48,663 bases of DNA from Lentisphaerae bacterium GWF2_38_69 (lineage in GTDB: Bacteria; Verrucomicrobiota; Lentisphaeria; Victivallales; GWF2-38-69), in contig MHBE01000064.1 of the NCBI GenBank assembly GCA_001803205.1, positions 1 through 48,663 on the forward strand, given 5' to 3'. Positions 1 through 48,663 of this stretch are shown here, in pieces; within the stretch, counting starts at the first letter, position 1; the number at the start of each line of letters is the position of its first letter. Below the pieces are notes generated by a model, which did not search any database, was not told the origin of the DNA, and saw nothing but the letters and a program-made list of their open reading frames with translations. A program made the translations under genes and the position numbers.

Positions 1-73
1 TAAACCAAAAAAATCCTAAAAATATTTTTATTCATTTACAGTTTATTCACTTACCATGATTAAACAATTTTAG

Positions 74-150
74 TCAGGTAAGGATGCCTGAATTTAGAGT
101 CGCAAAATCCCTGGCCGTCTCCGAGCGACGGCTCTGGCAGGCTTGCGCCT
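74..150. other. Cluster of small hairpins downstream of the glp-type operon
   Basis: Three short inverted repeats lie in a row: a 5-bp stem at 74-91, a 6-bp GC-rich stem at 114-132 with a 7-nt loop (GCCGTC/GACGGC), and a 4-bp stem at 139-150. On the minus strand the last one carries a GCAA tetraloop (AGGC-GCAA-GCCT). They sit just after the stop codon of the last minus-strand gene at 154. They may form the transcript 3' end, but no clear U-run follows them, so a standard intrinsic terminator is not proven. The remainder of bases 1-153 shows no gene. Confidence 0.4.
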
Positions 151-153
151 CTA

Positions 154-318
154 CTACTGTTTTCTTTTCTTCTTCTTTGGAAGATATAAAAGCGTTGTTG
201 CGATAGCTATCAAAACCAATCCTATAAAAACGAGTAATAAACTTAATATTGATTTGGTAATAAAAAGGCTACAGATGACCAAAATTAGCCCGACTATGTA
301 CAACAACACTGAAATCAT
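154..318 (-). CDS. Small two-helix membrane protein (54 aa)
   Basis: I do not recognise a family. The product would be 54 residues: two hydrophobic stretches (about residues 3-19 and 24-45) followed by a strongly basic tail, KKKKRKQ, which by the positive-inside rule should stay in the cytoplasm. A longer frame reaches 375 but would overlap the upstream gene by 41 nt. I chose the ATG at 318 because AAGGA lies about 10 nt upstream and it starts 16 nt after the upstream stop. It is the last gene of the minus-strand FAD oxidoreductase operon, so it may be co-transcribed with it. The function is unknown; a membrane partner or anchor for the dehydrogenase is only a guess. Confidence 0.55.
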   Translation of the reverse strand: MISVLLYIVGLILVICSLFITKSILSLLLVFIGLVLIAIATTLLYLPKKKKRKQ

Positions 319-334
319 AAATCTTTTTTCCTTA

Positions 335-697
335 TCAGATTTTATCCAGGGTTCTTGTAGCAATAAGATTGGCACCGCTTTTGCAAATATCCTGGCATAT
401 GATGTCTCCTCTCTTGGCAGGAGCTTTAACTTTGAGTTTGAAGATTTCTTTCATTACTTCAAACATTTTATCCTTTGAAACGGATTTGTCTGTCCTGACA
501 GGAAGAAGCGGAATTTTTGCTCCTTCAATTTTAATTGTTGAAGTTACGACTCTTTCCGGAGAAAATACTTCTTTCTGTGCATAGACCGGACCGCGTTTAC
601 AGGCATTGCCGCTCACGCTGATAATCACCTTGTCATCGTGTTCCACGCTGAGATTGCACCCTAGAGGACAGCTTATGCAAATTATTGATTTTTTCAT
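335..697 (-). CDS. DUF1667 domain protein (Cys-rich partner of GlpA-type dehydrogenase)
   Basis: A 120-residue protein with four cysteines, at positions 7, 10, 14 and 33 (pattern CxxCxxxC then C after 18 residues), typical of DUF1667, a small family usually encoded beside anaerobic-type glycerol-3-phosphate dehydrogenases. The cysteines suggest a metal or iron-sulfur site. The start has a good Shine-Dalgarno (AGGAG) that overlaps the end of the upstream FAD oxidoreductase gene, only 15 nt away, so the two are very likely co-translated. In many anaerobes the trio GlpA-like, FAD oxidoreductase and DUF1667 replaces GlpABC; an electron-transfer role is inferred from that context, not proven. Confidence 0.85.
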   Translation of the reverse strand: MKKSIICISCPLGCNLSVEHDDKVIISVSGNACKRGPVYAQKEVFSPERVVTSTIKIEGAKIPLLPVRTDKSVSKDKMFEVMKEIFKLKVKAPAKRGDIICQDICKSGANLIATRTLDKI

Positions 698-712
698 CAG
701 TTTTTACTCCTC

Positions 713-1957
713 TTATTCCAGATACACATGTATCATTTTTGCTTTTTGCGGCACTTCTTTGATTTCAATCCTCTGCATTTCGCTTGGGAAAATCTTTTTA
801 TGCCCCTTCTTATAGATTATCTCATCATCAGCTTTTACATAGAGTGTAGTATTTTCAGCAGGAGCAATAACTCTGAGAGAGAGAATTCCTGGCTTTCCTG
901 GTTCAAGGACAGTCGGAAGCGCGTACCTGACCAGATTTCCTACTCTTACTGCTATTTTATTTTTTTGGATTGTTTGATTTCTGATATAATCTGCAGCAGC
1001 TTTTCCCGCTGCTTCGGATTCTTCTGAAACCCAGTCCACAAGGTCATGAACATGGAGTACATTGCCGCAAGCGAATACGCCAGAGATGTTAGTCATATAG
1101 TTTGTATCAATGAGAGGGCCTCCAGTAACCCTGTCCAGATTAACTCCAGCTAATTGCGAGAGTTCATTTTCGGGAAGAAGCCCTACCGACAGCAGCAGAG
1201 AATCACATTTAAGAGTGAATGTATCTTCTTTTTTGGGTTCCTTGTATTCATTAATAGGAGCTATGTCCACTTCAGTAATACGGCTATTGCCTCTAATGGC
1301 TGTAATTGTATGAGAAAGGTATAGAGGAATATTGTAGTCATTAAGGCATTGGGCAATATTCCTATTAAGTCCGCCGGGATATGGCTGGAGTTCGACAACC
1401 GCTTTTACTTTTGCTCCTTCCCAAGTCATTCTGCGTGCCATTATCAGCCCTATGTCTCCTGAACCTAGAATGACAACTTCTTTCCCTGGCATGTATCCGT
1501 AACGGTTTACTAGTTTTTGAGCCAGTCCCGCAGTCATTACGCCTGCCGGCCTTGTTCCGGGAATTGCTATATTTCCGCGGTTTCTTTCTCTGCAACCCAT
1601 AGCAAGAATAACAACTTTTGTTTTGGCCTCGATAAGCCCTGATTTTTCAGACATCAGATAGACGGTTTTGCTGTTTTCCTCATTTACTATTTCAATCGCG
1701 CATGTGTTAGTCATTGTCTCTATGGTGGTACCTTCAAGCATTTCGATGTATTTTTCGGCGTATTCCGGGCCGGTGAGTTCTTCCTTGAACCTGTGAAGTC
1801 CGAAGCCATTGTGTATGCACTGAAGCAGTATGCCTCCGAGACAATCTTCTCTTTCGACGATAAGGATATTGTCAATCCCATTTTTTTTAAGAGAAATGGC
1901 CGCCGCAAGTCCGGCCGGGCCGCCTCCGATTATTAAAGCGTCAACATTCTTAGTCAT
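713..1957 (-). CDS. FAD/NAD(P)-dependent oxidoreductase, GlpA-associated
   Basis: A 414-residue pyridine-nucleotide-disulfide-type flavoprotein. The N-terminus carries an FAD Rossmann motif (GGGPAGLAAA, residues 11-20) and a central second dinucleotide fold (ILGSGDIGLIMARR, about residues 163-176); a C-terminal FAD-contact segment (GVFACGNV) follows. It resembles the NAD(P)/FAD oxidoreductases encoded between GlpA-like proteins and DUF1667, where it probably passes electrons from glycerol-3-phosphate oxidation to a carrier. Its ATG overlaps the stop codon of the upstream dehydrogenase (TAATG), showing translational coupling. Thioredoxin-reductase-like redox CxxC is not evident in the usual place, so it is not a thioredoxin reductase. 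The acceptor is unknown. Confidence 0.85.
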   Translation of the reverse strand: MTKNVDALIIGGGPAGLAAAISLKKNGIDNILIVEREDCLGGILLQCIHNGFGLHRFKEELTGPEYAEKYIEMLEGTTIETMTNTCAIEIVNEENSKTVYLMSEKSGLIEAKTKVVILAMGCRERNRGNIAIPGTRPAGVMTAGLAQKLVNRYGYMPGKEVVILGSGDIGLIMARRMTWEGAKVKAVVELQPYPGGLNRNIAQCLNDYNIPLYLSHTITAIRGNSRITEVDIAPINEYKEPKKEDTFTLKCDSLLLSVGLLPENELSQLAGVNLDRVTGGPLIDTNYMTNISGVFACGNVLHVHDLVDWVSEESEAAGKAAADYIRNQTIQKNKIAVRVGNLVRYALPTVLEPGKPGILSLRVIAPAENTTLYVKADDEIIYKKGHKKIFPSEMQRIEIKEVPQKAKMIHVYLE

Positions 1958-3429
1958 TATTCTACGCCTCCTTTTTTTATCGGATACGGCGCAATCTCAG
2001 AGCCTTTTCCTTTTTTGGTTATTTGTTCAAAAGGAATACCAGTTTCTTTGTGCAGTATTTCCATTACTCTTGTAGTGCAGAAGCCTGCCTGGCATCTTCC
2101 TGTGCCGGCTCTTGTCGCGAATTTGATACCGTCAAGCGTAGTGTGTCCGTCTCTAATGGCCTCGACTATTTCTGCCTCTGTGACATTTTCGCATCTACAG
2201 ACTAATTTTGAGTATGTTTTATCTTTTTTAACTATTTCCCCGTACTGAGAGTACTGCCTGTTTTCAAGCATATGTCTAACCTTCGAGGCTACTCTCCTGC
2301 GTTTGGGATTAAAGTGAGGCTTGAGTTCCATTCTCAGCCCTTCTTTATTGATAACTTCTCTAATGTGCTCAGCTATGGCCGGAGAAGCGGTAAGCCCTGG
2401 AGATTGAATTCCGGCTGCATTAATGAATCCTGGAACAGTTGTTGTTCCGATAATAAAGTCACCGTTATTTCCGACCGCAGCTGGTCTGAGGCCTACAAAT
2501 GAAGTAATAATATCTGAAGTTTTGACAGACGGTACCATTCTTTGGGCATGTGTGAAAACTTCTTTAAGCCCGTCCCTTGTTGTAGCCCAGTCATCTTTAT
2601 CTTCAATGTCTCTTGCCGTAGGGCCGACCATAACAGGGCCATCTACTGTCGGAATTACAAGCATCCCTTTGGAGGTGCTTGTAGGGCATGGGAATATAAC
2701 TCTGTGAATCAGTTTGCCAACGCGTCTGTCAAGGAGGTATTCTTCTCCTTTTCTGGGGACAATTCTGAAATTGGTTATTCCGACATATTTGGCGATTTCA
2801 TCTGAATAAAGGCCTGCTGCATTAACGATATAATCGGAAGTAAATCTGCTTCCATCTTCAGTTTCAATTTCAAATTTGCCGTTACCCTGCTTTCCAATCC
2901 ATGTAACTTTTTTGTTTAAAAAGAGCTCCACGCCATTTTCCTGTGCATTCGAGGTAAGAGAGAAACAGTATTCATAAGGGCAAATTATACCTGCGGTAGG
3001 TGCGTAGAGGGCTCCTTCGACTTCAGGGTTTACATTGGGTTCCATTTCAAGAACCCTTTCTTTCCCGATCAGATCCATATAAGGTACTTTGTTATCAAGA
3101 CCCATTTTATAGTAAGTCTGGAGAATTCTGAGTTCATTATCATCGAAAGCCACCATTAATTCCCCGCGTCTTTCGAATGGAAATTCCAGTTCATCACAAA
3201 GCCTGTCGAACTTTCTGTTTCCTGGAACTACGAACCTTGCCATTAGAGTTCCCTTTGTAGAATGGAACCCTGCATGGATAATTCCAGAATTTGCCTTGCT
3301 GGTTCCAAAAGAAACATCCGCTTCTTTTTCAAGGATGGCGACTTTCACATCAAATCGGGAAAGTTCTCGCGCAATTGAGGCACCGACAACGCCGCACCCA
3401 ATAACGATTACCTGAAAATCATTTTTCAT
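1957..3429 (-). CDS. glpA: Anaerobic-type glycerol-3-phosphate dehydrogenase (GlpA-like) with BFD [2Fe-2S] domain
   Basis: A 490-residue flavoprotein predicted to oxidise sn-glycerol 3-phosphate to dihydroxyacetone phosphate. The N-terminal FAD motif is GCGVVGASIARELS; a DAO-family domain follows, then a C-terminal BFD-like [2Fe-2S] domain with Cys-x-Cys (CRC) and, about 34 residues later, Cys-x4-Cys (CQAGFC). The longest frame starts with TTG at 3492, but that codon lies on a TATAAT-like box and has no ribosome site, so I use the ATG at 3429, which starts directly at the FAD fold (MKNDFQVIVIG). It heads an operon with the FAD oxidoreductase and DUF1667 protein. L-2-hydroxyglutarate oxidase-like relatives share the fold, so substrate assignment rests mainly on the operon. 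Confidence 0.82.
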   Translation of the reverse strand: MKNDFQVIVIGCGVVGASIARELSRFDVKVAILEKEADVSFGTSKANSGIIHAGFHSTKGTLMARFVVPGNRKFDRLCDELEFPFERRGELMVAFDDNELRILQTYYKMGLDNKVPYMDLIGKERVLEMEPNVNPEVEGALYAPTAGIICPYEYCFSLTSNAQENGVELFLNKKVTWIGKQGNGKFEIETEDGSRFTSDYIVNAAGLYSDEIAKYVGITNFRIVPRKGEEYLLDRRVGKLIHRVIFPCPTSTSKGMLVIPTVDGPVMVGPTARDIEDKDDWATTRDGLKEVFTHAQRMVPSVKTSDIITSFVGLRPAAVGNNGDFIIGTTTVPGFINAAGIQSPGLTASPAIAEHIREVINKEGLRMELKPHFNPKRRRVASKVRHMLENRQYSQYGEIVKKDKTYSKLVCRCENVTEAEIVEAIRDGHTTLDGIKFATRAGTGRCQAGFCTTRVMEILHKETGIPFEQITKKGKGSEIAPYPIKKGGVE

Positions 3430-3848
3430 TTCGATTAATGTTGTTTTATTTGTTAAGATAGTATGAGACCTTGATCGATTTAGGAGAAGCAATTATACAT
3501 ATTTTTTGTTCTTCTTCCTTTAGAAAAGTTCAATTCAAAGAATAACTGCAATAGATATATTTGCCATGGAGCGATTATAATCAACTATTTGTGCAGAGCA
3601 AGAGCAAACTTGGAAAAAAGATTAGCGCTTCTTGCAAAAAACAAACAAGAACAGGTTGTGACAGCGCACAATACTCCATTTATGAGTGTGGAGGGTGATG
3701 CGATCTCATCGCCGATAATTAGTTTTCCAATATTATCCAACGACATCAGATATATTGCTATTTGTTACATAGATAAGAGTGTTTTTTTTTGTAAAGTTTA
3801 TATAATGCACTTTACGGCAATTCCAAAAATAACTTAGGAGACATTACT
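3430..3848. other. Divergent intergenic region between glpA-like and Ldh2 genes
   Basis: This 419-base gap separates two divergent transcription units. It holds the minus-strand TATAAT at 3492-3497, a plus-strand TATAAT at 3801-3806 (a possible -10 for the Ldh2 gene, without a clear -35), and a short inverted repeat at 3694-3713 (7-bp arms GGTGATG/CATCGCC with one G-U pair, 6-nt spacer) that could be an operator. An 82-codon open frame at 3589-3837 has no ribosome site and no protein-like features, and I do not call it. Confidence 0.5.
3492..3497 (-). promoter_or_regulatory. Candidate -10 box of the glpA-like operon
   Basis: Read on the minus strand this is a perfect TATAAT, about 63 nt before the chosen glpA start. 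No convincing -35 hexamer lies 16-18 nt further upstream, so the call rests on the -10 alone. Its position argues against the longer TTG start at 3492. Confidence 0.3.
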
Positions 3849-4979
3849 ATGGCTTATGAAGATGACTACAAGGATTGTGAATGGATGGATTTTGACACAC
3901 TTGAGTGTTTCATGGTAGATGCGTTGAAAGGCGAAGGCGTTCCTGAAGCAGACGCAAAAATAGCCGCTGATGTACTTATTACATCAGACAAAAGAGGTAT
4001 CGATTCACACGGGATAGGGCGGTTAAAACCCATATATATTGACAGAATGGTAGCCGGCTCACAAAATCCAATAACAAAAATTGATATAGTTAAGGAAACA
4101 GAAACTACTGCTGTTCTGGATGGCAACAATGGCCTTGGGCATGTAATTGCAAAAAAGGCAAATCAAATGGCTATTGATAAAGCTAAAAAACATGGTTTAG
4201 GAATGGTAGTTGTGCGTAATTCCACACATTATGGGATTGCGGGATACTATGTTCTCGAAGCTGTGAAACAGGGATGTATCGGTATTAGCGGTACTAATGC
4301 CAGACCATCGATAGCTCCTACATTTGGCGTGGAAAATATGCTTGGAACAAACCCTCTTGTTTTCGGTTGCCCTACAGATGAAGAGTTTCCATTTGTACTT
4401 GACTGCGCTACATCAGTTTCTCAACGCGGAAAGATTGAAGTTTACGGCAGAGCCGGCAAGGAGCTTCCTCCGGGATGGGTAATAGGTGAAAATGGCGAGA
4501 CAAGAACAGATACTGAACAGATACTTATTGACCTTACTAAAGGGAAAGCGGCTCTAGCTCCCCTTGGAGGACTTGGAGAAGTAACAGCAGGTTTTAAAGG
4601 ATATGGATACTCCACGGTTGTCGAAATTTTATGTGCGGCGCTTCAGAATGGTAATTTCCTTAAAATGTTAAATGGCGTAGATGAAAATGGGAATAAGATT
4701 CCTATTCTTCTCGGCCATTTTTTTATTGCCATTAACATTGACCATTTTCTGGGACTTGAAGTCTTTAAAAAGATAGCCGGCCAAATATGCCGTAATTTAA
4801 GAGATTCAAAAAAGGCTCCCGGAGCTGAAAGGATATATACAGCAGGAGAAAAAGAACATATCGCATGGCAATATAGAAAGGTTCATGGCTGTCCTATTCC
4901 AAAAGTTCTTCAAGAACAAATGGTTGAATTAAGAAATAGGCATAATTTAGATTATCATTTCACTTGGGAAGACAAGTAA
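3849..4979 (+). CDS. Malate/L-lactate dehydrogenase family oxidoreductase (Ldh2/YlbC type)
   Basis: A 376-residue NAD(P)-dependent 2-hydroxyacid dehydrogenase of the Ldh2/MDG2 family, which has a fold unrelated to classical LDH/MDH. Family hallmarks are visible: DKRGIDSHGIGRL (about residues 50-62), RNSTHYGIAGYY (about 118-129, with the catalytic-site His), and the nucleotide-binding loop around GTNPLVFG. Length fits the family (330-380). The start has the ribosome site TAGGAGA 8 nt upstream. It is a single-gene unit ending in a strong terminator. Members act on malate, lactate, ureidoglycolate, sulfolactate or 2,3-diketogulonate, so the exact substrate cannot be assigned. Confidence 0.88.
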   Translation: MAYEDDYKDCEWMDFDTLECFMVDALKGEGVPEADAKIAADVLITSDKRGIDSHGIGRLKPIYIDRMVAGSQNPITKIDIVKETETTAVLDGNNGLGHVIAKKANQMAIDKAKKHGLGMVVVRNSTHYGIAGYYVLEAVKQGCIGISGTNARPSIAPTFGVENMLGTNPLVFGCPTDEEFPFVLDCATSVSQRGKIEVYGRAGKELPPGWVIGENGETRTDTEQILIDLTKGKAALAPLGGLGEVTAGFKGYGYSTVVEILCAALQNGNFLKMLNGVDENGNKIPILLGHFFIAINIDHFLGLEVFKKIAGQICRNLRDSKKAPGAERIYTAGEKEHIAWQYRKVHGCPIPKVLQEQMVELRNRHNLDYHFTWEDK

Positions 4980-5005
4980 AGCTTCAACTCTTTTCGAAAA
5001 AATTA

Positions 5006-5046
5006 AGCGGGAACTTCTTTGGATCGAAAGTTCCCGCTATTTTTTT
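5006..5046. terminator. Bidirectional intrinsic terminator
   Basis: A perfect 11-bp GC-rich stem (5006-5016 with 5028-5038) closes an 11-nt loop. It is followed by seven Ts on the plus strand, and preceded by an A-run (4997-5002) that becomes a T-run on the minus strand. It sits between the convergent Ldh2 gene and the Lys-rich gene and can serve both. Confidence 0.88.
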
Positions 5047-5067
5047 ATATTATACTAATCCAGCGTC

Positions 5068-5634
5068 TTACTTTTTTGTTTTTTGGGTATTCTTCTTCTT
5101 GGGAACAAATTTTTTGTTTTGAGGCATTTTCTTTTTGGGAACGGTTTTTTTAGGAGCTGGTTTAGGCGATTCCTTTTTTACGGTAATGGATTTATCTACT
5201 GCCTTTTTAATTTTTCCTGCTATTTCGCTTGTTATTTTTTCAGTATTATCCAAAAGCGAATTAATCACAGAACGAAGATTTTTTATTGCATCCTTGCCTA
5301 CATTTTCAACTGCATCGACTTGTTTATTTACTCCGGATTTTAAATTTTTGGCTACGCTTGAACTTACTTCATCAGAAACATCCATCACAGAGTTAACGGT
5401 TGATTTTACTCCTTTTACAGAAGTTTTTCCTATTTCTTTGCCTGCCGTATAAGTGGCATCTAAAGCTTCTTTGATATTATTTTTGACAGTTGACGAGATG
5501 TCTTTGGTGGCAGATTTGACTTTAGATTTAACATTTTTAAGATCATCTGAAATCGGTTTAGGGATTTTTTTGTCGATTTCCTTCACTGCCTTGTCAATAA
5601 ATTTGGTAATGGTTTCAAGAGGACTCTTTGCCAT
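5068..5634 (-). CDS. Lys/Ser/Ala-rich protein with histone-H1-like tail
   Basis: A 188-residue protein without cysteine or tryptophan. Residues 1-145 are a long run of predicted amphipathic helix with repeating Val/Ile-Lys-Ser-Thr patterns, like LEA or apolipoprotein-type helical proteins. Residues about 150-188 form a disordered Lys/Pro tail with repeated PKK motifs that resembles histone H1 or bacterial Hc1-type DNA-binding tails. The start has a strong ribosome site (AAGGAG, 8 nt before ATG). It stands alone, convergent with the Ldh2 gene and divergent from nadC. Binding to nucleic acid or another polyanion is inferred from composition only; a phasin-like or desiccation-protection role is also possible. 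Confidence 0.7.
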   Translation of the reverse strand: MAKSPLETITKFIDKAVKEIDKKIPKPISDDLKNVKSKVKSATKDISSTVKNNIKEALDATYTAGKEIGKTSVKGVKSTVNSVMDVSDEVSSSVAKNLKSGVNKQVDAVENVGKDAIKNLRSVINSLLDNTEKITSEIAGKIKKAVDKSITVKKESPKPAPKKTVPKKKMPQNKKFVPKKKNTQKTKK

Positions 5635-5785
5635 GGGGATTTCTCCTTGTTAAAATAGTTTATTGAACAGAGTTACTAGAGTATTTTCTATCATGAACTC
5701 TTTTAAATACAAGACTTTGTTTCAAAAACATTATTTCTCTGTTATAGTTTTATTAAAAAATTATTACTCTTTAAGGTGAAAACAA

Positions 5786-6631
5786 ATGAATGAATTGACA
5801 AAAGCCTATCTTGATCTTATAAACGCTTCATTTGAAGAGGATCTCGGGCAGAATGGGGATGTTTCGTCATTGGCAGTATTCGAAGAAGCCGAAAAGTGCG
5901 AAGCTTATCTGCTTAGCAAGGATGACGGTATCCTTGCAGGAAGCGAAGGTTTTACCCTTTCTTTTACCGTGAGAGATCCAGAAACAATATTAAAATGGCA
6001 CAAAAAGGACGGAGACAAAATAGCCAAGAGCGATGTGGTAGTTAGCATATCGGGTAGAACTCTGTCGGTGCTGACAGCTGAACGAACAGCAATAAACATT
6101 ATCGGATTTCTCTCTGGAATTGCATCAGAAACAAACAAATTTGTTTCTGCTATTGCATCTGGAAGCAAATGTAAAATTCTTGATACCAGGAAGACTCTCC
6201 CATGGTACAGACTTTTAAGCAAATATGCTGTTAAGATGGGTGGAGGATTGAATCACCGCATGGGATTACATGATATGGTAATGCTCAAAGACAATCATAT
6301 TGATGCCGCAGGCTCCATAGCCAAAGCTGTGACTAAAGTACGCGGAAAATGGGGGAATAGATTTAAAATAGAAGTTGAGGCAAGGACAATTGATGAAGTG
6401 AAACAGGCACTTGAAGTTAAGACAGACTACATTATGCTAGACAATATGAATAATCAAATAATGAAAGAGTGTGTAGAACTTATCGGCGGGAATGCCAAAG
6501 TTGAAGCTTCAGGCAATATGACTCTTGATAGAATTCAATCTGTAAGCGCAATCGGCGTGGATTATATTTCAGTAGGCAAGTTAACGCACAGTGTTATTAC
6601 ACATGACTTTTCTTTGAGGGTACAAAAATGA
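5786..6631 (+). CDS. nadC: Nicotinate-nucleotide pyrophosphorylase (quinolinate phosphoribosyltransferase)
   Basis: Converts quinolinate and PRPP to nicotinate mononucleotide, CO2 and pyrophosphate. The 281-residue length is normal. Signature residues are present: RKTLPWYRLLSKYAV (about 132-146), GGGLNHR and LKDNHI, plus the barrel motifs EVEARTIDE and MLDNM. Ribosome site AAGGTG is 8 nt upstream. First gene of nadCAB; its stop overlaps the nadA start by 4 nt (ATGA). A weak promoter may lie upstream (TATAGT at 5743-5748), but the -35 is poor. I see no NadR/NiaR operator with confidence. Confidence 0.97.
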   Translation: MNELTKAYLDLINASFEEDLGQNGDVSSLAVFEEAEKCEAYLLSKDDGILAGSEGFTLSFTVRDPETILKWHKKDGDKIAKSDVVVSISGRTLSVLTAERTAINIIGFLSGIASETNKFVSAIASGSKCKILDTRKTLPWYRLLSKYAVKMGGGLNHRMGLHDMVMLKDNHIDAAGSIAKAVTKVRGKWGNRFKIEVEARTIDEVKQALEVKTDYIMLDNMNNQIMKECVELIGGNAKVEASGNMTLDRIQSVSAIGVDYISVGKLTHSVITHDFSLRVQK

Positions 6632-7671
6632 CAGACGCAGAAAGCATAAAGTCAATACAGAGTTATAAAGAGCAGTTGGGAAAAAAACTCCTGATACTTG
6701 GGCATTATTATCAGAGTGACGAACTTTTTAAGCTGGCAGATATGACAGGAGACAGCTACCAGCTTGCAGTTGCGGCAAGTGAATCTACTGCTGAATATAT
6801 TGTAATGTGCGGAGTCCTTTTTATGGCAGAAAGCTGCAGACTCCTTATCAGAGAAAAACAGAGAGCCTTTACTCCTGAAAAACTTGCAGGCTGTCCGATG
6901 GCAGACATGATTGACGCACAAACTTACAGAATAGCTTATGAAAAAATAGTTAAAGCCACTGGGAAAAAGCCTATTCCATTGCTTTATGTAAATTCGACAG
7001 TAGAAACTAAAGCAGCTGTAGGAGGAGATAATGGATTATGCTGTACGAGTTCCAATGCATTGCCAATTTTGAAAAAGCTCATTGATGCAGGGAATATAGT
7101 TTTTTTTCTTCCCGACAAGAATCTGGCAGAAAACTCATCTGCCGTGCTCGGGATCGGAGCTGATGAATTTTCGCTTGTAGGGCGCGATACCAAAGTAGAA
7201 GAAATTTCCGGGAATGCGAAGGTTTACGCTTGGAAAGGATTTTGCATAGTTCATGAGAGGATTTCAATGTATGATGTGTTGCTTGCCAGAAAAAAATACC
7301 CTGATGCTAAAATCATTGTTCATCCTGAATGCGGCAGAGAAATTGTAAATGATGTTGATTACGCCGGGTCTACGAAACAACTCCTCGACTATTTTTATAA
7401 AGTTCCTCCAAATTCCAGTTTGGTCGTTGGAACAGAGCATCAATTTGTGGATAGATTACGCCGTTTAAGAAATGATGTTGAAGCGCATCACCTTGCTGAT
7501 GCTGTTTGTGTGAATATGGCAAAAGTAACAGTTCCAAAACTGGAAAGATGTTTATCTGCATTGGCACGACAAGACAAAAAGGACATGGCACGATATGAAG
7601 TTCTTCTGCCTGAGGAATATTATGAGCCAGCCAAAGCGACTCTGACAAAAATGATTTCTTATGCAGGATAA
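6628..7671 (+). CDS. nadA: Quinolinate synthase (NadA)
   Basis: Condenses iminoaspartate with dihydroxyacetone phosphate to quinolinate, using an oxygen-sensitive [4Fe-4S] cluster. The 347-residue protein has the first-domain motif GHYYQ (25-29) and the three expected cluster cysteines: C89 in AGCPMAD, C206 in GFCIVHE and C294 in AVCVNM. HPECG (232-236) and the GTEHQ segment are also conserved. It overlaps nadC by 4 nt and precedes nadB by 38 nt, so the pathway is encoded in one operon. Confidence 0.97.
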   Translation: MTDAESIKSIQSYKEQLGKKLLILGHYYQSDELFKLADMTGDSYQLAVAASESTAEYIVMCGVLFMAESCRLLIREKQRAFTPEKLAGCPMADMIDAQTYRIAYEKIVKATGKKPIPLLYVNSTVETKAAVGGDNGLCCTSSNALPILKKLIDAGNIVFFLPDKNLAENSSAVLGIGADEFSLVGRDTKVEEISGNAKVYAWKGFCIVHERISMYDVLLARKKYPDAKIIVHPECGREIVNDVDYAGSTKQLLDYFYKVPPNSSLVVGTEHQFVDRLRRLRNDVEAHHLADAVCVNMAKVTVPKLERCLSALARQDKKDMARYEVLLPEEYYEPAKATLTKMISYAG

Positions 7672-7709
7672 AGATAAAAATTATAATAACTTACACAATA
7701 GGTGATTAG

Positions 7710-9281
7710 ATGCAGGATAAATATTTTGATGTGTTGATTATCGGTTCCGGGATTGCGGGATTGAGCGCGGCGATTGCTGCTGCTGAAAAAGGGGCTTCAG
7801 TCGCTGTTTTATCAAAAGAAAAGGAAATAACAAACTGTAACACTAATCACGCTCAGGGAGGAATAGTAGCTGCGGCTCAAGGAGATACTTCGGAGGCTCT
7901 GATAAAGGACATAAATTCGGCAGGGGATTTTCTCAATAATAATGCCGCTGTCGATTATCTTGTAAAAAACGGCGCGCCATTGATAGAGCCATTTCTTGCA
8001 GGTAAGATAGGGGTTCCGTTCTGCAGGAAGGAAGATGGTCATTACGATATGACCAGAGAAGGAAACCATTCTTTCAGGCGGATACTGCATGTGAAGGATT
8101 ACAGCGGGGCAGCTATTGAAGAACATCTTGCAAATTACGCTATGAAATTAAATAATATAACTATCTTAACACAATCTACGGTTGTTGACCTTATCACAAA
8201 TTCAAAACATTCGAAAGATTGTCAGGAGAGATACAAAAGTACAAAGGTTATCGGTGCTTATTATTTTCAGGAAACTACAGGTAAAGTTAAAAAAATATTT
8301 TCCGGATCAACAATACTTGCTACCGGAGGAGTAGGAAAGTTGTTTACTTTCTCTAGTAATACTTCAGGCGCAACTGGAGACGGTTTGGCTCTTGCGGAAC
8401 GGGTCGGAGCAGAAATAATAAATTGCGAATATGTACAGTTTCATCCAACTGTCCTCTTTAACAGAGATATAAAGGATTTTTTAATATCCGAAGCAATGCG
8501 TGGAGAGGGTGCCAGGCTTAGGAACCGCAAAGGAGAATATTTTATGAAAAGATATTCACCTCAACTTATGGATCTTGCGCCGAGAGACGAAGTTTCAAGA
8601 GCTATTTATCAAGAAATGGAAAATGATGATGCAGGTTATGTTTGGCTTGATGCAAGGCAAATAAAACATGTAAAACTAGAAGAGAGATTTCCAAAAATTT
8701 TCGAAAAATGCATGAGTGCAGGAATAGATATCCGTAAGGATCTTATACCTGTAGTTCCGGCTGCGCACTACTTTTGCGGAGGAGTGAAAGTTGACCTTGA
8801 AGGTAAAACATCTGTGAACGGACTTTGGGCTGCAGGAGAGATTAGCTGCACGGGAGTCCATGGAGCTAACAGACTTGCATCTGTTTCCCTAATGGAAGGA
8901 TTTGTCTGGGGTTTGAACGCAGGTCTTTCGGCAGCCTCTGCGTCCAAATCATTGACGGACAATGAACTTTTGAAGAGCATTCCCGACTGGGTCTATGCCG
9001 AGAAGCAGGAGCTTTTTGATCCTCTTCTTGTATATCAGGATATGTCAATGATTACTAAAATTATGTGGAATTACTGCGGGATAGTCAGAACGAAAAATCG
9101 CCTGGGCAGAGCTATATCAGACATTTCTTACCTTAGGCACCGTATTGAAAAGTTTTATAGTTCAGCAATAATTAAACGAAATATCATTGAACTCAGGAAT
9201 GCTGTAATAGCAGCAGAAATCATAGTAAGATCAGCTTTGGCTAATGGTCAATCCAAAGGATGTCATTTTTTAGTTGATTGA
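7710..9281 (+). CDS. nadB: L-aspartate oxidase (NadB)
   Basis: FAD enzyme oxidising L-aspartate to iminoaspartate, the first step of de novo NAD synthesis. The 523 residues contain the FAD motif GSGIAGLSAAIAAAEKG (10-26), NTNHAQGGI, the active-site region EGNHSFRRILHVKD, GEGARLRN and the C-terminal FAD contact HGANRLASVSLMEG, which separates NadB from fumarate reductase by context and sequence. Ribosome site AGGTG is 8 nt upstream. In anaerobes fumarate rather than oxygen is the usual electron acceptor. The first 12 bases (ATGCAGGATAAA) also occur at 7661-7672, across the end of nadA. Confidence 0.96.
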   Translation: MQDKYFDVLIIGSGIAGLSAAIAAAEKGASVAVLSKEKEITNCNTNHAQGGIVAAAQGDTSEALIKDINSAGDFLNNNAAVDYLVKNGAPLIEPFLAGKIGVPFCRKEDGHYDMTREGNHSFRRILHVKDYSGAAIEEHLANYAMKLNNITILTQSTVVDLITNSKHSKDCQERYKSTKVIGAYYFQETTGKVKKIFSGSTILATGGVGKLFTFSSNTSGATGDGLALAERVGAEIINCEYVQFHPTVLFNRDIKDFLISEAMRGEGARLRNRKGEYFMKRYSPQLMDLAPRDEVSRAIYQEMENDDAGYVWLDARQIKHVKLEERFPKIFEKCMSAGIDIRKDLIPVVPAAHYFCGGVKVDLEGKTSVNGLWAAGEISCTGVHGANRLASVSLMEGFVWGLNAGLSAASASKSLTDNELLKSIPDWVYAEKQELFDPLLVYQDMSMITKIMWNYCGIVRTKNRLGRAISDISYLRHRIEKFYSSAIIKRNIIELRNAVIAAEIIVRSALANGQSKGCHFLVD

Positions 9282-9382
9282 TTTATCCTTGTAAAAGATA
9301 AGTTTTGTAATAGTAGCAAATTGACAATCTCAGCTTATAATCCGTAGAGAGAAATTCCGCAATTTTAACTTTCTATTTATTT

Positions 9383-10825
9383 ATGCTGCACAAAATTAGT
9401 TTAAGAGGAAGATTAAAACTTGAGTTTGTCAGGCTTTATAGGGCTTTCAAGAACAATCCATGGGCTCCTGAAATAAAAGATGTATTTTTTGTTTACAGGC
9501 CATTTCTATTTCTTTACCGTTTTTTTTATTTTATATTTTCGGACTTTGCACAGAAAAAGACTTTGATGGTTGCTTCCTCGCTGAGCTATGCCACGATGCT
9601 AGGGATTATCCCCATATTACTTGTGGTAGCGGCTCTTTCCAAAGGACTACTTGCGCAGAATCTGACCAAACTGACTCCAAAGATCGTAGATTTTCTTGTA
9701 TATAAAATAGCGCCTGTCTTCAATGCAGGAGAAGCTTCAGGCAGCGATTTGCATAACCATATTGAATTTTATATAAGAAATCAGCTTATACCGACTATTA
9801 CGACCATGGATCTTAACGAAATAGGCATCTATGGTGCGCTTGTTCTTATTGTAATATCATTATCTCTCCTTAGTACGATAGAAAAAGCTTTCAATGACAT
9901 ATGGGGAATTACTGTCAAGCGACCAATATGGAAACTGATATTGAATTATTGGTTGGTCATGGCGCTTTTTCCTATAATTATGCTTGTTATTCTCTGGCTC
10001 ACGGGATTCAGCATGTTTTCGGATATATTGGAAATAGGGCAATCTTTCTGGTTTGGGAAACTTATTACAGAACAGTCCGGTACTTTTATCGCTATGTGGG
10101 TGCTGTGCACCATAATATATATTGTCATCCCGAATACACGAGTTAAGATACTTCCGGCCGCGATAGGCGGAATTATCGGAGGTTCTCTCTGGCAGCTAAA
10201 TAACATGCTAAGTTTTATCTTTGTGTCTAATGCGATTCGAACCCACTATATTTACGGCAGCGTAGGGCTTATTCCAATCTTGCTCATTGCGCTGTTTTTC
10301 GGCTGGCTGATTATTCTTTTAGGCGCGCATATATCTTTTGCTATTCAGAATCTTGAGTATTTCAGGGTTAAAACTCTTGCAAGGCACATAACTCCTTTTG
10401 ACGAGCAGGAAATATCGGTAATGTGCATGTCAATAATTTCGAAATGTTTTACAGAAGGTAAACCTCCTCCCTCTCTTGAAGACATAGCAGAAATATCAGG
10501 ATTACCTGACATGTATTTGTCAAATGTTCTTGATATGCTTCAGAAGTGCGGTTTTATAATAGAGACATCAGAAATACCATCAAAATATGTGCTTTCTCTT
10601 CCTCCTGATGCACTTTACCTGAAACATATTATGGATAGAACAATAGGGCAGCGGCCTGAGAAAGATATTCCGCTTTCTTCTAATAAAAAATTGTGGCGTG
10701 AAGTTACATTTATGTGTGACAGGTATAGAAACAGTTTTACGCCGATAGCAAATCCTTCTCTAACAAAAATTGTTGAAGAACTTGAGATAGAAAAACATCT
10801 TCTTCACCCACAGAATCCGAGATAG
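9383..10825 (+). CDS. YihY/BrkB family inner membrane protein
   Basis: A 480-residue polytopic membrane protein of the YihY/virulence factor BrkB family, long mislabelled ribonuclease BN. About six transmembrane helices lie between residues 50 and 330. Family motifs include SLSYATMLGIIPILLVVAAL, the LLSTIEKAFNDIWG segment and a GSLWQLNNM region. Residues about 345-480 form a cytoplasmic extension that looks like a winged-helix domain (SLEDIAEISGLPDMYLSNVLDML). There is no strong ribosome site at the ATG. It is monocistronic, between nadB and tkt. The role of the family is unsettled; envelope lipid or anionic transport roles have been proposed. Confidence 0.85.
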   Translation: MLHKISLRGRLKLEFVRLYRAFKNNPWAPEIKDVFFVYRPFLFLYRFFYFIFSDFAQKKTLMVASSLSYATMLGIIPILLVVAALSKGLLAQNLTKLTPKIVDFLVYKIAPVFNAGEASGSDLHNHIEFYIRNQLIPTITTMDLNEIGIYGALVLIVISLSLLSTIEKAFNDIWGITVKRPIWKLILNYWLVMALFPIIMLVILWLTGFSMFSDILEIGQSFWFGKLITEQSGTFIAMWVLCTIIYIVIPNTRVKILPAAIGGIIGGSLWQLNNMLSFIFVSNAIRTHYIYGSVGLIPILLIALFFGWLIILLGAHISFAIQNLEYFRVKTLARHITPFDEQEISVMCMSIISKCFTEGKPPPSLEDIAEISGLPDMYLSNVLDMLQKCGFIIETSEIPSKYVLSLPPDALYLKHIMDRTIGQRPEKDIPLSSNKKLWREVTFMCDRYRNSFTPIANPSLTKIVEELEIEKHLLHPQNPR

Positions 10826-10944
10826 TTTAAACTCTTTTCTTTTAAGTGTTCCTATTGCCAAAGCTTTTTGAAAAGGTTATCATTAAAAAGTAATTTTAGA
10901 TATTTACATATTTTGATTTTTAATAAATAAAAACAGGAGAAAAA

Positions 10945-12939
10945 ATGGCTGCAAATATTCTTAAACTGGCTGCTGACAATATTAGAATTCTTGCTGCAGA
11001 AGGAGTTCAGAAAGCTAATTCAGGGCATCCTGGTATGCCGATGGGGTGCGCTGATTACGCATTTACGCTTTGGTTTAAATATATGAAGCACAATCCCCAG
11101 AATACAGAATGGATTGGCAGAGATCGTTTTGTGCTGTCTGCAGGACATGGATCAATGCTTATTTACTCTCTACTGCATTTATTTGAATACGGTTTGACAA
11201 TGGATGATCTCAAGAGCTTTCGTCAATGGGGAAGCAAAACTCCTGGTCACCCTGAATTCGGACACACGAGAGGAGTTGAAGTTACAACCGGTCCATTAGG
11301 CAGCGGCCTTGCAAGCGCGGTTGGAATGGCTATTGCGGCTAAGAATTTTGCTGCAAGAACAGGTCTTGACAAGACAGATCTCCTAAAAGATCAGAAAATA
11401 TGGGTTATCAGTGGAGATGGCTGCCTGATGGAAGGGTGTTCGCACGAGGCCGCATCTCTTGCCGGTCATCTTAAACTTGATAATATAATTCTCTTCTATG
11501 ATAGCAATAAAATAACTATCGAGGGTGCAACTTCACTTGCATGCAGCGATGACGCTGCAAAGAGGTTTGACTCCTACGGATGGAGAGTTATTCATGTTGA
11601 CAATGCCAACGATACGGTTCAGATAGAAAAAGGAATTCAACAGGCACTAGCAGCAGACGGAAGACCGACAATAATTATAGGAAAAACAGAGATAGCTTTC
11701 GGCGCACCGACAAAACATGGTAAAAATTCTGCTCATGGTGAACCTTTGGGTGAAGCAGAAGTCTCGGCTCTCAAAAAAGTTTTCGGTTTTCCTGAAGAGT
11801 CTTTTTATGTAAATCCGGAAGTCAAAGCTGCAATAAGCGTAAGAATCAAAGAACTTTCAGGTATAAATGCTCAATGGGACGCAAAATTCAACAAATTTAT
11901 GGAAGAGAATCCTGAATCCGCAAAGCTTTGCGCTGCAATGATTCACAAAGCTATTCCAGCCAATATCCTTGAAGAACTCCTGAAGGCAGTTCCCACTGAC
12001 AAGGCAGATGCTTCAAGGGCGACAGGAGGCAAAGCCCTGCAGGCTGCATCAAAGCTCATTCCTGCTCTTATTGGCGGAGCTGCCGACCTTGCGCCATCGA
12101 CAAAGACAAATATCATCGGAGAAAGTGATTTTAGTCCTGCTAACTATGCAGCAAAGAACTTGCACTTCGGCATCAGGGAGTTTGGAATGGGGCTTGCCCT
12201 TAACGGAATGGCTCTTTATGGTACAACTATTCCTTATGGTTCAACTTTTTTGGTTTTTTCAGATTACATTAAACCTGCAATAAGGCTCGCATGTGTTCAG
12301 AATCTCCATGTTATATATATTTTTACGCATGACTCAATTTATGTAGGTGAAGACGGGCCTACCCACCAACCTATTGAACAGCTTGCAATGATGCGCTCAA
12401 TTCCCGGAATGACAGTGCTTAGGCCTGCTGAGGCAAGAGAGACTGCTCATTGCTATGATACGGCTCTCAGGCTTAAATCACCTTGCGCTATTGTATTGAC
12501 ACGACAAACACTAGAGCCTATCATAGAGGAACTTGCAGGCAACATAAATACGAATAAAGGTGCATATATTCTCAAAGATGATCCGGCCTATGATATTATA
12601 ATTATTGCCACCGGCTCTGAAGTAGGACTTGCAATGAAGAGCGCCGAGCTCCTGGATTCCCAGGGAATCAAGGCAAGAATTGTTTCAATGCCTTCCAGAG
12701 AGCTTTTCCTTAAACAGGAACCATCCTACAGAGAATCAGTTATCCCATCCTCATTTAAGAAAAAAGTTTCAATTGAAGTCGGCACTACATTTGGTTGGGC
12801 TGAATTTGTAGGAATAGAAGGTCTTTCCATTGGAATTGACACATTCGGAGCCTCTGCTCCATACAAAATTCTTGAAGAAAAATTCGGCTTCACAAAAGAG
12901 TCAGTTACTGCAAGAATTAAGAAGCACTTTAATATGTAA
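10945..12939 (+). CDS. tkt: Transketolase
   Basis: Thiamine-diphosphate enzyme moving two-carbon units between sugar phosphates in the pentose phosphate pathway. The full-length 664-residue protein has the N-terminal motif KANSGHPGMPMG, the ThDP-binding segment GDGCLMEGCSHEAASLAG with downstream N (about 155-186), the central pyrimidine domain (LHFGIREFGMG) and the EDGPTHQPIEQ transketolase motif; a C-terminal domain follows. Ribosome site AGGAGA lies 6 nt before ATG. The next gene, a histidine kinase, starts 3 nt after its stop, so the two are presumably co-transcribed, an unusual partner for a central carbon enzyme. Confidence 0.97.
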   Translation: MAANILKLAADNIRILAAEGVQKANSGHPGMPMGCADYAFTLWFKYMKHNPQNTEWIGRDRFVLSAGHGSMLIYSLLHLFEYGLTMDDLKSFRQWGSKTPGHPEFGHTRGVEVTTGPLGSGLASAVGMAIAAKNFAARTGLDKTDLLKDQKIWVISGDGCLMEGCSHEAASLAGHLKLDNIILFYDSNKITIEGATSLACSDDAAKRFDSYGWRVIHVDNANDTVQIEKGIQQALAADGRPTIIIGKTEIAFGAPTKHGKNSAHGEPLGEAEVSALKKVFGFPEESFYVNPEVKAAISVRIKELSGINAQWDAKFNKFMEENPESAKLCAAMIHKAIPANILEELLKAVPTDKADASRATGGKALQAASKLIPALIGGAADLAPSTKTNIIGESDFSPANYAAKNLHFGIREFGMGLALNGMALYGTTIPYGSTFLVFSDYIKPAIRLACVQNLHVIYIFTHDSIYVGEDGPTHQPIEQLAMMRSIPGMTVLRPAEARETAHCYDTALRLKSPCAIVLTRQTLEPIIEELAGNINTNKGAYILKDDPAYDIIIIATGSEVGLAMKSAELLDSQGIKARIVSMPSRELFLKQEPSYRESVIPSSFKKKVSIEVGTTFGWAEFVGIEGLSIGIDTFGASAPYKILEEKFGFTKESVTARIKKHFNM

Positions 12940-12941
12940 TA

Positions 12942-14168
12942 ATGGCTATGCCTGCCGAAAATCTCTTTGATTCGTGCCAGCTGATATGCAATTCTGCTGC
13001 TCTTTGCCCGAAATCAGCTTCTTTTTCAAGTGTTTTTGACCAAAAAGGGCTTCCCGTCTGTATTTGGAACAATATTAAGGATCTTATTGTGATTCTTGAC
13101 AAAGAAGGAAAAATTATCACTTTCAATGAACATTTCGAGAAGATTTCAGGCTATAAAATAGAAGAAGTAAAAGGCAAAGACTGGGTGGATACTTTTATCC
13201 CTAAAGAACAGCAGTCTTATATAAAGCAGGTTTTTGATATTGCTATAAAAGGTCAGAAGACGAAGGGGAAGAATATTAACCCCATCATTGCAAAGTCAGG
13301 GGCGCTTGTCGATATTGAGTGGCAAGACAGTATTCTTTCAAATGAAGCAGGAGAAACAGTTGCTCTATTAGCTTTCGGGAGAGATTTCTCAGAACACAGG
13401 CGAATTGAAGCTGAACTTATAACTGCCAAGGAGGAGGCAGAAAAAGCTTATAGTGCAAAATCCATGTTTATTGCGGCAATATCCCACGAGATAAGGACTC
13501 CGTTGACAGGGATAATAGGATTTGCTGAACTTCTGGAAGATGATTCTTTTGGAAAACTCAATGTTAACCAGAAGATGTTTGTAAGAAAAATACTGGATAG
13601 TTCCGAATATTTGTTGTCTTTGCTTAATGATGCATTGGATATATCAAAATTCGATGCCGGAAAACTTGTACCTGATTTGAAGGCTTTTTCATTGCGCGAT
13701 ATGTTGATCTCTAAAATTTCTTTTTACAGACACAGAGCTGAAAAATATGGAATAAAGATAAGTTCATACATACCTTCAGATATTAAGCTTATATGGGCAG
13801 ATGAAACAATGATGAAGCAGGTTTTTCATAATCTGCTTTCGAATGCCCTTAAATTTACACCTGATAATGGCAAAATTCATATTAGAGCCAAGCGCGTGGA
13901 AGATAAATACATAATTACTGTTTCAGATACGGGTGTAGGTATAGAAAAAGAAGATATTCCGAAGATTTTTGAAAAGTTTTCACAAATTAAAAATGAGGAT
14001 TTCACTCCCAGGACTAAAGGAACAGGGCTGGGATTGGTTATTGTCAAAAAAATGGTTGTTTTGCATAATGGAAGTATAATTGCGGATTCAGAAGGCAAAA
14101 ACAAGGGAACATCGTTTAAAATCACCATACCAATAAGAAGCGATTATGAAAAAAATTCTGATTATTGA
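12942..14168 (+). CDS. PAS-domain sensor histidine kinase
   Basis: A 408-residue soluble sensor kinase with no transmembrane helix. Order: Cys-containing N-terminal extension (C12, C16, C22, C40), PAS domain (about 42-155), HisKA with phospho-acceptor H182 in SHEIRTPLTG, and HATPase_c with N-box NLLSNALKFTP, G1 DTGVGI, and G2 GTGLGL. It starts 3 nt after tkt and overlaps the downstream response regulator by 23 nt, so the pair is translationally coupled. The cysteine pattern before the PAS domain could hold a metal or Fe-S group and make it a redox sensor, but this is inference. The signal is unknown. Confidence 0.92.
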   Translation: MAMPAENLFDSCQLICNSAALCPKSASFSSVFDQKGLPVCIWNNIKDLIVILDKEGKIITFNEHFEKISGYKIEEVKGKDWVDTFIPKEQQSYIKQVFDIAIKGQKTKGKNINPIIAKSGALVDIEWQDSILSNEAGETVALLAFGRDFSEHRRIEAELITAKEEAEKAYSAKSMFIAAISHEIRTPLTGIIGFAELLEDDSFGKLNVNQKMFVRKILDSSEYLLSLLNDALDISKFDAGKLVPDLKAFSLRDMLISKISFYRHRAEKYGIKISSYIPSDIKLIWADETMMKQVFHNLLSNALKFTPDNGKIHIRAKRVEDKYIITVSDTGVGIEKEDIPKIFEKFSQIKNEDFTPRTKGTGLGLVIVKKMVVLHNGSIIADSEGKNKGTSFKITIPIRSDYEKNSDY

Positions 14169-14505
14169 TGACGAACCTATTATCATCTCCCTTCTGACAA
14201 CCCTCCTTGAATCTAAAGGTTTCTCTGTCTTATCGGCTCTAAAAGGTAAAGAAGGCATGGCGATGGCTGAGAATAATATGCCAGGACTGATAATTCTTGA
14301 TTATCACTTGCCGGATTTCAACGGCATGGAAGTTTACTGTATGCTCAAAGGAAATCCAAGAACTCAGAATATACCGGTTTTCCTCTTTACAGCCAATACC
14401 TATGAAGAAGACATAGGGAAACTTAGAAAACTTGGATGCAGAACTTTTGAAAAGCCGATTAAAACAAAAGAATTTATCAAGGAAATCTATAAGATTTTTT
14501 CTTAA
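14146..14505 (+). CDS. Receiver-only response regulator
   Basis: A 119-residue CheY-like single receiver domain. Acidic pocket D8-D9, phospho-acceptor D52 (LIILDYHLPDF), switch T82 (LFTAN) and conserved K103 (EKP) are all present. There is no output domain, so it cannot bind DNA itself; it may act through protein contacts or as a phosphorelay intermediate. It overlaps the kinase gene by 23 nt and is therefore its likely partner. It lies 81 nt before kdpF, but it is not a KdpE, which would have an OmpR-type winged helix. Confidence 0.93.
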   Translation: MKKILIIDDEPIIISLLTTLLESKGFSVLSALKGKEGMAMAENNMPGLIILDYHLPDFNGMEVYCMLKGNPRTQNIPVFLFTANTYEEDIGKLRKLGCRTFEKPIKTKEFIKEIYKIFS

Positions 14506-14586
14506 AGTAGATTTTTGAGTATAAATAGTTTCGAGTTGAAATATACTTAACAATAAATATCTGATTGAGTGAAAGGTAACAGAAAA

Positions 14587-14673
14587 ATGAATGAACTGCT
14601 GATAGGCGGATTTATAATGCTTGGCCTTTTTATATACATATCAATCGCACTTTTTTTCCCTGAAAAATTTTAA
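14587..14673 (+). CDS. kdpF: KdpF, small subunit of the K+-transporting ATPase
   Basis: A 28-residue single-helix peptide beginning MNELLIGGFIMLGLFIYISI and ending PEKF, 12 nt before kdpA. The size, the position in front of kdpA and the one membrane span match KdpF, which stabilises the KdpABC complex. An AGGTAA ribosome site is about 8 nt upstream. It is too short for most gene finders and easily missed. Confidence 0.88.
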   Translation: MNELLIGGFIMLGLFIYISIALFFPEKF

Positions 14674-14685
14674 TTTGACAAGAAG

Positions 14686-16395
14686 ATGACCGAAACAGGA
14701 ATAATAAAAATAGCCATTTTCCTTATAGTTATACTTTTTCTGGTAAAACCATTAGGATTTTATATAAAGCGGGTGCTTTGCGGTGAAACAACTCTCCTGG
14801 ATTTTATTTTTGCGCCGGTAGAGAAATTGATTTATTTTTTGCTGAGAGTCAAACCTGACAAAGAACAGAATTGGAAAGAATACACTGTCAGCATAATTGT
14901 TTTCAGTATTTTTAGCTTGATACTACTTTTTTTTATTCAGCGATTTCAGCAGTTATTGCCAGGCAATCCCCAAAATTTTGGCGAGGTACCAGGGATTCTT
15001 GCATTTAATACTGCTGTAAGTTTTGTGACAAACACTAACTGGCAAGCTTACTCAGGCGAAAGCACTATGAGTTATTTTTCCCAGGTTGCTGGGTTATCAG
15101 TGCAGCAGTTTTTATCTGCAGCAGTGGGAATAGCAGTAGCTGCGGTTTTAATCAGAAGTTTTGCAAGAAAGAATACAGACAATCTTGGAAACTTCTGGGT
15201 TGATATTACCAGGATAACTGTGCGCCTCCTTTTACCCCTTTCATTCATTTTAGCTTTATTCTTCATATGGCAGGGGGTTCCCCAGAATTTTAATAACTAT
15301 GTTACGGCTCAAACCCTCGAAGGGGCAAAACAAATTATTCCTCAGGGCCCAGTTGCATCTTTCGAAGCTATAAAAATATTGGGGACAAATGGCGGAGGTT
15401 TTTTCGGAGCAAATTCAATGCATCCCTATGAAAACCCAACACCTTTTACGAATATTATTCAATGTATCTGCATTTTTCTTATAGCTTCTTCTCTTGTCTA
15501 TGCGTTCGGCCTTATGATAAACAGTAAAAAGCAGGGATGGACTATTCTTATTGCAATGATTATTCTTTTTGTCATGCTTATTGTTCCGATGTATTACTTT
15601 GAAGGAAATATCAATCCACAGGTAAAGAAAATAGATTCTTCCTTATCTGAGGATTTATTGAAAAACATGCAGGGAAAAGAAACTCGTTTCGGAATTGCTG
15701 ATTCAGTGCTTTACAGCGCTTTGACAACTTCTACATCAACAGGCGCGGTAAACTGTAACCTTGATACTCTTAACCCGCTTGCCGGAGGAATAACTATATT
15801 CAATATGTCTCTTGGCGAAGTAATAATAGGAGGAGTCGGATCAGGTTTGTACAATATGCTGATGTTTGTAATATTGACCGTATTTATTGCCGGCCTTATG
15901 GTTGGGAGAACTCCCGAATTCCTAGGGAAGAAAATAGGAATTACAGAAATGAAATTTGTTATGATAGCTCTTCTGATATCCCCATTTTGTGTGCTTTTCT
16001 TTACTGCATTAGGGTGCTTCTTGCCTTCAGTGGTAGCTGATTTGAAAGCATATGGACCACATGGATTTAGCCGTATTTTATATGCTTTTATGTCGGCAGC
16101 AAATAACAATGGCAGCTCCTTCAGCGGTTTAAATGCCAATACTGATTTTATCAATATTTCTACTGCTATTTGCATGCTCCTTGGAAGATTCGTAAGTATT
16201 ATTGCTGTTATGGGAGTAGCAGGCTCGATTGTCAGAAAAAAAATTATTCCACCTACTTCAGGAACTTTTCCGACTACGGGAGCAATATTCGTTGTTATGC
16301 TATTAGTCTGCATCCTTATTATAGGCGGATTGAATTTCTTTCCAGCTTTGGCTCTTGGGCCGATTGTAGAACATGTAATGATGTTTTCTCCATAG
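14686..16395 (+). CDS. kdpA: K+-transporting ATPase subunit A (potassium-binding)
   Basis: The channel-like subunit of the high-affinity K+ pump KdpFABC. At 569 residues it has the usual length and about ten membrane spans. The four selectivity-filter-like loops are visible: TNTNWQAYSGE, NGGGFFGANS, TSTSTGAVN and NNNGSSFSGLN. It follows kdpF by 12 nt and precedes kdpB by 9 nt. Confidence 0.97.
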   Translation: MTETGIIKIAIFLIVILFLVKPLGFYIKRVLCGETTLLDFIFAPVEKLIYFLLRVKPDKEQNWKEYTVSIIVFSIFSLILLFFIQRFQQLLPGNPQNFGEVPGILAFNTAVSFVTNTNWQAYSGESTMSYFSQVAGLSVQQFLSAAVGIAVAAVLIRSFARKNTDNLGNFWVDITRITVRLLLPLSFILALFFIWQGVPQNFNNYVTAQTLEGAKQIIPQGPVASFEAIKILGTNGGGFFGANSMHPYENPTPFTNIIQCICIFLIASSLVYAFGLMINSKKQGWTILIAMIILFVMLIVPMYYFEGNINPQVKKIDSSLSEDLLKNMQGKETRFGIADSVLYSALTTSTSTGAVNCNLDTLNPLAGGITIFNMSLGEVIIGGVGSGLYNMLMFVILTVFIAGLMVGRTPEFLGKKIGITEMKFVMIALLISPFCVLFFTALGCFLPSVVADLKAYGPHGFSRILYAFMSAANNNGSSFSGLNANTDFINISTAICMLLGRFVSIIAVMGVAGSIVRKKIIPPTSGTFPTTGAIFVVMLLVCILIIGGLNFFPALALGPIVEHVMMFSP

Positions 16396-16404
16396 GGTAT
16401 TAAT

Positions 16405-18465
16405 ATGTCAAAACATCCAAAACTAAAACAATCCATTCTGAATAAAGAACTTTTGCTGACTGCAATAAAAGATTCTTTCAAAAAGCTTAGTCCGATAGCA
16501 TTGTTCAAGAGTAACCCTGTGATGTTTGCTGTCGAAACAATATGCTTTTTCAGTACTGGAGTTCTCATTGCGGGATTATTTGTATCTCAGAAAGAAAGTA
16601 CCGGATTTGTTTTACAGATAACCATTTGGCTTTGGTTCACTGTCCTTTTTGCAAATTTCTCTGAAGCCGTTGCGGAAGGAAAGGGGAAAGCTCAGGCAGA
16701 ATCGCTCAAAAAGGCAAAGAGTAATATAAAGGCCAAGCTCCTTAAAGCACAAAATGAAACTAAATATGTAATGGTTGAACCTTCCAAGCTTGGAATCGGT
16801 TCAATTGTACTTGCGGAAACTGGCGATTTTATACCTGCAGATGGCGATGTGATCGAAGGAATGGCTTCAATTGATGAATCTGCTATTACAGGTGAATCTG
16901 AACCTGCTATAAGAGAAAGCGGAGGCGATAGATGCGCCGTTACTGCCGGTACAAGGGTAATTTCTGATTGGGTGAAAATAAAAATAACCTCAGGTCCCGG
17001 CGAAAGTTTTATTGATAAAATGATAAAGTTAGTTGAAGGCGCTCAGCGGAAAAAAACACCTAATGAGCTTGCTCTTAACATTCTTCTTTTTGGCTTTACA
17101 CTTATTTTTATTGTCGTTTGCTGTGCTGTAGAAGGTTTTGCCTATTTTACGGGATTTAATATTCCAGTATTGTTTATAATGGCGCTATTTATTACTCTTA
17201 TCCCTACAACTATAGCAGGTTTGCTTTCAGCTATAGGAATATCGGGAATGGACAGGCTTCTCCAGGCCAATATACTGGCAAAATCAGGCAGGGCTGTCGA
17301 AGCTGCAGGTGACATTGATACACTGCTACTTGATAAGACCGGTACAATTACTATCGGAAATAGGTTTGCCAGCGAATTTGTCCCTGTTAAAGGAGTGGAA
17401 GTCAAAACGCTTGCTGAAGCATCACTTCTTTCTTCTTTAAGTGATGAAACGCCAGAAGGCCGCTCCATTGTCTCGCTTGCTATCGAAAAGCATAACTTAA
17501 AGAAAGAAGCCTATAATATAACCGATGCCGAATTTATTCCATTCTCTGCATATACAAGGATAAGCGGGATAAACTATAAGGATTCGGAAATCCGTAAAGG
17601 CGCTGTAGAATCTATCAAGAGCCTTGCGAAAAATGCAGGTGTCGAAATTCCTTCTGACCTTGACACGATAGTCAAAGAAATCTCTATGAAAGGAGGTACT
17701 CCTTTAGCTGTTTTAAAGAACAACAAACCTCTGGGAGCCATATATCTCAAAGATGTAATTAAGCCTGGCATAAGAGATAGATTTACCGAACTCAGAAAAA
17801 TGGGAATAAAAACTGTCATGATTACAGGGGACAACGAACTTACCGCAGCAGCTATTGCAGCAGAAGCAGGAGTGGATGACTATGTCTCTCAGGCTACCCC
17901 TGAACAGAAACTAGAATATATCAGAAAAGAACAATTTGAAGGAAAAATGGTTGCCATGTGCGGAGACGGCACCAATGACGCACCAGCTCTTGCGCAGTCA
18001 GATGTTGGAGTAGCTATGGCAACTGGCACAACCGCAGCAAGAGAAGCTGGAAATATGGTTGACCTGGACTCAGATCCTACTAAACTTATAGAAGTGGTTA
18101 AAATAGGCAAACAGCTTCTGATAACAAGAGGATCGCTGACAACTTTCAGCATAACGAACGATCTGGCTAAGTACTTTGCTATTATTCCTGCTCTCTTTGC
18201 CGCTTCTTATCCCGGTTTGCAGGCGCTTAATATCATGCATCTTCATTCACCTCAAAGTGCTATTCTTTCGGCAATAATATTCAATGCATTAATTATTGTC
18301 TTTCTTATTCCAATGGCGTTAAAAGGAGTTAAATACAAACCTATCACTGCAGCGGCAGCTCTGAGGAAGAATCTTTTGATCTACGGAGTAGGTGGAATAA
18401 TAGTTCCTTTTGCGGGAGTTAAGCTTATTGACCTTATAATCTGTTTTACGGGGCTGGTAAGTTAA
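16405..18465 (+). CDS. kdpB: K+-transporting ATPase subunit B (P-type ATPase)
   Basis: Catalytic P-type ATPase subunit of KdpFABC, 686 residues. The actuator motif TGES (in ITGESEPA), phosphorylation motif DKTGTIT (Asp near residue 310), and hinge motif [11 protein letters not shown] are intact, as is the KdpB-type motif [15 protein letters not shown] near the C-terminus. Seven membrane segments are expected. Placed between kdpA (9-nt gap) and kdpC (18-nt gap). Confidence 0.97.
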
Positions 18466-18483
18466 ATAAGGATATAGAAAGTT

Positions 18484-19053
18484 ATGATAAAAAGCATGCT
18501 AAGATCATTTGTTTTACTGATATTTTTCACTCTACTGCTTGGGATTTTTTATCCTTTGGTTCTCTCTGGAATTGGGAAATTGTTGTTTCCTAAACAGGCA
18601 AATGGATCGTTAGTAGAAAAAAACGGAATAGTGATCGGGTCAAGCCTTATTGCTCAGGATTTTGTTCAGGACATACATTTTCATGGCCGCCCGACTCTTT
18701 CTGATGCTTCCAACGCGCCATTAAGCAAGGCTATGTTTGACAGATTTGCAGAAAGGATCAATACTCTTCAGAATTACAATTTTAAACAAGGAAAAGGCGT
18801 TCCAGTGGAGCTGATAATGGACTCCGGTAGTACTGTCGATCCTGATATTTCTCCGGAAGGCGCTTATTTTCAGATATCAAGAATTTCAAAGGCCACAGGA
18901 ATTTCAGAGGATAAATTACAAAAAATGATAGATTTTTATACAAAAAATAGTTTCATTAATCTTTATGGACAGAAAAGAGTCAATGTCCTGACTTTAAACC
19001 TGGAAATAAATTCTTATTTAAATGCCATTGAACGATTACAACCTAAGAGATGA
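18484..19053 (+). CDS. kdpC: K+-transporting ATPase subunit C
   Basis: Accessory subunit with one N-terminal transmembrane helix (about residues 8-30) and a periplasmic domain; 189 residues. Family motifs are present: GSSLIAQDF, FHGRPTLSDASNAP, and the ISPEGAYFQISRIS segment. The last 32 nt overlap the kdpD start, so pump and sensor are translationally coupled. Confidence 0.95.
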   Translation: MIKSMLRSFVLLIFFTLLLGIFYPLVLSGIGKLLFPKQANGSLVEKNGIVIGSSLIAQDFVQDIHFHGRPTLSDASNAPLSKAMFDRFAERINTLQNYNFKQGKGVPVELIMDSGSTVDPDISPEGAYFQISRISKATGISEDKLQKMIDFYTKNSFINLYGQKRVNVLTLNLEINSYLNAIERLQPKR

Positions 19054-21043
19054 CGAGAGGCCTGATCCTGATAAACTGCTTGAAGCCATAGAGCGGCAGC
19101 ATGCTGTTGCCGAGAAAGGAAAACTAAAAATTTTTCTTGGTGCGGCACCGGGAGTTGGAAAGACCTTTGCCATGCTTGAAGCTGCACATGCCGCTCTGGA
19201 AAATAAAGTTGACCTTATAGTCGGCGTCATCGAAACCCATGGTAGAATAGAAACAGAGAGGCTCATTGACGGCCTTCCTCTGGCTCCTCTAAAGGAAATT
19301 CTTTATAACTCAAAAGTTTTTAAAGAATTAAACTTAGAATGGATTATTGAGAAAAAACCTCAGCTTGTTCTGGTAGATGAGCTTCCCCATAGAAATGCCC
19401 CTGGATCTGCCAATTCCATGCGCTATCAGGATATTATTTATATTCTCGACGCAGGAATAGATGTTTACACAACAGTGAATGTTCAACACCTTGAAAGCCT
19501 GAACGACGAAATTTATCAGATAACTGGTATTAGAGTAAAATCAACTGTTCCAGATTCAATTTTTGAAATAGCCCATGAAACAGTAGTTATAGATATTACT
19601 CCTGAAGAGCTAATTGAGAGGCTTAAGGAAGGCAAGGTTTATATTCCTGAGAGAGCTGATCATGCGCTTAATAATTTCTTCACTTCTACTAACATCTCCG
19701 CACTCAGAGCGAAAGCTATGAGTGTTGCGGCCAAGAGCATTTCCAGAAAGATTATTTCGTATAAACAAACAGCAGGAATCACTGATCCCTGGGCAGTGAT
19801 TGACAATGTAATTGTCTGCATAACCGACAATTCTTTTACCCCTAGCCTTATTAGAGCGGCCAAACGAATATCAACTGCGACTAATGGAAAACTTTTTGCA
19901 GTACATATCGAATCGCCATTTCAGAAAGGATCCAAAGAGAGCAATTTGAGAATATTGAATCACAAAAGATATGCCGAGTATATGGGTGCTGAAGTATCAA
20001 CTATTTCTTCTCCCAATATAGCTAAAGCAATTGTTGAAATTGCTCAGGAAAAAAATATTCGACATATAATCTTAAGTAAATCGATAAGATCCAGATTGGG
20101 CGATTTCATTTTCGGCTCAGTTGTCAATGATGTGATAAGATCCAGTGGTAAAATCAATGTCCATGTTTTGAGCGAAAGACCCCTGGAAGAAAGGACACAT
20201 CCAGCCAAAAGGCTTGTAATGAAATACATTAATCTCAAATCGGCATTTGCTCCTATTCCTCTTTTGAATTCAGCTTTAATGACCCTTGTAGCTATAATAA
20301 TATCAGTAATCTTAAGAGAATTTTACATAGGCGACCATTCTACTGCTATTCTTATTTTCCTTCTGCCATGCATATTTACAGCATATAAATACGGTTTTTA
20401 TCCTTCCACTGTAGCTATTATATTTAATATGCTTGTATATGAGTTTTTCTTCGTAGAACCTGTTTTAAGTTTTTCTGTTCATAAATCCACAGGCTTAATC
20501 TCTATGCTGATATTTCTTTTTGTAAACTTCATAATCTCTAGACTGACTTATATTCTTAAGGAACAGCTTAGAACTATATCAATTAAAGAGAAAGCCAGCA
20601 CGAAATTATTTATTTTTACAAAAATGATTGCTGGAGCCCAGAATCTTGATTCTCTGGTAGCTCTGATAACGGGGGGGATCAAAGATACATGCACTATTGA
20701 TACCGCGCTTTTTATTAATAGAGATGAAACCATAGACTTTGTCGGGAGCTGTCCTGACGGCGTACATTTCGAAGTAAAGGATATGGCAGCTCTGAACTGG
20801 GCATGGAAATACAAGTCTACCAGCGGATCGTGCACAAATACTTTAAATACTTCCGCATGGCTTTTCTACCCAATGAGAACATATGATTATTTCCCTGGTA
20901 TTATGGCAGTTAAACTTGATGGCAAAGCTTCATTTCTTGAGCCTGATAATTATGACCTTTTTCAATCTCTTGTCGATCAATCTGCAGTTGCAGTTTCTAG
21001 AATGCTGCTATTAAAGCAAAAAACTTTATCAAATATGAAATAA
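19022..21043 (+). CDS. kdpD: KdpD-like K+ sensor lacking the histidine kinase domain
   Basis: A 673-residue KdpD, against about 890 in E. coli. Order: KdpD N-terminal domain with Walker A GAAPGVGKT (about residues 39-47) and the VDELPHRNAPGS segment; universal-stress-protein domain (about 250-375); DUF4118 domain with four close membrane helices (about 405-500); and a GAF-like domain (about 520-665). The protein ends exactly where HisKA and HATPase should begin. No kinase fragment is seen in any frame downstream, and no kdpE follows. It starts inside kdpC (32-nt overlap). Short kinase-less KdpD forms are known in some cyanobacteria, but those are usually shorter. It may sense K+ or c-di-AMP (via Usp) and act on the pump or another kinase. 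Confidence 0.9.
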   Translation: MPLNDYNLRDDERPDPDKLLEAIERQHAVAEKGKLKIFLGAAPGVGKTFAMLEAAHAALENKVDLIVGVIETHGRIETERLIDGLPLAPLKEILYNSKVFKELNLEWIIEKKPQLVLVDELPHRNAPGSANSMRYQDIIYILDAGIDVYTTVNVQHLESLNDEIYQITGIRVKSTVPDSIFEIAHETVVIDITPEELIERLKEGKVYIPERADHALNNFFTSTNISALRAKAMSVAAKSISRKIISYKQTAGITDPWAVIDNVIVCITDNSFTPSLIRAAKRISTATNGKLFAVHIESPFQKGSKESNLRILNHKRYAEYMGAEVSTISSPNIAKAIVEIAQEKNIRHIILSKSIRSRLGDFIFGSVVNDVIRSSGKINVHVLSERPLEERTHPAKRLVMKYINLKSAFAPIPLLNSALMTLVAIIISVILREFYIGDHSTAILIFLLPCIFTAYKYGFYPSTVAIIFNMLVYEFFFVEPVLSFSVHKSTGLISMLIFLFVNFIISRLTYILKEQLRTISIKEKASTKLFIFTKMIAGAQNLDSLVALITGGIKDTCTIDTALFINRDETIDFVGSCPDGVHFEVKDMAALNWAWKYKSTSGSCTNTLNTSAWLFYPMRTYDYFPGIMAVKLDGKASFLEPDNYDLFQSLVDQSAVAVSRMLLLKQKTLSNMK

Positions 21044-21123
21044 TATTATATTTAGGGCTTTAAATAAATCCTTGTTTAAACTAGGATTATTGGTGTTAAA
21101 TTTTTTTAAAAAAGACATTAATT

Positions 21124-22248
21124 ATGCTGCAAATAAGAGAAATAACTTCTGATAAAGAGTTGGACATTTTTGTAAACTTCCCTTTGGAATTGTACAAAGA
21201 TAATGAATATTTCGTACCCCCCATTCTCTCTGACGAGATCAAGACTTTAAGAAAAGATAAAAACCCTTCTTTTGAATTTTGTGAAGCAAGATATTGGATG
21301 GCGTATAAAGATGGCAAAATCGTAGGACGAATAGCCGGGATACTTAATAGCAAGGCAAATGAAGCATGGAAACAGAATAACTTGCGCTTCGGATGGGTGG
21401 ACTTTATAGACGACATGGAAGTTTCAGGAGCTCTTTTCGGCGAAGTGGAAAAATGGGCTAGAGAAAAAGGGTTAACTCATATTGAAGGGCCTATGGGATT
21501 TTGTGATCTTGATAAGGAAGGTATGCTTGTGGAAGGGTTTGATAAGCTTTCCATGATGCATTCGTATTATAACTATCCTTACTACCCTGAACATGTTGAG
21601 AAATTAGGCTATGTAAAAGATGTCGATTGGATAGAGTTGGAAAAAAAGAACCTCAGCTTCCCTAAAACATTAAAGCGAATAATAAATATTTATGAAAAGA
21701 AATTTCATGGATATGAAGCAATAGATATAAAAAGTTCAAAAGATGTTACAAAATACAAACCTCAGATAGTTGAGCTTTTAAATAGTTCCTATGAACATAT
21801 TCACGGGTATATTCCAATTAATGAGAAGATTTTTGACCATTACTTCAAAGACATGTTTAATCATACCAATCTCGATTATGTGACAGTTATTAAGGATGCT
21901 GACAATACCATAGTAGGATTTGGTTTAGCTATGCCTCTATTGTCAAAAGCTCTTAGAGCCACAAAAGGCCATTTGTTCCCATTTGGATTTGTCAGAGTTC
22001 TGAGAGCATTCAAAAAAAATGATCATGTAACTTTACTTCTGATAGCGGTACGTCCCAATCTGCAATTCAAAGGAATTCCTTTGCTTATTATTGACAAGAT
22101 CAATTCCAATTTTCTGAAGAATGGAGTAAAAACCGTACAAGTCAGCCATATGCTTGAAACCAATATCAATGTACTGCACTTATGGACAAAACACTTCAAT
22201 GCGCAGCAAAACAAAAGAAGACGCGCTTATATTAAAAAAATAGACTAA
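21124..22248 (+). CDS. GNAT-like N-acetyltransferase (YghO-related), copy 1
   Basis: A 374-residue protein resembling the poorly characterised YghO-like branch of GNAT acyltransferases. The N-terminal half has FPLELYKDNEYFVPP, a GRIAGILN strand and the strongly conserved HIEGPMGFCDLDKEGMLVEG; the C-terminal half carries a second GNAT-like region (DNTIVGFGLAMPLLSKAL, QFKGIPLLIID) and a basic KRRRAYIKK tail. There is no clear ribosome site. The next gene encodes a paralogue of identical length. Substrate and acyl donor are unknown. Confidence 0.75.
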   Translation: MLQIREITSDKELDIFVNFPLELYKDNEYFVPPILSDEIKTLRKDKNPSFEFCEARYWMAYKDGKIVGRIAGILNSKANEAWKQNNLRFGWVDFIDDMEVSGALFGEVEKWAREKGLTHIEGPMGFCDLDKEGMLVEGFDKLSMMHSYYNYPYYPEHVEKLGYVKDVDWIELEKKNLSFPKTLKRIINIYEKKFHGYEAIDIKSSKDVTKYKPQIVELLNSSYEHIHGYIPINEKIFDHYFKDMFNHTNLDYVTVIKDADNTIVGFGLAMPLLSKALRATKGHLFPFGFVRVLRAFKKNDHVTLLLIAVRPNLQFKGIPLLIIDKINSNFLKNGVKTVQVSHMLETNINVLHLWTKHFNAQQNKRRRAYIKKID

Positions 22249-22293
22249 TTCTTCTCTTCTGGGTAAAAATGCTGATTATATTTATATGAATAT

Positions 22294-22322
22294 TTGCCAG
22301 AATCTAATGACAATGCAATAAT
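22294..22322 (+). promoter_or_regulatory. Candidate sigma-70 promoter of GNAT copy 2
   Basis: TTGCCA at 22294-22299 and AATAAT at 22317-22322 are separated by 17 nt, about 60 nt before the start of the second GNAT gene. This suggests that the second copy can be transcribed on its own. Confidence 0.4.
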
Positions 22323-22382
22323 TATGTGCGGGATATAAAAATATAGATTTTTTCTTATACGATAAACTTAGACAGCAATACT

Positions 22383-23507
22383 ATGATAGAAGTTAAAGAA
22401 GTAAAAAATAAGAAAGATATAAAAGCATTTGTTGAATTTCCACTCGAACTCTACGAGGGCAATGAATACTTCGTTCCGCCTATTCTACGGGATGAAATCA
22501 ACACACTTAGAAAAGATAAAAATCCCTGCTTTGAATTTTGCGAAGCTAAATATTGGATGGCCTCAAGAGACGGCAAAACAGTAGGCCGCATAGCCGGAAT
22601 CCTAAATCATGGCGCCAACGAAGCCTGGAACCACAAACGCATGCGCTTCGGATGGGTTGACTTTATTGATGATATTGAAGTTACCAGGGAATTGTTTAAG
22701 CAGGTAGAGAACTGGGCAAGAGAAACTGGCATGACTCATATTGAAGGACCGATGGGATTTTGTGATATAGACAAGGAAGGGATGCTTGTAGAAGGCTTTG
22801 AAGAACTTTCTTTAATGTCTTCTTATTACAACTATCCTTACTATATAAGACATATGGAACAGCTTGGTTATGTCAAAGATGTTGATTGGGTGGAATATAC
22901 AGGAACCAATTTGGATTTTCCCCAAGAAATGAATCGATTGTTCCAGATTAGTAAAAAGAGGCTTCGCGGATACTCCCCTGTGCCAATAGACACTCATAAA
23001 GACATAAATAAATACAAATCAGAAATTGTTACACTGCTAAATCGTGCTTTTAAACCCATACATGGCTATGTTCCTATCAATGAAAGGATATTTGATCATT
23101 ATTTTAAAGAGCTCTTCTATTATACTAATCTGGATTATGTAAGTTTGGTTAAGGATCCGGATGGAAAGATTGTCGGATTCGGATTAGCCATGCCTATTCT
23201 ATCAAAAGCAGTAAAGGCATCAAATGGAAAATTATTCCCTACAGGATATTTTACTATTAAAAAAGCTTTCAAAAAAAATGATTCTATAGTAATGATTCTG
23301 GTAGCTGTTTATCCAGAACTTCAGTCAAAAGGAATTCCTCTTCTTATTATAGATAATGTTAATTCCAAACTCCTGAAAAATGGAATAACACATGTGGAAA
23401 CCAGCCATATGCTGGAGGACAATGAGGCTGTATTAGAACTCTGGAGACACTTCAAAACTAGAAAACAGCACAAAAGAAGACGCAGTTTCATAAAACCGGT
23501 ATTTTAA
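22383..23507 (+). CDS. GNAT-like N-acetyltransferase (YghO-related), copy 2
   Basis: Paralogue of the gene at 21124, also 374 residues and colinear along its whole length. Shared blocks include FPLELYEGNEYFVPPI, FGWVDFIDDIEV, HIEGPMGFCD, HYFKELFYYTNLDYV and a C-terminal KRRRSFIKP. The centre (TNLDFPQEMNRLFQISKKRL) differs most from copy 1. This indicates a tandem duplication followed by divergence, with both copies intact. It ends 15 nt before the convergent metW stop. Function unknown. Confidence 0.75.
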   Translation: MIEVKEVKNKKDIKAFVEFPLELYEGNEYFVPPILRDEINTLRKDKNPCFEFCEAKYWMASRDGKTVGRIAGILNHGANEAWNHKRMRFGWVDFIDDIEVTRELFKQVENWARETGMTHIEGPMGFCDIDKEGMLVEGFEELSLMSSYYNYPYYIRHMEQLGYVKDVDWVEYTGTNLDFPQEMNRLFQISKKRLRGYSPVPIDTHKDINKYKSEIVTLLNRAFKPIHGYVPINERIFDHYFKELFYYTNLDYVSLVKDPDGKIVGFGLAMPILSKAVKASNGKLFPTGYFTIKKAFKKNDSIVMILVAVYPELQSKGIPLLIIDNVNSKLLKNGITHVETSHMLEDNEAVLELWRHFKTRKQHKRRRSFIKPVF

Positions 23508-23522
23508 ATCGAAATAATATTC

Positions 23523-24137
23523 CTACTTCTCTTCAATCATAAACACACAAGTTATCGCGAATAGATTAGGCCAATATTCAGAAACTGTTTTAAGCTTTTT
23601 ATTTGCGGAAATCTGTTTAATGATTTTGAGGCCAATGCTATCGCAGAGAGTTCTGAAGTCATTGATTGTGCCAAGGTGGATATTTGGAGTATTATACCAT
23701 TGGTATGGAAGAGATTTTGTAACAGGCATTTTTCCGCAAAACATAAGCTGGAGTCTTGCCTTATAAAAACCAAAGTTAATGAAGCTGACTAGAACTTTTT
23801 TGCCTACTCTTGCCATTTCTTTGAGCAGATCGTCTGCCTTGTCAACGGATTGAAGCGTTTGGCTCAGAATCGCGTAATCGAAAGTTTTATCTTTAATTTC
23901 TGAAAGGCCGTTATTCAGATTGTCATGAACTACTGAAACGCCTTTTTTTACGCATTCTATTATCATATCCTGATAAAGCTCTATTCCTGAGCCTGTCACT
24001 CCTTTTGCTTTTGTCAGATAGTCCAAGAGAGATCCATCTCCGCATCCCAAGTCTATTACTTTAGAATTTTTCTCAATAAGTTCAGCTATTATACTTAGGT
24101 CAGGGCGTTCTGTGAATATTTGGTAATTGTTATGCAT
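23523..24137 (-). CDS. metW: Methionine biosynthesis protein MetW
   Basis: A 204-residue SAM-dependent-methyltransferase-fold protein. Motif I is VIDLGCGDGSLLDYL (about residues 28-42), followed by the MetW-typical VVHDNLNNGLSEIKDKTFDYAI region and the PYQWYNTPNIHLGTINDF segment. In bacteria with metX-metW pairs, MetW is needed for or activates homoserine acylation by MetX. It overlaps metX by 8 nt, so the two are translationally coupled. Confidence 0.92.
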   Translation of the reverse strand: MHNNYQIFTERPDLSIIAELIEKNSKVIDLGCGDGSLLDYLTKAKGVTGSGIELYQDMIIECVKKGVSVVHDNLNNGLSEIKDKTFDYAILSQTLQSVDKADDLLKEMARVGKKVLVSFINFGFYKARLQLMFCGKMPVTKSLPYQWYNTPNIHLGTINDFRTLCDSIGLKIIKQISANKKLKTVSEYWPNLFAITCVFMIEEK

Positions 24138-25281
24138 TTTTTTGAACCCTTTCGTGAACGCTGCTTAAAAAGTCTGAAATTAAGGTTCCAAGAGTTTCTA
24201 CCTCTAAAAGAAATGCGTCATGCCCATATTGTGAATCAATATTGCAGTAAACAACATCCTTATTGTTCGTACGGAGGGCTTTGACTATATCTTTTGAATT
24301 CTGCGGGGAAAAGAGCCAATCACTTGAAAATGACACTACCAGAAATCTGGATTTGACTTTTGCAAGGCATTCGGTAAGGTTCCCTTTCGTTTTTGCCGCC
24401 AGGTCAAAATAGTCCATAGCCCTGGTAATATAAAGGTAGCAGTTGGCATCAAAGCGTTCTACAAATCTCTGTCCCTGATATTCGAGATAGCTTTCGACCT
24501 CAAAGTTTTTGGAAAAATCATAACTGTAATTGTCTTTCTCTCTGAGTTTGCGGCCGAATTTTGTATTCATTGATTCATCGGAAAGATATGTTATATGAGC
24601 AAGCATCCTTGCTATCGCCAGTCCATGTTCGGGAAGTTCGTTTTCATAATTACCCTGTGTCTTTACCCAGACTGGATCTTTCATTATAGCATCACGACCT
24701 ACCCAGTCAAAAGCAATAGATTGAGATGAGAGTCTCGCGCAAGTGGCTATAGCGCTTATGCTCTCAACCTTGTCTGGATAATCTATTGCCCATTGCAGTG
24801 CTTGCATCCCTCCCATTGAACCTCCAACAACATTCAGCCATTTTGGTATGGAAAGATATTCCATTAATCTATGCTGTGCTCTGACCATATCAGGAATTGT
24901 TATTGCCGGAAAATCCAGATTATATTTTTTGCCCGTTTTAGGATTTATTGAACGGGGGCCGGTCGAACCTGAACATCCGCCAATACAATTGCTGCATACA
25001 ATAAAATATTTATTGGTGTCAAAAGGTTTATCAGGTCCAATCATTTCATCCCACCAACCGGGCTTTGTATCAGTATCAGAATGATAGCCGGCCGCATGGG
25101 CATTGCCGCTGAGAGCATGGATAATCAGGATAGCGTTAGTCTTTGAATTATTGAGGGTGCCATAGGTTTCGTAGCGAATTGTAACAGGTGATAATTTTTT
25201 ACCACAATCCAACCTTAAAGCTTCGCTTTCATCTGTTCCGAAAGTATAATCGAAATATTTTACTATTCCTACGCTGCCCAT
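24130..25281 (-). CDS. metX: Homoserine O-acyltransferase MetX
   Basis: Alpha/beta-hydrolase-fold enzyme acylating homoserine in methionine synthesis; 383 residues. It has the MetX signature GPRSINPKTGKKYNLDFP, the nucleophile elbow GGSMGG (Ser near residue 154), and the acid and base in SSDWLFSP and YGHDAFL. Whether it uses acetyl-CoA or succinyl-CoA cannot be told by eye. It lies between an RdgC-like gene (34-nt gap) and metW (8-nt overlap). I see no SAM riboswitch in the short gap upstream. Confidence 0.95.
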   Translation of the reverse strand: MGSVGIVKYFDYTFGTDESEALRLDCGKKLSPVTIRYETYGTLNNSKTNAILIIHALSGNAHAAGYHSDTDTKPGWWDEMIGPDKPFDTNKYFIVCSNCIGGCSGSTGPRSINPKTGKKYNLDFPAITIPDMVRAQHRLMEYLSIPKWLNVVGGSMGGMQALQWAIDYPDKVESISAIATCARLSSQSIAFDWVGRDAIMKDPVWVKTQGNYENELPEHGLAIARMLAHITYLSDESMNTKFGRKLREKDNYSYDFSKNFEVESYLEYQGQRFVERFDANCYLYITRAMDYFDLAAKTKGNLTECLAKVKSRFLVVSFSSDWLFSPQNSKDIVKALRTNNKDVVYCNIDSQYGHDAFLLEVETLGTLISDFLSSVHERVQKNA

Positions 25282-25315
25282 AGTTCAAAATCCATCATTC
25301 AAAATTTAGAATTTC

Positions 25316-26398
25316 TTACAATGACTCTCTTTTTTCAATCCACATTTTTATATCTTCAATTCTATCCTGCCAGGTTTTCGATTTTGCTTCTTCTATGAAT
25401 TTTGAAAACAAGGCTTTAAATACTATTTTAAAAGTCTGAAGATAATCAATCCTTTCTGCAAAACGGCTGTTATGCTCCATCTCTTCGCCCTGAGGTAAAG
25501 TTAGAGAACCGAAAGTAAAACTGTCAGCATCGAATGAAGCACTCCATGTTTCTTCATCTTTAGCAAATACAATTTTTGCCTTCTTAAGTTTTTTGCCGAC
25601 GCAAAGCGAAGCTCTCGCTTCAGCGCTCCTTAAAGGATTTCCTTTCTTGACTACTGATTCAATCGCGCCGTCCCCATCTGCTATAAATGTGAGAGGTCCG
25701 TCAATCATGAAAGAAAAGCTTCCAAGATTCTTTACATCTATTTCGCCGCCTTCTTTTTCACTGAAAAACCATAGCCAGGTAAGAAAGTCTCTGCCGGGAA
25801 TCATTTCATCATCGATATTTGGAAAAAGTTTCATGCCTGAATAATGCGAAGGATTAAGTTTTTCTTCAATCATAAATTCTTCAGCAGTAAGCTCAATAGG
25901 TATTATCTTTACTGTTTTTTCAAATAAAGCCAGAAAATTATCTATCTGAGCTCTGGATGTAGCTCCAAGGTAGATGCTATTATCTCGTTTATCAATTACA
26001 AAAGGTATTCCTGAGATTGTAGGAACCATTTGATTTAACCATTTTTCCTCTACAGATTCCTTAATTTCCTTCTTAACTTTTTTGGGTATATCTGCCGTGC
26101 CTGTAGCTTTCATATAAACAAGTTCTTCCATCTTTATTCCTGCTTTAAGCAATTGAGCAGGAATCTTTCTTTGAGCAGTCCGAAGATAAAGGTATATATG
26201 ACCTCCAAGTATTGCAGTTTCTTCTTCAATCTGTCTTTCCAGAAGGTGTCTGCCGCTTACCCAGCCTGTTTGAGGTTCATTTTTTACTTCATCGAGTTTT
26301 CCTGCGCAATGGCGATTGAATGATTCAAGCGCATCCTCAGGCAGATCTGCTGGCAGTTTTAAAAATTTTACTGAAAAACTTCCTCTTTCAAATGGCAT
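25316..26398 (-). CDS. RdgC-like protein
   Basis: A 360-residue protein without membrane segments or a signal peptide. Its layout resembles RdgC, the ring-shaped DNA-binding protein that limits RecA: an early TGWVSGRH segment, then an ILGGHIYLYLRTAQRKIP stretch like the RdgC 'R-x-E/K-K-x-I/L-P' region, a Lys-rich middle, and a conserved FVIDKRDNSIYLGATSRAQID part. It is longer than E. coli RdgC (about 300). It is 47 nt downstream of rph and 34 nt upstream of metX. Assignment to RdgC is by pattern only; it could be a separate uncharacterised family. Confidence 0.5.
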   Translation of the reverse strand: MPFERGSFSVKFLKLPADLPEDALESFNRHCAGKLDEVKNEPQTGWVSGRHLLERQIEEETAILGGHIYLYLRTAQRKIPAQLLKAGIKMEELVYMKATGTADIPKKVKKEIKESVEEKWLNQMVPTISGIPFVIDKRDNSIYLGATSRAQIDNFLALFEKTVKIIPIELTAEEFMIEEKLNPSHYSGMKLFPNIDDEMIPGRDFLTWLWFFSEKEGGEIDVKNLGSFSFMIDGPLTFIADGDGAIESVVKKGNPLRSAEARASLCVGKKLKKAKIVFAKDEETWSASFDADSFTFGSLTLPQGEEMEHNSRFAERIDYLQTFKIVFKALFSKFIEEAKSKTWQDRIEDIKMWIEKRESL

Positions 26399-26445
26399 AA
26401 TAAGTTCTCTTAAATTAGTTGATAGTTGTTAGTTTAAGCTAAGAC

Positions 26446-27153
26446 TTAAAATTTCTTTTGTATCTGAAATATCTCCTTTAAACCTTTTTCTGCAAGTCCC
26501 AGCATTATATCAAGGTCATTTCTAGTGAAAGATTTTCCTTCAGCAGTCCCCTGAACCTCTATAATTCTGCTGTCATCAGACATAACTACATTCATATCTA
26601 CCTCAGCATTTTTGTCTTCTATGTAACAAAGGTCAAGAACAGGGGTTCCATTTACAACTCCTACACTAACAGCTGCAACATGCTGAACGAAAACCGCAGG
26701 TTCAATTCTTCCTGAATCTATGAGTTTTGAAAGAGCTTTTTTCAGGGCTATCATAGAGCCTGTGATGCTTGCGCACCTTGTTCCGCCATCGGCATCGATT
26801 ACATCGCAGTCAATATAAATAGTTAATCCCTCAAGCTTTTCCAGATTGCATGCTCCTCTCAAACTTCTGCCTATTAGTCTTTGCACTTCCTGAGTTCTAC
26901 CGCTAAGGCCGTTTCTTTCTCTCTTAACTCTTTGCTGGGTAGAAGTAGGAAGAAGTTGGTATTCTCCTGTTATCCAACCGCCTTTTTTCTTTTCGTTTTT
27001 CATCCATTGCGGAATTTCTTCTGCAACCGTAGCTGAACATAAAACGCGCGTTTTACCCCATTCTATAAGGACTGAAGAGTAGGCCTGTTTAAGAAAGGCG
27101 GGTATAATATTTATTTTGCGTAATTCATCAATTTGTCTGCTGTCTATTCTCAT
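26446..27153 (-). CDS. rph: Ribonuclease PH
   Basis: Phosphorolytic 3'-5' exoribonuclease that trims tRNA 3' ends; 235 residues, normal length. Conserved features: R-rich RKINIIPAFLKQAYSSVLIEWGKTRVLCSATV N-terminus (only parts named: WGKTRVLCSATV), LPTSTQQRVKRERNGLSGR, RSLRGACNLEKL and the active-site DADGGTRCASITG. It heads the minus-strand unit rph, RdgC-like, metX, metW. Confidence 0.97.
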   Translation of the reverse strand: MRIDSRQIDELRKINIIPAFLKQAYSSVLIEWGKTRVLCSATVAEEIPQWMKNEKKKGGWITGEYQLLPTSTQQRVKRERNGLSGRTQEVQRLIGRSLRGACNLEKLEGLTIYIDCDVIDADGGTRCASITGSMIALKKALSKLIDSGRIEPAVFVQHVAAVSVGVVNGTPVLDLCYIEDKNAEVDMNVVMSDDSRIIEVQGTAEGKSFTRNDLDIMLGLAEKGLKEIFQIQKKF

Positions 27154-27218
27154 GTATTCAACCCTTTATTTAATAAAAAAGATGAGCAAATATACGCTTC
27201 ATATCAAGCATTAAAACT

Positions 27219-27247
27219 ATTTTAAAAATTCAATTTAAGAATATCAA
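27219..27247 (-). promoter_or_regulatory. Candidate sigma-70 promoter of rph operon
   Basis: On the minus strand, TTGATA (27242-27247) and TAAAAT (27219-27224) are separated by 17 nt, 66 nt before the rph start. Both hexamers match the consensus at five of six positions. Confidence 0.5.
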
Positions 27248-27261
27248 CTAAAAGAGAGTGT

Positions 27262-27309
27262 TTGCAAATTCTTTGTTTCCTGTTATCCTTTACTATATTT
27301 TTATAGTAA
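27262..27309 (+). promoter_or_regulatory. Candidate promoter and operator of the Lrp-RAM gene
   Basis: A modest promoter (TTGCAA at 27262-27267, TATCCT at 27284-27289, 16-nt spacer) is followed at once by a perfect inverted repeat: 8-bp arms TTACTATA and TATAGTAA at 27290-27297 and 27302-27309, with a TTTT spacer. The repeat is near the expected transcription start and about 29 nt before the ATG, where a repressor could act. AT-rich palindromes are typical for Lrp-type operators, but the regulator is not known. Confidence 0.35.
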
Positions 27310-27337
27310 TATCCTTAAAAAGAAAAAGGAGAGTATA

Positions 27338-27592
27338 ATGACAACAGCAATTGTTCTAATTAATGTGCAGAGACCAAAACTTAAGAGCGTATGTGAAAAA
27401 GTTGCCGAAATCCAAGGAATATCAGAAGTTTACACTGTTGCAGGTGAATACGATCTGGTAGCTATGCTAAAAATAAATGATGTAACCCAGATGTCAAAAA
27501 TACTCACAGATAGAATGAGTGTTATTGACGGAATTACTCACACAAGAACTCTTCTTGCACTTGATGTTACAGCCAAAAAGTGGACTGCTTAA
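27338..27592 (+). CDS. Stand-alone Lrp/AsnC ligand-binding (RAM) domain protein
   Basis: An 84-residue protein consisting only of the RAM/ACT-like effector domain of Lrp/AsnC regulators, without helix-turn-helix. The pattern of V-x-V-N-x-Q start, a central EVYTVAGEYDLVAMLKI strand (GEYD motif at the ligand-binding interface) and the IDGITHTRTLLAL end is typical. Such proteins form oligomers that bind amino acids and may modulate full-length Lrp proteins. Strong ribosome site AAGGAG. Single gene flanked by its own promoter candidate and terminator. Confidence 0.88.
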   Translation: MTTAIVLINVQRPKLKSVCEKVAEIQGISEVYTVAGEYDLVAMLKINDVTQMSKILTDRMSVIDGITHTRTLLALDVTAKKWTA

Positions 27593-27601
27593 AAATACTT
27601 T

Positions 27602-27645
27602 GAGTAGATAGTTTTAAACACTAAAATTATCTACTCTGTTTTTTG
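27602..27645 (+). terminator. Intrinsic terminator after the Lrp-RAM gene
   Basis: A 15-bp stem (27602-27616 with 27622-27636) with one G-U pair and a 5-nt loop, followed by TGTTTTTT. It lies 10 nt after the stop codon. Confidence 0.8.
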
Positions 27646-27839
27646 AGATCAATAATCATAAAGAACAGTATCATATTCTGACTAATTAGACCTTATACGA
27701 AAAGTGTAAAGTAATAATTTTATTATAACTTTTAATTTTGGTCTCTTATCAATTTTTATCATAAAAGCATGGTAGGTCTTGGCATTGAGAAAAATTATCC
27801 TGTTTTACAGATAAATTTGCCGAATAAGTTGAGGATTGC

Positions 27840-29078
27840 ATGAGATTAAAATTATTTTTTTTAACTTTTACTTTATTGGTTTTTCAAACCTTTTCCCTAG
27901 ATGCGTCATACGGCAGAGACGATGATTCCACAATAACAACTAAAGTCTATGTATATCCAGAACAGAGTGATTTAAACGCACCTGTTCAGCAGAAAGAAAA
28001 AGTTATAAAAATTCATGAGCTGACCCAAAAGGAGATTTTCAATCTAGCACAGAATCTTGATGAATTTTGCTCAGAGCAGGGAACCGATGAAGACATGTCT
28101 TACCTCATAATGTCGGATCCGTTCATTGTCAATGCTGATAATGCTATTGGATCAATATCGACCAAAAATTTCTTTGCTCATGCTCCTGCATATGTAAAGG
28201 ATAGAGAAAATGCCATTAAAAAAATGCCTGTCCTGGATCAGGGTGAGTCAGAGACATGCGCAACTTTTTCCTCAACAGCTGCAATTGATATACTTGCCGG
28301 TAATGGCTCTGACAAATACAGCATATACAAAAGTTTATGCCTTGGGCATGCAATTGCGCTAAAAATGATTCCTGCTGGATATGAATTGAATAAGATATTA
28401 AAAATAGCAAAAACCAATGATTTGCCTAACCCCTGGGAGGCTTCTGAAGGAATTATTATTTTTAGCCAGTTTAAAAGTTTTGGAGTGGTAGAAAAAAAAG
28501 ATAAAAATAGTCAGAATGGAAAATTTGGCAAAGAAGAAGTCCAGCATCCGCTAAACAAAAATGAGCTTAAGGACTTTAAACAAATTCCGGGATTTAATTA
28601 TTCTCTGATCTTTCAGGCATTTATAAATGATAATATCAAGCAGGTTTTTAAAACAGAATCTGCATTTATCAAAGCCATTAAAAGTGAAGTAAATAAAGGA
28701 AATATTATATCCATTGGCATAAAAATAGCTGACGGATATCAAACAGGAAACTCGGGAATGATAGGCAGGACAAAAATCATCAACGGAGAACCTGTTTTTA
28801 CTAAATCTCCACAGAAAAATCCTGCAGATTACAATACATGGTGCACTGATCCAAAACTCGGAGCCTACCTCAAAAATAACATGAATAACGAGAATTGTGT
28901 TGGCTCGCACCAAATGATTATAATCGGCTATATCGATATTCCAGGAAGAGATGACGATGGATTTTTTATCCTTAGAAACTCCTGGGGTGCTAACTCAGGG
29001 GATAGAGGCAATAACTATGTCACATATAAGTATGCCTACCTTATGTGTGATGAAATAGTCTCTGTCTCAGCCCAATAG
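27840..29078 (+). CDS. Secreted C1 (papain-fold) cysteine peptidase
   Basis: A 412-residue protein with a signal peptide (residues 1 to about 25; hydrophobic core FFLTFTLLVFQTFSL), so exported. Papain-family catalytic residues can be placed: oxyanion Gln134 in LDQGESETC, nucleophile Cys140, His357 in GSHQMIIIGYID and Asn380 in LRNSWG. The RNSWG and MIIIGY motifs are classic for peptidase C1. Residues about 25-120 may be a propeptide. The region between Cys and His is unusually long and Lys/Asn-rich. Start ATG has GAGGA 5 nt upstream. It is monocistronic. Family assignment is secure; the target protein is unknown. Confidence 0.83.
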   Translation: MRLKLFFLTFTLLVFQTFSLDASYGRDDDSTITTKVYVYPEQSDLNAPVQQKEKVIKIHELTQKEIFNLAQNLDEFCSEQGTDEDMSYLIMSDPFIVNADNAIGSISTKNFFAHAPAYVKDRENAIKKMPVLDQGESETCATFSSTAAIDILAGNGSDKYSIYKSLCLGHAIALKMIPAGYELNKILKIAKTNDLPNPWEASEGIIIFSQFKSFGVVEKKDKNSQNGKFGKEEVQHPLNKNELKDFKQIPGFNYSLIFQAFINDNIKQVFKTESAFIKAIKSEVNKGNIISIGIKIADGYQTGNSGMIGRTKIINGEPVFTKSPQKNPADYNTWCTDPKLGAYLKNNMNNENCVGSHQMIIIGYIDIPGRDDDGFFILRNSWGANSGDRGNNYVTYKYAYLMCDEIVSVSAQ

Positions 29079-29205
29079 CATTTAAATTGAAAAGTTATCA
29101 AATTATAATTAAAGTTATTATCGCAATGAATAATGGCTTTAACGAAGGATCAAGCGCATGTACTGATTCCGCAAAGCCGCTTATATAGAACGATATCCCA
29201 AGAGC

Positions 29206-30588
29206 TTAGGAAGTCTTTTTATTAGCTCTCTTCATTATCAGTAATGCAATGACCAGGAAAATTATTGGGCCGCCTATAACTTCTGCCTCATAAATAAATA
29301 CATTGTTATCTCCGGGAGAAAATATCGGGATAATTATTGTAGCAAGTGTAGAAATTCCCGCAATCAAGAAAAAAACCAGAGCTCCTGCTTTTCCCCATGG
29401 GGCTGAATAAGAGCCCATGAATTTACCGTCCTTCTGCATTTTGAACTTCAGTTTTAAAAAGGCAAATATCAGAATCAGATACACAATGAACATAGGAATC
29501 GTTGCCATGACGATTAATGCAATATAGATATTTTCTACGCTTTTCATCAGTGAAGTGGCAAGGACTATAAGAGTAACAACAAGAGACTGCAGAATTAATG
29601 CGTTTGAAGGTATCTCATTAATATTCTGTTTCTTTAGAAACTTTCCGATGTACTTATCGTCATTGCCGTCAATAAACATGCGGACATTTCCGACCATCCA
29701 TATGATAGCTCCTGCAATGCTCGAGATAACTATCATTACTGCTATTATATCGGCAAACCAGGCTATATGAACTTTTTTGCTTGCCTGTGCTATAACATCG
29801 ATGGGGCCGCTTGCTGCGCCAATTTCTGACGGATTGAGAATCAATGTAAAAGCGATTGTTCCAATTATATAGCATAGTGTGATTACTGCGGCTGAAATTA
29901 AAGTGGCTTTGGCAAAATCTTTCCTTGGATTTTTTAAGTCTGCTACAAATGGGGATGTAATTTCACCGCCGGACATTGCGAATGTAAGAGTAGCAAGAAA
30001 CAACAAATTAGCGCTGTCAAAATCAGGTATCCATTTTACAGCTGAGAAATCTGTAGGAACTGGATTTCTAAAAACTGCTACAAGAATAACGGCGAGGATG
30101 AGTGCAACTATAATCGGAATTATATTGCCTAAGAGTCCGCCATATTTGCCAACAAACGCTATCCATTTAACTCCTTTGATGTTAATAATTGTTCCTACCC
30201 AGAAGAATATAATTACAAAAGATGTGATAAAGAGTTTATTATCAGTAAGAGCAGGATCGATTACATAAGCAACAGTGACGGCTCCGAATGTTAAAATTGT
30301 CGGGAAATAGAATATGTTGCATATCAGATAGAACCAGCCTGATATAAATGCAGTTTTTTCTCCGTAAACGCATCTGATCCAGTCTACAAGTCCGCCTTTA
30401 TATTCGGAAAATACTGAACCGAATTCAGCAAAGATAAATGACATGGGAACAAAATAGAGTAATGAAGCCAGACCCCATAGAATTACTGAAGCAGGCCCAT
30501 ATTGCGCGGCAGTAGCAAACCATCTTATCCCAAGAAGTGTAACAATATTCATGAACACAATGTCTGATACTTTTATTTTTACGCGCAT
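29206..30588 (-). CDS. APC-superfamily amino acid permease
   Basis: A 460-residue polytopic protein with about 12 membrane helices, of the amino acid/polyamine/organocation superfamily, closest in look to glutamate/GABA-antiporter-type members. The conserved early helix region (LASLLYFVPMSFIFAEFGSV) and EYKGGLVDWI segment fit, as does the AMSGGEITSPFVADLKNPRKD block after helix 5. No amino acid specificity can be given. Monocistronic and divergent from the aminotransferase remnant at 30698. Confidence 0.85.
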   Translation of the reverse strand: MRVKIKVSDIVFMNIVTLLGIRWFATAAQYGPASVILWGLASLLYFVPMSFIFAEFGSVFSEYKGGLVDWIRCVYGEKTAFISGWFYLICNIFYFPTILTFGAVTVAYVIDPALTDNKLFITSFVIIFFWVGTIINIKGVKWIAFVGKYGGLLGNIIPIIVALILAVILVAVFRNPVPTDFSAVKWIPDFDSANLLFLATLTFAMSGGEITSPFVADLKNPRKDFAKATLISAAVITLCYIIGTIAFTLILNPSEIGAASGPIDVIAQASKKVHIAWFADIIAVMIVISSIAGAIIWMVGNVRMFIDGNDDKYIGKFLKKQNINEIPSNALILQSLVVTLIVLATSLMKSVENIYIALIVMATIPMFIVYLILIFAFLKLKFKMQKDGKFMGSYSAPWGKAGALVFFLIAGISTLATIIIPIFSPGDNNVFIYEAEVIGGPIIFLVIALLIMKRANKKTS

Positions 30589-30697
30589 ATAAACTTTCCT
30601 TGTTTTAAGAATAACTTTTTCGTATATGGTTTATTTTATATGAAACAAGCACTCTTGAAAATAAGGCAAATTGAAATCTAATTGAGATAGTATAAAT

Positions 30698-30952
30698 ATG
30701 ATTGATCTGAATTACGGTGAAAATTATAGAGACGAGATAGCTCTTAAACACGAAGTTGAAAGAAGAATAGCTGAAACACTAGCTCTTAATCAGAATCATG
30801 TGCTCCTGAATTATGGGTCAAACAGTTCCCTAATGATTCTTTTTTCGGCATTCTCTGTCAGATGTCTGAACGAGAAAAGAAGGCGGCTCAAACTGCTTCT
30901 CGATTATAGGAATTCATATGAGCGGGGAAATGCAAATCAGACAGTTTCTTGA
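30698..30952 (+). pseudogene. N-terminal remnant of a class I/II aminotransferase
   Basis: This open frame of 84 codons reads like the start of a PLP-dependent aminotransferase of the HisC type: IDLNYGEN (compare the family's LxxNENP), then LKHEVERRIAETLALNQNHVLL-type sequence and NYGSNSSLMILFSAF (compare GSxELIxxLxxAF). The usual 15-20 residues between the two blocks seem lost, and after SAF the sequence stops resembling the family and becomes Arg/Lys-rich before a stop. The catalytic lysine domain is absent. It most likely is a decayed gene; a real small protein cannot be excluded. It lies just before the ThrE-like exporter. Confidence 0.4.
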
Positions 30953-30992
30953 TATCTATAATAAAATTACTCAGGGAAGGAGCTCAATATGA
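30918..30992 (+). CDS. Possible 24-residue peptide coupled to ThrE-like gene
   Basis: An ATG at 30918 opens a frame of 24 codons (MSGEMQIRQFLDIYNKITQG...) whose TGA overlaps the ATG of the exporter gene (ATGA). AGGAATTC precedes it. It could be a leader peptide, or only part of the decayed aminotransferase region. Evidence is limited to position. Confidence 0.2.
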   Translation: MSGEMQIRQFLDIYNKITQGRSSI

Positions 30993-32290
30993 TTTATCAA
31001 AGTGACAGAAAAGATGAGAGTGATATTATAAAATTTACAATTACCCTGGCAGAGCTTATGACATGTTACGGCGCTACTGTCCATGAAGTCGAAGATACCA
31101 TAGCATCCCTTCATGATGCTTTGGGCGTAACAAGTAATTTTGTTCTTTTTAATAAATATTTTTTTTCAGCTTTTGGTGAACCACATAACCAGCAAGTTAC
31201 TTTTAAAAGATTTTTTGCATCTGGCGTCAATATAAAAAAACTTGAATTGGTTGAAAAAGTATATTTAAGTGTGGCTTCAGGCGAGTTAACTGTAGAACAA
31301 GGCCTTGAACAATTAACAACGATAAAAGCTTCCAGAAAATTATACAACCAGTTTTTTGAGTTTCTCTCATGGCCTTTGATTTCAGCGTCGTTTGTATTTA
31401 TTCTTTTTGGTTCCTGGAAAGAGGTTATATGTTCCTGTTTAATAAGTATTGTAATTTATTTTATAAACAATAAGTTTTCCAAAAACGATGTAGGGACAGG
31501 TTTTCGAATTGCAATTCCCATTTCGGCTTTTGTCGCAGCTGTGCTCTCTGTTTTTATATACAAATTTATCTATCCTGTCACAATATATGTTGTTGTAATA
31601 AGTTCGCTGATGAAGTTTATGCCAGGTCTCTCTCTAACTCAGGCCATGACAGAAATAGCGTATCGACGACTGTTTTCAGGGATGGCTCATCTGTGCGACG
31701 CTGTCTGTATTCTGGCTTTATTATCAATGGGGTCTTTTCTCGGAATTGCGTTTGGAAGTCTTTTTAGCTCTATACCAATTCAAAACAATCTGTCTGTGCC
31801 TCCCGCTTGGGAATTATGCTTCTCTGGCATTGCGGTGAGTTTTAGTTTAATATTTACTTATGATATCATTAAAAAGCATATCGTACCTGTTGTTATAGCC
31901 AGCATGATTGTGACGGTAGTCTGGATATGGGGAAAGGAGGTTTACGGTGCTGTTTATGGGACCGGACTTGCTGCCATGTTAGGAGCGGTAATTGCAAATA
32001 CATACGCCAGGCTTTCCAGGTGTTCTGATCTTGTTATAAAGATTCCTACAGCAATAATAACAGTTCCCGGAATTTTTGGATTTAAGTCTCTTATTGAAAT
32101 CTTTAACAGCGGCAACATAACGGGACTAGACCACTTCTTAACCACATTTGCACTTGGTGCCGCTATTGCCGGAGGTTTTCTTTTAAGCGATATAGTAATT
32201 CCGCCAGCCTCGCATCCAAGACATATCAAGGTAAAACCTTTTATTACATGGATCGGTAAAACAAAATCTGGAAGCAGCAAAGAAAATTAG
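30989..32290 (+). CDS. Threonine/serine exporter family protein (ThrE-like)
   Basis: A 433-residue membrane protein with the two-part ThrE architecture: an N-terminal cytoplasmic part of about 115 residues (AELMTCYGATVHEVEDTI, DUF1212 region) and about ten membrane helices (DUF1212 and DUF3815 halves fused). The PGLSLTQAMTEIAYRRLFSGMAHL segment is characteristic, as is the later IPTAIITVPGIFGFKS. It probably exports threonine, serine or similar small amino acids. Start has a strong ribosome site (GGAAGGAG). Its 3' end overlaps the convergent TudS-related gene by 4 nt. Confidence 0.85.
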   Translation: MIYQSDRKDESDIIKFTITLAELMTCYGATVHEVEDTIASLHDALGVTSNFVLFNKYFFSAFGEPHNQQVTFKRFFASGVNIKKLELVEKVYLSVASGELTVEQGLEQLTTIKASRKLYNQFFEFLSWPLISASFVFILFGSWKEVICSCLISIVIYFINNKFSKNDVGTGFRIAIPISAFVAAVLSVFIYKFIYPVTIYVVVISSLMKFMPGLSLTQAMTEIAYRRLFSGMAHLCDAVCILALLSMGSFLGIAFGSLFSSIPIQNNLSVPPAWELCFSGIAVSFSLIFTYDIIKKHIVPVVIASMIVTVVWIWGKEVYGAVYGTGLAAMLGAVIANTYARLSRCSDLVIKIPTAIITVPGIFGFKSLIEIFNSGNITGLDHFLTTFALGAAIAGGFLLSDIVIPPASHPRHIKVKPFITWIGKTKSGSSKEN

Positions 32291-32835
32291 GCAAATAACT
32301 TGCTTACAGCTTCGAGTGCCTTTTCCGGCTCTTCCGTCTTTATTCCGATGATGGGAATTTTTATCTTCTTATTGTTCAGATGTGTTGAAAGAATATCGAG
32401 GAAAACTCCGCGGCCTTTCCTTTTCTGGCCATCTGACCATGTGGTTTCGACTCCGCAGGTTGGGGATTTATTGACTCCGACTATTCCAAGAACTTTAAAA
32501 TCGTTTTTCTGGTATTCTTCTATTTGGAGTATCATATTTTCAGCTAGGCTTTCACAAAACTTCTTACCCTCGGCATCATTCATTTTAAGGGATACTCTAT
32601 CTTTTTCTGATTCTATTGAAGGATGCGTGCCGGATTTGCATTGGCGGTCAATTCCCATAAGAAGAAGCTCAGGGCAGGGCATTTGCACTATCCCTGCGCC
32701 CGATTTTATGCAAAGTTCTGCAATTTCTGTTATTGCTCCTGGATAACATGTAACCAGCCTATCCAGTTTAGTGTTCTGATTCAGAATACAGTGAGCTAGG
32801 ATAATAATTCTCTTTCCTCTTTTGTCATTAAACAT
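32287..32835 (-). CDS. TudS-related putative desulfidase
   Basis: A 182-residue protein of the DUF523/TudS-related type. Three cysteines occur where the family ligates a [4Fe-4S] cluster: C16 in ILAHCILNQNTK, C54 in QMPCPE and C127 in NKSPTCGVE. TudS removes sulfur from thiouracil; the substrate here is not known. No partner gene is evident: the vor operon upstream ends 96 nt away, with a palindrome between. Confidence 0.82.
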   Translation of the reverse strand: MFNDKRGKRIIILAHCILNQNTKLDRLVTCYPGAITEIAELCIKSGAGIVQMPCPELLLMGIDRQCKSGTHPSIESEKDRVSLKMNDAEGKKFCESLAENMILQIEEYQKNDFKVLGIVGVNKSPTCGVETTWSDGQKRKGRGVFLDILSTHLNNKKIKIPIIGIKTEEPEKALEAVSKLFA

Positions 32836-32863
32836 AAACTAATCCTATTTGACTAAACAAAGA

Positions 32864-32887
32864 GCGATTAGCTGATCAGCTAATCGC
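32864..32887. terminator. Perfect 24-nt palindrome, possible terminator of the vor operon
   Basis: The 12-nt half-site GCGATTAGCTGA is followed directly by its exact reverse complement. As RNA it would form a stem of about 10 bp with a GATC loop. On the minus strand it comes 43 nt after the last vor stop codon and is followed by TCTTTGTTT, a weak U-tract. It could instead be an operator for the downstream TudS-related gene. Confidence 0.5.
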
Positions 32888-32930
32888 AAATAATATTGTT
32901 TCTAAAATTATTGAATTAAATCAGTGCAAT

Positions 32931-34346
32931 TTATTTCTTGTAATCGTCGAAGAACATTTCGCCTGCTGTAATTGCCCGAAGATTAGCTTCGATATATTTT
33001 TTATTTTTTATGGAAATCGGAACAACGGCCTTTAGTATATCTACCCCGAAAATTCCAAGAGCTTTGGCATAGAAAGCTAGAATAATTACTGCAGCCGTGG
33101 CAGTAAGTCCAAGTTCATTTGCCATGGCTGTAGCAGGAACATAATAAGTATTAACATCTGTCCTTGTTACTTTTCTTGAGACAATCGACGAGTTTACAAT
33201 AATTGTTCCTCCTTTGGTGACACTGTTTTCAAAAGCATCAAGAGAAGGAGAATTCATTGCGATGAGGACATCGGGCGTGTCAACTACTGGGGTGCCGATT
33301 ATGTCGTTGGACATAACTACGCTTGCGTACGCTGTGCCTCCCCTCATTTCCGCGCCATATGAAGGAAGCCAGGTGGAATTAAATCCAGCGTTCTTGGCGC
33401 AGTTTGCAAGCAATACTCCTACGGACATTATCCCCTGTCCGCCAAAACCTGCTATTTTGACTTTGTGTTCGCCTATATCAACTCTATTATTGTCGTCATC
33501 GGAAGAAGTATCGGCTGTCACATCAAGCACTTTGAGAAGTTCATCATCTGAAAGGAAGGGGAGTCGTCCCTGACCTTTTATAGAAGTATCTTTGTCCCTG
33601 AAGTTTTTGACTTCATAAAATTTTTCAAGGTTTTCTATAAGCCATTTTCTTGATTGAATGGCATCCATTTTCCAGTTGATAGGACACGGAGAAAGAATTT
33701 CTACAAAAGAAAAACCCTTCTTGTTTTTCTGGTTCATCAGTGCCTTCTTGACAGCTTTTCTTGTCTTAAGCACGCCTGCGGCTGTTCCCAATGAACATCT
33801 TTCTACGAAAACAGGAGCTTCAAGAGTATTTATAAGCTCACTCATCCTTATGGGCATTCCATCTCTAATGGGGTCTCTGCCGAAAGGAGTAGTTTTACTT
33901 TCCTGACCTATAAGTGTAGTGGGAGCCATCTGTCCGCCTGTCATTCCGTAAATGGCATTATTCACGAAGAATACTGTCAATTTCTCTCCTCTGTTCGCGG
34001 CATGGACTATTTCAGACATTCCTATGCCGGCAAGGTCTCCATCGCCCTGGTAGGAAATTACTATAGAGTCATCGAGAGTTCTAGATATTCCGGTAGCTAC
34101 AGCAGGAGCTCTGCCGTGAGGGCATTGCATGTTGCCGGTATCGAAGTAGAAATACATAAGAGTTGTACAGCCTACAGGGGCGCAGAAGATAACTTGGTCT
34201 TTTATTCCCATCTCATCAATTGCTTCTGCGATGAGTTTGTGAACTGTGCCGTGTCCGCAGCCCGGGCAATAATGTGTGGTTTTCTGTCCTGGGCCTTTTC
34301 TTTCAAAAGTATCGTAAAAAGCAGATGGTTTTGTATGTTTAATCAT
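32931..34346 (-). CDS. 2-oxoacid:ferredoxin oxidoreductase, fused beta and gamma subunits
   Basis: A 471-residue fusion. The N-terminal two thirds are the ThDP-binding beta subunit: YCPGCGHG near residues 27-34, GDGDLAGIGMSEI ... NNAIYGMTGGQ (the GDG...NN motif). The last 180 residues are the gamma subunit: IAGFGGQGIMSVGVLLA, SYGAEMRGGTA. An acidic Ser/Asp/Asn linker (about 280-300) joins them. A TTG 18 nt upstream extends the frame, but it lies inside the ribosome site GAGGGAG, so I use the ATG at 34346. The gene layout fits VorABC/KorABC-type enzymes oxidising branched-chain 2-oxoacids or 2-oxoglutarate to acyl-CoA. Substrate assigned only by neighbours. Confidence 0.9.
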   Translation of the reverse strand: MIKHTKPSAFYDTFERKGPGQKTTHYCPGCGHGTVHKLIAEAIDEMGIKDQVIFCAPVGCTTLMYFYFDTGNMQCPHGRAPAVATGISRTLDDSIVISYQGDGDLAGIGMSEIVHAANRGEKLTVFFVNNAIYGMTGGQMAPTTLIGQESKTTPFGRDPIRDGMPIRMSELINTLEAPVFVERCSLGTAAGVLKTRKAVKKALMNQKNKKGFSFVEILSPCPINWKMDAIQSRKWLIENLEKFYEVKNFRDKDTSIKGQGRLPFLSDDELLKVLDVTADTSSDDDNNRVDIGEHKVKIAGFGGQGIMSVGVLLANCAKNAGFNSTWLPSYGAEMRGGTAYASVVMSNDIIGTPVVDTPDVLIAMNSPSLDAFENSVTKGGTIIVNSSIVSRKVTRTDVNTYYVPATAMANELGLTATAAVIILAFYAKALGIFGVDILKAVVPISIKNKKYIEANLRAITAGEMFFDDYKK

Positions 34347-34360
34347 ATTATTTTTCTCCC

Positions 34361-35401
34361 TCAAATAGATTTTTTGGTTTTCTCAACGAGTTCAGTTACT
34401 GATGGAACATAACCGCCATACCAGTTGAATTTCCTGACCGGCAGTTTTGATTTGACAGCAAGTTCCACATCGTTAGCCATCATCCCGTCATTGAGTTCCA
34501 CAACCATCATTGATTTAACTTTTGAGGCAAGTTCAGCCAGGCGTTTATTTGGAAAAGGAAAGAGAGTTTTCGGTCTGAATAGACCTACTTTGATCCCCTG
34601 TTTTCTCAACTCTCTGACTGCTGTCAAAGCAACTCTTGAACTAATTCCAAACGCTATGAAAATATGTTCCGCATCTGAAACGGAAGTCTCTTCAAACTCA
34701 GTTATTTCTTTTTCCACTTTTGCATATTTGTTTAATAGAGAATCGATATTCGCAGAAAGGATTTCCCGCTCCATAAAGAGAGAAGTAACAAGGTTATGCC
34801 TGCTTTGTTCGTCAGCATAAAGTGCCCAATCTTTGCGTTTCGCGTGGAGGATTTTTGTCGGGAAGGAAACAGGTTCCATCATTTGTCCGATATATGCATC
34901 AGCAAGAATAAAGACGCACATGCGATACTTGTCAGCAATTTCAAAAGCCTTATATGTGAAGTCTGCCATTTCCTGTACGGAATTTGGAGCAAAGACTATA
35001 TTTCTGTAAACTCCGTGTCCGCCGCCTTTGAGTACCATATTATAATCGCTTTGTTCCGGCCATATATATCCGAGACCGGGCCCGACTCTCTGTACATCTA
35101 TTATTACTGCAGGAACATTTGAGCCTGCTATATAGGATACACATTCGCTCATAAGAGCTACACCAGGGCTTGAAGACGAGGTCATCACCCGTGCTCCTGC
35201 GGAAGCTGAACCTAGTATCATATTTATGGCTGCAATTTCACTTTCAGCCTGCAGAAATGTTCTTCCTGATTTTGTAAAATAATACGCTGCTGAGTGAGCA
35301 ATTTCGCTTGCAGGAGTAATAGGATAACCGAAAAAATGAGTACATCCTCCAAGCAGAGCGCCATGAATAACGGCATCGTTTCCTTTCATCAGCTTTTTCA
35401 T
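34361..35401 (-). CDS. vorB: 2-oxoacid:ferredoxin oxidoreductase alpha subunit (VorB-like)
   Basis: A 346-residue alpha subunit (domains I and II). N-terminal GNDAVIHGALLGGCTHFFGYPITPASEI-type region (the GYPITPASEI motif is diagnostic), MTSSSSPGVALM and the C-terminal domain with VVELNDGMM, all expected for the VorB/KorA group. It overlaps the ferredoxin gene by one base and is followed 14 nt later by the beta-gamma fusion. With ptb and buk close by, a 3-methyl-2-oxobutanoate or related acyl-CoA-forming activity is the most likely. Confidence 0.9.
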   Translation of the reverse strand: MKKLMKGNDAVIHGALLGGCTHFFGYPITPASEIAHSAAYYFTKSGRTFLQAESEIAAINMILGSASAGARVMTSSSSPGVALMSECVSYIAGSNVPAVIIDVQRVGPGLGYIWPEQSDYNMVLKGGGHGVYRNIVFAPNSVQEMADFTYKAFEIADKYRMCVFILADAYIGQMMEPVSFPTKILHAKRKDWALYADEQSRHNLVTSLFMEREILSANIDSLLNKYAKVEKEITEFEETSVSDAEHIFIAFGISSRVALTAVRELRKQGIKVGLFRPKTLFPFPNKRLAELASKVKSMMVVELNDGMMANDVELAVKSKLPVRKFNWYGGYVPSVTELVEKTKKSI

Positions 35402-35628
35402 TATTTTTTATCCTCCTCTTCCTTAATTACCGTTATGGTTCCAGGTTCGGGGCAGACATAAAAACATATTCCGCAGCCAATACAACCTGGATTTTCAAAC
35501 TTAGCGTATTGGTATCCCATTTTATTAATATCTGAACCTATTACTATGCATTGTTTTGGACATGCTTCTACGCAAACTCTACAGCCTTTGCAGACTGTGC
35601 CGTCAAGTTTTATATAATTCTTAGCCAT
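35401..35628 (-). CDS. 2x[4Fe-4S] ferredoxin subunit (delta) of the oxidoreductase
   Basis: A 75-residue ferredoxin-type subunit with two full cluster motifs: C13-x2-C16-x2-C19-x3-C23-P and C49-x2-C52-x2-C55-x3-C59-P. It overlaps the alpha subunit gene by one base and accepts electrons from the ThDP site, then passes them to free ferredoxin. Confidence 0.95.
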   Translation of the reverse strand: MAKNYIKLDGTVCKGCRVCVEACPKQCIVIGSDINKMGYQYAKFENPGCIGCGICFYVCPEPGTITVIKEEEDKK

Positions 35629-35633
35629 GGTGC

Positions 35634-36173
35634 TTACACTCCTCTGAAATCGCTTGTGTCGTCAAAACTTTCGACATAAAAATTTATTTCGCTCAGTGTT
35701 TCTGAAATTCCCTGCGGCATTTCCTTAATTTCAATTCTATGCCCCGGGCAACCAAGTCTGGCGCAAGCTATAATTCTATTTTTACCCGGAAGATTCATCT
35801 GGACTGCTTTTGTACAGTCGCAGCCGTCTTCATGGCATCTGTCCTTAACTATAAGGGATGTAGAGCAGACAGGGCAGCATACATCAAATGATTCCAGGGA
35901 TTCAGAATGCTTTGGTATGAAGCTATATAGTTTTGCATGGCTTCCCCAAAATGCGTCCAGAAACAGAAATCCATTTGAAAATCCATCGCTTATTTTAAAC
36001 TTTATAGCTGGCATTCCATGAATCTGAATGGTTTCGCTCATAAGTCTGTGTCCGTTTGGACAGAAGAGGTTTTCTACAACAAGAAAAGTATCCATTCCTT
36101 TTTTTATGAGCTTAATTCCGTTTGGAATTGAATCCAGGAATTGTTTTGGAATTTCTTTTTTAACAATATCCAT
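35634..36173 (-). CDS. Cys-rich protein of unknown function in the 2-oxoacid fermentation operon
   Basis: I do not recognise this 179-residue protein. It has nine cysteines: C38 (CPNGH), C99, C100 and C103 (CCPVC), C113, C118, C120, C137 and C142 (CPGH). Together with H42 and H145 these look like two or more zinc or Fe-S sites. Two CPxGH motifs flank the CxxC knuckles. No signal peptide or membrane span. It lies 22 nt after buk and 5 nt before the ferredoxin gene, so it is certainly co-transcribed with them. Assembly or regulation of the oxidoreductase is a plausible role by position only. Confidence 0.8.
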   Translation of the reverse strand: MDIVKKEIPKQFLDSIPNGIKLIKKGMDTFLVVENLFCPNGHRLMSETIQIHGMPAIKFKISDGFSNGFLFLDAFWGSHAKLYSFIPKHSESLESFDVCCPVCSTSLIVKDRCHEDGCDCTKAVQMNLPGKNRIIACARLGCPGHRIEIKEMPQGISETLSEINFYVESFDDTSDFRGV

Positions 36174-36195
36174 GAGTGCTGACTCCTATTTTAAT

Positions 36196-37269
36196 TTAAA
36201 CATATTCATTTAGCGGGGCTTTGCCGTGAACAGAAAGAACAGCTCCTTTGAAAAGAGCATCCATTTCGTCTTCACCAGGAAAAACCAGGAATTTGGCTAT
36301 AAATTCGACTCTGTTTTTTATCGAATCTGTTATATAAGGCTCAAAGGCTAATCCGCCTGTAATAGCTATTGCATCGACTTTACCATCAAGCGCGGCCGAC
36401 ATGGCGCCTATTTCTTTGCTCACCTGATATAACATTGAATCCAGAACAAGTTTGAATTTAGTGTTTCCAGCCTTAGATTCCTTGACTACTTCTCTCATAT
36501 CAGAAGTTCCAAGATGCGCATAGATGCCGCCTTTTCCGTGTATTTTCTTAAGTATTGTAGGTTTGTCATATTTGCCGGAGTAACATAGGTTGACAATGTC
36601 TTCAACAGGAGTAGTTCCGCTTCTCTCAGGAGATATCGGCCCTTCACCATAAATGCCATTATTGACATCAACTACTTTGCCTTTTCTATGTGCGCCTACG
36701 GTAGTGCCGCCTCCCAGGTGGGCTATAATAAAATTCCCTTCAGTATATTCTATGCCGATTTTCTGGGCGGCTTTTCTTGCTACAGCTTTTTGATTCAGGG
36801 CATGAAATACCGAAGTTCTTTCTATTTCGGGAAAACCGGTTAATCTTGCTACATCATCAAGCTCATCAACAACTATGGGGTCGACAATATAAGCTTTTAT
36901 ATTGTTTCTCTTAGCAATGTCATACGCAATAATTGCTCCAAGGTTGCTGGCATGCTCTCCTCTTGCCGCTATCTTCAGATCTTCAAGCATCTTGTCATTT
37001 ACGACCCATGTGCCGCTTTGTATAGGCTTGAGGAAACCTCCCCTGCCTACTATAAAAGCTAAATTTTCTTCGGATATGCTGTTAGAAGAAAGGAAGTTGT
37101 GAATTGATTTTGATCTAAAATCATGCTGGTCAGCTACTCTGGCGAATTTAGCAATTTCCTGAGGGGCGTGTCTTATAACTTCATTTTTGATCTCCTCGCC
37201 ATTCAGATTAAAAACTGAAATTTTAGTAGAAGTTGAACCTGGATTGATAACAAGAACAAGATTTTTCAT
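36196..37269 (-). CDS. buk: Butyrate kinase (or branched-chain fatty acid kinase)
   Basis: Acetokinase-family enzyme making ATP from acyl phosphate and ADP; 357 residues from the chosen start. Motifs: INPGSTSTKISVF (phosphate loop), HLGGGTTVGAHRKGKVVDVN and EGPISPERSGTTP, and the ITGGLAFEP segment. I prefer the ATG at 37269 to that at 37281 because GGGAG sits 5 nt upstream of it and overlaps the longer start. It is 19 nt after ptb. The nearby oxidoreductase suggests isobutyrate or isovalerate as alternatives to butyrate. Confidence 0.95.
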   Translation of the reverse strand: MKNLVLVINPGSTSTKISVFNLNGEEIKNEVIRHAPQEIAKFARVADQHDFRSKSIHNFLSSNSISEENLAFIVGRGGFLKPIQSGTWVVNDKMLEDLKIAARGEHASNLGAIIAYDIAKRNNIKAYIVDPIVVDELDDVARLTGFPEIERTSVFHALNQKAVARKAAQKIGIEYTEGNFIIAHLGGGTTVGAHRKGKVVDVNNGIYGEGPISPERSGTTPVEDIVNLCYSGKYDKPTILKKIHGKGGIYAHLGTSDMREVVKESKAGNTKFKLVLDSMLYQVSKEIGAMSAALDGKVDAIAITGGLAFEPYITDSIKNRVEFIAKFLVFPGEDEMDALFKGAVLSVHGKAPLNEYV

Positions 37270-37288
37270 AATATCTCCCATTATTGTG

Positions 37289-38209
37289 TCAGTGTAATTT
37301 TTGTTCAGCCTTAGAAAGAAGACTAGCCATGACTATAGAGTTGTATTTAACTTCGTGTGAATCTGAGCGTGAAGTTACTACTATAGGAGCTCTCGCACCA
37401 GCAATAACCCCGGCACAGAATTCCACATGGAAGAAATTGAATGTCTTATACAGGACATTACCTACTTCAATATATGGAACGACTATTATGTCAGTATTTC
37501 CGGCAACCGGACTCTTTATGCCTTTATGCTCTGCAGCGTTCATTGAAATGATATTATCGAAGGCTAATGGACCGTCTACAACGCACCCTTTAATCTGCCC
37601 TCTGTCATTCATTTTTGAAAGTACAGCAGCATCAATTGTCGCCTGCATATTTGGCGAAACAGTTTCAACAGCGCAGACAAGAGCTACATTAGGCGTTTTT
37701 ACTCCGAGTTTTTGAGCTACAGAAACAGCATTTTCAATTATAGCTTTTTTCTCAAGAACTGTCGGCATGATATTTATGGCCGGGTCGGTCATCAGAATAG
37801 GGCGTTTCCTGAGAGAGTCGGCAAAAATGAACATCGAAATAAAACTGAGAAGTTCTCCCTGTCTTAGACCCCATTCTTTGTTCAAAACGGCCTTAAGAAA
37901 AGTCGATGTCTGGACTAGTCCCTTCATTACCATTTGAGCTTCTCCTTGAGAGATCATCTTGACGGATTTCTCGCAGGCTTCTGCATCATTTTTCGCATCA
38001 ATGATTTCTGCTTGAAAGTTGTAGGCATAACTTTCCATCATAGATTTAATCTTATACTCGTTTCCGATAAGAATCGGTTCAACAAGTCCCTGCTGAACTG
38101 CCTTTTTTACTGCCAGCAATACATCAGTATCTTCGGCAGTTGCTATTGTCATTCTCAGCGGACCGCCAGATTTAGCGTAGTTTACCATTGCGTTTATACT
38201 GTCAAACAT
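37289..38209 (-). CDS. ptb: Phosphate butyryltransferase
   Basis: Converts acyl-CoA and phosphate to acyl phosphate and CoA, supplying butyrate kinase. The 306-residue protein has family motifs AQMVMKGLVQTSTFLKAVL, LRQGELLSFISMF and the DGPLAFDNIIS segment near residues 211-221. It is preceded by epmA (35-nt gap) and followed by buk (19-nt gap). The ptb-buk order is the common one. Confidence 0.95.
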   Translation of the reverse strand: MFDSINAMVNYAKSGGPLRMTIATAEDTDVLLAVKKAVQQGLVEPILIGNEYKIKSMMESYAYNFQAEIIDAKNDAEACEKSVKMISQGEAQMVMKGLVQTSTFLKAVLNKEWGLRQGELLSFISMFIFADSLRKRPILMTDPAINIMPTVLEKKAIIENAVSVAQKLGVKTPNVALVCAVETVSPNMQATIDAAVLSKMNDRGQIKGCVVDGPLAFDNIISMNAAEHKGIKSPVAGNTDIIVVPYIEVGNVLYKTFNFFHVEFCAGVIAGARAPIVVTSRSDSHEVKYNSIVMASLLSKAEQKLH

Positions 38210-38244
38210 AAACTCACCTTTCCCCCTTGTTTTATTGTTAATAT

Positions 38245-39186
38245 TTAAAATTCAGTAAAACTATTGACACTTTTAATATCAGGCGCGTCTGAAATTACCA
38301 TTACTAGCCTGTCAATTCCTAGAGCGCAACCTGCAAAATCATCTATTCCATACTTGAGAGCATCAAAAAAATCATTATCTTCCTGATATTCAGGAAGGCC
38401 TTGTCTCTTGCGGGTTGCGTGAGCTTTCGCAAAGCGGATTATCTGTTCATTATAGTCTACGAGTTCTGAATAAGCATTAGATATTTCAATCCCACCTAAA
38501 TAAAGTTCGCATCTTTCAGCTGTTTCAGGGCACTTGTCATTAATTTTTGAAAGTGCGGCCATTGATGAGGGGTAGTCTTTTAAAAGGACTCCACGGTCTT
38601 TCGGTAGATTCGGTTCGATTTTTTCAACGAGGATTATTTCGAACTCATCGTTAGCAATAGCGGTTTCAGGATCAGTATCTGCAAATTTTTTAAAAGCTTC
38701 CCTGATCGTAAAAACATCCCAATCCAAGCTGAAATCAATTTCCTGTCCTCTGAAATTAACGAGAGGCGTTCCTTTGACTCTGACTACTGTTTTGAAGATG
38801 ATTTTTTTGAGAAATTCCATTAAACCCAAATAGTTTTGTTTAGTTTCATACCATTCGAGCATTGTGAATTCCACATTATGCCTGTTCCCGATTTCGCCTT
38901 CTCTGAAGCACTGTCCGATTTGAAATATCTTATGATAACCGGCCGCAACCATGCGCTTCATCTGAAGTTCAGGAGATGAGCGTAAAAAATGAGCTCCTGC
39001 TTGTGGAGCATTTATATAATCCTCCGGAGCAGGAGCCTTTATTGCTACTGGTGTTTCAATTTCCAGGAAGCCGTCATGATAAAAACAGGAGCGTATTTCT
39101 CTTATTATATGGCTTCTCAGAATTAGATTATCCTTAATGGCAGAAAGCCTTTTAAGGTCATCAGGCTTTTTTAACTCTTTCGACAT
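38245..39186 (-). CDS. epmA: EF-P--(R)-beta-lysine ligase (EpmA/GenX/PoxA)
   Basis: A 313-residue class II lysyl-tRNA synthetase-like core without the anticodon-binding domain, as in EpmA. Motif 1 region FLEIETPVAI, motif 2 FQIGQCFREGEIGNRHNVEFTMLEW and motif 3 GCALGIDRLVMVI are present. It attaches beta-lysine to the conserved lysine of EF-P, encoded directly upstream with a 26-nt overlap, which supports the assignment. EpmB, the lysine 2,3-aminomutase, is not in the window. Confidence 0.93.
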   Translation of the reverse strand: MSKELKKPDDLKRLSAIKDNLILRSHIIREIRSCFYHDGFLEIETPVAIKAPAPEDYINAPQAGAHFLRSSPELQMKRMVAAGYHKIFQIGQCFREGEIGNRHNVEFTMLEWYETKQNYLGLMEFLKKIIFKTVVRVKGTPLVNFRGQEIDFSLDWDVFTIREAFKKFADTDPETAIANDEFEIILVEKIEPNLPKDRGVLLKDYPSSMAALSKINDKCPETAERCELYLGGIEISNAYSELVDYNEQIIRFAKAHATRKRQGLPEYQEDNDFFDALKYGIDDFAGCALGIDRLVMVISDAPDIKSVNSFTEF

Positions 39187-39727
39187 ATTCGCCAGTTCTT
39201 GTGTCTATTTTAACTGTATCACCCTGGTTTATGAAAAGGGGAACCTGAATTTCGAAACCATTATCAATTTTTGCAGGTTTCAGGACATTTGTAGCTGTGT
39301 CGCCTCTGGCGCCAGGTTCTGTGGCAACAATCTGTTTTTCAATGAAGAAAGGCAGTGTAACTTCAACAGGTTTGCCATTAAAAAGAAGAACTGTGCACAG
39401 TGCCTCTTCCAGAAGGAAATATGCCTGATTCTTGAGAACCTCTTTTGTTATTCTCATTTCTTCGTAGGTTTCTGCATCGCTGAATATATAGAAGTCTCCT
39501 TCCTTGTAAGAGTAGTACATTTCTCTTTCTTCAAGGTCGGCCTTTTCAATATCCTTTTCGGATGAACGATAAGTTTTCTCAGTCGTTGAACCTGTTAGAA
39601 GGTTCTTCATTTTGCAACGGTACATTGCCTGGCCTTTTCCAGGTTTGCAGAATTCGAATTCAGTAATGTTCCAGGGCTGGCCGTCAATGACAATTTTCAA
39701 CCCTTTTTTAAGTTCTGATACATCCAT
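39161..39727 (-). CDS. efp: Elongation factor P
   Basis: Relieves ribosome stalling at polyproline; 188 residues, three beta domains. The modification loop reads CKPGKGQAM with target lysine K31 of the chosen start. The frame extends to a TTG at 39742, but that codon overlaps the GGAGAG ribosome site, so the ATG at 39727 is the start. Its 3' end overlaps epmA, encoding the modifying enzyme. It heads the eight-gene minus-strand unit. Confidence 0.97.
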   Translation of the reverse strand: MDVSELKKGLKIVIDGQPWNITEFEFCKPGKGQAMYRCKMKNLLTGSTTEKTYRSSEKDIEKADLEEREMYYSYKEGDFYIFSDAETYEEMRITKEVLKNQAYFLLEEALCTVLLFNGKPVEVTLPFFIEKQIVATEPGARGDTATNVLKPAKIDNGFEIQVPLFINQGDTVKIDTRTGEYVERVKKA

Positions 39728-39769
39728 AGTTAAGCTCTCCAATAAATTATTATTCGCATAAAACCCTTT

Positions 39770-39797
39770 AGAATAGGATGAAAACGGGATTTTTCAA
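39770..39797 (-). promoter_or_regulatory. Candidate sigma-70 promoter of the efp operon
   Basis: On the minus strand, TTGAAA (39792-39797) and TATTCT (39770-39775) are 16 nt apart, about 43 nt before the efp start. The region 39728-39888 also separates efp from divergent metH, for which a TATAAT at 39841-39846 is the only promoter-like element. Confidence 0.45.
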
Positions 39798-39888
39798 TTG
39801 TTTTAATCTTCATAAGTTCGAAAGAGAAGAGAGGGAAGTTTATAATGATGCTAATTAATAATACTGAAACTCAAATTATGGAATAAAT

Positions 39889-42800
39889 ATGGTTTTAAAT
39901 AAGAGTAATCTGCTAAAGAAACTTTTAAGCGAAAAGATATTAATCCTTGACGGTGCAATGGGCACAATGATACAGGGATATAATCTGACTGAAGAAGATT
40001 TCAGAGGGGAGCTGTTTAAGGATTCAAAAATCCTTCTGAAAGGGAACAATGACCTTTTAAATCTCACGAGGCCTGATGTTATATGCGAAATACATAAAAA
40101 ATACCTGGAGGCCGGAGCGGATATAATTGAAACAAATTCCTTCAATTCTACATTTCTTTCAATGTCTGAATATGGAATTGAGAATAAGGTTTATGACATT
40201 GCAAAGGCAGCGGCGCAGACAGCCAGAAAAGCTGCTGATGAGGTTACTTCTCTGACTCCCGATAAACCCCGTTTTGTTGCCGGAGTGCTGGGGCCGACAA
40301 GCAAAACAGCGTCAATGGCGCATGATTTTAGCAACCCTGCGCTTAGATCTGCATATTTCGATGATTTCGCAAAAGCTTATAAAGAGTGCGCAAAAGGGTT
40401 GGTTGAAGGCGGCGCCGACATACTTCTTATAGAAACTATTTTTGATACTTTGAACTGCAAGGCTGCTATTTTTGCGATACTTGAACTTTTTGAAGAAGAA
40501 AAATTTGAACTCCCGATAATGATTTCAGCTACGATCACCGATAAAAGCGGAAGGACATTGTCGGGACAGACTGTTGAGGCCTTTTGGGCTTCGGTTTCTC
40601 ATGCTCCGGTACTGAGTGTCGGATTCAACTGCGCTCTCGGAGCCGAAGAGATGTATCCGCATATAAGGACTCTTTCAAATATCGCTCATGTCTATATAAG
40701 CTGCCACCCTAATGCAGGGCTTCCGGATGAGTTCGGTCTATATAGACAAACTCCCGAAAAAATGGGGAAAATAATTAGAAGTTTTGCAGAAGAGGGCATT
40801 TTAAATATTGTCGGCGGATGCTGCGGTACTAATCCGAATCATATTAAAGCTATAGCCCAGGCTGTTGAAGGAGTCAGTCCCAGGATCCTTCCTAAGCCAA
40901 ATCAGCATCTTTTACTAAGCGGGCTTGAACCTTTTGAAATTACTCCTCAGACCAACTTCGTAAACATTGGAGAAAGGACTAACATCTCAGGATCGAAGAA
41001 ATTTGCAGACTTGATAAAAGCCAAAGATTATGATGGTGCTATATCTGTAGCAAGACAGCAAATAGAGAGCGGAGCTCAGATAATTGATGTCAATGTAGAT
41101 GATGCTATGCTTGATTCAGAATATGAAATGAAGACATTCCTTAATATTATGGCTCTCGAACCTGATATCAGCCGTGTTCCGGTGATGGTGGATTCTTCGA
41201 AATGGAGTGTAATAGAAGCCGGGCTGAAATGTTTGCAGGGTAAAGGTATTGTGAATTCAATAAGCCTTAAGGAAGGAGAAGAAGAGTTTAAACGCCATGC
41301 AAGACTGATCCGGAAATATGGTGCTGCTGTGGTTGTTATGGCATTTGATGAAAAAGGGCAGGCTGATTCGTATGAGAAGAAAGTAAGCATATGTTCAAGA
41401 GCTTATAGGATATTGACACAGGAAGTGGGAGTTCCGCCCATGGATATAATTTTTGACCCTGCAATTCTTGCTGTATCGACAGGAATGGACGAACACAATA
41501 ATTATGCTCTGGATTTTATTAACGCCGTTAAAACTCTAAAAAAAGAATTTCCCCTGTCCAGTATAAGCGGAGGAGTAAGCAATCTTTCGTTTTCTTTTAG
41601 AGGGAATAATGCCCTCAGGGAGATGATACACTCGGTTTTTTTATATCATGCTGTAAATGCAGGGATGACTATGGGGATAGTAAATGCCGGACAATTAATA
41701 AATTATGAGGATATTCCCAATGACAAATTAAAATTGATTGAAGATGTTGTTTTGAATAAGACCAAAGATGCTCCTGAAAAGCTGCTTGAAGCTGCGCTAA
41801 CATTCAAGAGCGGCTCGAAAGAATCAAAAATTGACCTTTCCTGGAGAGAGGAAACGCTTGAAGACAGGATTGCCCATTCAATAAGCAAAGGAATAACTGA
41901 ATTCATTGAATCTGATATTGAGGAAGCCAGAAAGAAATATGATGAACCGATGAATATAATTGAAGGTCCTCTGATGGCAGGAATGAACAAGGTAGGCGAG
42001 CTTTTTGGCGCAGGAAAAATGTTTCTGCCTCAGGTAATAAAAAGCGCAAGAGTCATGAAAAAGGCTGTCGGATACCTTACTCCCTTTATCGAAGAAAAGA
42101 AACTTGCTGAAATGAGTTCAAAATCTGCCGGGAAAATCGTCATGGCGACAGTTAAGGGAGATGTTCACGATATTGGGAAAAATATTGTAAATGTCGTCCT
42201 AAAATGCAATAACTACGAAATCGTTGACCTCGGTGTGATGGTGCCATGCGAAAACATTATAAAAGCAGCGATTAACGAGAAGGCAGACATTATAGGTTTA
42301 AGCGGTTTAATTACTCCTTCTCTTGAAGAAATGGTCAATGTGGCAAAAGAGATGAATAAGGCCAATCTTGATATTCCTCTTCTTATAGGAGGGGCTACTA
42401 CATCTTCTGTGCATACGGCTGTTAAAATCTGTTCGGCATATAATAAGGGCGTTACTGTGCATGTAAAAGATGCTTCTCTGGCTGTCAATGTAGTAGGGTC
42501 ATTGCTTGGGAGTTCCGCTGATGAGTATGCTAACAAGGTTAGGAAAACAACCAGGGATGTAGCAAAAAGCTATGCCGAAACCACTCAGAGCAGAAATCTG
42601 GTACCCCTCAAGACATCAAGGGAGAAATCTTTCAAGATTGATTGGAATACATTTAAAGTGCGCAAACCGAATTTTACCGGCGTTAAAGTCTTGAAGGATT
42701 ATCCAATTGAAAAGCTTAGGAAGTACATAGACTGGACATTCTTCTTTAATGTATGGCAGCTAAAGGGGAAATACCCTCAAATTCTTGATGATAAAACTAA

Positions 42801-43539
42801 AGGAGATGAAGCCAGAAAGCTTTTTGCTGATGCTAATGAGATGCTGGACTATATTGTTAAACCAAAGAAACTCAAGGCATCGGCGGTTTTTGGAATATTC
42901 AGGGCAAATTCGATTGGTGACGATATAGAATTGTATAATGAGGATAAAGTGTATTCTTTTTATAACCTAAGACAGCAGATCAAATCTTCAGATGGAACCG
43001 AAGTTTACATGTCTTTAGGGGACTTCATTGCACCAAAAGAAAGCAGAGTTGAAGATTACGCAGGACTTTTTGCTGCTACAGCAGGAATCGGAATAGATGA
43101 ACTGGAGAAAGAATTTTTAAAAGAGAACGATGATTATAAAGCTATTATGGCAAAAGCCCTTGCTGATAGACTTGCTGAGGCCTTTTCTGAACATTTGAAT
43201 GAACTGCTGATTGATGAATATTGGACTTCTCTTAAAGATATTTCCTGGTTTTTCAGGGGAATAAGGCCGGCAATAGGTTATCCTACTTCTCCTGATCACT
43301 CTGAAAAGGTTACATTGTTTAATGCTTTAGACGCAAGAAAAAACATTGGAGTGGATTTAACAGACCATTTCGCGATGATACCTGTAGCGTCTGTGTGCGG
43401 TTTTTATTTGATGAATCCTCTGGCTGATTATTTTTCAGTAAAAAAAGTAAATAAAGACCAGGTTGAAGATTACTCGAAAAGGAAAGGAATTACTGTTGCT
43501 TTGGCGGAAAAATATCTTTCAGAATCCTTATCATATTAA
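39889..43539 (+). CDS. metH: Cobalamin-dependent methionine synthase
   Basis: Transfers methyl from 5-methyltetrahydrofolate to homocysteine; 1216 residues, full length. Domains: homocysteine-binding (1 to about 325, zinc ligands C248, C311, C312 in GGCCGT), pterin-binding (about 345-610, [16 protein letters not shown]), B12 cap (about 650-745), B12-binding (DVHDIGKNI, with the axial His near residue 761; then [13 protein letters not shown] and LIGGATTS), and AdoMet reactivation domain (about 890-1216, [15 protein letters not shown]). The start follows TGGAATAA without a strong Shine-Dalgarno. It is monocistronic and requires cobalamin; I see no B12 riboswitch in the 146-nt leader region. Confidence 0.97.
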
Positions 43540-43570
43540 TCCTTGTCGGTTAATTTGGATAAAAAGGAGC

Positions 43571-45175
43571 CTATTCTTGCTGTTCTTTTTGATTGAGGAT
43601 CACCTTTTCCAAGGCATTAGTTCTTCTGGAGAATTTGAGCATAAGGTAGAATATTGCTGAAATTACTGCAATGAAACATAGTATGTGAGCAAAAGAGTAA
43701 GCATTGAAAATGCCTATCCCACCTAGTTTGTCAGTTGCCAGATAATCAAAAAGAGACACAAAGGGCATAAAAATGATAATCCACAACGATGATTTGAGCT
43801 CTACAGCAAAACCTTTAAATTTTTTAACCTTAAATTCATAATAAAGATAGATTATTAAACCTCCGAAAAGAGCCAGACTCATATAGAAAGTCCTTGGCCA
43901 TCCACAGGCTAAAAGAAGAAAGGCTATTACTAGAAAAGCTATATAAGAAATAAATGTAATAAACGGTATCTTGACACTGCGTTTTAAATCTCTCGCGTTC
44001 TTTTTGAGAGATGCCGCAGTTGCCGGACCTGCTATAAAATTTACCATATAGCAGAGTGTAACAATAGAAATTACCTTTTCCCAACTTGGCACTAGCCACA
44101 TTATTGCAATAGCAAGGATCATTGAGACAATGAGGGCATTTATAGGAATATATGTCTTTTTTGAACGCTTACCTAAAAATCTAGGTATGTGTTTTGTAGA
44201 ATGGAGCCCGTAAAGCGTTCTTGGCGCTGCTCCCATTAAAATAATTCCTGTAGTGGTAGGTGCGACCAATGCATCTGTAAAAAGTATCAGAGTCAGAAAG
44301 TGGAGACCAAGAATAGTAGTAAGGTTGATAAACGGAGCCTGCATGCTCAGGTTCTGCCAGTTGCCGCCAATTGAATCTAGAGGGAAAGAATATATAAAAG
44401 TGAACTGAAGGAGAGTATAGACTATCATTGAAATCAACATGGCAAGCAGAATTGAAAGAGGAATATTGCGTCCCGGATTTTTAGCTTCTCCAGCAAAACT
44501 CACAGGCGCTTGAAATCCTACAAATGCAGGTATTACCCCGCCAACAGCTATTGCCGTCCAAATATTTGACCAGCCGTAAGGTGCAAAACTATGTTTGTAA
44601 GATAAAAAATTAGAAAATGAAAGGTGTCCTATATAAATGATTGGAAGAGCTATAGCGCAAACTATTACAAAAATCTTAAAAAAACCAAGACTTTTGATTG
44701 AATGCATGAGAAACTTAACTGATATGGCATTGAGTATAAATAAGAAAAATATTAGAGCTGATGCGCATAACAAGCCTTCACACGACAAAGTATTGCTTTC
44801 AATATTATAAAGTTGTTTTGTCCATTCAAAAGGCCAACTGCTAGCGTATTGAACTATGGAAACTGCTTCTACTATGACTGATATTACAAGTGCCAGGAAT
44901 CCCGCCCAGTCACCTAGAAAGGCAGATAAGTCGCCATGAGAATACTGAAGATATTTTCCTACTCCTCCCATATTTGGAAAACACGGAGCTATTTCTGCAA
45001 TTGTTAGTGCTATAAAGCTCATAACTATAGCTCCTATTAACCATGTGAGAATAGCAGCTGGTCCTGCAATTTTAGCTGTTAATCCGACTCCAAATAACCA
45101 TGCTGAACCTACCTGCATTAAAACCGCGGAAAACACCAATGGCATCAAACCGATAGTTCTTCTCTTGTCCGCCAT
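43571..45175 (-). CDS. APC-superfamily amino acid permease, second
   Basis: A 534-residue permease with 12 or more membrane helices of the APC superfamily, close in look to glutamate/GABA-antiporter-type proteins. Typical blocks: GSAWLFGVGLTAKIAGPAAI (helix 1), EIAPCFPNMGGVGKYLQYSHG, and GFQAPVSFAGEAKNPGRNIP, which marks the loop after helix 6. It is longer than the permease at 29206 and not a close copy. It follows ygeW on the same strand, but a terminator lies between them. Substrate unknown. Confidence 0.85.
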   Translation of the reverse strand: MADKRRTIGLMPLVFSAVLMQVGSAWLFGVGLTAKIAGPAAILTWLIGAIVMSFIALTIAEIAPCFPNMGGVGKYLQYSHGDLSAFLGDWAGFLALVISVIVEAVSIVQYASSWPFEWTKQLYNIESNTLSCEGLLCASALIFFLFILNAISVKFLMHSIKSLGFFKIFVIVCAIALPIIYIGHLSFSNFLSYKHSFAPYGWSNIWTAIAVGGVIPAFVGFQAPVSFAGEAKNPGRNIPLSILLAMLISMIVYTLLQFTFIYSFPLDSIGGNWQNLSMQAPFINLTTILGLHFLTLILFTDALVAPTTTGIILMGAAPRTLYGLHSTKHIPRFLGKRSKKTYIPINALIVSMILAIAIMWLVPSWEKVISIVTLCYMVNFIAGPATAASLKKNARDLKRSVKIPFITFISYIAFLVIAFLLLACGWPRTFYMSLALFGGLIIYLYYEFKVKKFKGFAVELKSSLWIIIFMPFVSLFDYLATDKLGGIGIFNAYSFAHILCFIAVISAIFYLMLKFSRRTNALEKVILNQKEQQE

Positions 45176-45236
45176 ATCTAATCTCCTTCATAAAAGTAAA
45201 CACAGTACAATATGAATAAGTTTATCAGAAAGATAT

Positions 45237-45272
45237 AAAAAAAGAAGCCCTTGAATTATAAAATCCAAGAGC
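45237..45272 (-). terminator. Intrinsic terminator after ygeW
   Basis: On the minus strand an 11-bp stem with two G-U pairs (45262-45272 with 45247-45257) and a TTAT loop is followed by TTCTTTTTTT. It lies 27 nt after the ygeW stop codon and separates it from the permease gene. Confidence 0.8.
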
Positions 45273-45299
45273 CTGAATCAAAACAAATTGATTAAAGAA

Positions 45300-46496
45300 T
45301 TAGAAAATTCTGTTTGTACTCCTCTCGAGGAGCAATTTGAGTTTGTCAGCAGGATTTTTGAATTTGCTGAGGAATATCATAGCAGCGATAATATAAGGTT
45401 TATAGCTGGCTTCTTTATAGAGAGGAGTTCTGTAAGTATCGAATACTCCGGCAGAAACTTCGCCGGCCTTGCAGCTTACGCCAGTGATATCAGCAGGCAG
45501 GCAGTGCATATAGAGAGCCTTTCCTTCTTTTGTTTTTGACATAAGTTTCTCTGTGCATTCCCAGTCCTTGTGATTAGCATTCTGAGCTAAAAGTTCTTTT
45601 TCAAGAGTCTTGATGCCTTCGAAATCATTCTTTCCATAAAGATCGGTTCTTTTTTCCATAGCAGCGAACGGAGCCCAGCTCTTTGGATAAACTATGTCAG
45701 CATTTTCGAAAGCTTCTTCCATGTTGTTTGTCTTTGTGAAGACGCCGCCGGATCTTTCTGCATTTAGTCTTGCTACTTCTTCAACTTCAGGCATTACTTC
45801 ATATCCCTTTGGATGAGCTAGAGATACTTCCATGCCAAATCTTGAGAAGAGTCCTATGATTCCCTGAGGAACTGAAAGCGGTTTGCCATATGATGGAGAA
45901 TAAGCCCATGTCATAGCAATTTTTTTGCCTCTGAGATTCTCAATCCCGCCAAAATGGTTGATTACATGCAGAGCGTCTGACATTGACTGTGTCGGATGGT
46001 CAATATCGCACTGGAGATTAACAAGAGTAGGTCTCTGCTCAAGAACGCCATCAAGGTGACCCTGATAAACGGACTGTGAATATTCTTTCATATATGTATA
46101 GCCTTTGCCGATATACATATCATCACGGATGCCTATTACATCTGCCATGAAAGAAACCATATTAGCTGTTTCTCTGACTGTTTCGCCATGAGCAACCTGT
46201 GATTTGCCTTCATCGAGGTCCTGGACTTCAAGGCCGAGGAGGTTGCATGCGCTTGCGAAGCTGAAACGGGTTCTTGTTGAGTTGTCTCTGAAAAGAGAGA
46301 TAGCAAGACCGCTGTCAAATACTTTTGAAGAGATATTATTTTCTCTCATGCTCCTGAGGATGTCAGCAACTAAAAAAGTAGCAGCTAATTCATCATCAGT
46401 TTTCTGCCATGTGTGGAAGAAGTCATTGAGATACATTGCGTTAGTTCTTTTTGTTGAAAGAGCTTTGATAGCTTCCATCATACCAATTCTATCCAT
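45300..46496 (-). CDS. ygeW: Knotted carbamoyltransferase YgeW
   Basis: A 398-residue member of the knotted aspartate/ornithine carbamoyltransferase group. The carbamoyl-phosphate loop FRDNSTRTRFSFA (about 89-101), HGETVRETANM, DIDHPTQSMSDA and MHCLPAD are conserved. The YgeW branch is longer than ordinary carbamoyltransferases; its true substrate is unproven. In E. coli it sits in a large purine-related ssnA/xdh/dpaL gene cluster, none of which is present here. It is 42 nt downstream of ridA. The ribosome site AAGGGG is present. Confidence 0.93.
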   Translation of the reverse strand: MDRIGMMEAIKALSTKRTNAMYLNDFFHTWQKTDDELAATFLVADILRSMRENNISSKVFDSGLAISLFRDNSTRTRFSFASACNLLGLEVQDLDEGKSQVAHGETVRETANMVSFMADVIGIRDDMYIGKGYTYMKEYSQSVYQGHLDGVLEQRPTLVNLQCDIDHPTQSMSDALHVINHFGGIENLRGKKIAMTWAYSPSYGKPLSVPQGIIGLFSRFGMEVSLAHPKGYEVMPEVEEVARLNAERSGGVFTKTNNMEEAFENADIVYPKSWAPFAAMEKRTDLYGKNDFEGIKTLEKELLAQNANHKDWECTEKLMSKTKEGKALYMHCLPADITGVSCKAGEVSAGVFDTYRTPLYKEASYKPYIIAAMIFLSKFKNPADKLKLLLERSTNRIF

Positions 46497-46538
46497 ATTA
46501 AACCCCTTTGTTAAAATTAAAAATTAATGGTGTTTTTA

Positions 46539-46916
46539 TTAAATAATAGCTAAAGCTTCTATCTCTACAAGAGCATCTTTGGGAAGTCTTGCTACCTGAT
46601 AGCAGCTTCTGGCCGGATATACGCCGGTAAAGAATTTAGAATAAACTTCATTCATTTTAGAAAAGTCAGCCATATCTTTAAGAAATATCATTACTTTGAC
46701 TACTCTTTCCATTGTTGTTCCTGCTTCTTCTAAAATTGCTTTTACATTTTCAAGAGAGGTCTTTGTTTGGGCTTCAATGCCTTCTGACATTTGTGAAGTT
46801 TTAGGATCTATAGGAAGTTGTCCTGAAGTAAAAACCATATTTCCTGCTTTGATTCCCTGTGAATATGGGCCAATAGCTGAAGGAGCATTGTTTGTACTTA
46901 TTTGTTCTTTATCCAT
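46539..46916 (-). CDS. ridA: RidA family 2-iminobutanoate/2-iminopropanoate deaminase
   Basis: A 125-residue RidA/YjgF-family protein that hydrolyses reactive enamines and imines from PLP enzymes. Typical sequence includes [15 protein letters not shown] (about 11-25), the central [14 protein letters not shown] and [21 protein letters not shown] with the catalytic Arg. It has a strong ribosome site (GGAGGAAGG) and precedes ygeW, so the two likely form an operon. Confidence 0.96.
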
Positions 46917-47052
46917 CCCTTCCTCCTTATTATATTAAGTAGTGCGTTTTGGAAATTAAGGCATATAAGATGTTGACTTTTGGAAAATTATCAAATTGAA
47001 TGCAAAAAATAATTCCAAGATAGTTTATGTGGTTATTGAGTAGAAATTCATT

Positions 47053-48585
47053 TCAAATAATTCCGAGAAGTCCTCCCCAAGAATAAAGAGGGCAGCTCCT
47101 GGCATAAATATCCTTGCATGGTTCTCCTTTTCCAGTTAGGCCAGAATAGTTCTCATGAACATGTCCATGTCTTTGCCATTCCACGGCTAATATGGATTCA
47201 GCTTTGGTTTTAATATCCTTATAAATTGTAATGTTATAATTTTTAAAGCCCATAGCAGCCAGATAAACGGAAGGAGGCCATATTCTTCCCCGCCAGTAAT
47301 CGCCATCAAGGTTTAATTGTTTATCTTTGAAACTTAATGAAGGCAATACAATAGAAGGATTATCTCTGTTTGTGAAATGTTCAGAATGATAGAGATTAGA
47401 AAGTAAAAGTATTTCGTCATTAAATAAATATGAAGTTAAAAGCTGATAAAAACTAAGTGGTGTCAGTGTGTCTGAAAAGGACTTCTTTCCATCTATGATT
47501 TTAAAAGAATTAGCAAGGCTTTTTTCGAAACAGAAGAACTCATGGATAGTTTTTCTGAAATAATGATTGTCAATTTCAATCATTCTGATTTCTTCTGCAG
47601 AGAAAAGAGATCTTAATTTTGTGTTTCTTGACCATGAGATTAAAATCTCATTTGCTCTGTAGATGAGGCAGCTCAGGTCAATACAGGCATAGTTCAGAAG
47701 GTTCCCCTTTAGCTCCATGTCATCGAAAATTGGTGAATCATCCAGTCCTGATTCCATCATTGCGCCAAGCTTGCCTTTAGTTTGAGAGAGATTATCAAGA
47801 GAAGTCATATCTGTGCCCCAGCTAAAGGTATGAGGCATTCCTGATTCGGCGGAATTCCTACGGTTATCGTTGAACCAGATATAGTTCTTTGTCAAAAGAG
47901 GAATAAGTTTCTTCATCATTTCAACATCTGGGGCAGTTTTAAACAATTCGTCAATTGCTACGAACCAGACGGGCGGGTTGGTCCTGTTTGTCATAAAATC
48001 TCTGCCTATCCTGATTTGAGGAATTCTTCCGTCAGGGTGGATGGATTCGAAGATGACCATCATATTGCTCCATGCAAATTCAGGATAACATCTGGACATA
48101 ATTATGCTTGCAAAACTTCCGTCCCATGGTATCTCAAGGATATTCTCATGATCAGGTATTTCAAAAAGCCTGCCGAAGAAATCAATCCAAATCTTGTTCA
48201 TCGGAATATAATATTTATTTTCCAGAGCAGGGCTGTAAGTCAGGTTAAGAAGTACGCTGGATGCCCAGGGATGCTGCGGAGTTTTCCTGACAAGCTCTTT
48301 TATCGAAGAGTTTTCAGATTTAATTTCATTGCCTGAAACAGAAAATCTGATAAGTCCTGTCAACTTTTTTTCAAACTTAATTTCTGAGGTTCTAAGACTT
48401 GCGCCTACCATATGAAAGAGGACAGGATATTTTGTCGTCAATTCAAATTCCATCTGTATGCTATTTGAAATTGCGCTGAATTCTAAGAGTCCAGTAATCA
48501 CATAGGAAATGGCAAACGGTTTTGTGCTGAAGTGAGTTATTTTCACATCATCCCTGACTGTTAAGTCATCGTAAGCGTCAAGCAT
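47053..48585 (-). CDS. Glycoside hydrolase, MGH1-like/GH63-like (alpha/alpha)6 barrel
   Basis: A 510-residue protein. An N-terminal beta-sandwich-like region (1 to about 130) is followed by an (alpha/alpha)6 domain. Typical blocks include WDGSFASIIMSRCYPEFAW, HPDGRIPQ, NRTNPPVW, YWRGRIWPPSVYLAAMG and HVHENYSGLTGKG, as in the MGH1-like glycosidases and GH63 enzymes; SWGTDMTSLDNLS also fits. It is intracellular by its lack of a signal peptide. No good ribosome site precedes the ATG at 48585, and an in-frame stop lies 18 nt upstream, so the N-terminus is uncertain. Substrate unknown (trehalose-, mannosylglycerate- or glucan-related are guesses). Confidence 0.75.
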   Translation of the reverse strand: MLDAYDDLTVRDDVKITHFSTKPFAISYVITGLLEFSAISNSIQMEFELTTKYPVLFHMVGASLRTSEIKFEKKLTGLIRFSVSGNEIKSENSSIKELVRKTPQHPWASSVLLNLTYSPALENKYYIPMNKIWIDFFGRLFEIPDHENILEIPWDGSFASIIMSRCYPEFAWSNMMVIFESIHPDGRIPQIRIGRDFMTNRTNPPVWFVAIDELFKTAPDVEMMKKLIPLLTKNYIWFNDNRRNSAESGMPHTFSWGTDMTSLDNLSQTKGKLGAMMESGLDDSPIFDDMELKGNLLNYACIDLSCLIYRANEILISWSRNTKLRSLFSAEEIRMIEIDNHYFRKTIHEFFCFEKSLANSFKIIDGKKSFSDTLTPLSFYQLLTSYLFNDEILLLSNLYHSEHFTNRDNPSIVLPSLSFKDKQLNLDGDYWRGRIWPPSVYLAAMGFKNYNITIYKDIKTKAESILAVEWQRHGHVHENYSGLTGKGEPCKDIYARSCPLYSWGGLLGII

Positions 48586-48663
48586 AACCCATATTGGGGC
48601 TTAGACGGTTATCACAGTCAGCAAAGAGTAATCTTGGCAGACAGTTTGAACCCGAGCTTTAAT
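48586..48663. other. Window edge without a clear gene
   Basis: On the minus strand one frame stays open from the edge until a stop 18 nt before the hydrolase start, and could be the end of an upstream gene. It is too short to identify. Confidence 0.3.

What the first reader, a model, noticed from the sequence alone, without database searches (positions are those of the whole stretch)
19022..21043. KdpD without its kinase domain, and no KdpE
The protein retains the KdpD N-terminal ATPase-like domain, Usp, the four-helix DUF4118 segment and a GAF-like domain, then stops just where HisKA would start. The stop is clean, with no kinase fragment after it. The pump therefore lacks its standard two-component regulator locally. 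Kinase-less KdpD forms are known from some bacteria, but retaining membrane and GAF parts is less usual. It might act directly on the pump or through another kinase.
Basis: partly seen in the sequence, partly recalled or inferred. Interest (0 to 1): 0.6.

Follow-up and report, generated by a model that had tools for sequence, protein, structure and literature searches.

The report
Potassium-pump regulator without histidine kinase
This gene encodes a shortened form of the potassium-pump regulator KdpD that has lost its histidine-kinase half but kept the serine-kinase half that, in E. coli, switches the pump off directly; it is a clean new example of a class of shortened KdpD described in 2024.

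Summary
At 19022-21043, directly after kdpFABC, lies an intact 673-codon kdpD with the KdpD ATPase-like domain, a Usp domain, four membrane helices and a GAF domain. It ends 16 residues before the position of E. coli His673, and no kinase remnant follows. The genome (95% complete) has no other KdpD, no other DUF4118 protein, and one OmpR-type response regulator, which is PhoB-like. So KdpE appears to be missing genome-wide.

The best explanation is largely published. Silberberg et al. 2024 (PMC11018627) showed that the KdpD N-terminal domain is an atypical serine kinase that phosphorylates KdpB Ser162 and inhibits the pump. They also described natural KdpDs lacking DHp-CA, mostly in species without KdpE. 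The window protein closely resembles their E. coli deletion KdpD(delta 663-894), which still inhibited the pump. [quoted passage not shown]

The input is unsettled: the genome has a CdaA-type diadenylate cyclase, but the Usp domain lacks the Firmicutes c-di-AMP motif. I rate this a new member of a known kind. Related genomes hold KdpD-Usp-EIIA fusions and NtrC-type two-component genes beside kdp, which may deserve their own look.

The parts
19022..21043 (+). kdpD without histidine-kinase half, 673 aa plus stop
   Evidence: ORF, Pfam, alignment, model
19115..19738 (+). KdpD domain (residues 32-239), the atypical serine kinase module; Walker A G40-T48, F49 (E. coli W39), Walker B D119/E120, R200 (E. 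coli R190)
   Evidence: fold 2r8r
19805..20146 (+). Usp domain (residues 262-375)
   Evidence: fold 7ji4; Firmicutes c-di-AMP motif absent
20270..20575 (+). DUF4118 four-helix membrane segment (residues 417-518)
20594..21016 (+). GAF domain (about residues 525-665)
   Evidence: profile to 4qpr, fold 4y2f/4qpr
16405..18465 (+). kdpB, P-type ATPase subunit; TGES Ser165 (codon 16897-16899) is the predicted phosphorylation target
14686..16395 (+). kdpA
18484..19053 (+). kdpC, overlaps the start of kdpD by 32 bp
14587..14673 (+). kdpF, 28 aa
12942..14168 (+). PAS-HisKA-HATPase histidine kinase upstream of kdpF; possible separate regulator of kdp (unproven)
14146..14505 (+). receiver-only response regulator, no DNA-binding domain, partner of the kinase above by position (overlapping genes)

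Best explanation
The gene encodes a KdpD that has lost its histidine-kinase half and works only as a post-translational off-switch for the pump. Its N-terminal Walker-type module phosphorylates KdpB Ser165 (E. coli Ser162, TGES loop) from ATP when potassium is sufficient, which inhibits the pump. The retained membrane and GAF domains report potassium, and the Usp domain may add a second signal, perhaps c-di-AMP. With DHp-CA and KdpE both absent it cannot control kdp transcription in the classical way. Shown here: gene anatomy, absence of kinase and KdpE, conservation of catalytic residues and of the target. Inferred from E. coli and Deinococcus experiments: the phosphorylation, its effect and its inputs.
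For: Intact ORF ending opposite E. coli A657. Walker A, Walker B D119/E120 and R200 conserved; F in place of W39, as in other KdpDs. KdpB keeps TGES and the whole kdpFABC operon is intact. No KdpE and no second KdpD or split TM/GAF kinase in the genome. E. coli KdpD lacking residues 663-894 still mediates KdpB phosphorylation and pump inhibition, the isolated N-terminal domain phosphorylates KdpB, and kinase-less forms go with loss of KdpE (PMC11018627). Clean DHp-CA losses in unrelated lineages. Divergence is not concentrated in TM/GAF.
Against: No biochemical data for this protein. It is highly diverged (terminal branch 1.46 against a median of 0.24). The adenine-stacking W39 is F. The potassium-sensing residues were not tested. 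No close relative exists to show that the truncated form is stably inherited.
Confidence: 0.77

Rival explanations
1. Histidine-kinase control was moved rather than lost: the PAS histidine kinase and receiver directly upstream of kdpF (12942-14505) control kdp in place of KdpD-KdpE, while KdpD acts on the pump only. This can be true together with the best explanation.
For: The pair lies on the same strand, its receiver ends 81 bp before kdpF, and it does not follow transketolase in ten related genomes, so it is particular to this locus. In relatives with short KdpD a HAMP-type kinase and an NtrC-type regulator stand upstream of kdpABC-kdpD (L148, L149; L150 with a truncated, displaced regulator) or of kdpD alone (L151, L152).
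Against: The receiver here has no DNA-binding domain. The kinase starts 2 bp after the transketolase gene, so it may belong to that transcript. Its nearest homologue in the same family lies away from kdp.
Confidence: 0.2
2. The gene is a recent truncation or an assembly or base-calling error of a full-length kdpD.
For: Such cases exist: Anaerolinea L120 has its kinase in a shifted frame followed by KdpE. No close relative is available for comparison.
Against: No kinase fragment in any frame after the stop, another gene 80 bp later, no KdpE in the genome, and an otherwise intact ORF with all catalytic residues. A frameshift or single stop would leave a readable kinase downstream.
Confidence: 0.07
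3. KdpD without its kinase signals through another histidine kinase, for example by forming a complex with it.
For: The genome holds about 30 HATPase domains, one of them next door.
Against: The serine-kinase residues and the KdpB target are intact, and direct phosphorylation by the isolated N-terminal domain is established in E. coli (PMC11018627). No partner-specific feature was found.
Confidence: 0.04

Closest known systems
KdpD forms lacking DHp-CA (serine-kinase-only KdpD with TM and GAF), Silberberg et al. 2024, PMC11018627
   Same: KdpD, Usp, TM and GAF domains kept, DHp-CA lost, KdpE absent, Walker motifs and KdpB target conserved
   Different: New lineage, very diverged sequence, with a diadenylate cyclase in the genome; activity not tested
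E. coli KdpD
   Same: Same domains up to the GAF domain; 30% identity
   Different: E. coli has DHp-CA with His673 and a KdpE partner; this protein has neither
Short KdpD/Usp forms (Deinococcus, Synechocystis; NCBIfam NF038185 KdpD_non_kinase)
   Same: No histidine kinase; [quoted passage not shown] gene placed after kdpC
   Different: They lack the membrane and GAF domains; this protein scores 358.7 against the NF038185 cut-off of 550

Membership tests
DHp-CA-lacking, serine-kinase-only KdpD (PMC11018627) | KdpD domain with Walker A and Walker B | tested here: met
   G40, G46-K47-T48, D119, E120
DHp-CA-lacking, serine-kinase-only KdpD (PMC11018627) | Adenine-contact pair W39/R190 | tested here: inconclusive
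   R200 conserved; W39 is F49, also F in Azospirillum and Sphingomonas KdpD and Y in many others
DHp-CA-lacking, serine-kinase-only KdpD (PMC11018627) | TM and GAF domains retained | tested here: met
DHp-CA-lacking, serine-kinase-only KdpD (PMC11018627) | No DHp-CA and no catalytic histidine | tested here: met
DHp-CA-lacking, serine-kinase-only KdpD (PMC11018627) | KdpE absent from the species (typical, not strict) | tested here: met
   genome 95% complete
DHp-CA-lacking, serine-kinase-only KdpD (PMC11018627) | KdpB target serine in TGES | tested here: met
DHp-CA-lacking, serine-kinase-only KdpD (PMC11018627) | Serine kinase activity on KdpB | not testable with these tools
   Needs biochemistry
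KdpD sensor histidine kinase (full length) | DHp domain with phospho-accepting His and CA domain | tested here: not met
   NF007793 match covers model positions 4-656 of 895 and is below cut-off
NF038185 KdpD_non_kinase (short KdpD/Usp) | Score over the curated cut-off | tested here: not met
   358.7 against 550 bits
c-di-AMP-binding KdpD Usp domain (PMC8214093) | Motif (A/G/C)XSXSX2N(Y/F) | tested here: not met
   No match in the window protein; the motif is from Firmicutes and the short D. radiodurans KdpD appears to lack it too
c-di-AMP-binding KdpD Usp domain (PMC8214093) | Diadenylate cyclase in the genome (context) | tested here: met
   One CdaA-type cyclase on contig C5

The most novel reading that the evidence does not exclude
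The histidine-kinase function was handed to an unrelated two-component pair placed upstream of kdpFABC. The locus would then carry two separate control layers: the upstream pair for expression and a membrane-bound serine-kinase KdpD for pump shut-off. In this species the first layer would act through a receiver without a DNA-binding domain.
Probability: 0.18. Interest if true: 0.45.

Novelty: new member of a known kind. Interest (0 to 1): 0.3.

Why it matters
It is a natural counterpart of a laboratory deletion of E. coli KdpD, and it fits the view that pump shut-off can be the sole job of a KdpD. Because it keeps the potassium-sensing domains and a Usp domain, and its genome has a diadenylate cyclase, it offers a way to ask which input drives the serine kinase without interference from a histidine kinase, a question the 2024 paper leaves open.

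Tried and rejected
The first genome-contig scan and the viral scan with the single protein found no relatives; the alignment-based scan gave 79 loci. Rfam found nothing in the window at gathering scores, so no c-di-AMP riboswitch was detected upstream of kdp. The promoter scan was at chance level and the terminator scan below it. The tree does not place the window KdpD reliably: local support 0.015, long branch, outside the KdpDs of its own phylum. Base composition gives no sign of recent transfer: G+C 38% in kdpD, 39% in kdpFABC and in the window. The organism could not be named from the collections. I considered that the upstream kinase-receiver pair belongs to a conserved transketolase operon; ten relatives do not show it. 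L015 looked like another short form, but its match is only partial and the frame seems to be disrupted, so I did not count it.

Full report
What is there. ORF 19022-21043 (+) follows kdpF (14587-14673), kdpA, kdpB and kdpC on the same strand and overlaps kdpC by 32 bp. Its 673-aa product has the KdpD domain (32-239), Usp (262-375) and DUF4118 (417-518) by Pfam. Pfam does not call the GAF domain, but the family profile matches the solved E. coli KdpD GAF domain. An AlphaFold model built on 35 sequences (mean pLDDT 82.7) matches 2r8r (KdpD N-terminal domain, target TM 0.92), 7ji4 (Usp with c-di-AMP, 0.86) and 4y2f/4qpr (GAF, 0.85). The protein ends opposite E. coli A657, 16 residues before the phospho-accepting His673. 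No kinase remnant is visible in any frame up to 21500, and the next gene starts at 21124.

Genome-wide absence. The genome (3.12 Mb, 66 contigs, 95% complete) has one KdpD domain, one DUF4118, hence no split TM/GAF/DHp-CA kinase, and one OmpR-type DNA-binding domain. That regulator scores best as PhoB (235.7 bits, under its cut-off of 296) and sits beside a PnpS/PhoR-like kinase. KdpE is therefore missing as far as the assembly shows.

Is the truncation real? In 388 genomes of the phylum, by my count from the table, 49 matches that span nearly the whole protein lie in open frames of 883 aa or more, about ten are short KdpD/Usp forms of 377-574 aa, and this is the only 673-aa form. Among the 79 nearest named KdpD loci, two more lack a working DHp-CA: a Methanomassiliicoccaceae MAG (L080) that ends right after GAF, and a planctomycete MAG (L112) that ends inside a DHp region with Tyr at the His position. 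A third, Anaerolinea L120, is a gene split by a frame change, with its kinase in the next ORF and KdpE after it. L080 and L112 fall in different parts of the tree, so the loss has probably happened more than once, though support near L112 and near the window is poor. The window protein is strongly diverged (terminal branch 1.46, median 0.24). The divergence is spread over all domains (z from -4.0 in the catalytic domain to -2.3 in GAF), so the sensor half is not decaying faster than the rest.

How it works. Silberberg et al. 2024 (PMC11018627; [quoted passage not shown] coli is an atypical serine kinase that phosphorylates KdpB Ser162 at high K+ and inhibits the pump. The Walker A motif, Walker B D109/E110 and the W39/R190 pair are required, and deleting residues 663-894 leaves inhibition and phosphorylation intact. 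They found natural KdpDs lacking DHp-CA, mostly in species without KdpE, and proposed that their sole role is pump shut-off. The window protein has these catalytic residues except W39, which is F as in several other KdpDs, and its KdpB has the TGES target (Ser165). The most likely mechanism is direct serine phosphorylation of KdpB, with the membrane and GAF parts as potassium input. For this protein that is inferred, not shown.

Input. The genome encodes a CdaA-type diadenylate cyclase, but the Firmicutes c-di-AMP motif (PMC8214093) is not met in this Usp domain. The short D. radiodurans KdpD appears to lack it too, while the D. geothermalis KdpD responds to c-di-AMP (PMC11018627), so the test is not decisive.

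Transcription. Directly upstream of kdpF lie a PAS histidine kinase and a receiver-only regulator (12942-14505). The pair does not follow transketolase in ten related genomes, so it is particular to this locus. In L148 and L149 an NtrC-type regulator and a HAMP-type kinase stand directly upstream of kdpABC and a kinase-less KdpD; L150 is similar but with a truncated regulator further away; in L151 and L152 the pair stands directly before KdpD and no kdpABC was found in the stretch read. Separate two-component pairs thus recur beside kinase-less KdpD in this group, but the receiver here has no DNA-binding domain, so I keep this as a rival or additional layer.

Verdict. The explanation has been largely known since 2024. 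Interest is moderate to low, with a useful experimental handle. The KdpD-Usp-EIIA fusions seen in relatives may deserve more attention than the finding itself.

Noticed in passing
L148:229-1950 (-) (G138), L013 (G139), L149:13269-14966 (+) (G264): Kinase-less KdpD-Usp proteins (566-574 aa) fused at the C-terminus to a PTS EIIA domain (PF00359, E=1e-18 and 1e-14). EIIA(Ntr) is known to regulate KdpD in proteobacteria, so the fusion points to direct PTS control of the serine kinase. I found no paper on such a fusion in one search.
   Followed up: partly
L143:9261-9722 (+) (G033), L144:4853-5317 (-) (G027): A stand-alone EIIA gene of about 155 aa lies directly after kdpE in kdpABCDE operons of the same order; G036 seems to have the same arrangement by coordinates.
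   Followed up: partly
L148, L149, L150, L151, L152: NtrC-type sigma-54 regulator and HAMP-type histidine kinase beside kinase-less KdpD, upstream of kdpABC in L148-L150.
   Followed up: partly
L147:3451-7713 (+), contig C5 of the window genome: Gene row CdaA diadenylate cyclase, YbbR-like protein, Usp protein, PhoB-like regulator, PnpS/PhoR-like kinase: the only OmpR-type regulator of the genome sits next to its c-di-AMP synthase.
   Followed up: partly
window 21124-22248 and 22383-23507: Two tandem, similar 374-aa proteins with weak GNAT acetyltransferase matches directly after kdpD.
   Followed up: no
L112:5998-8166 (+): Planctomycete KdpD ending in a degenerate DHp with Tyr in place of the phospho-accepting His, apparently an intermediate stage of kinase loss.
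   Followed up: partly
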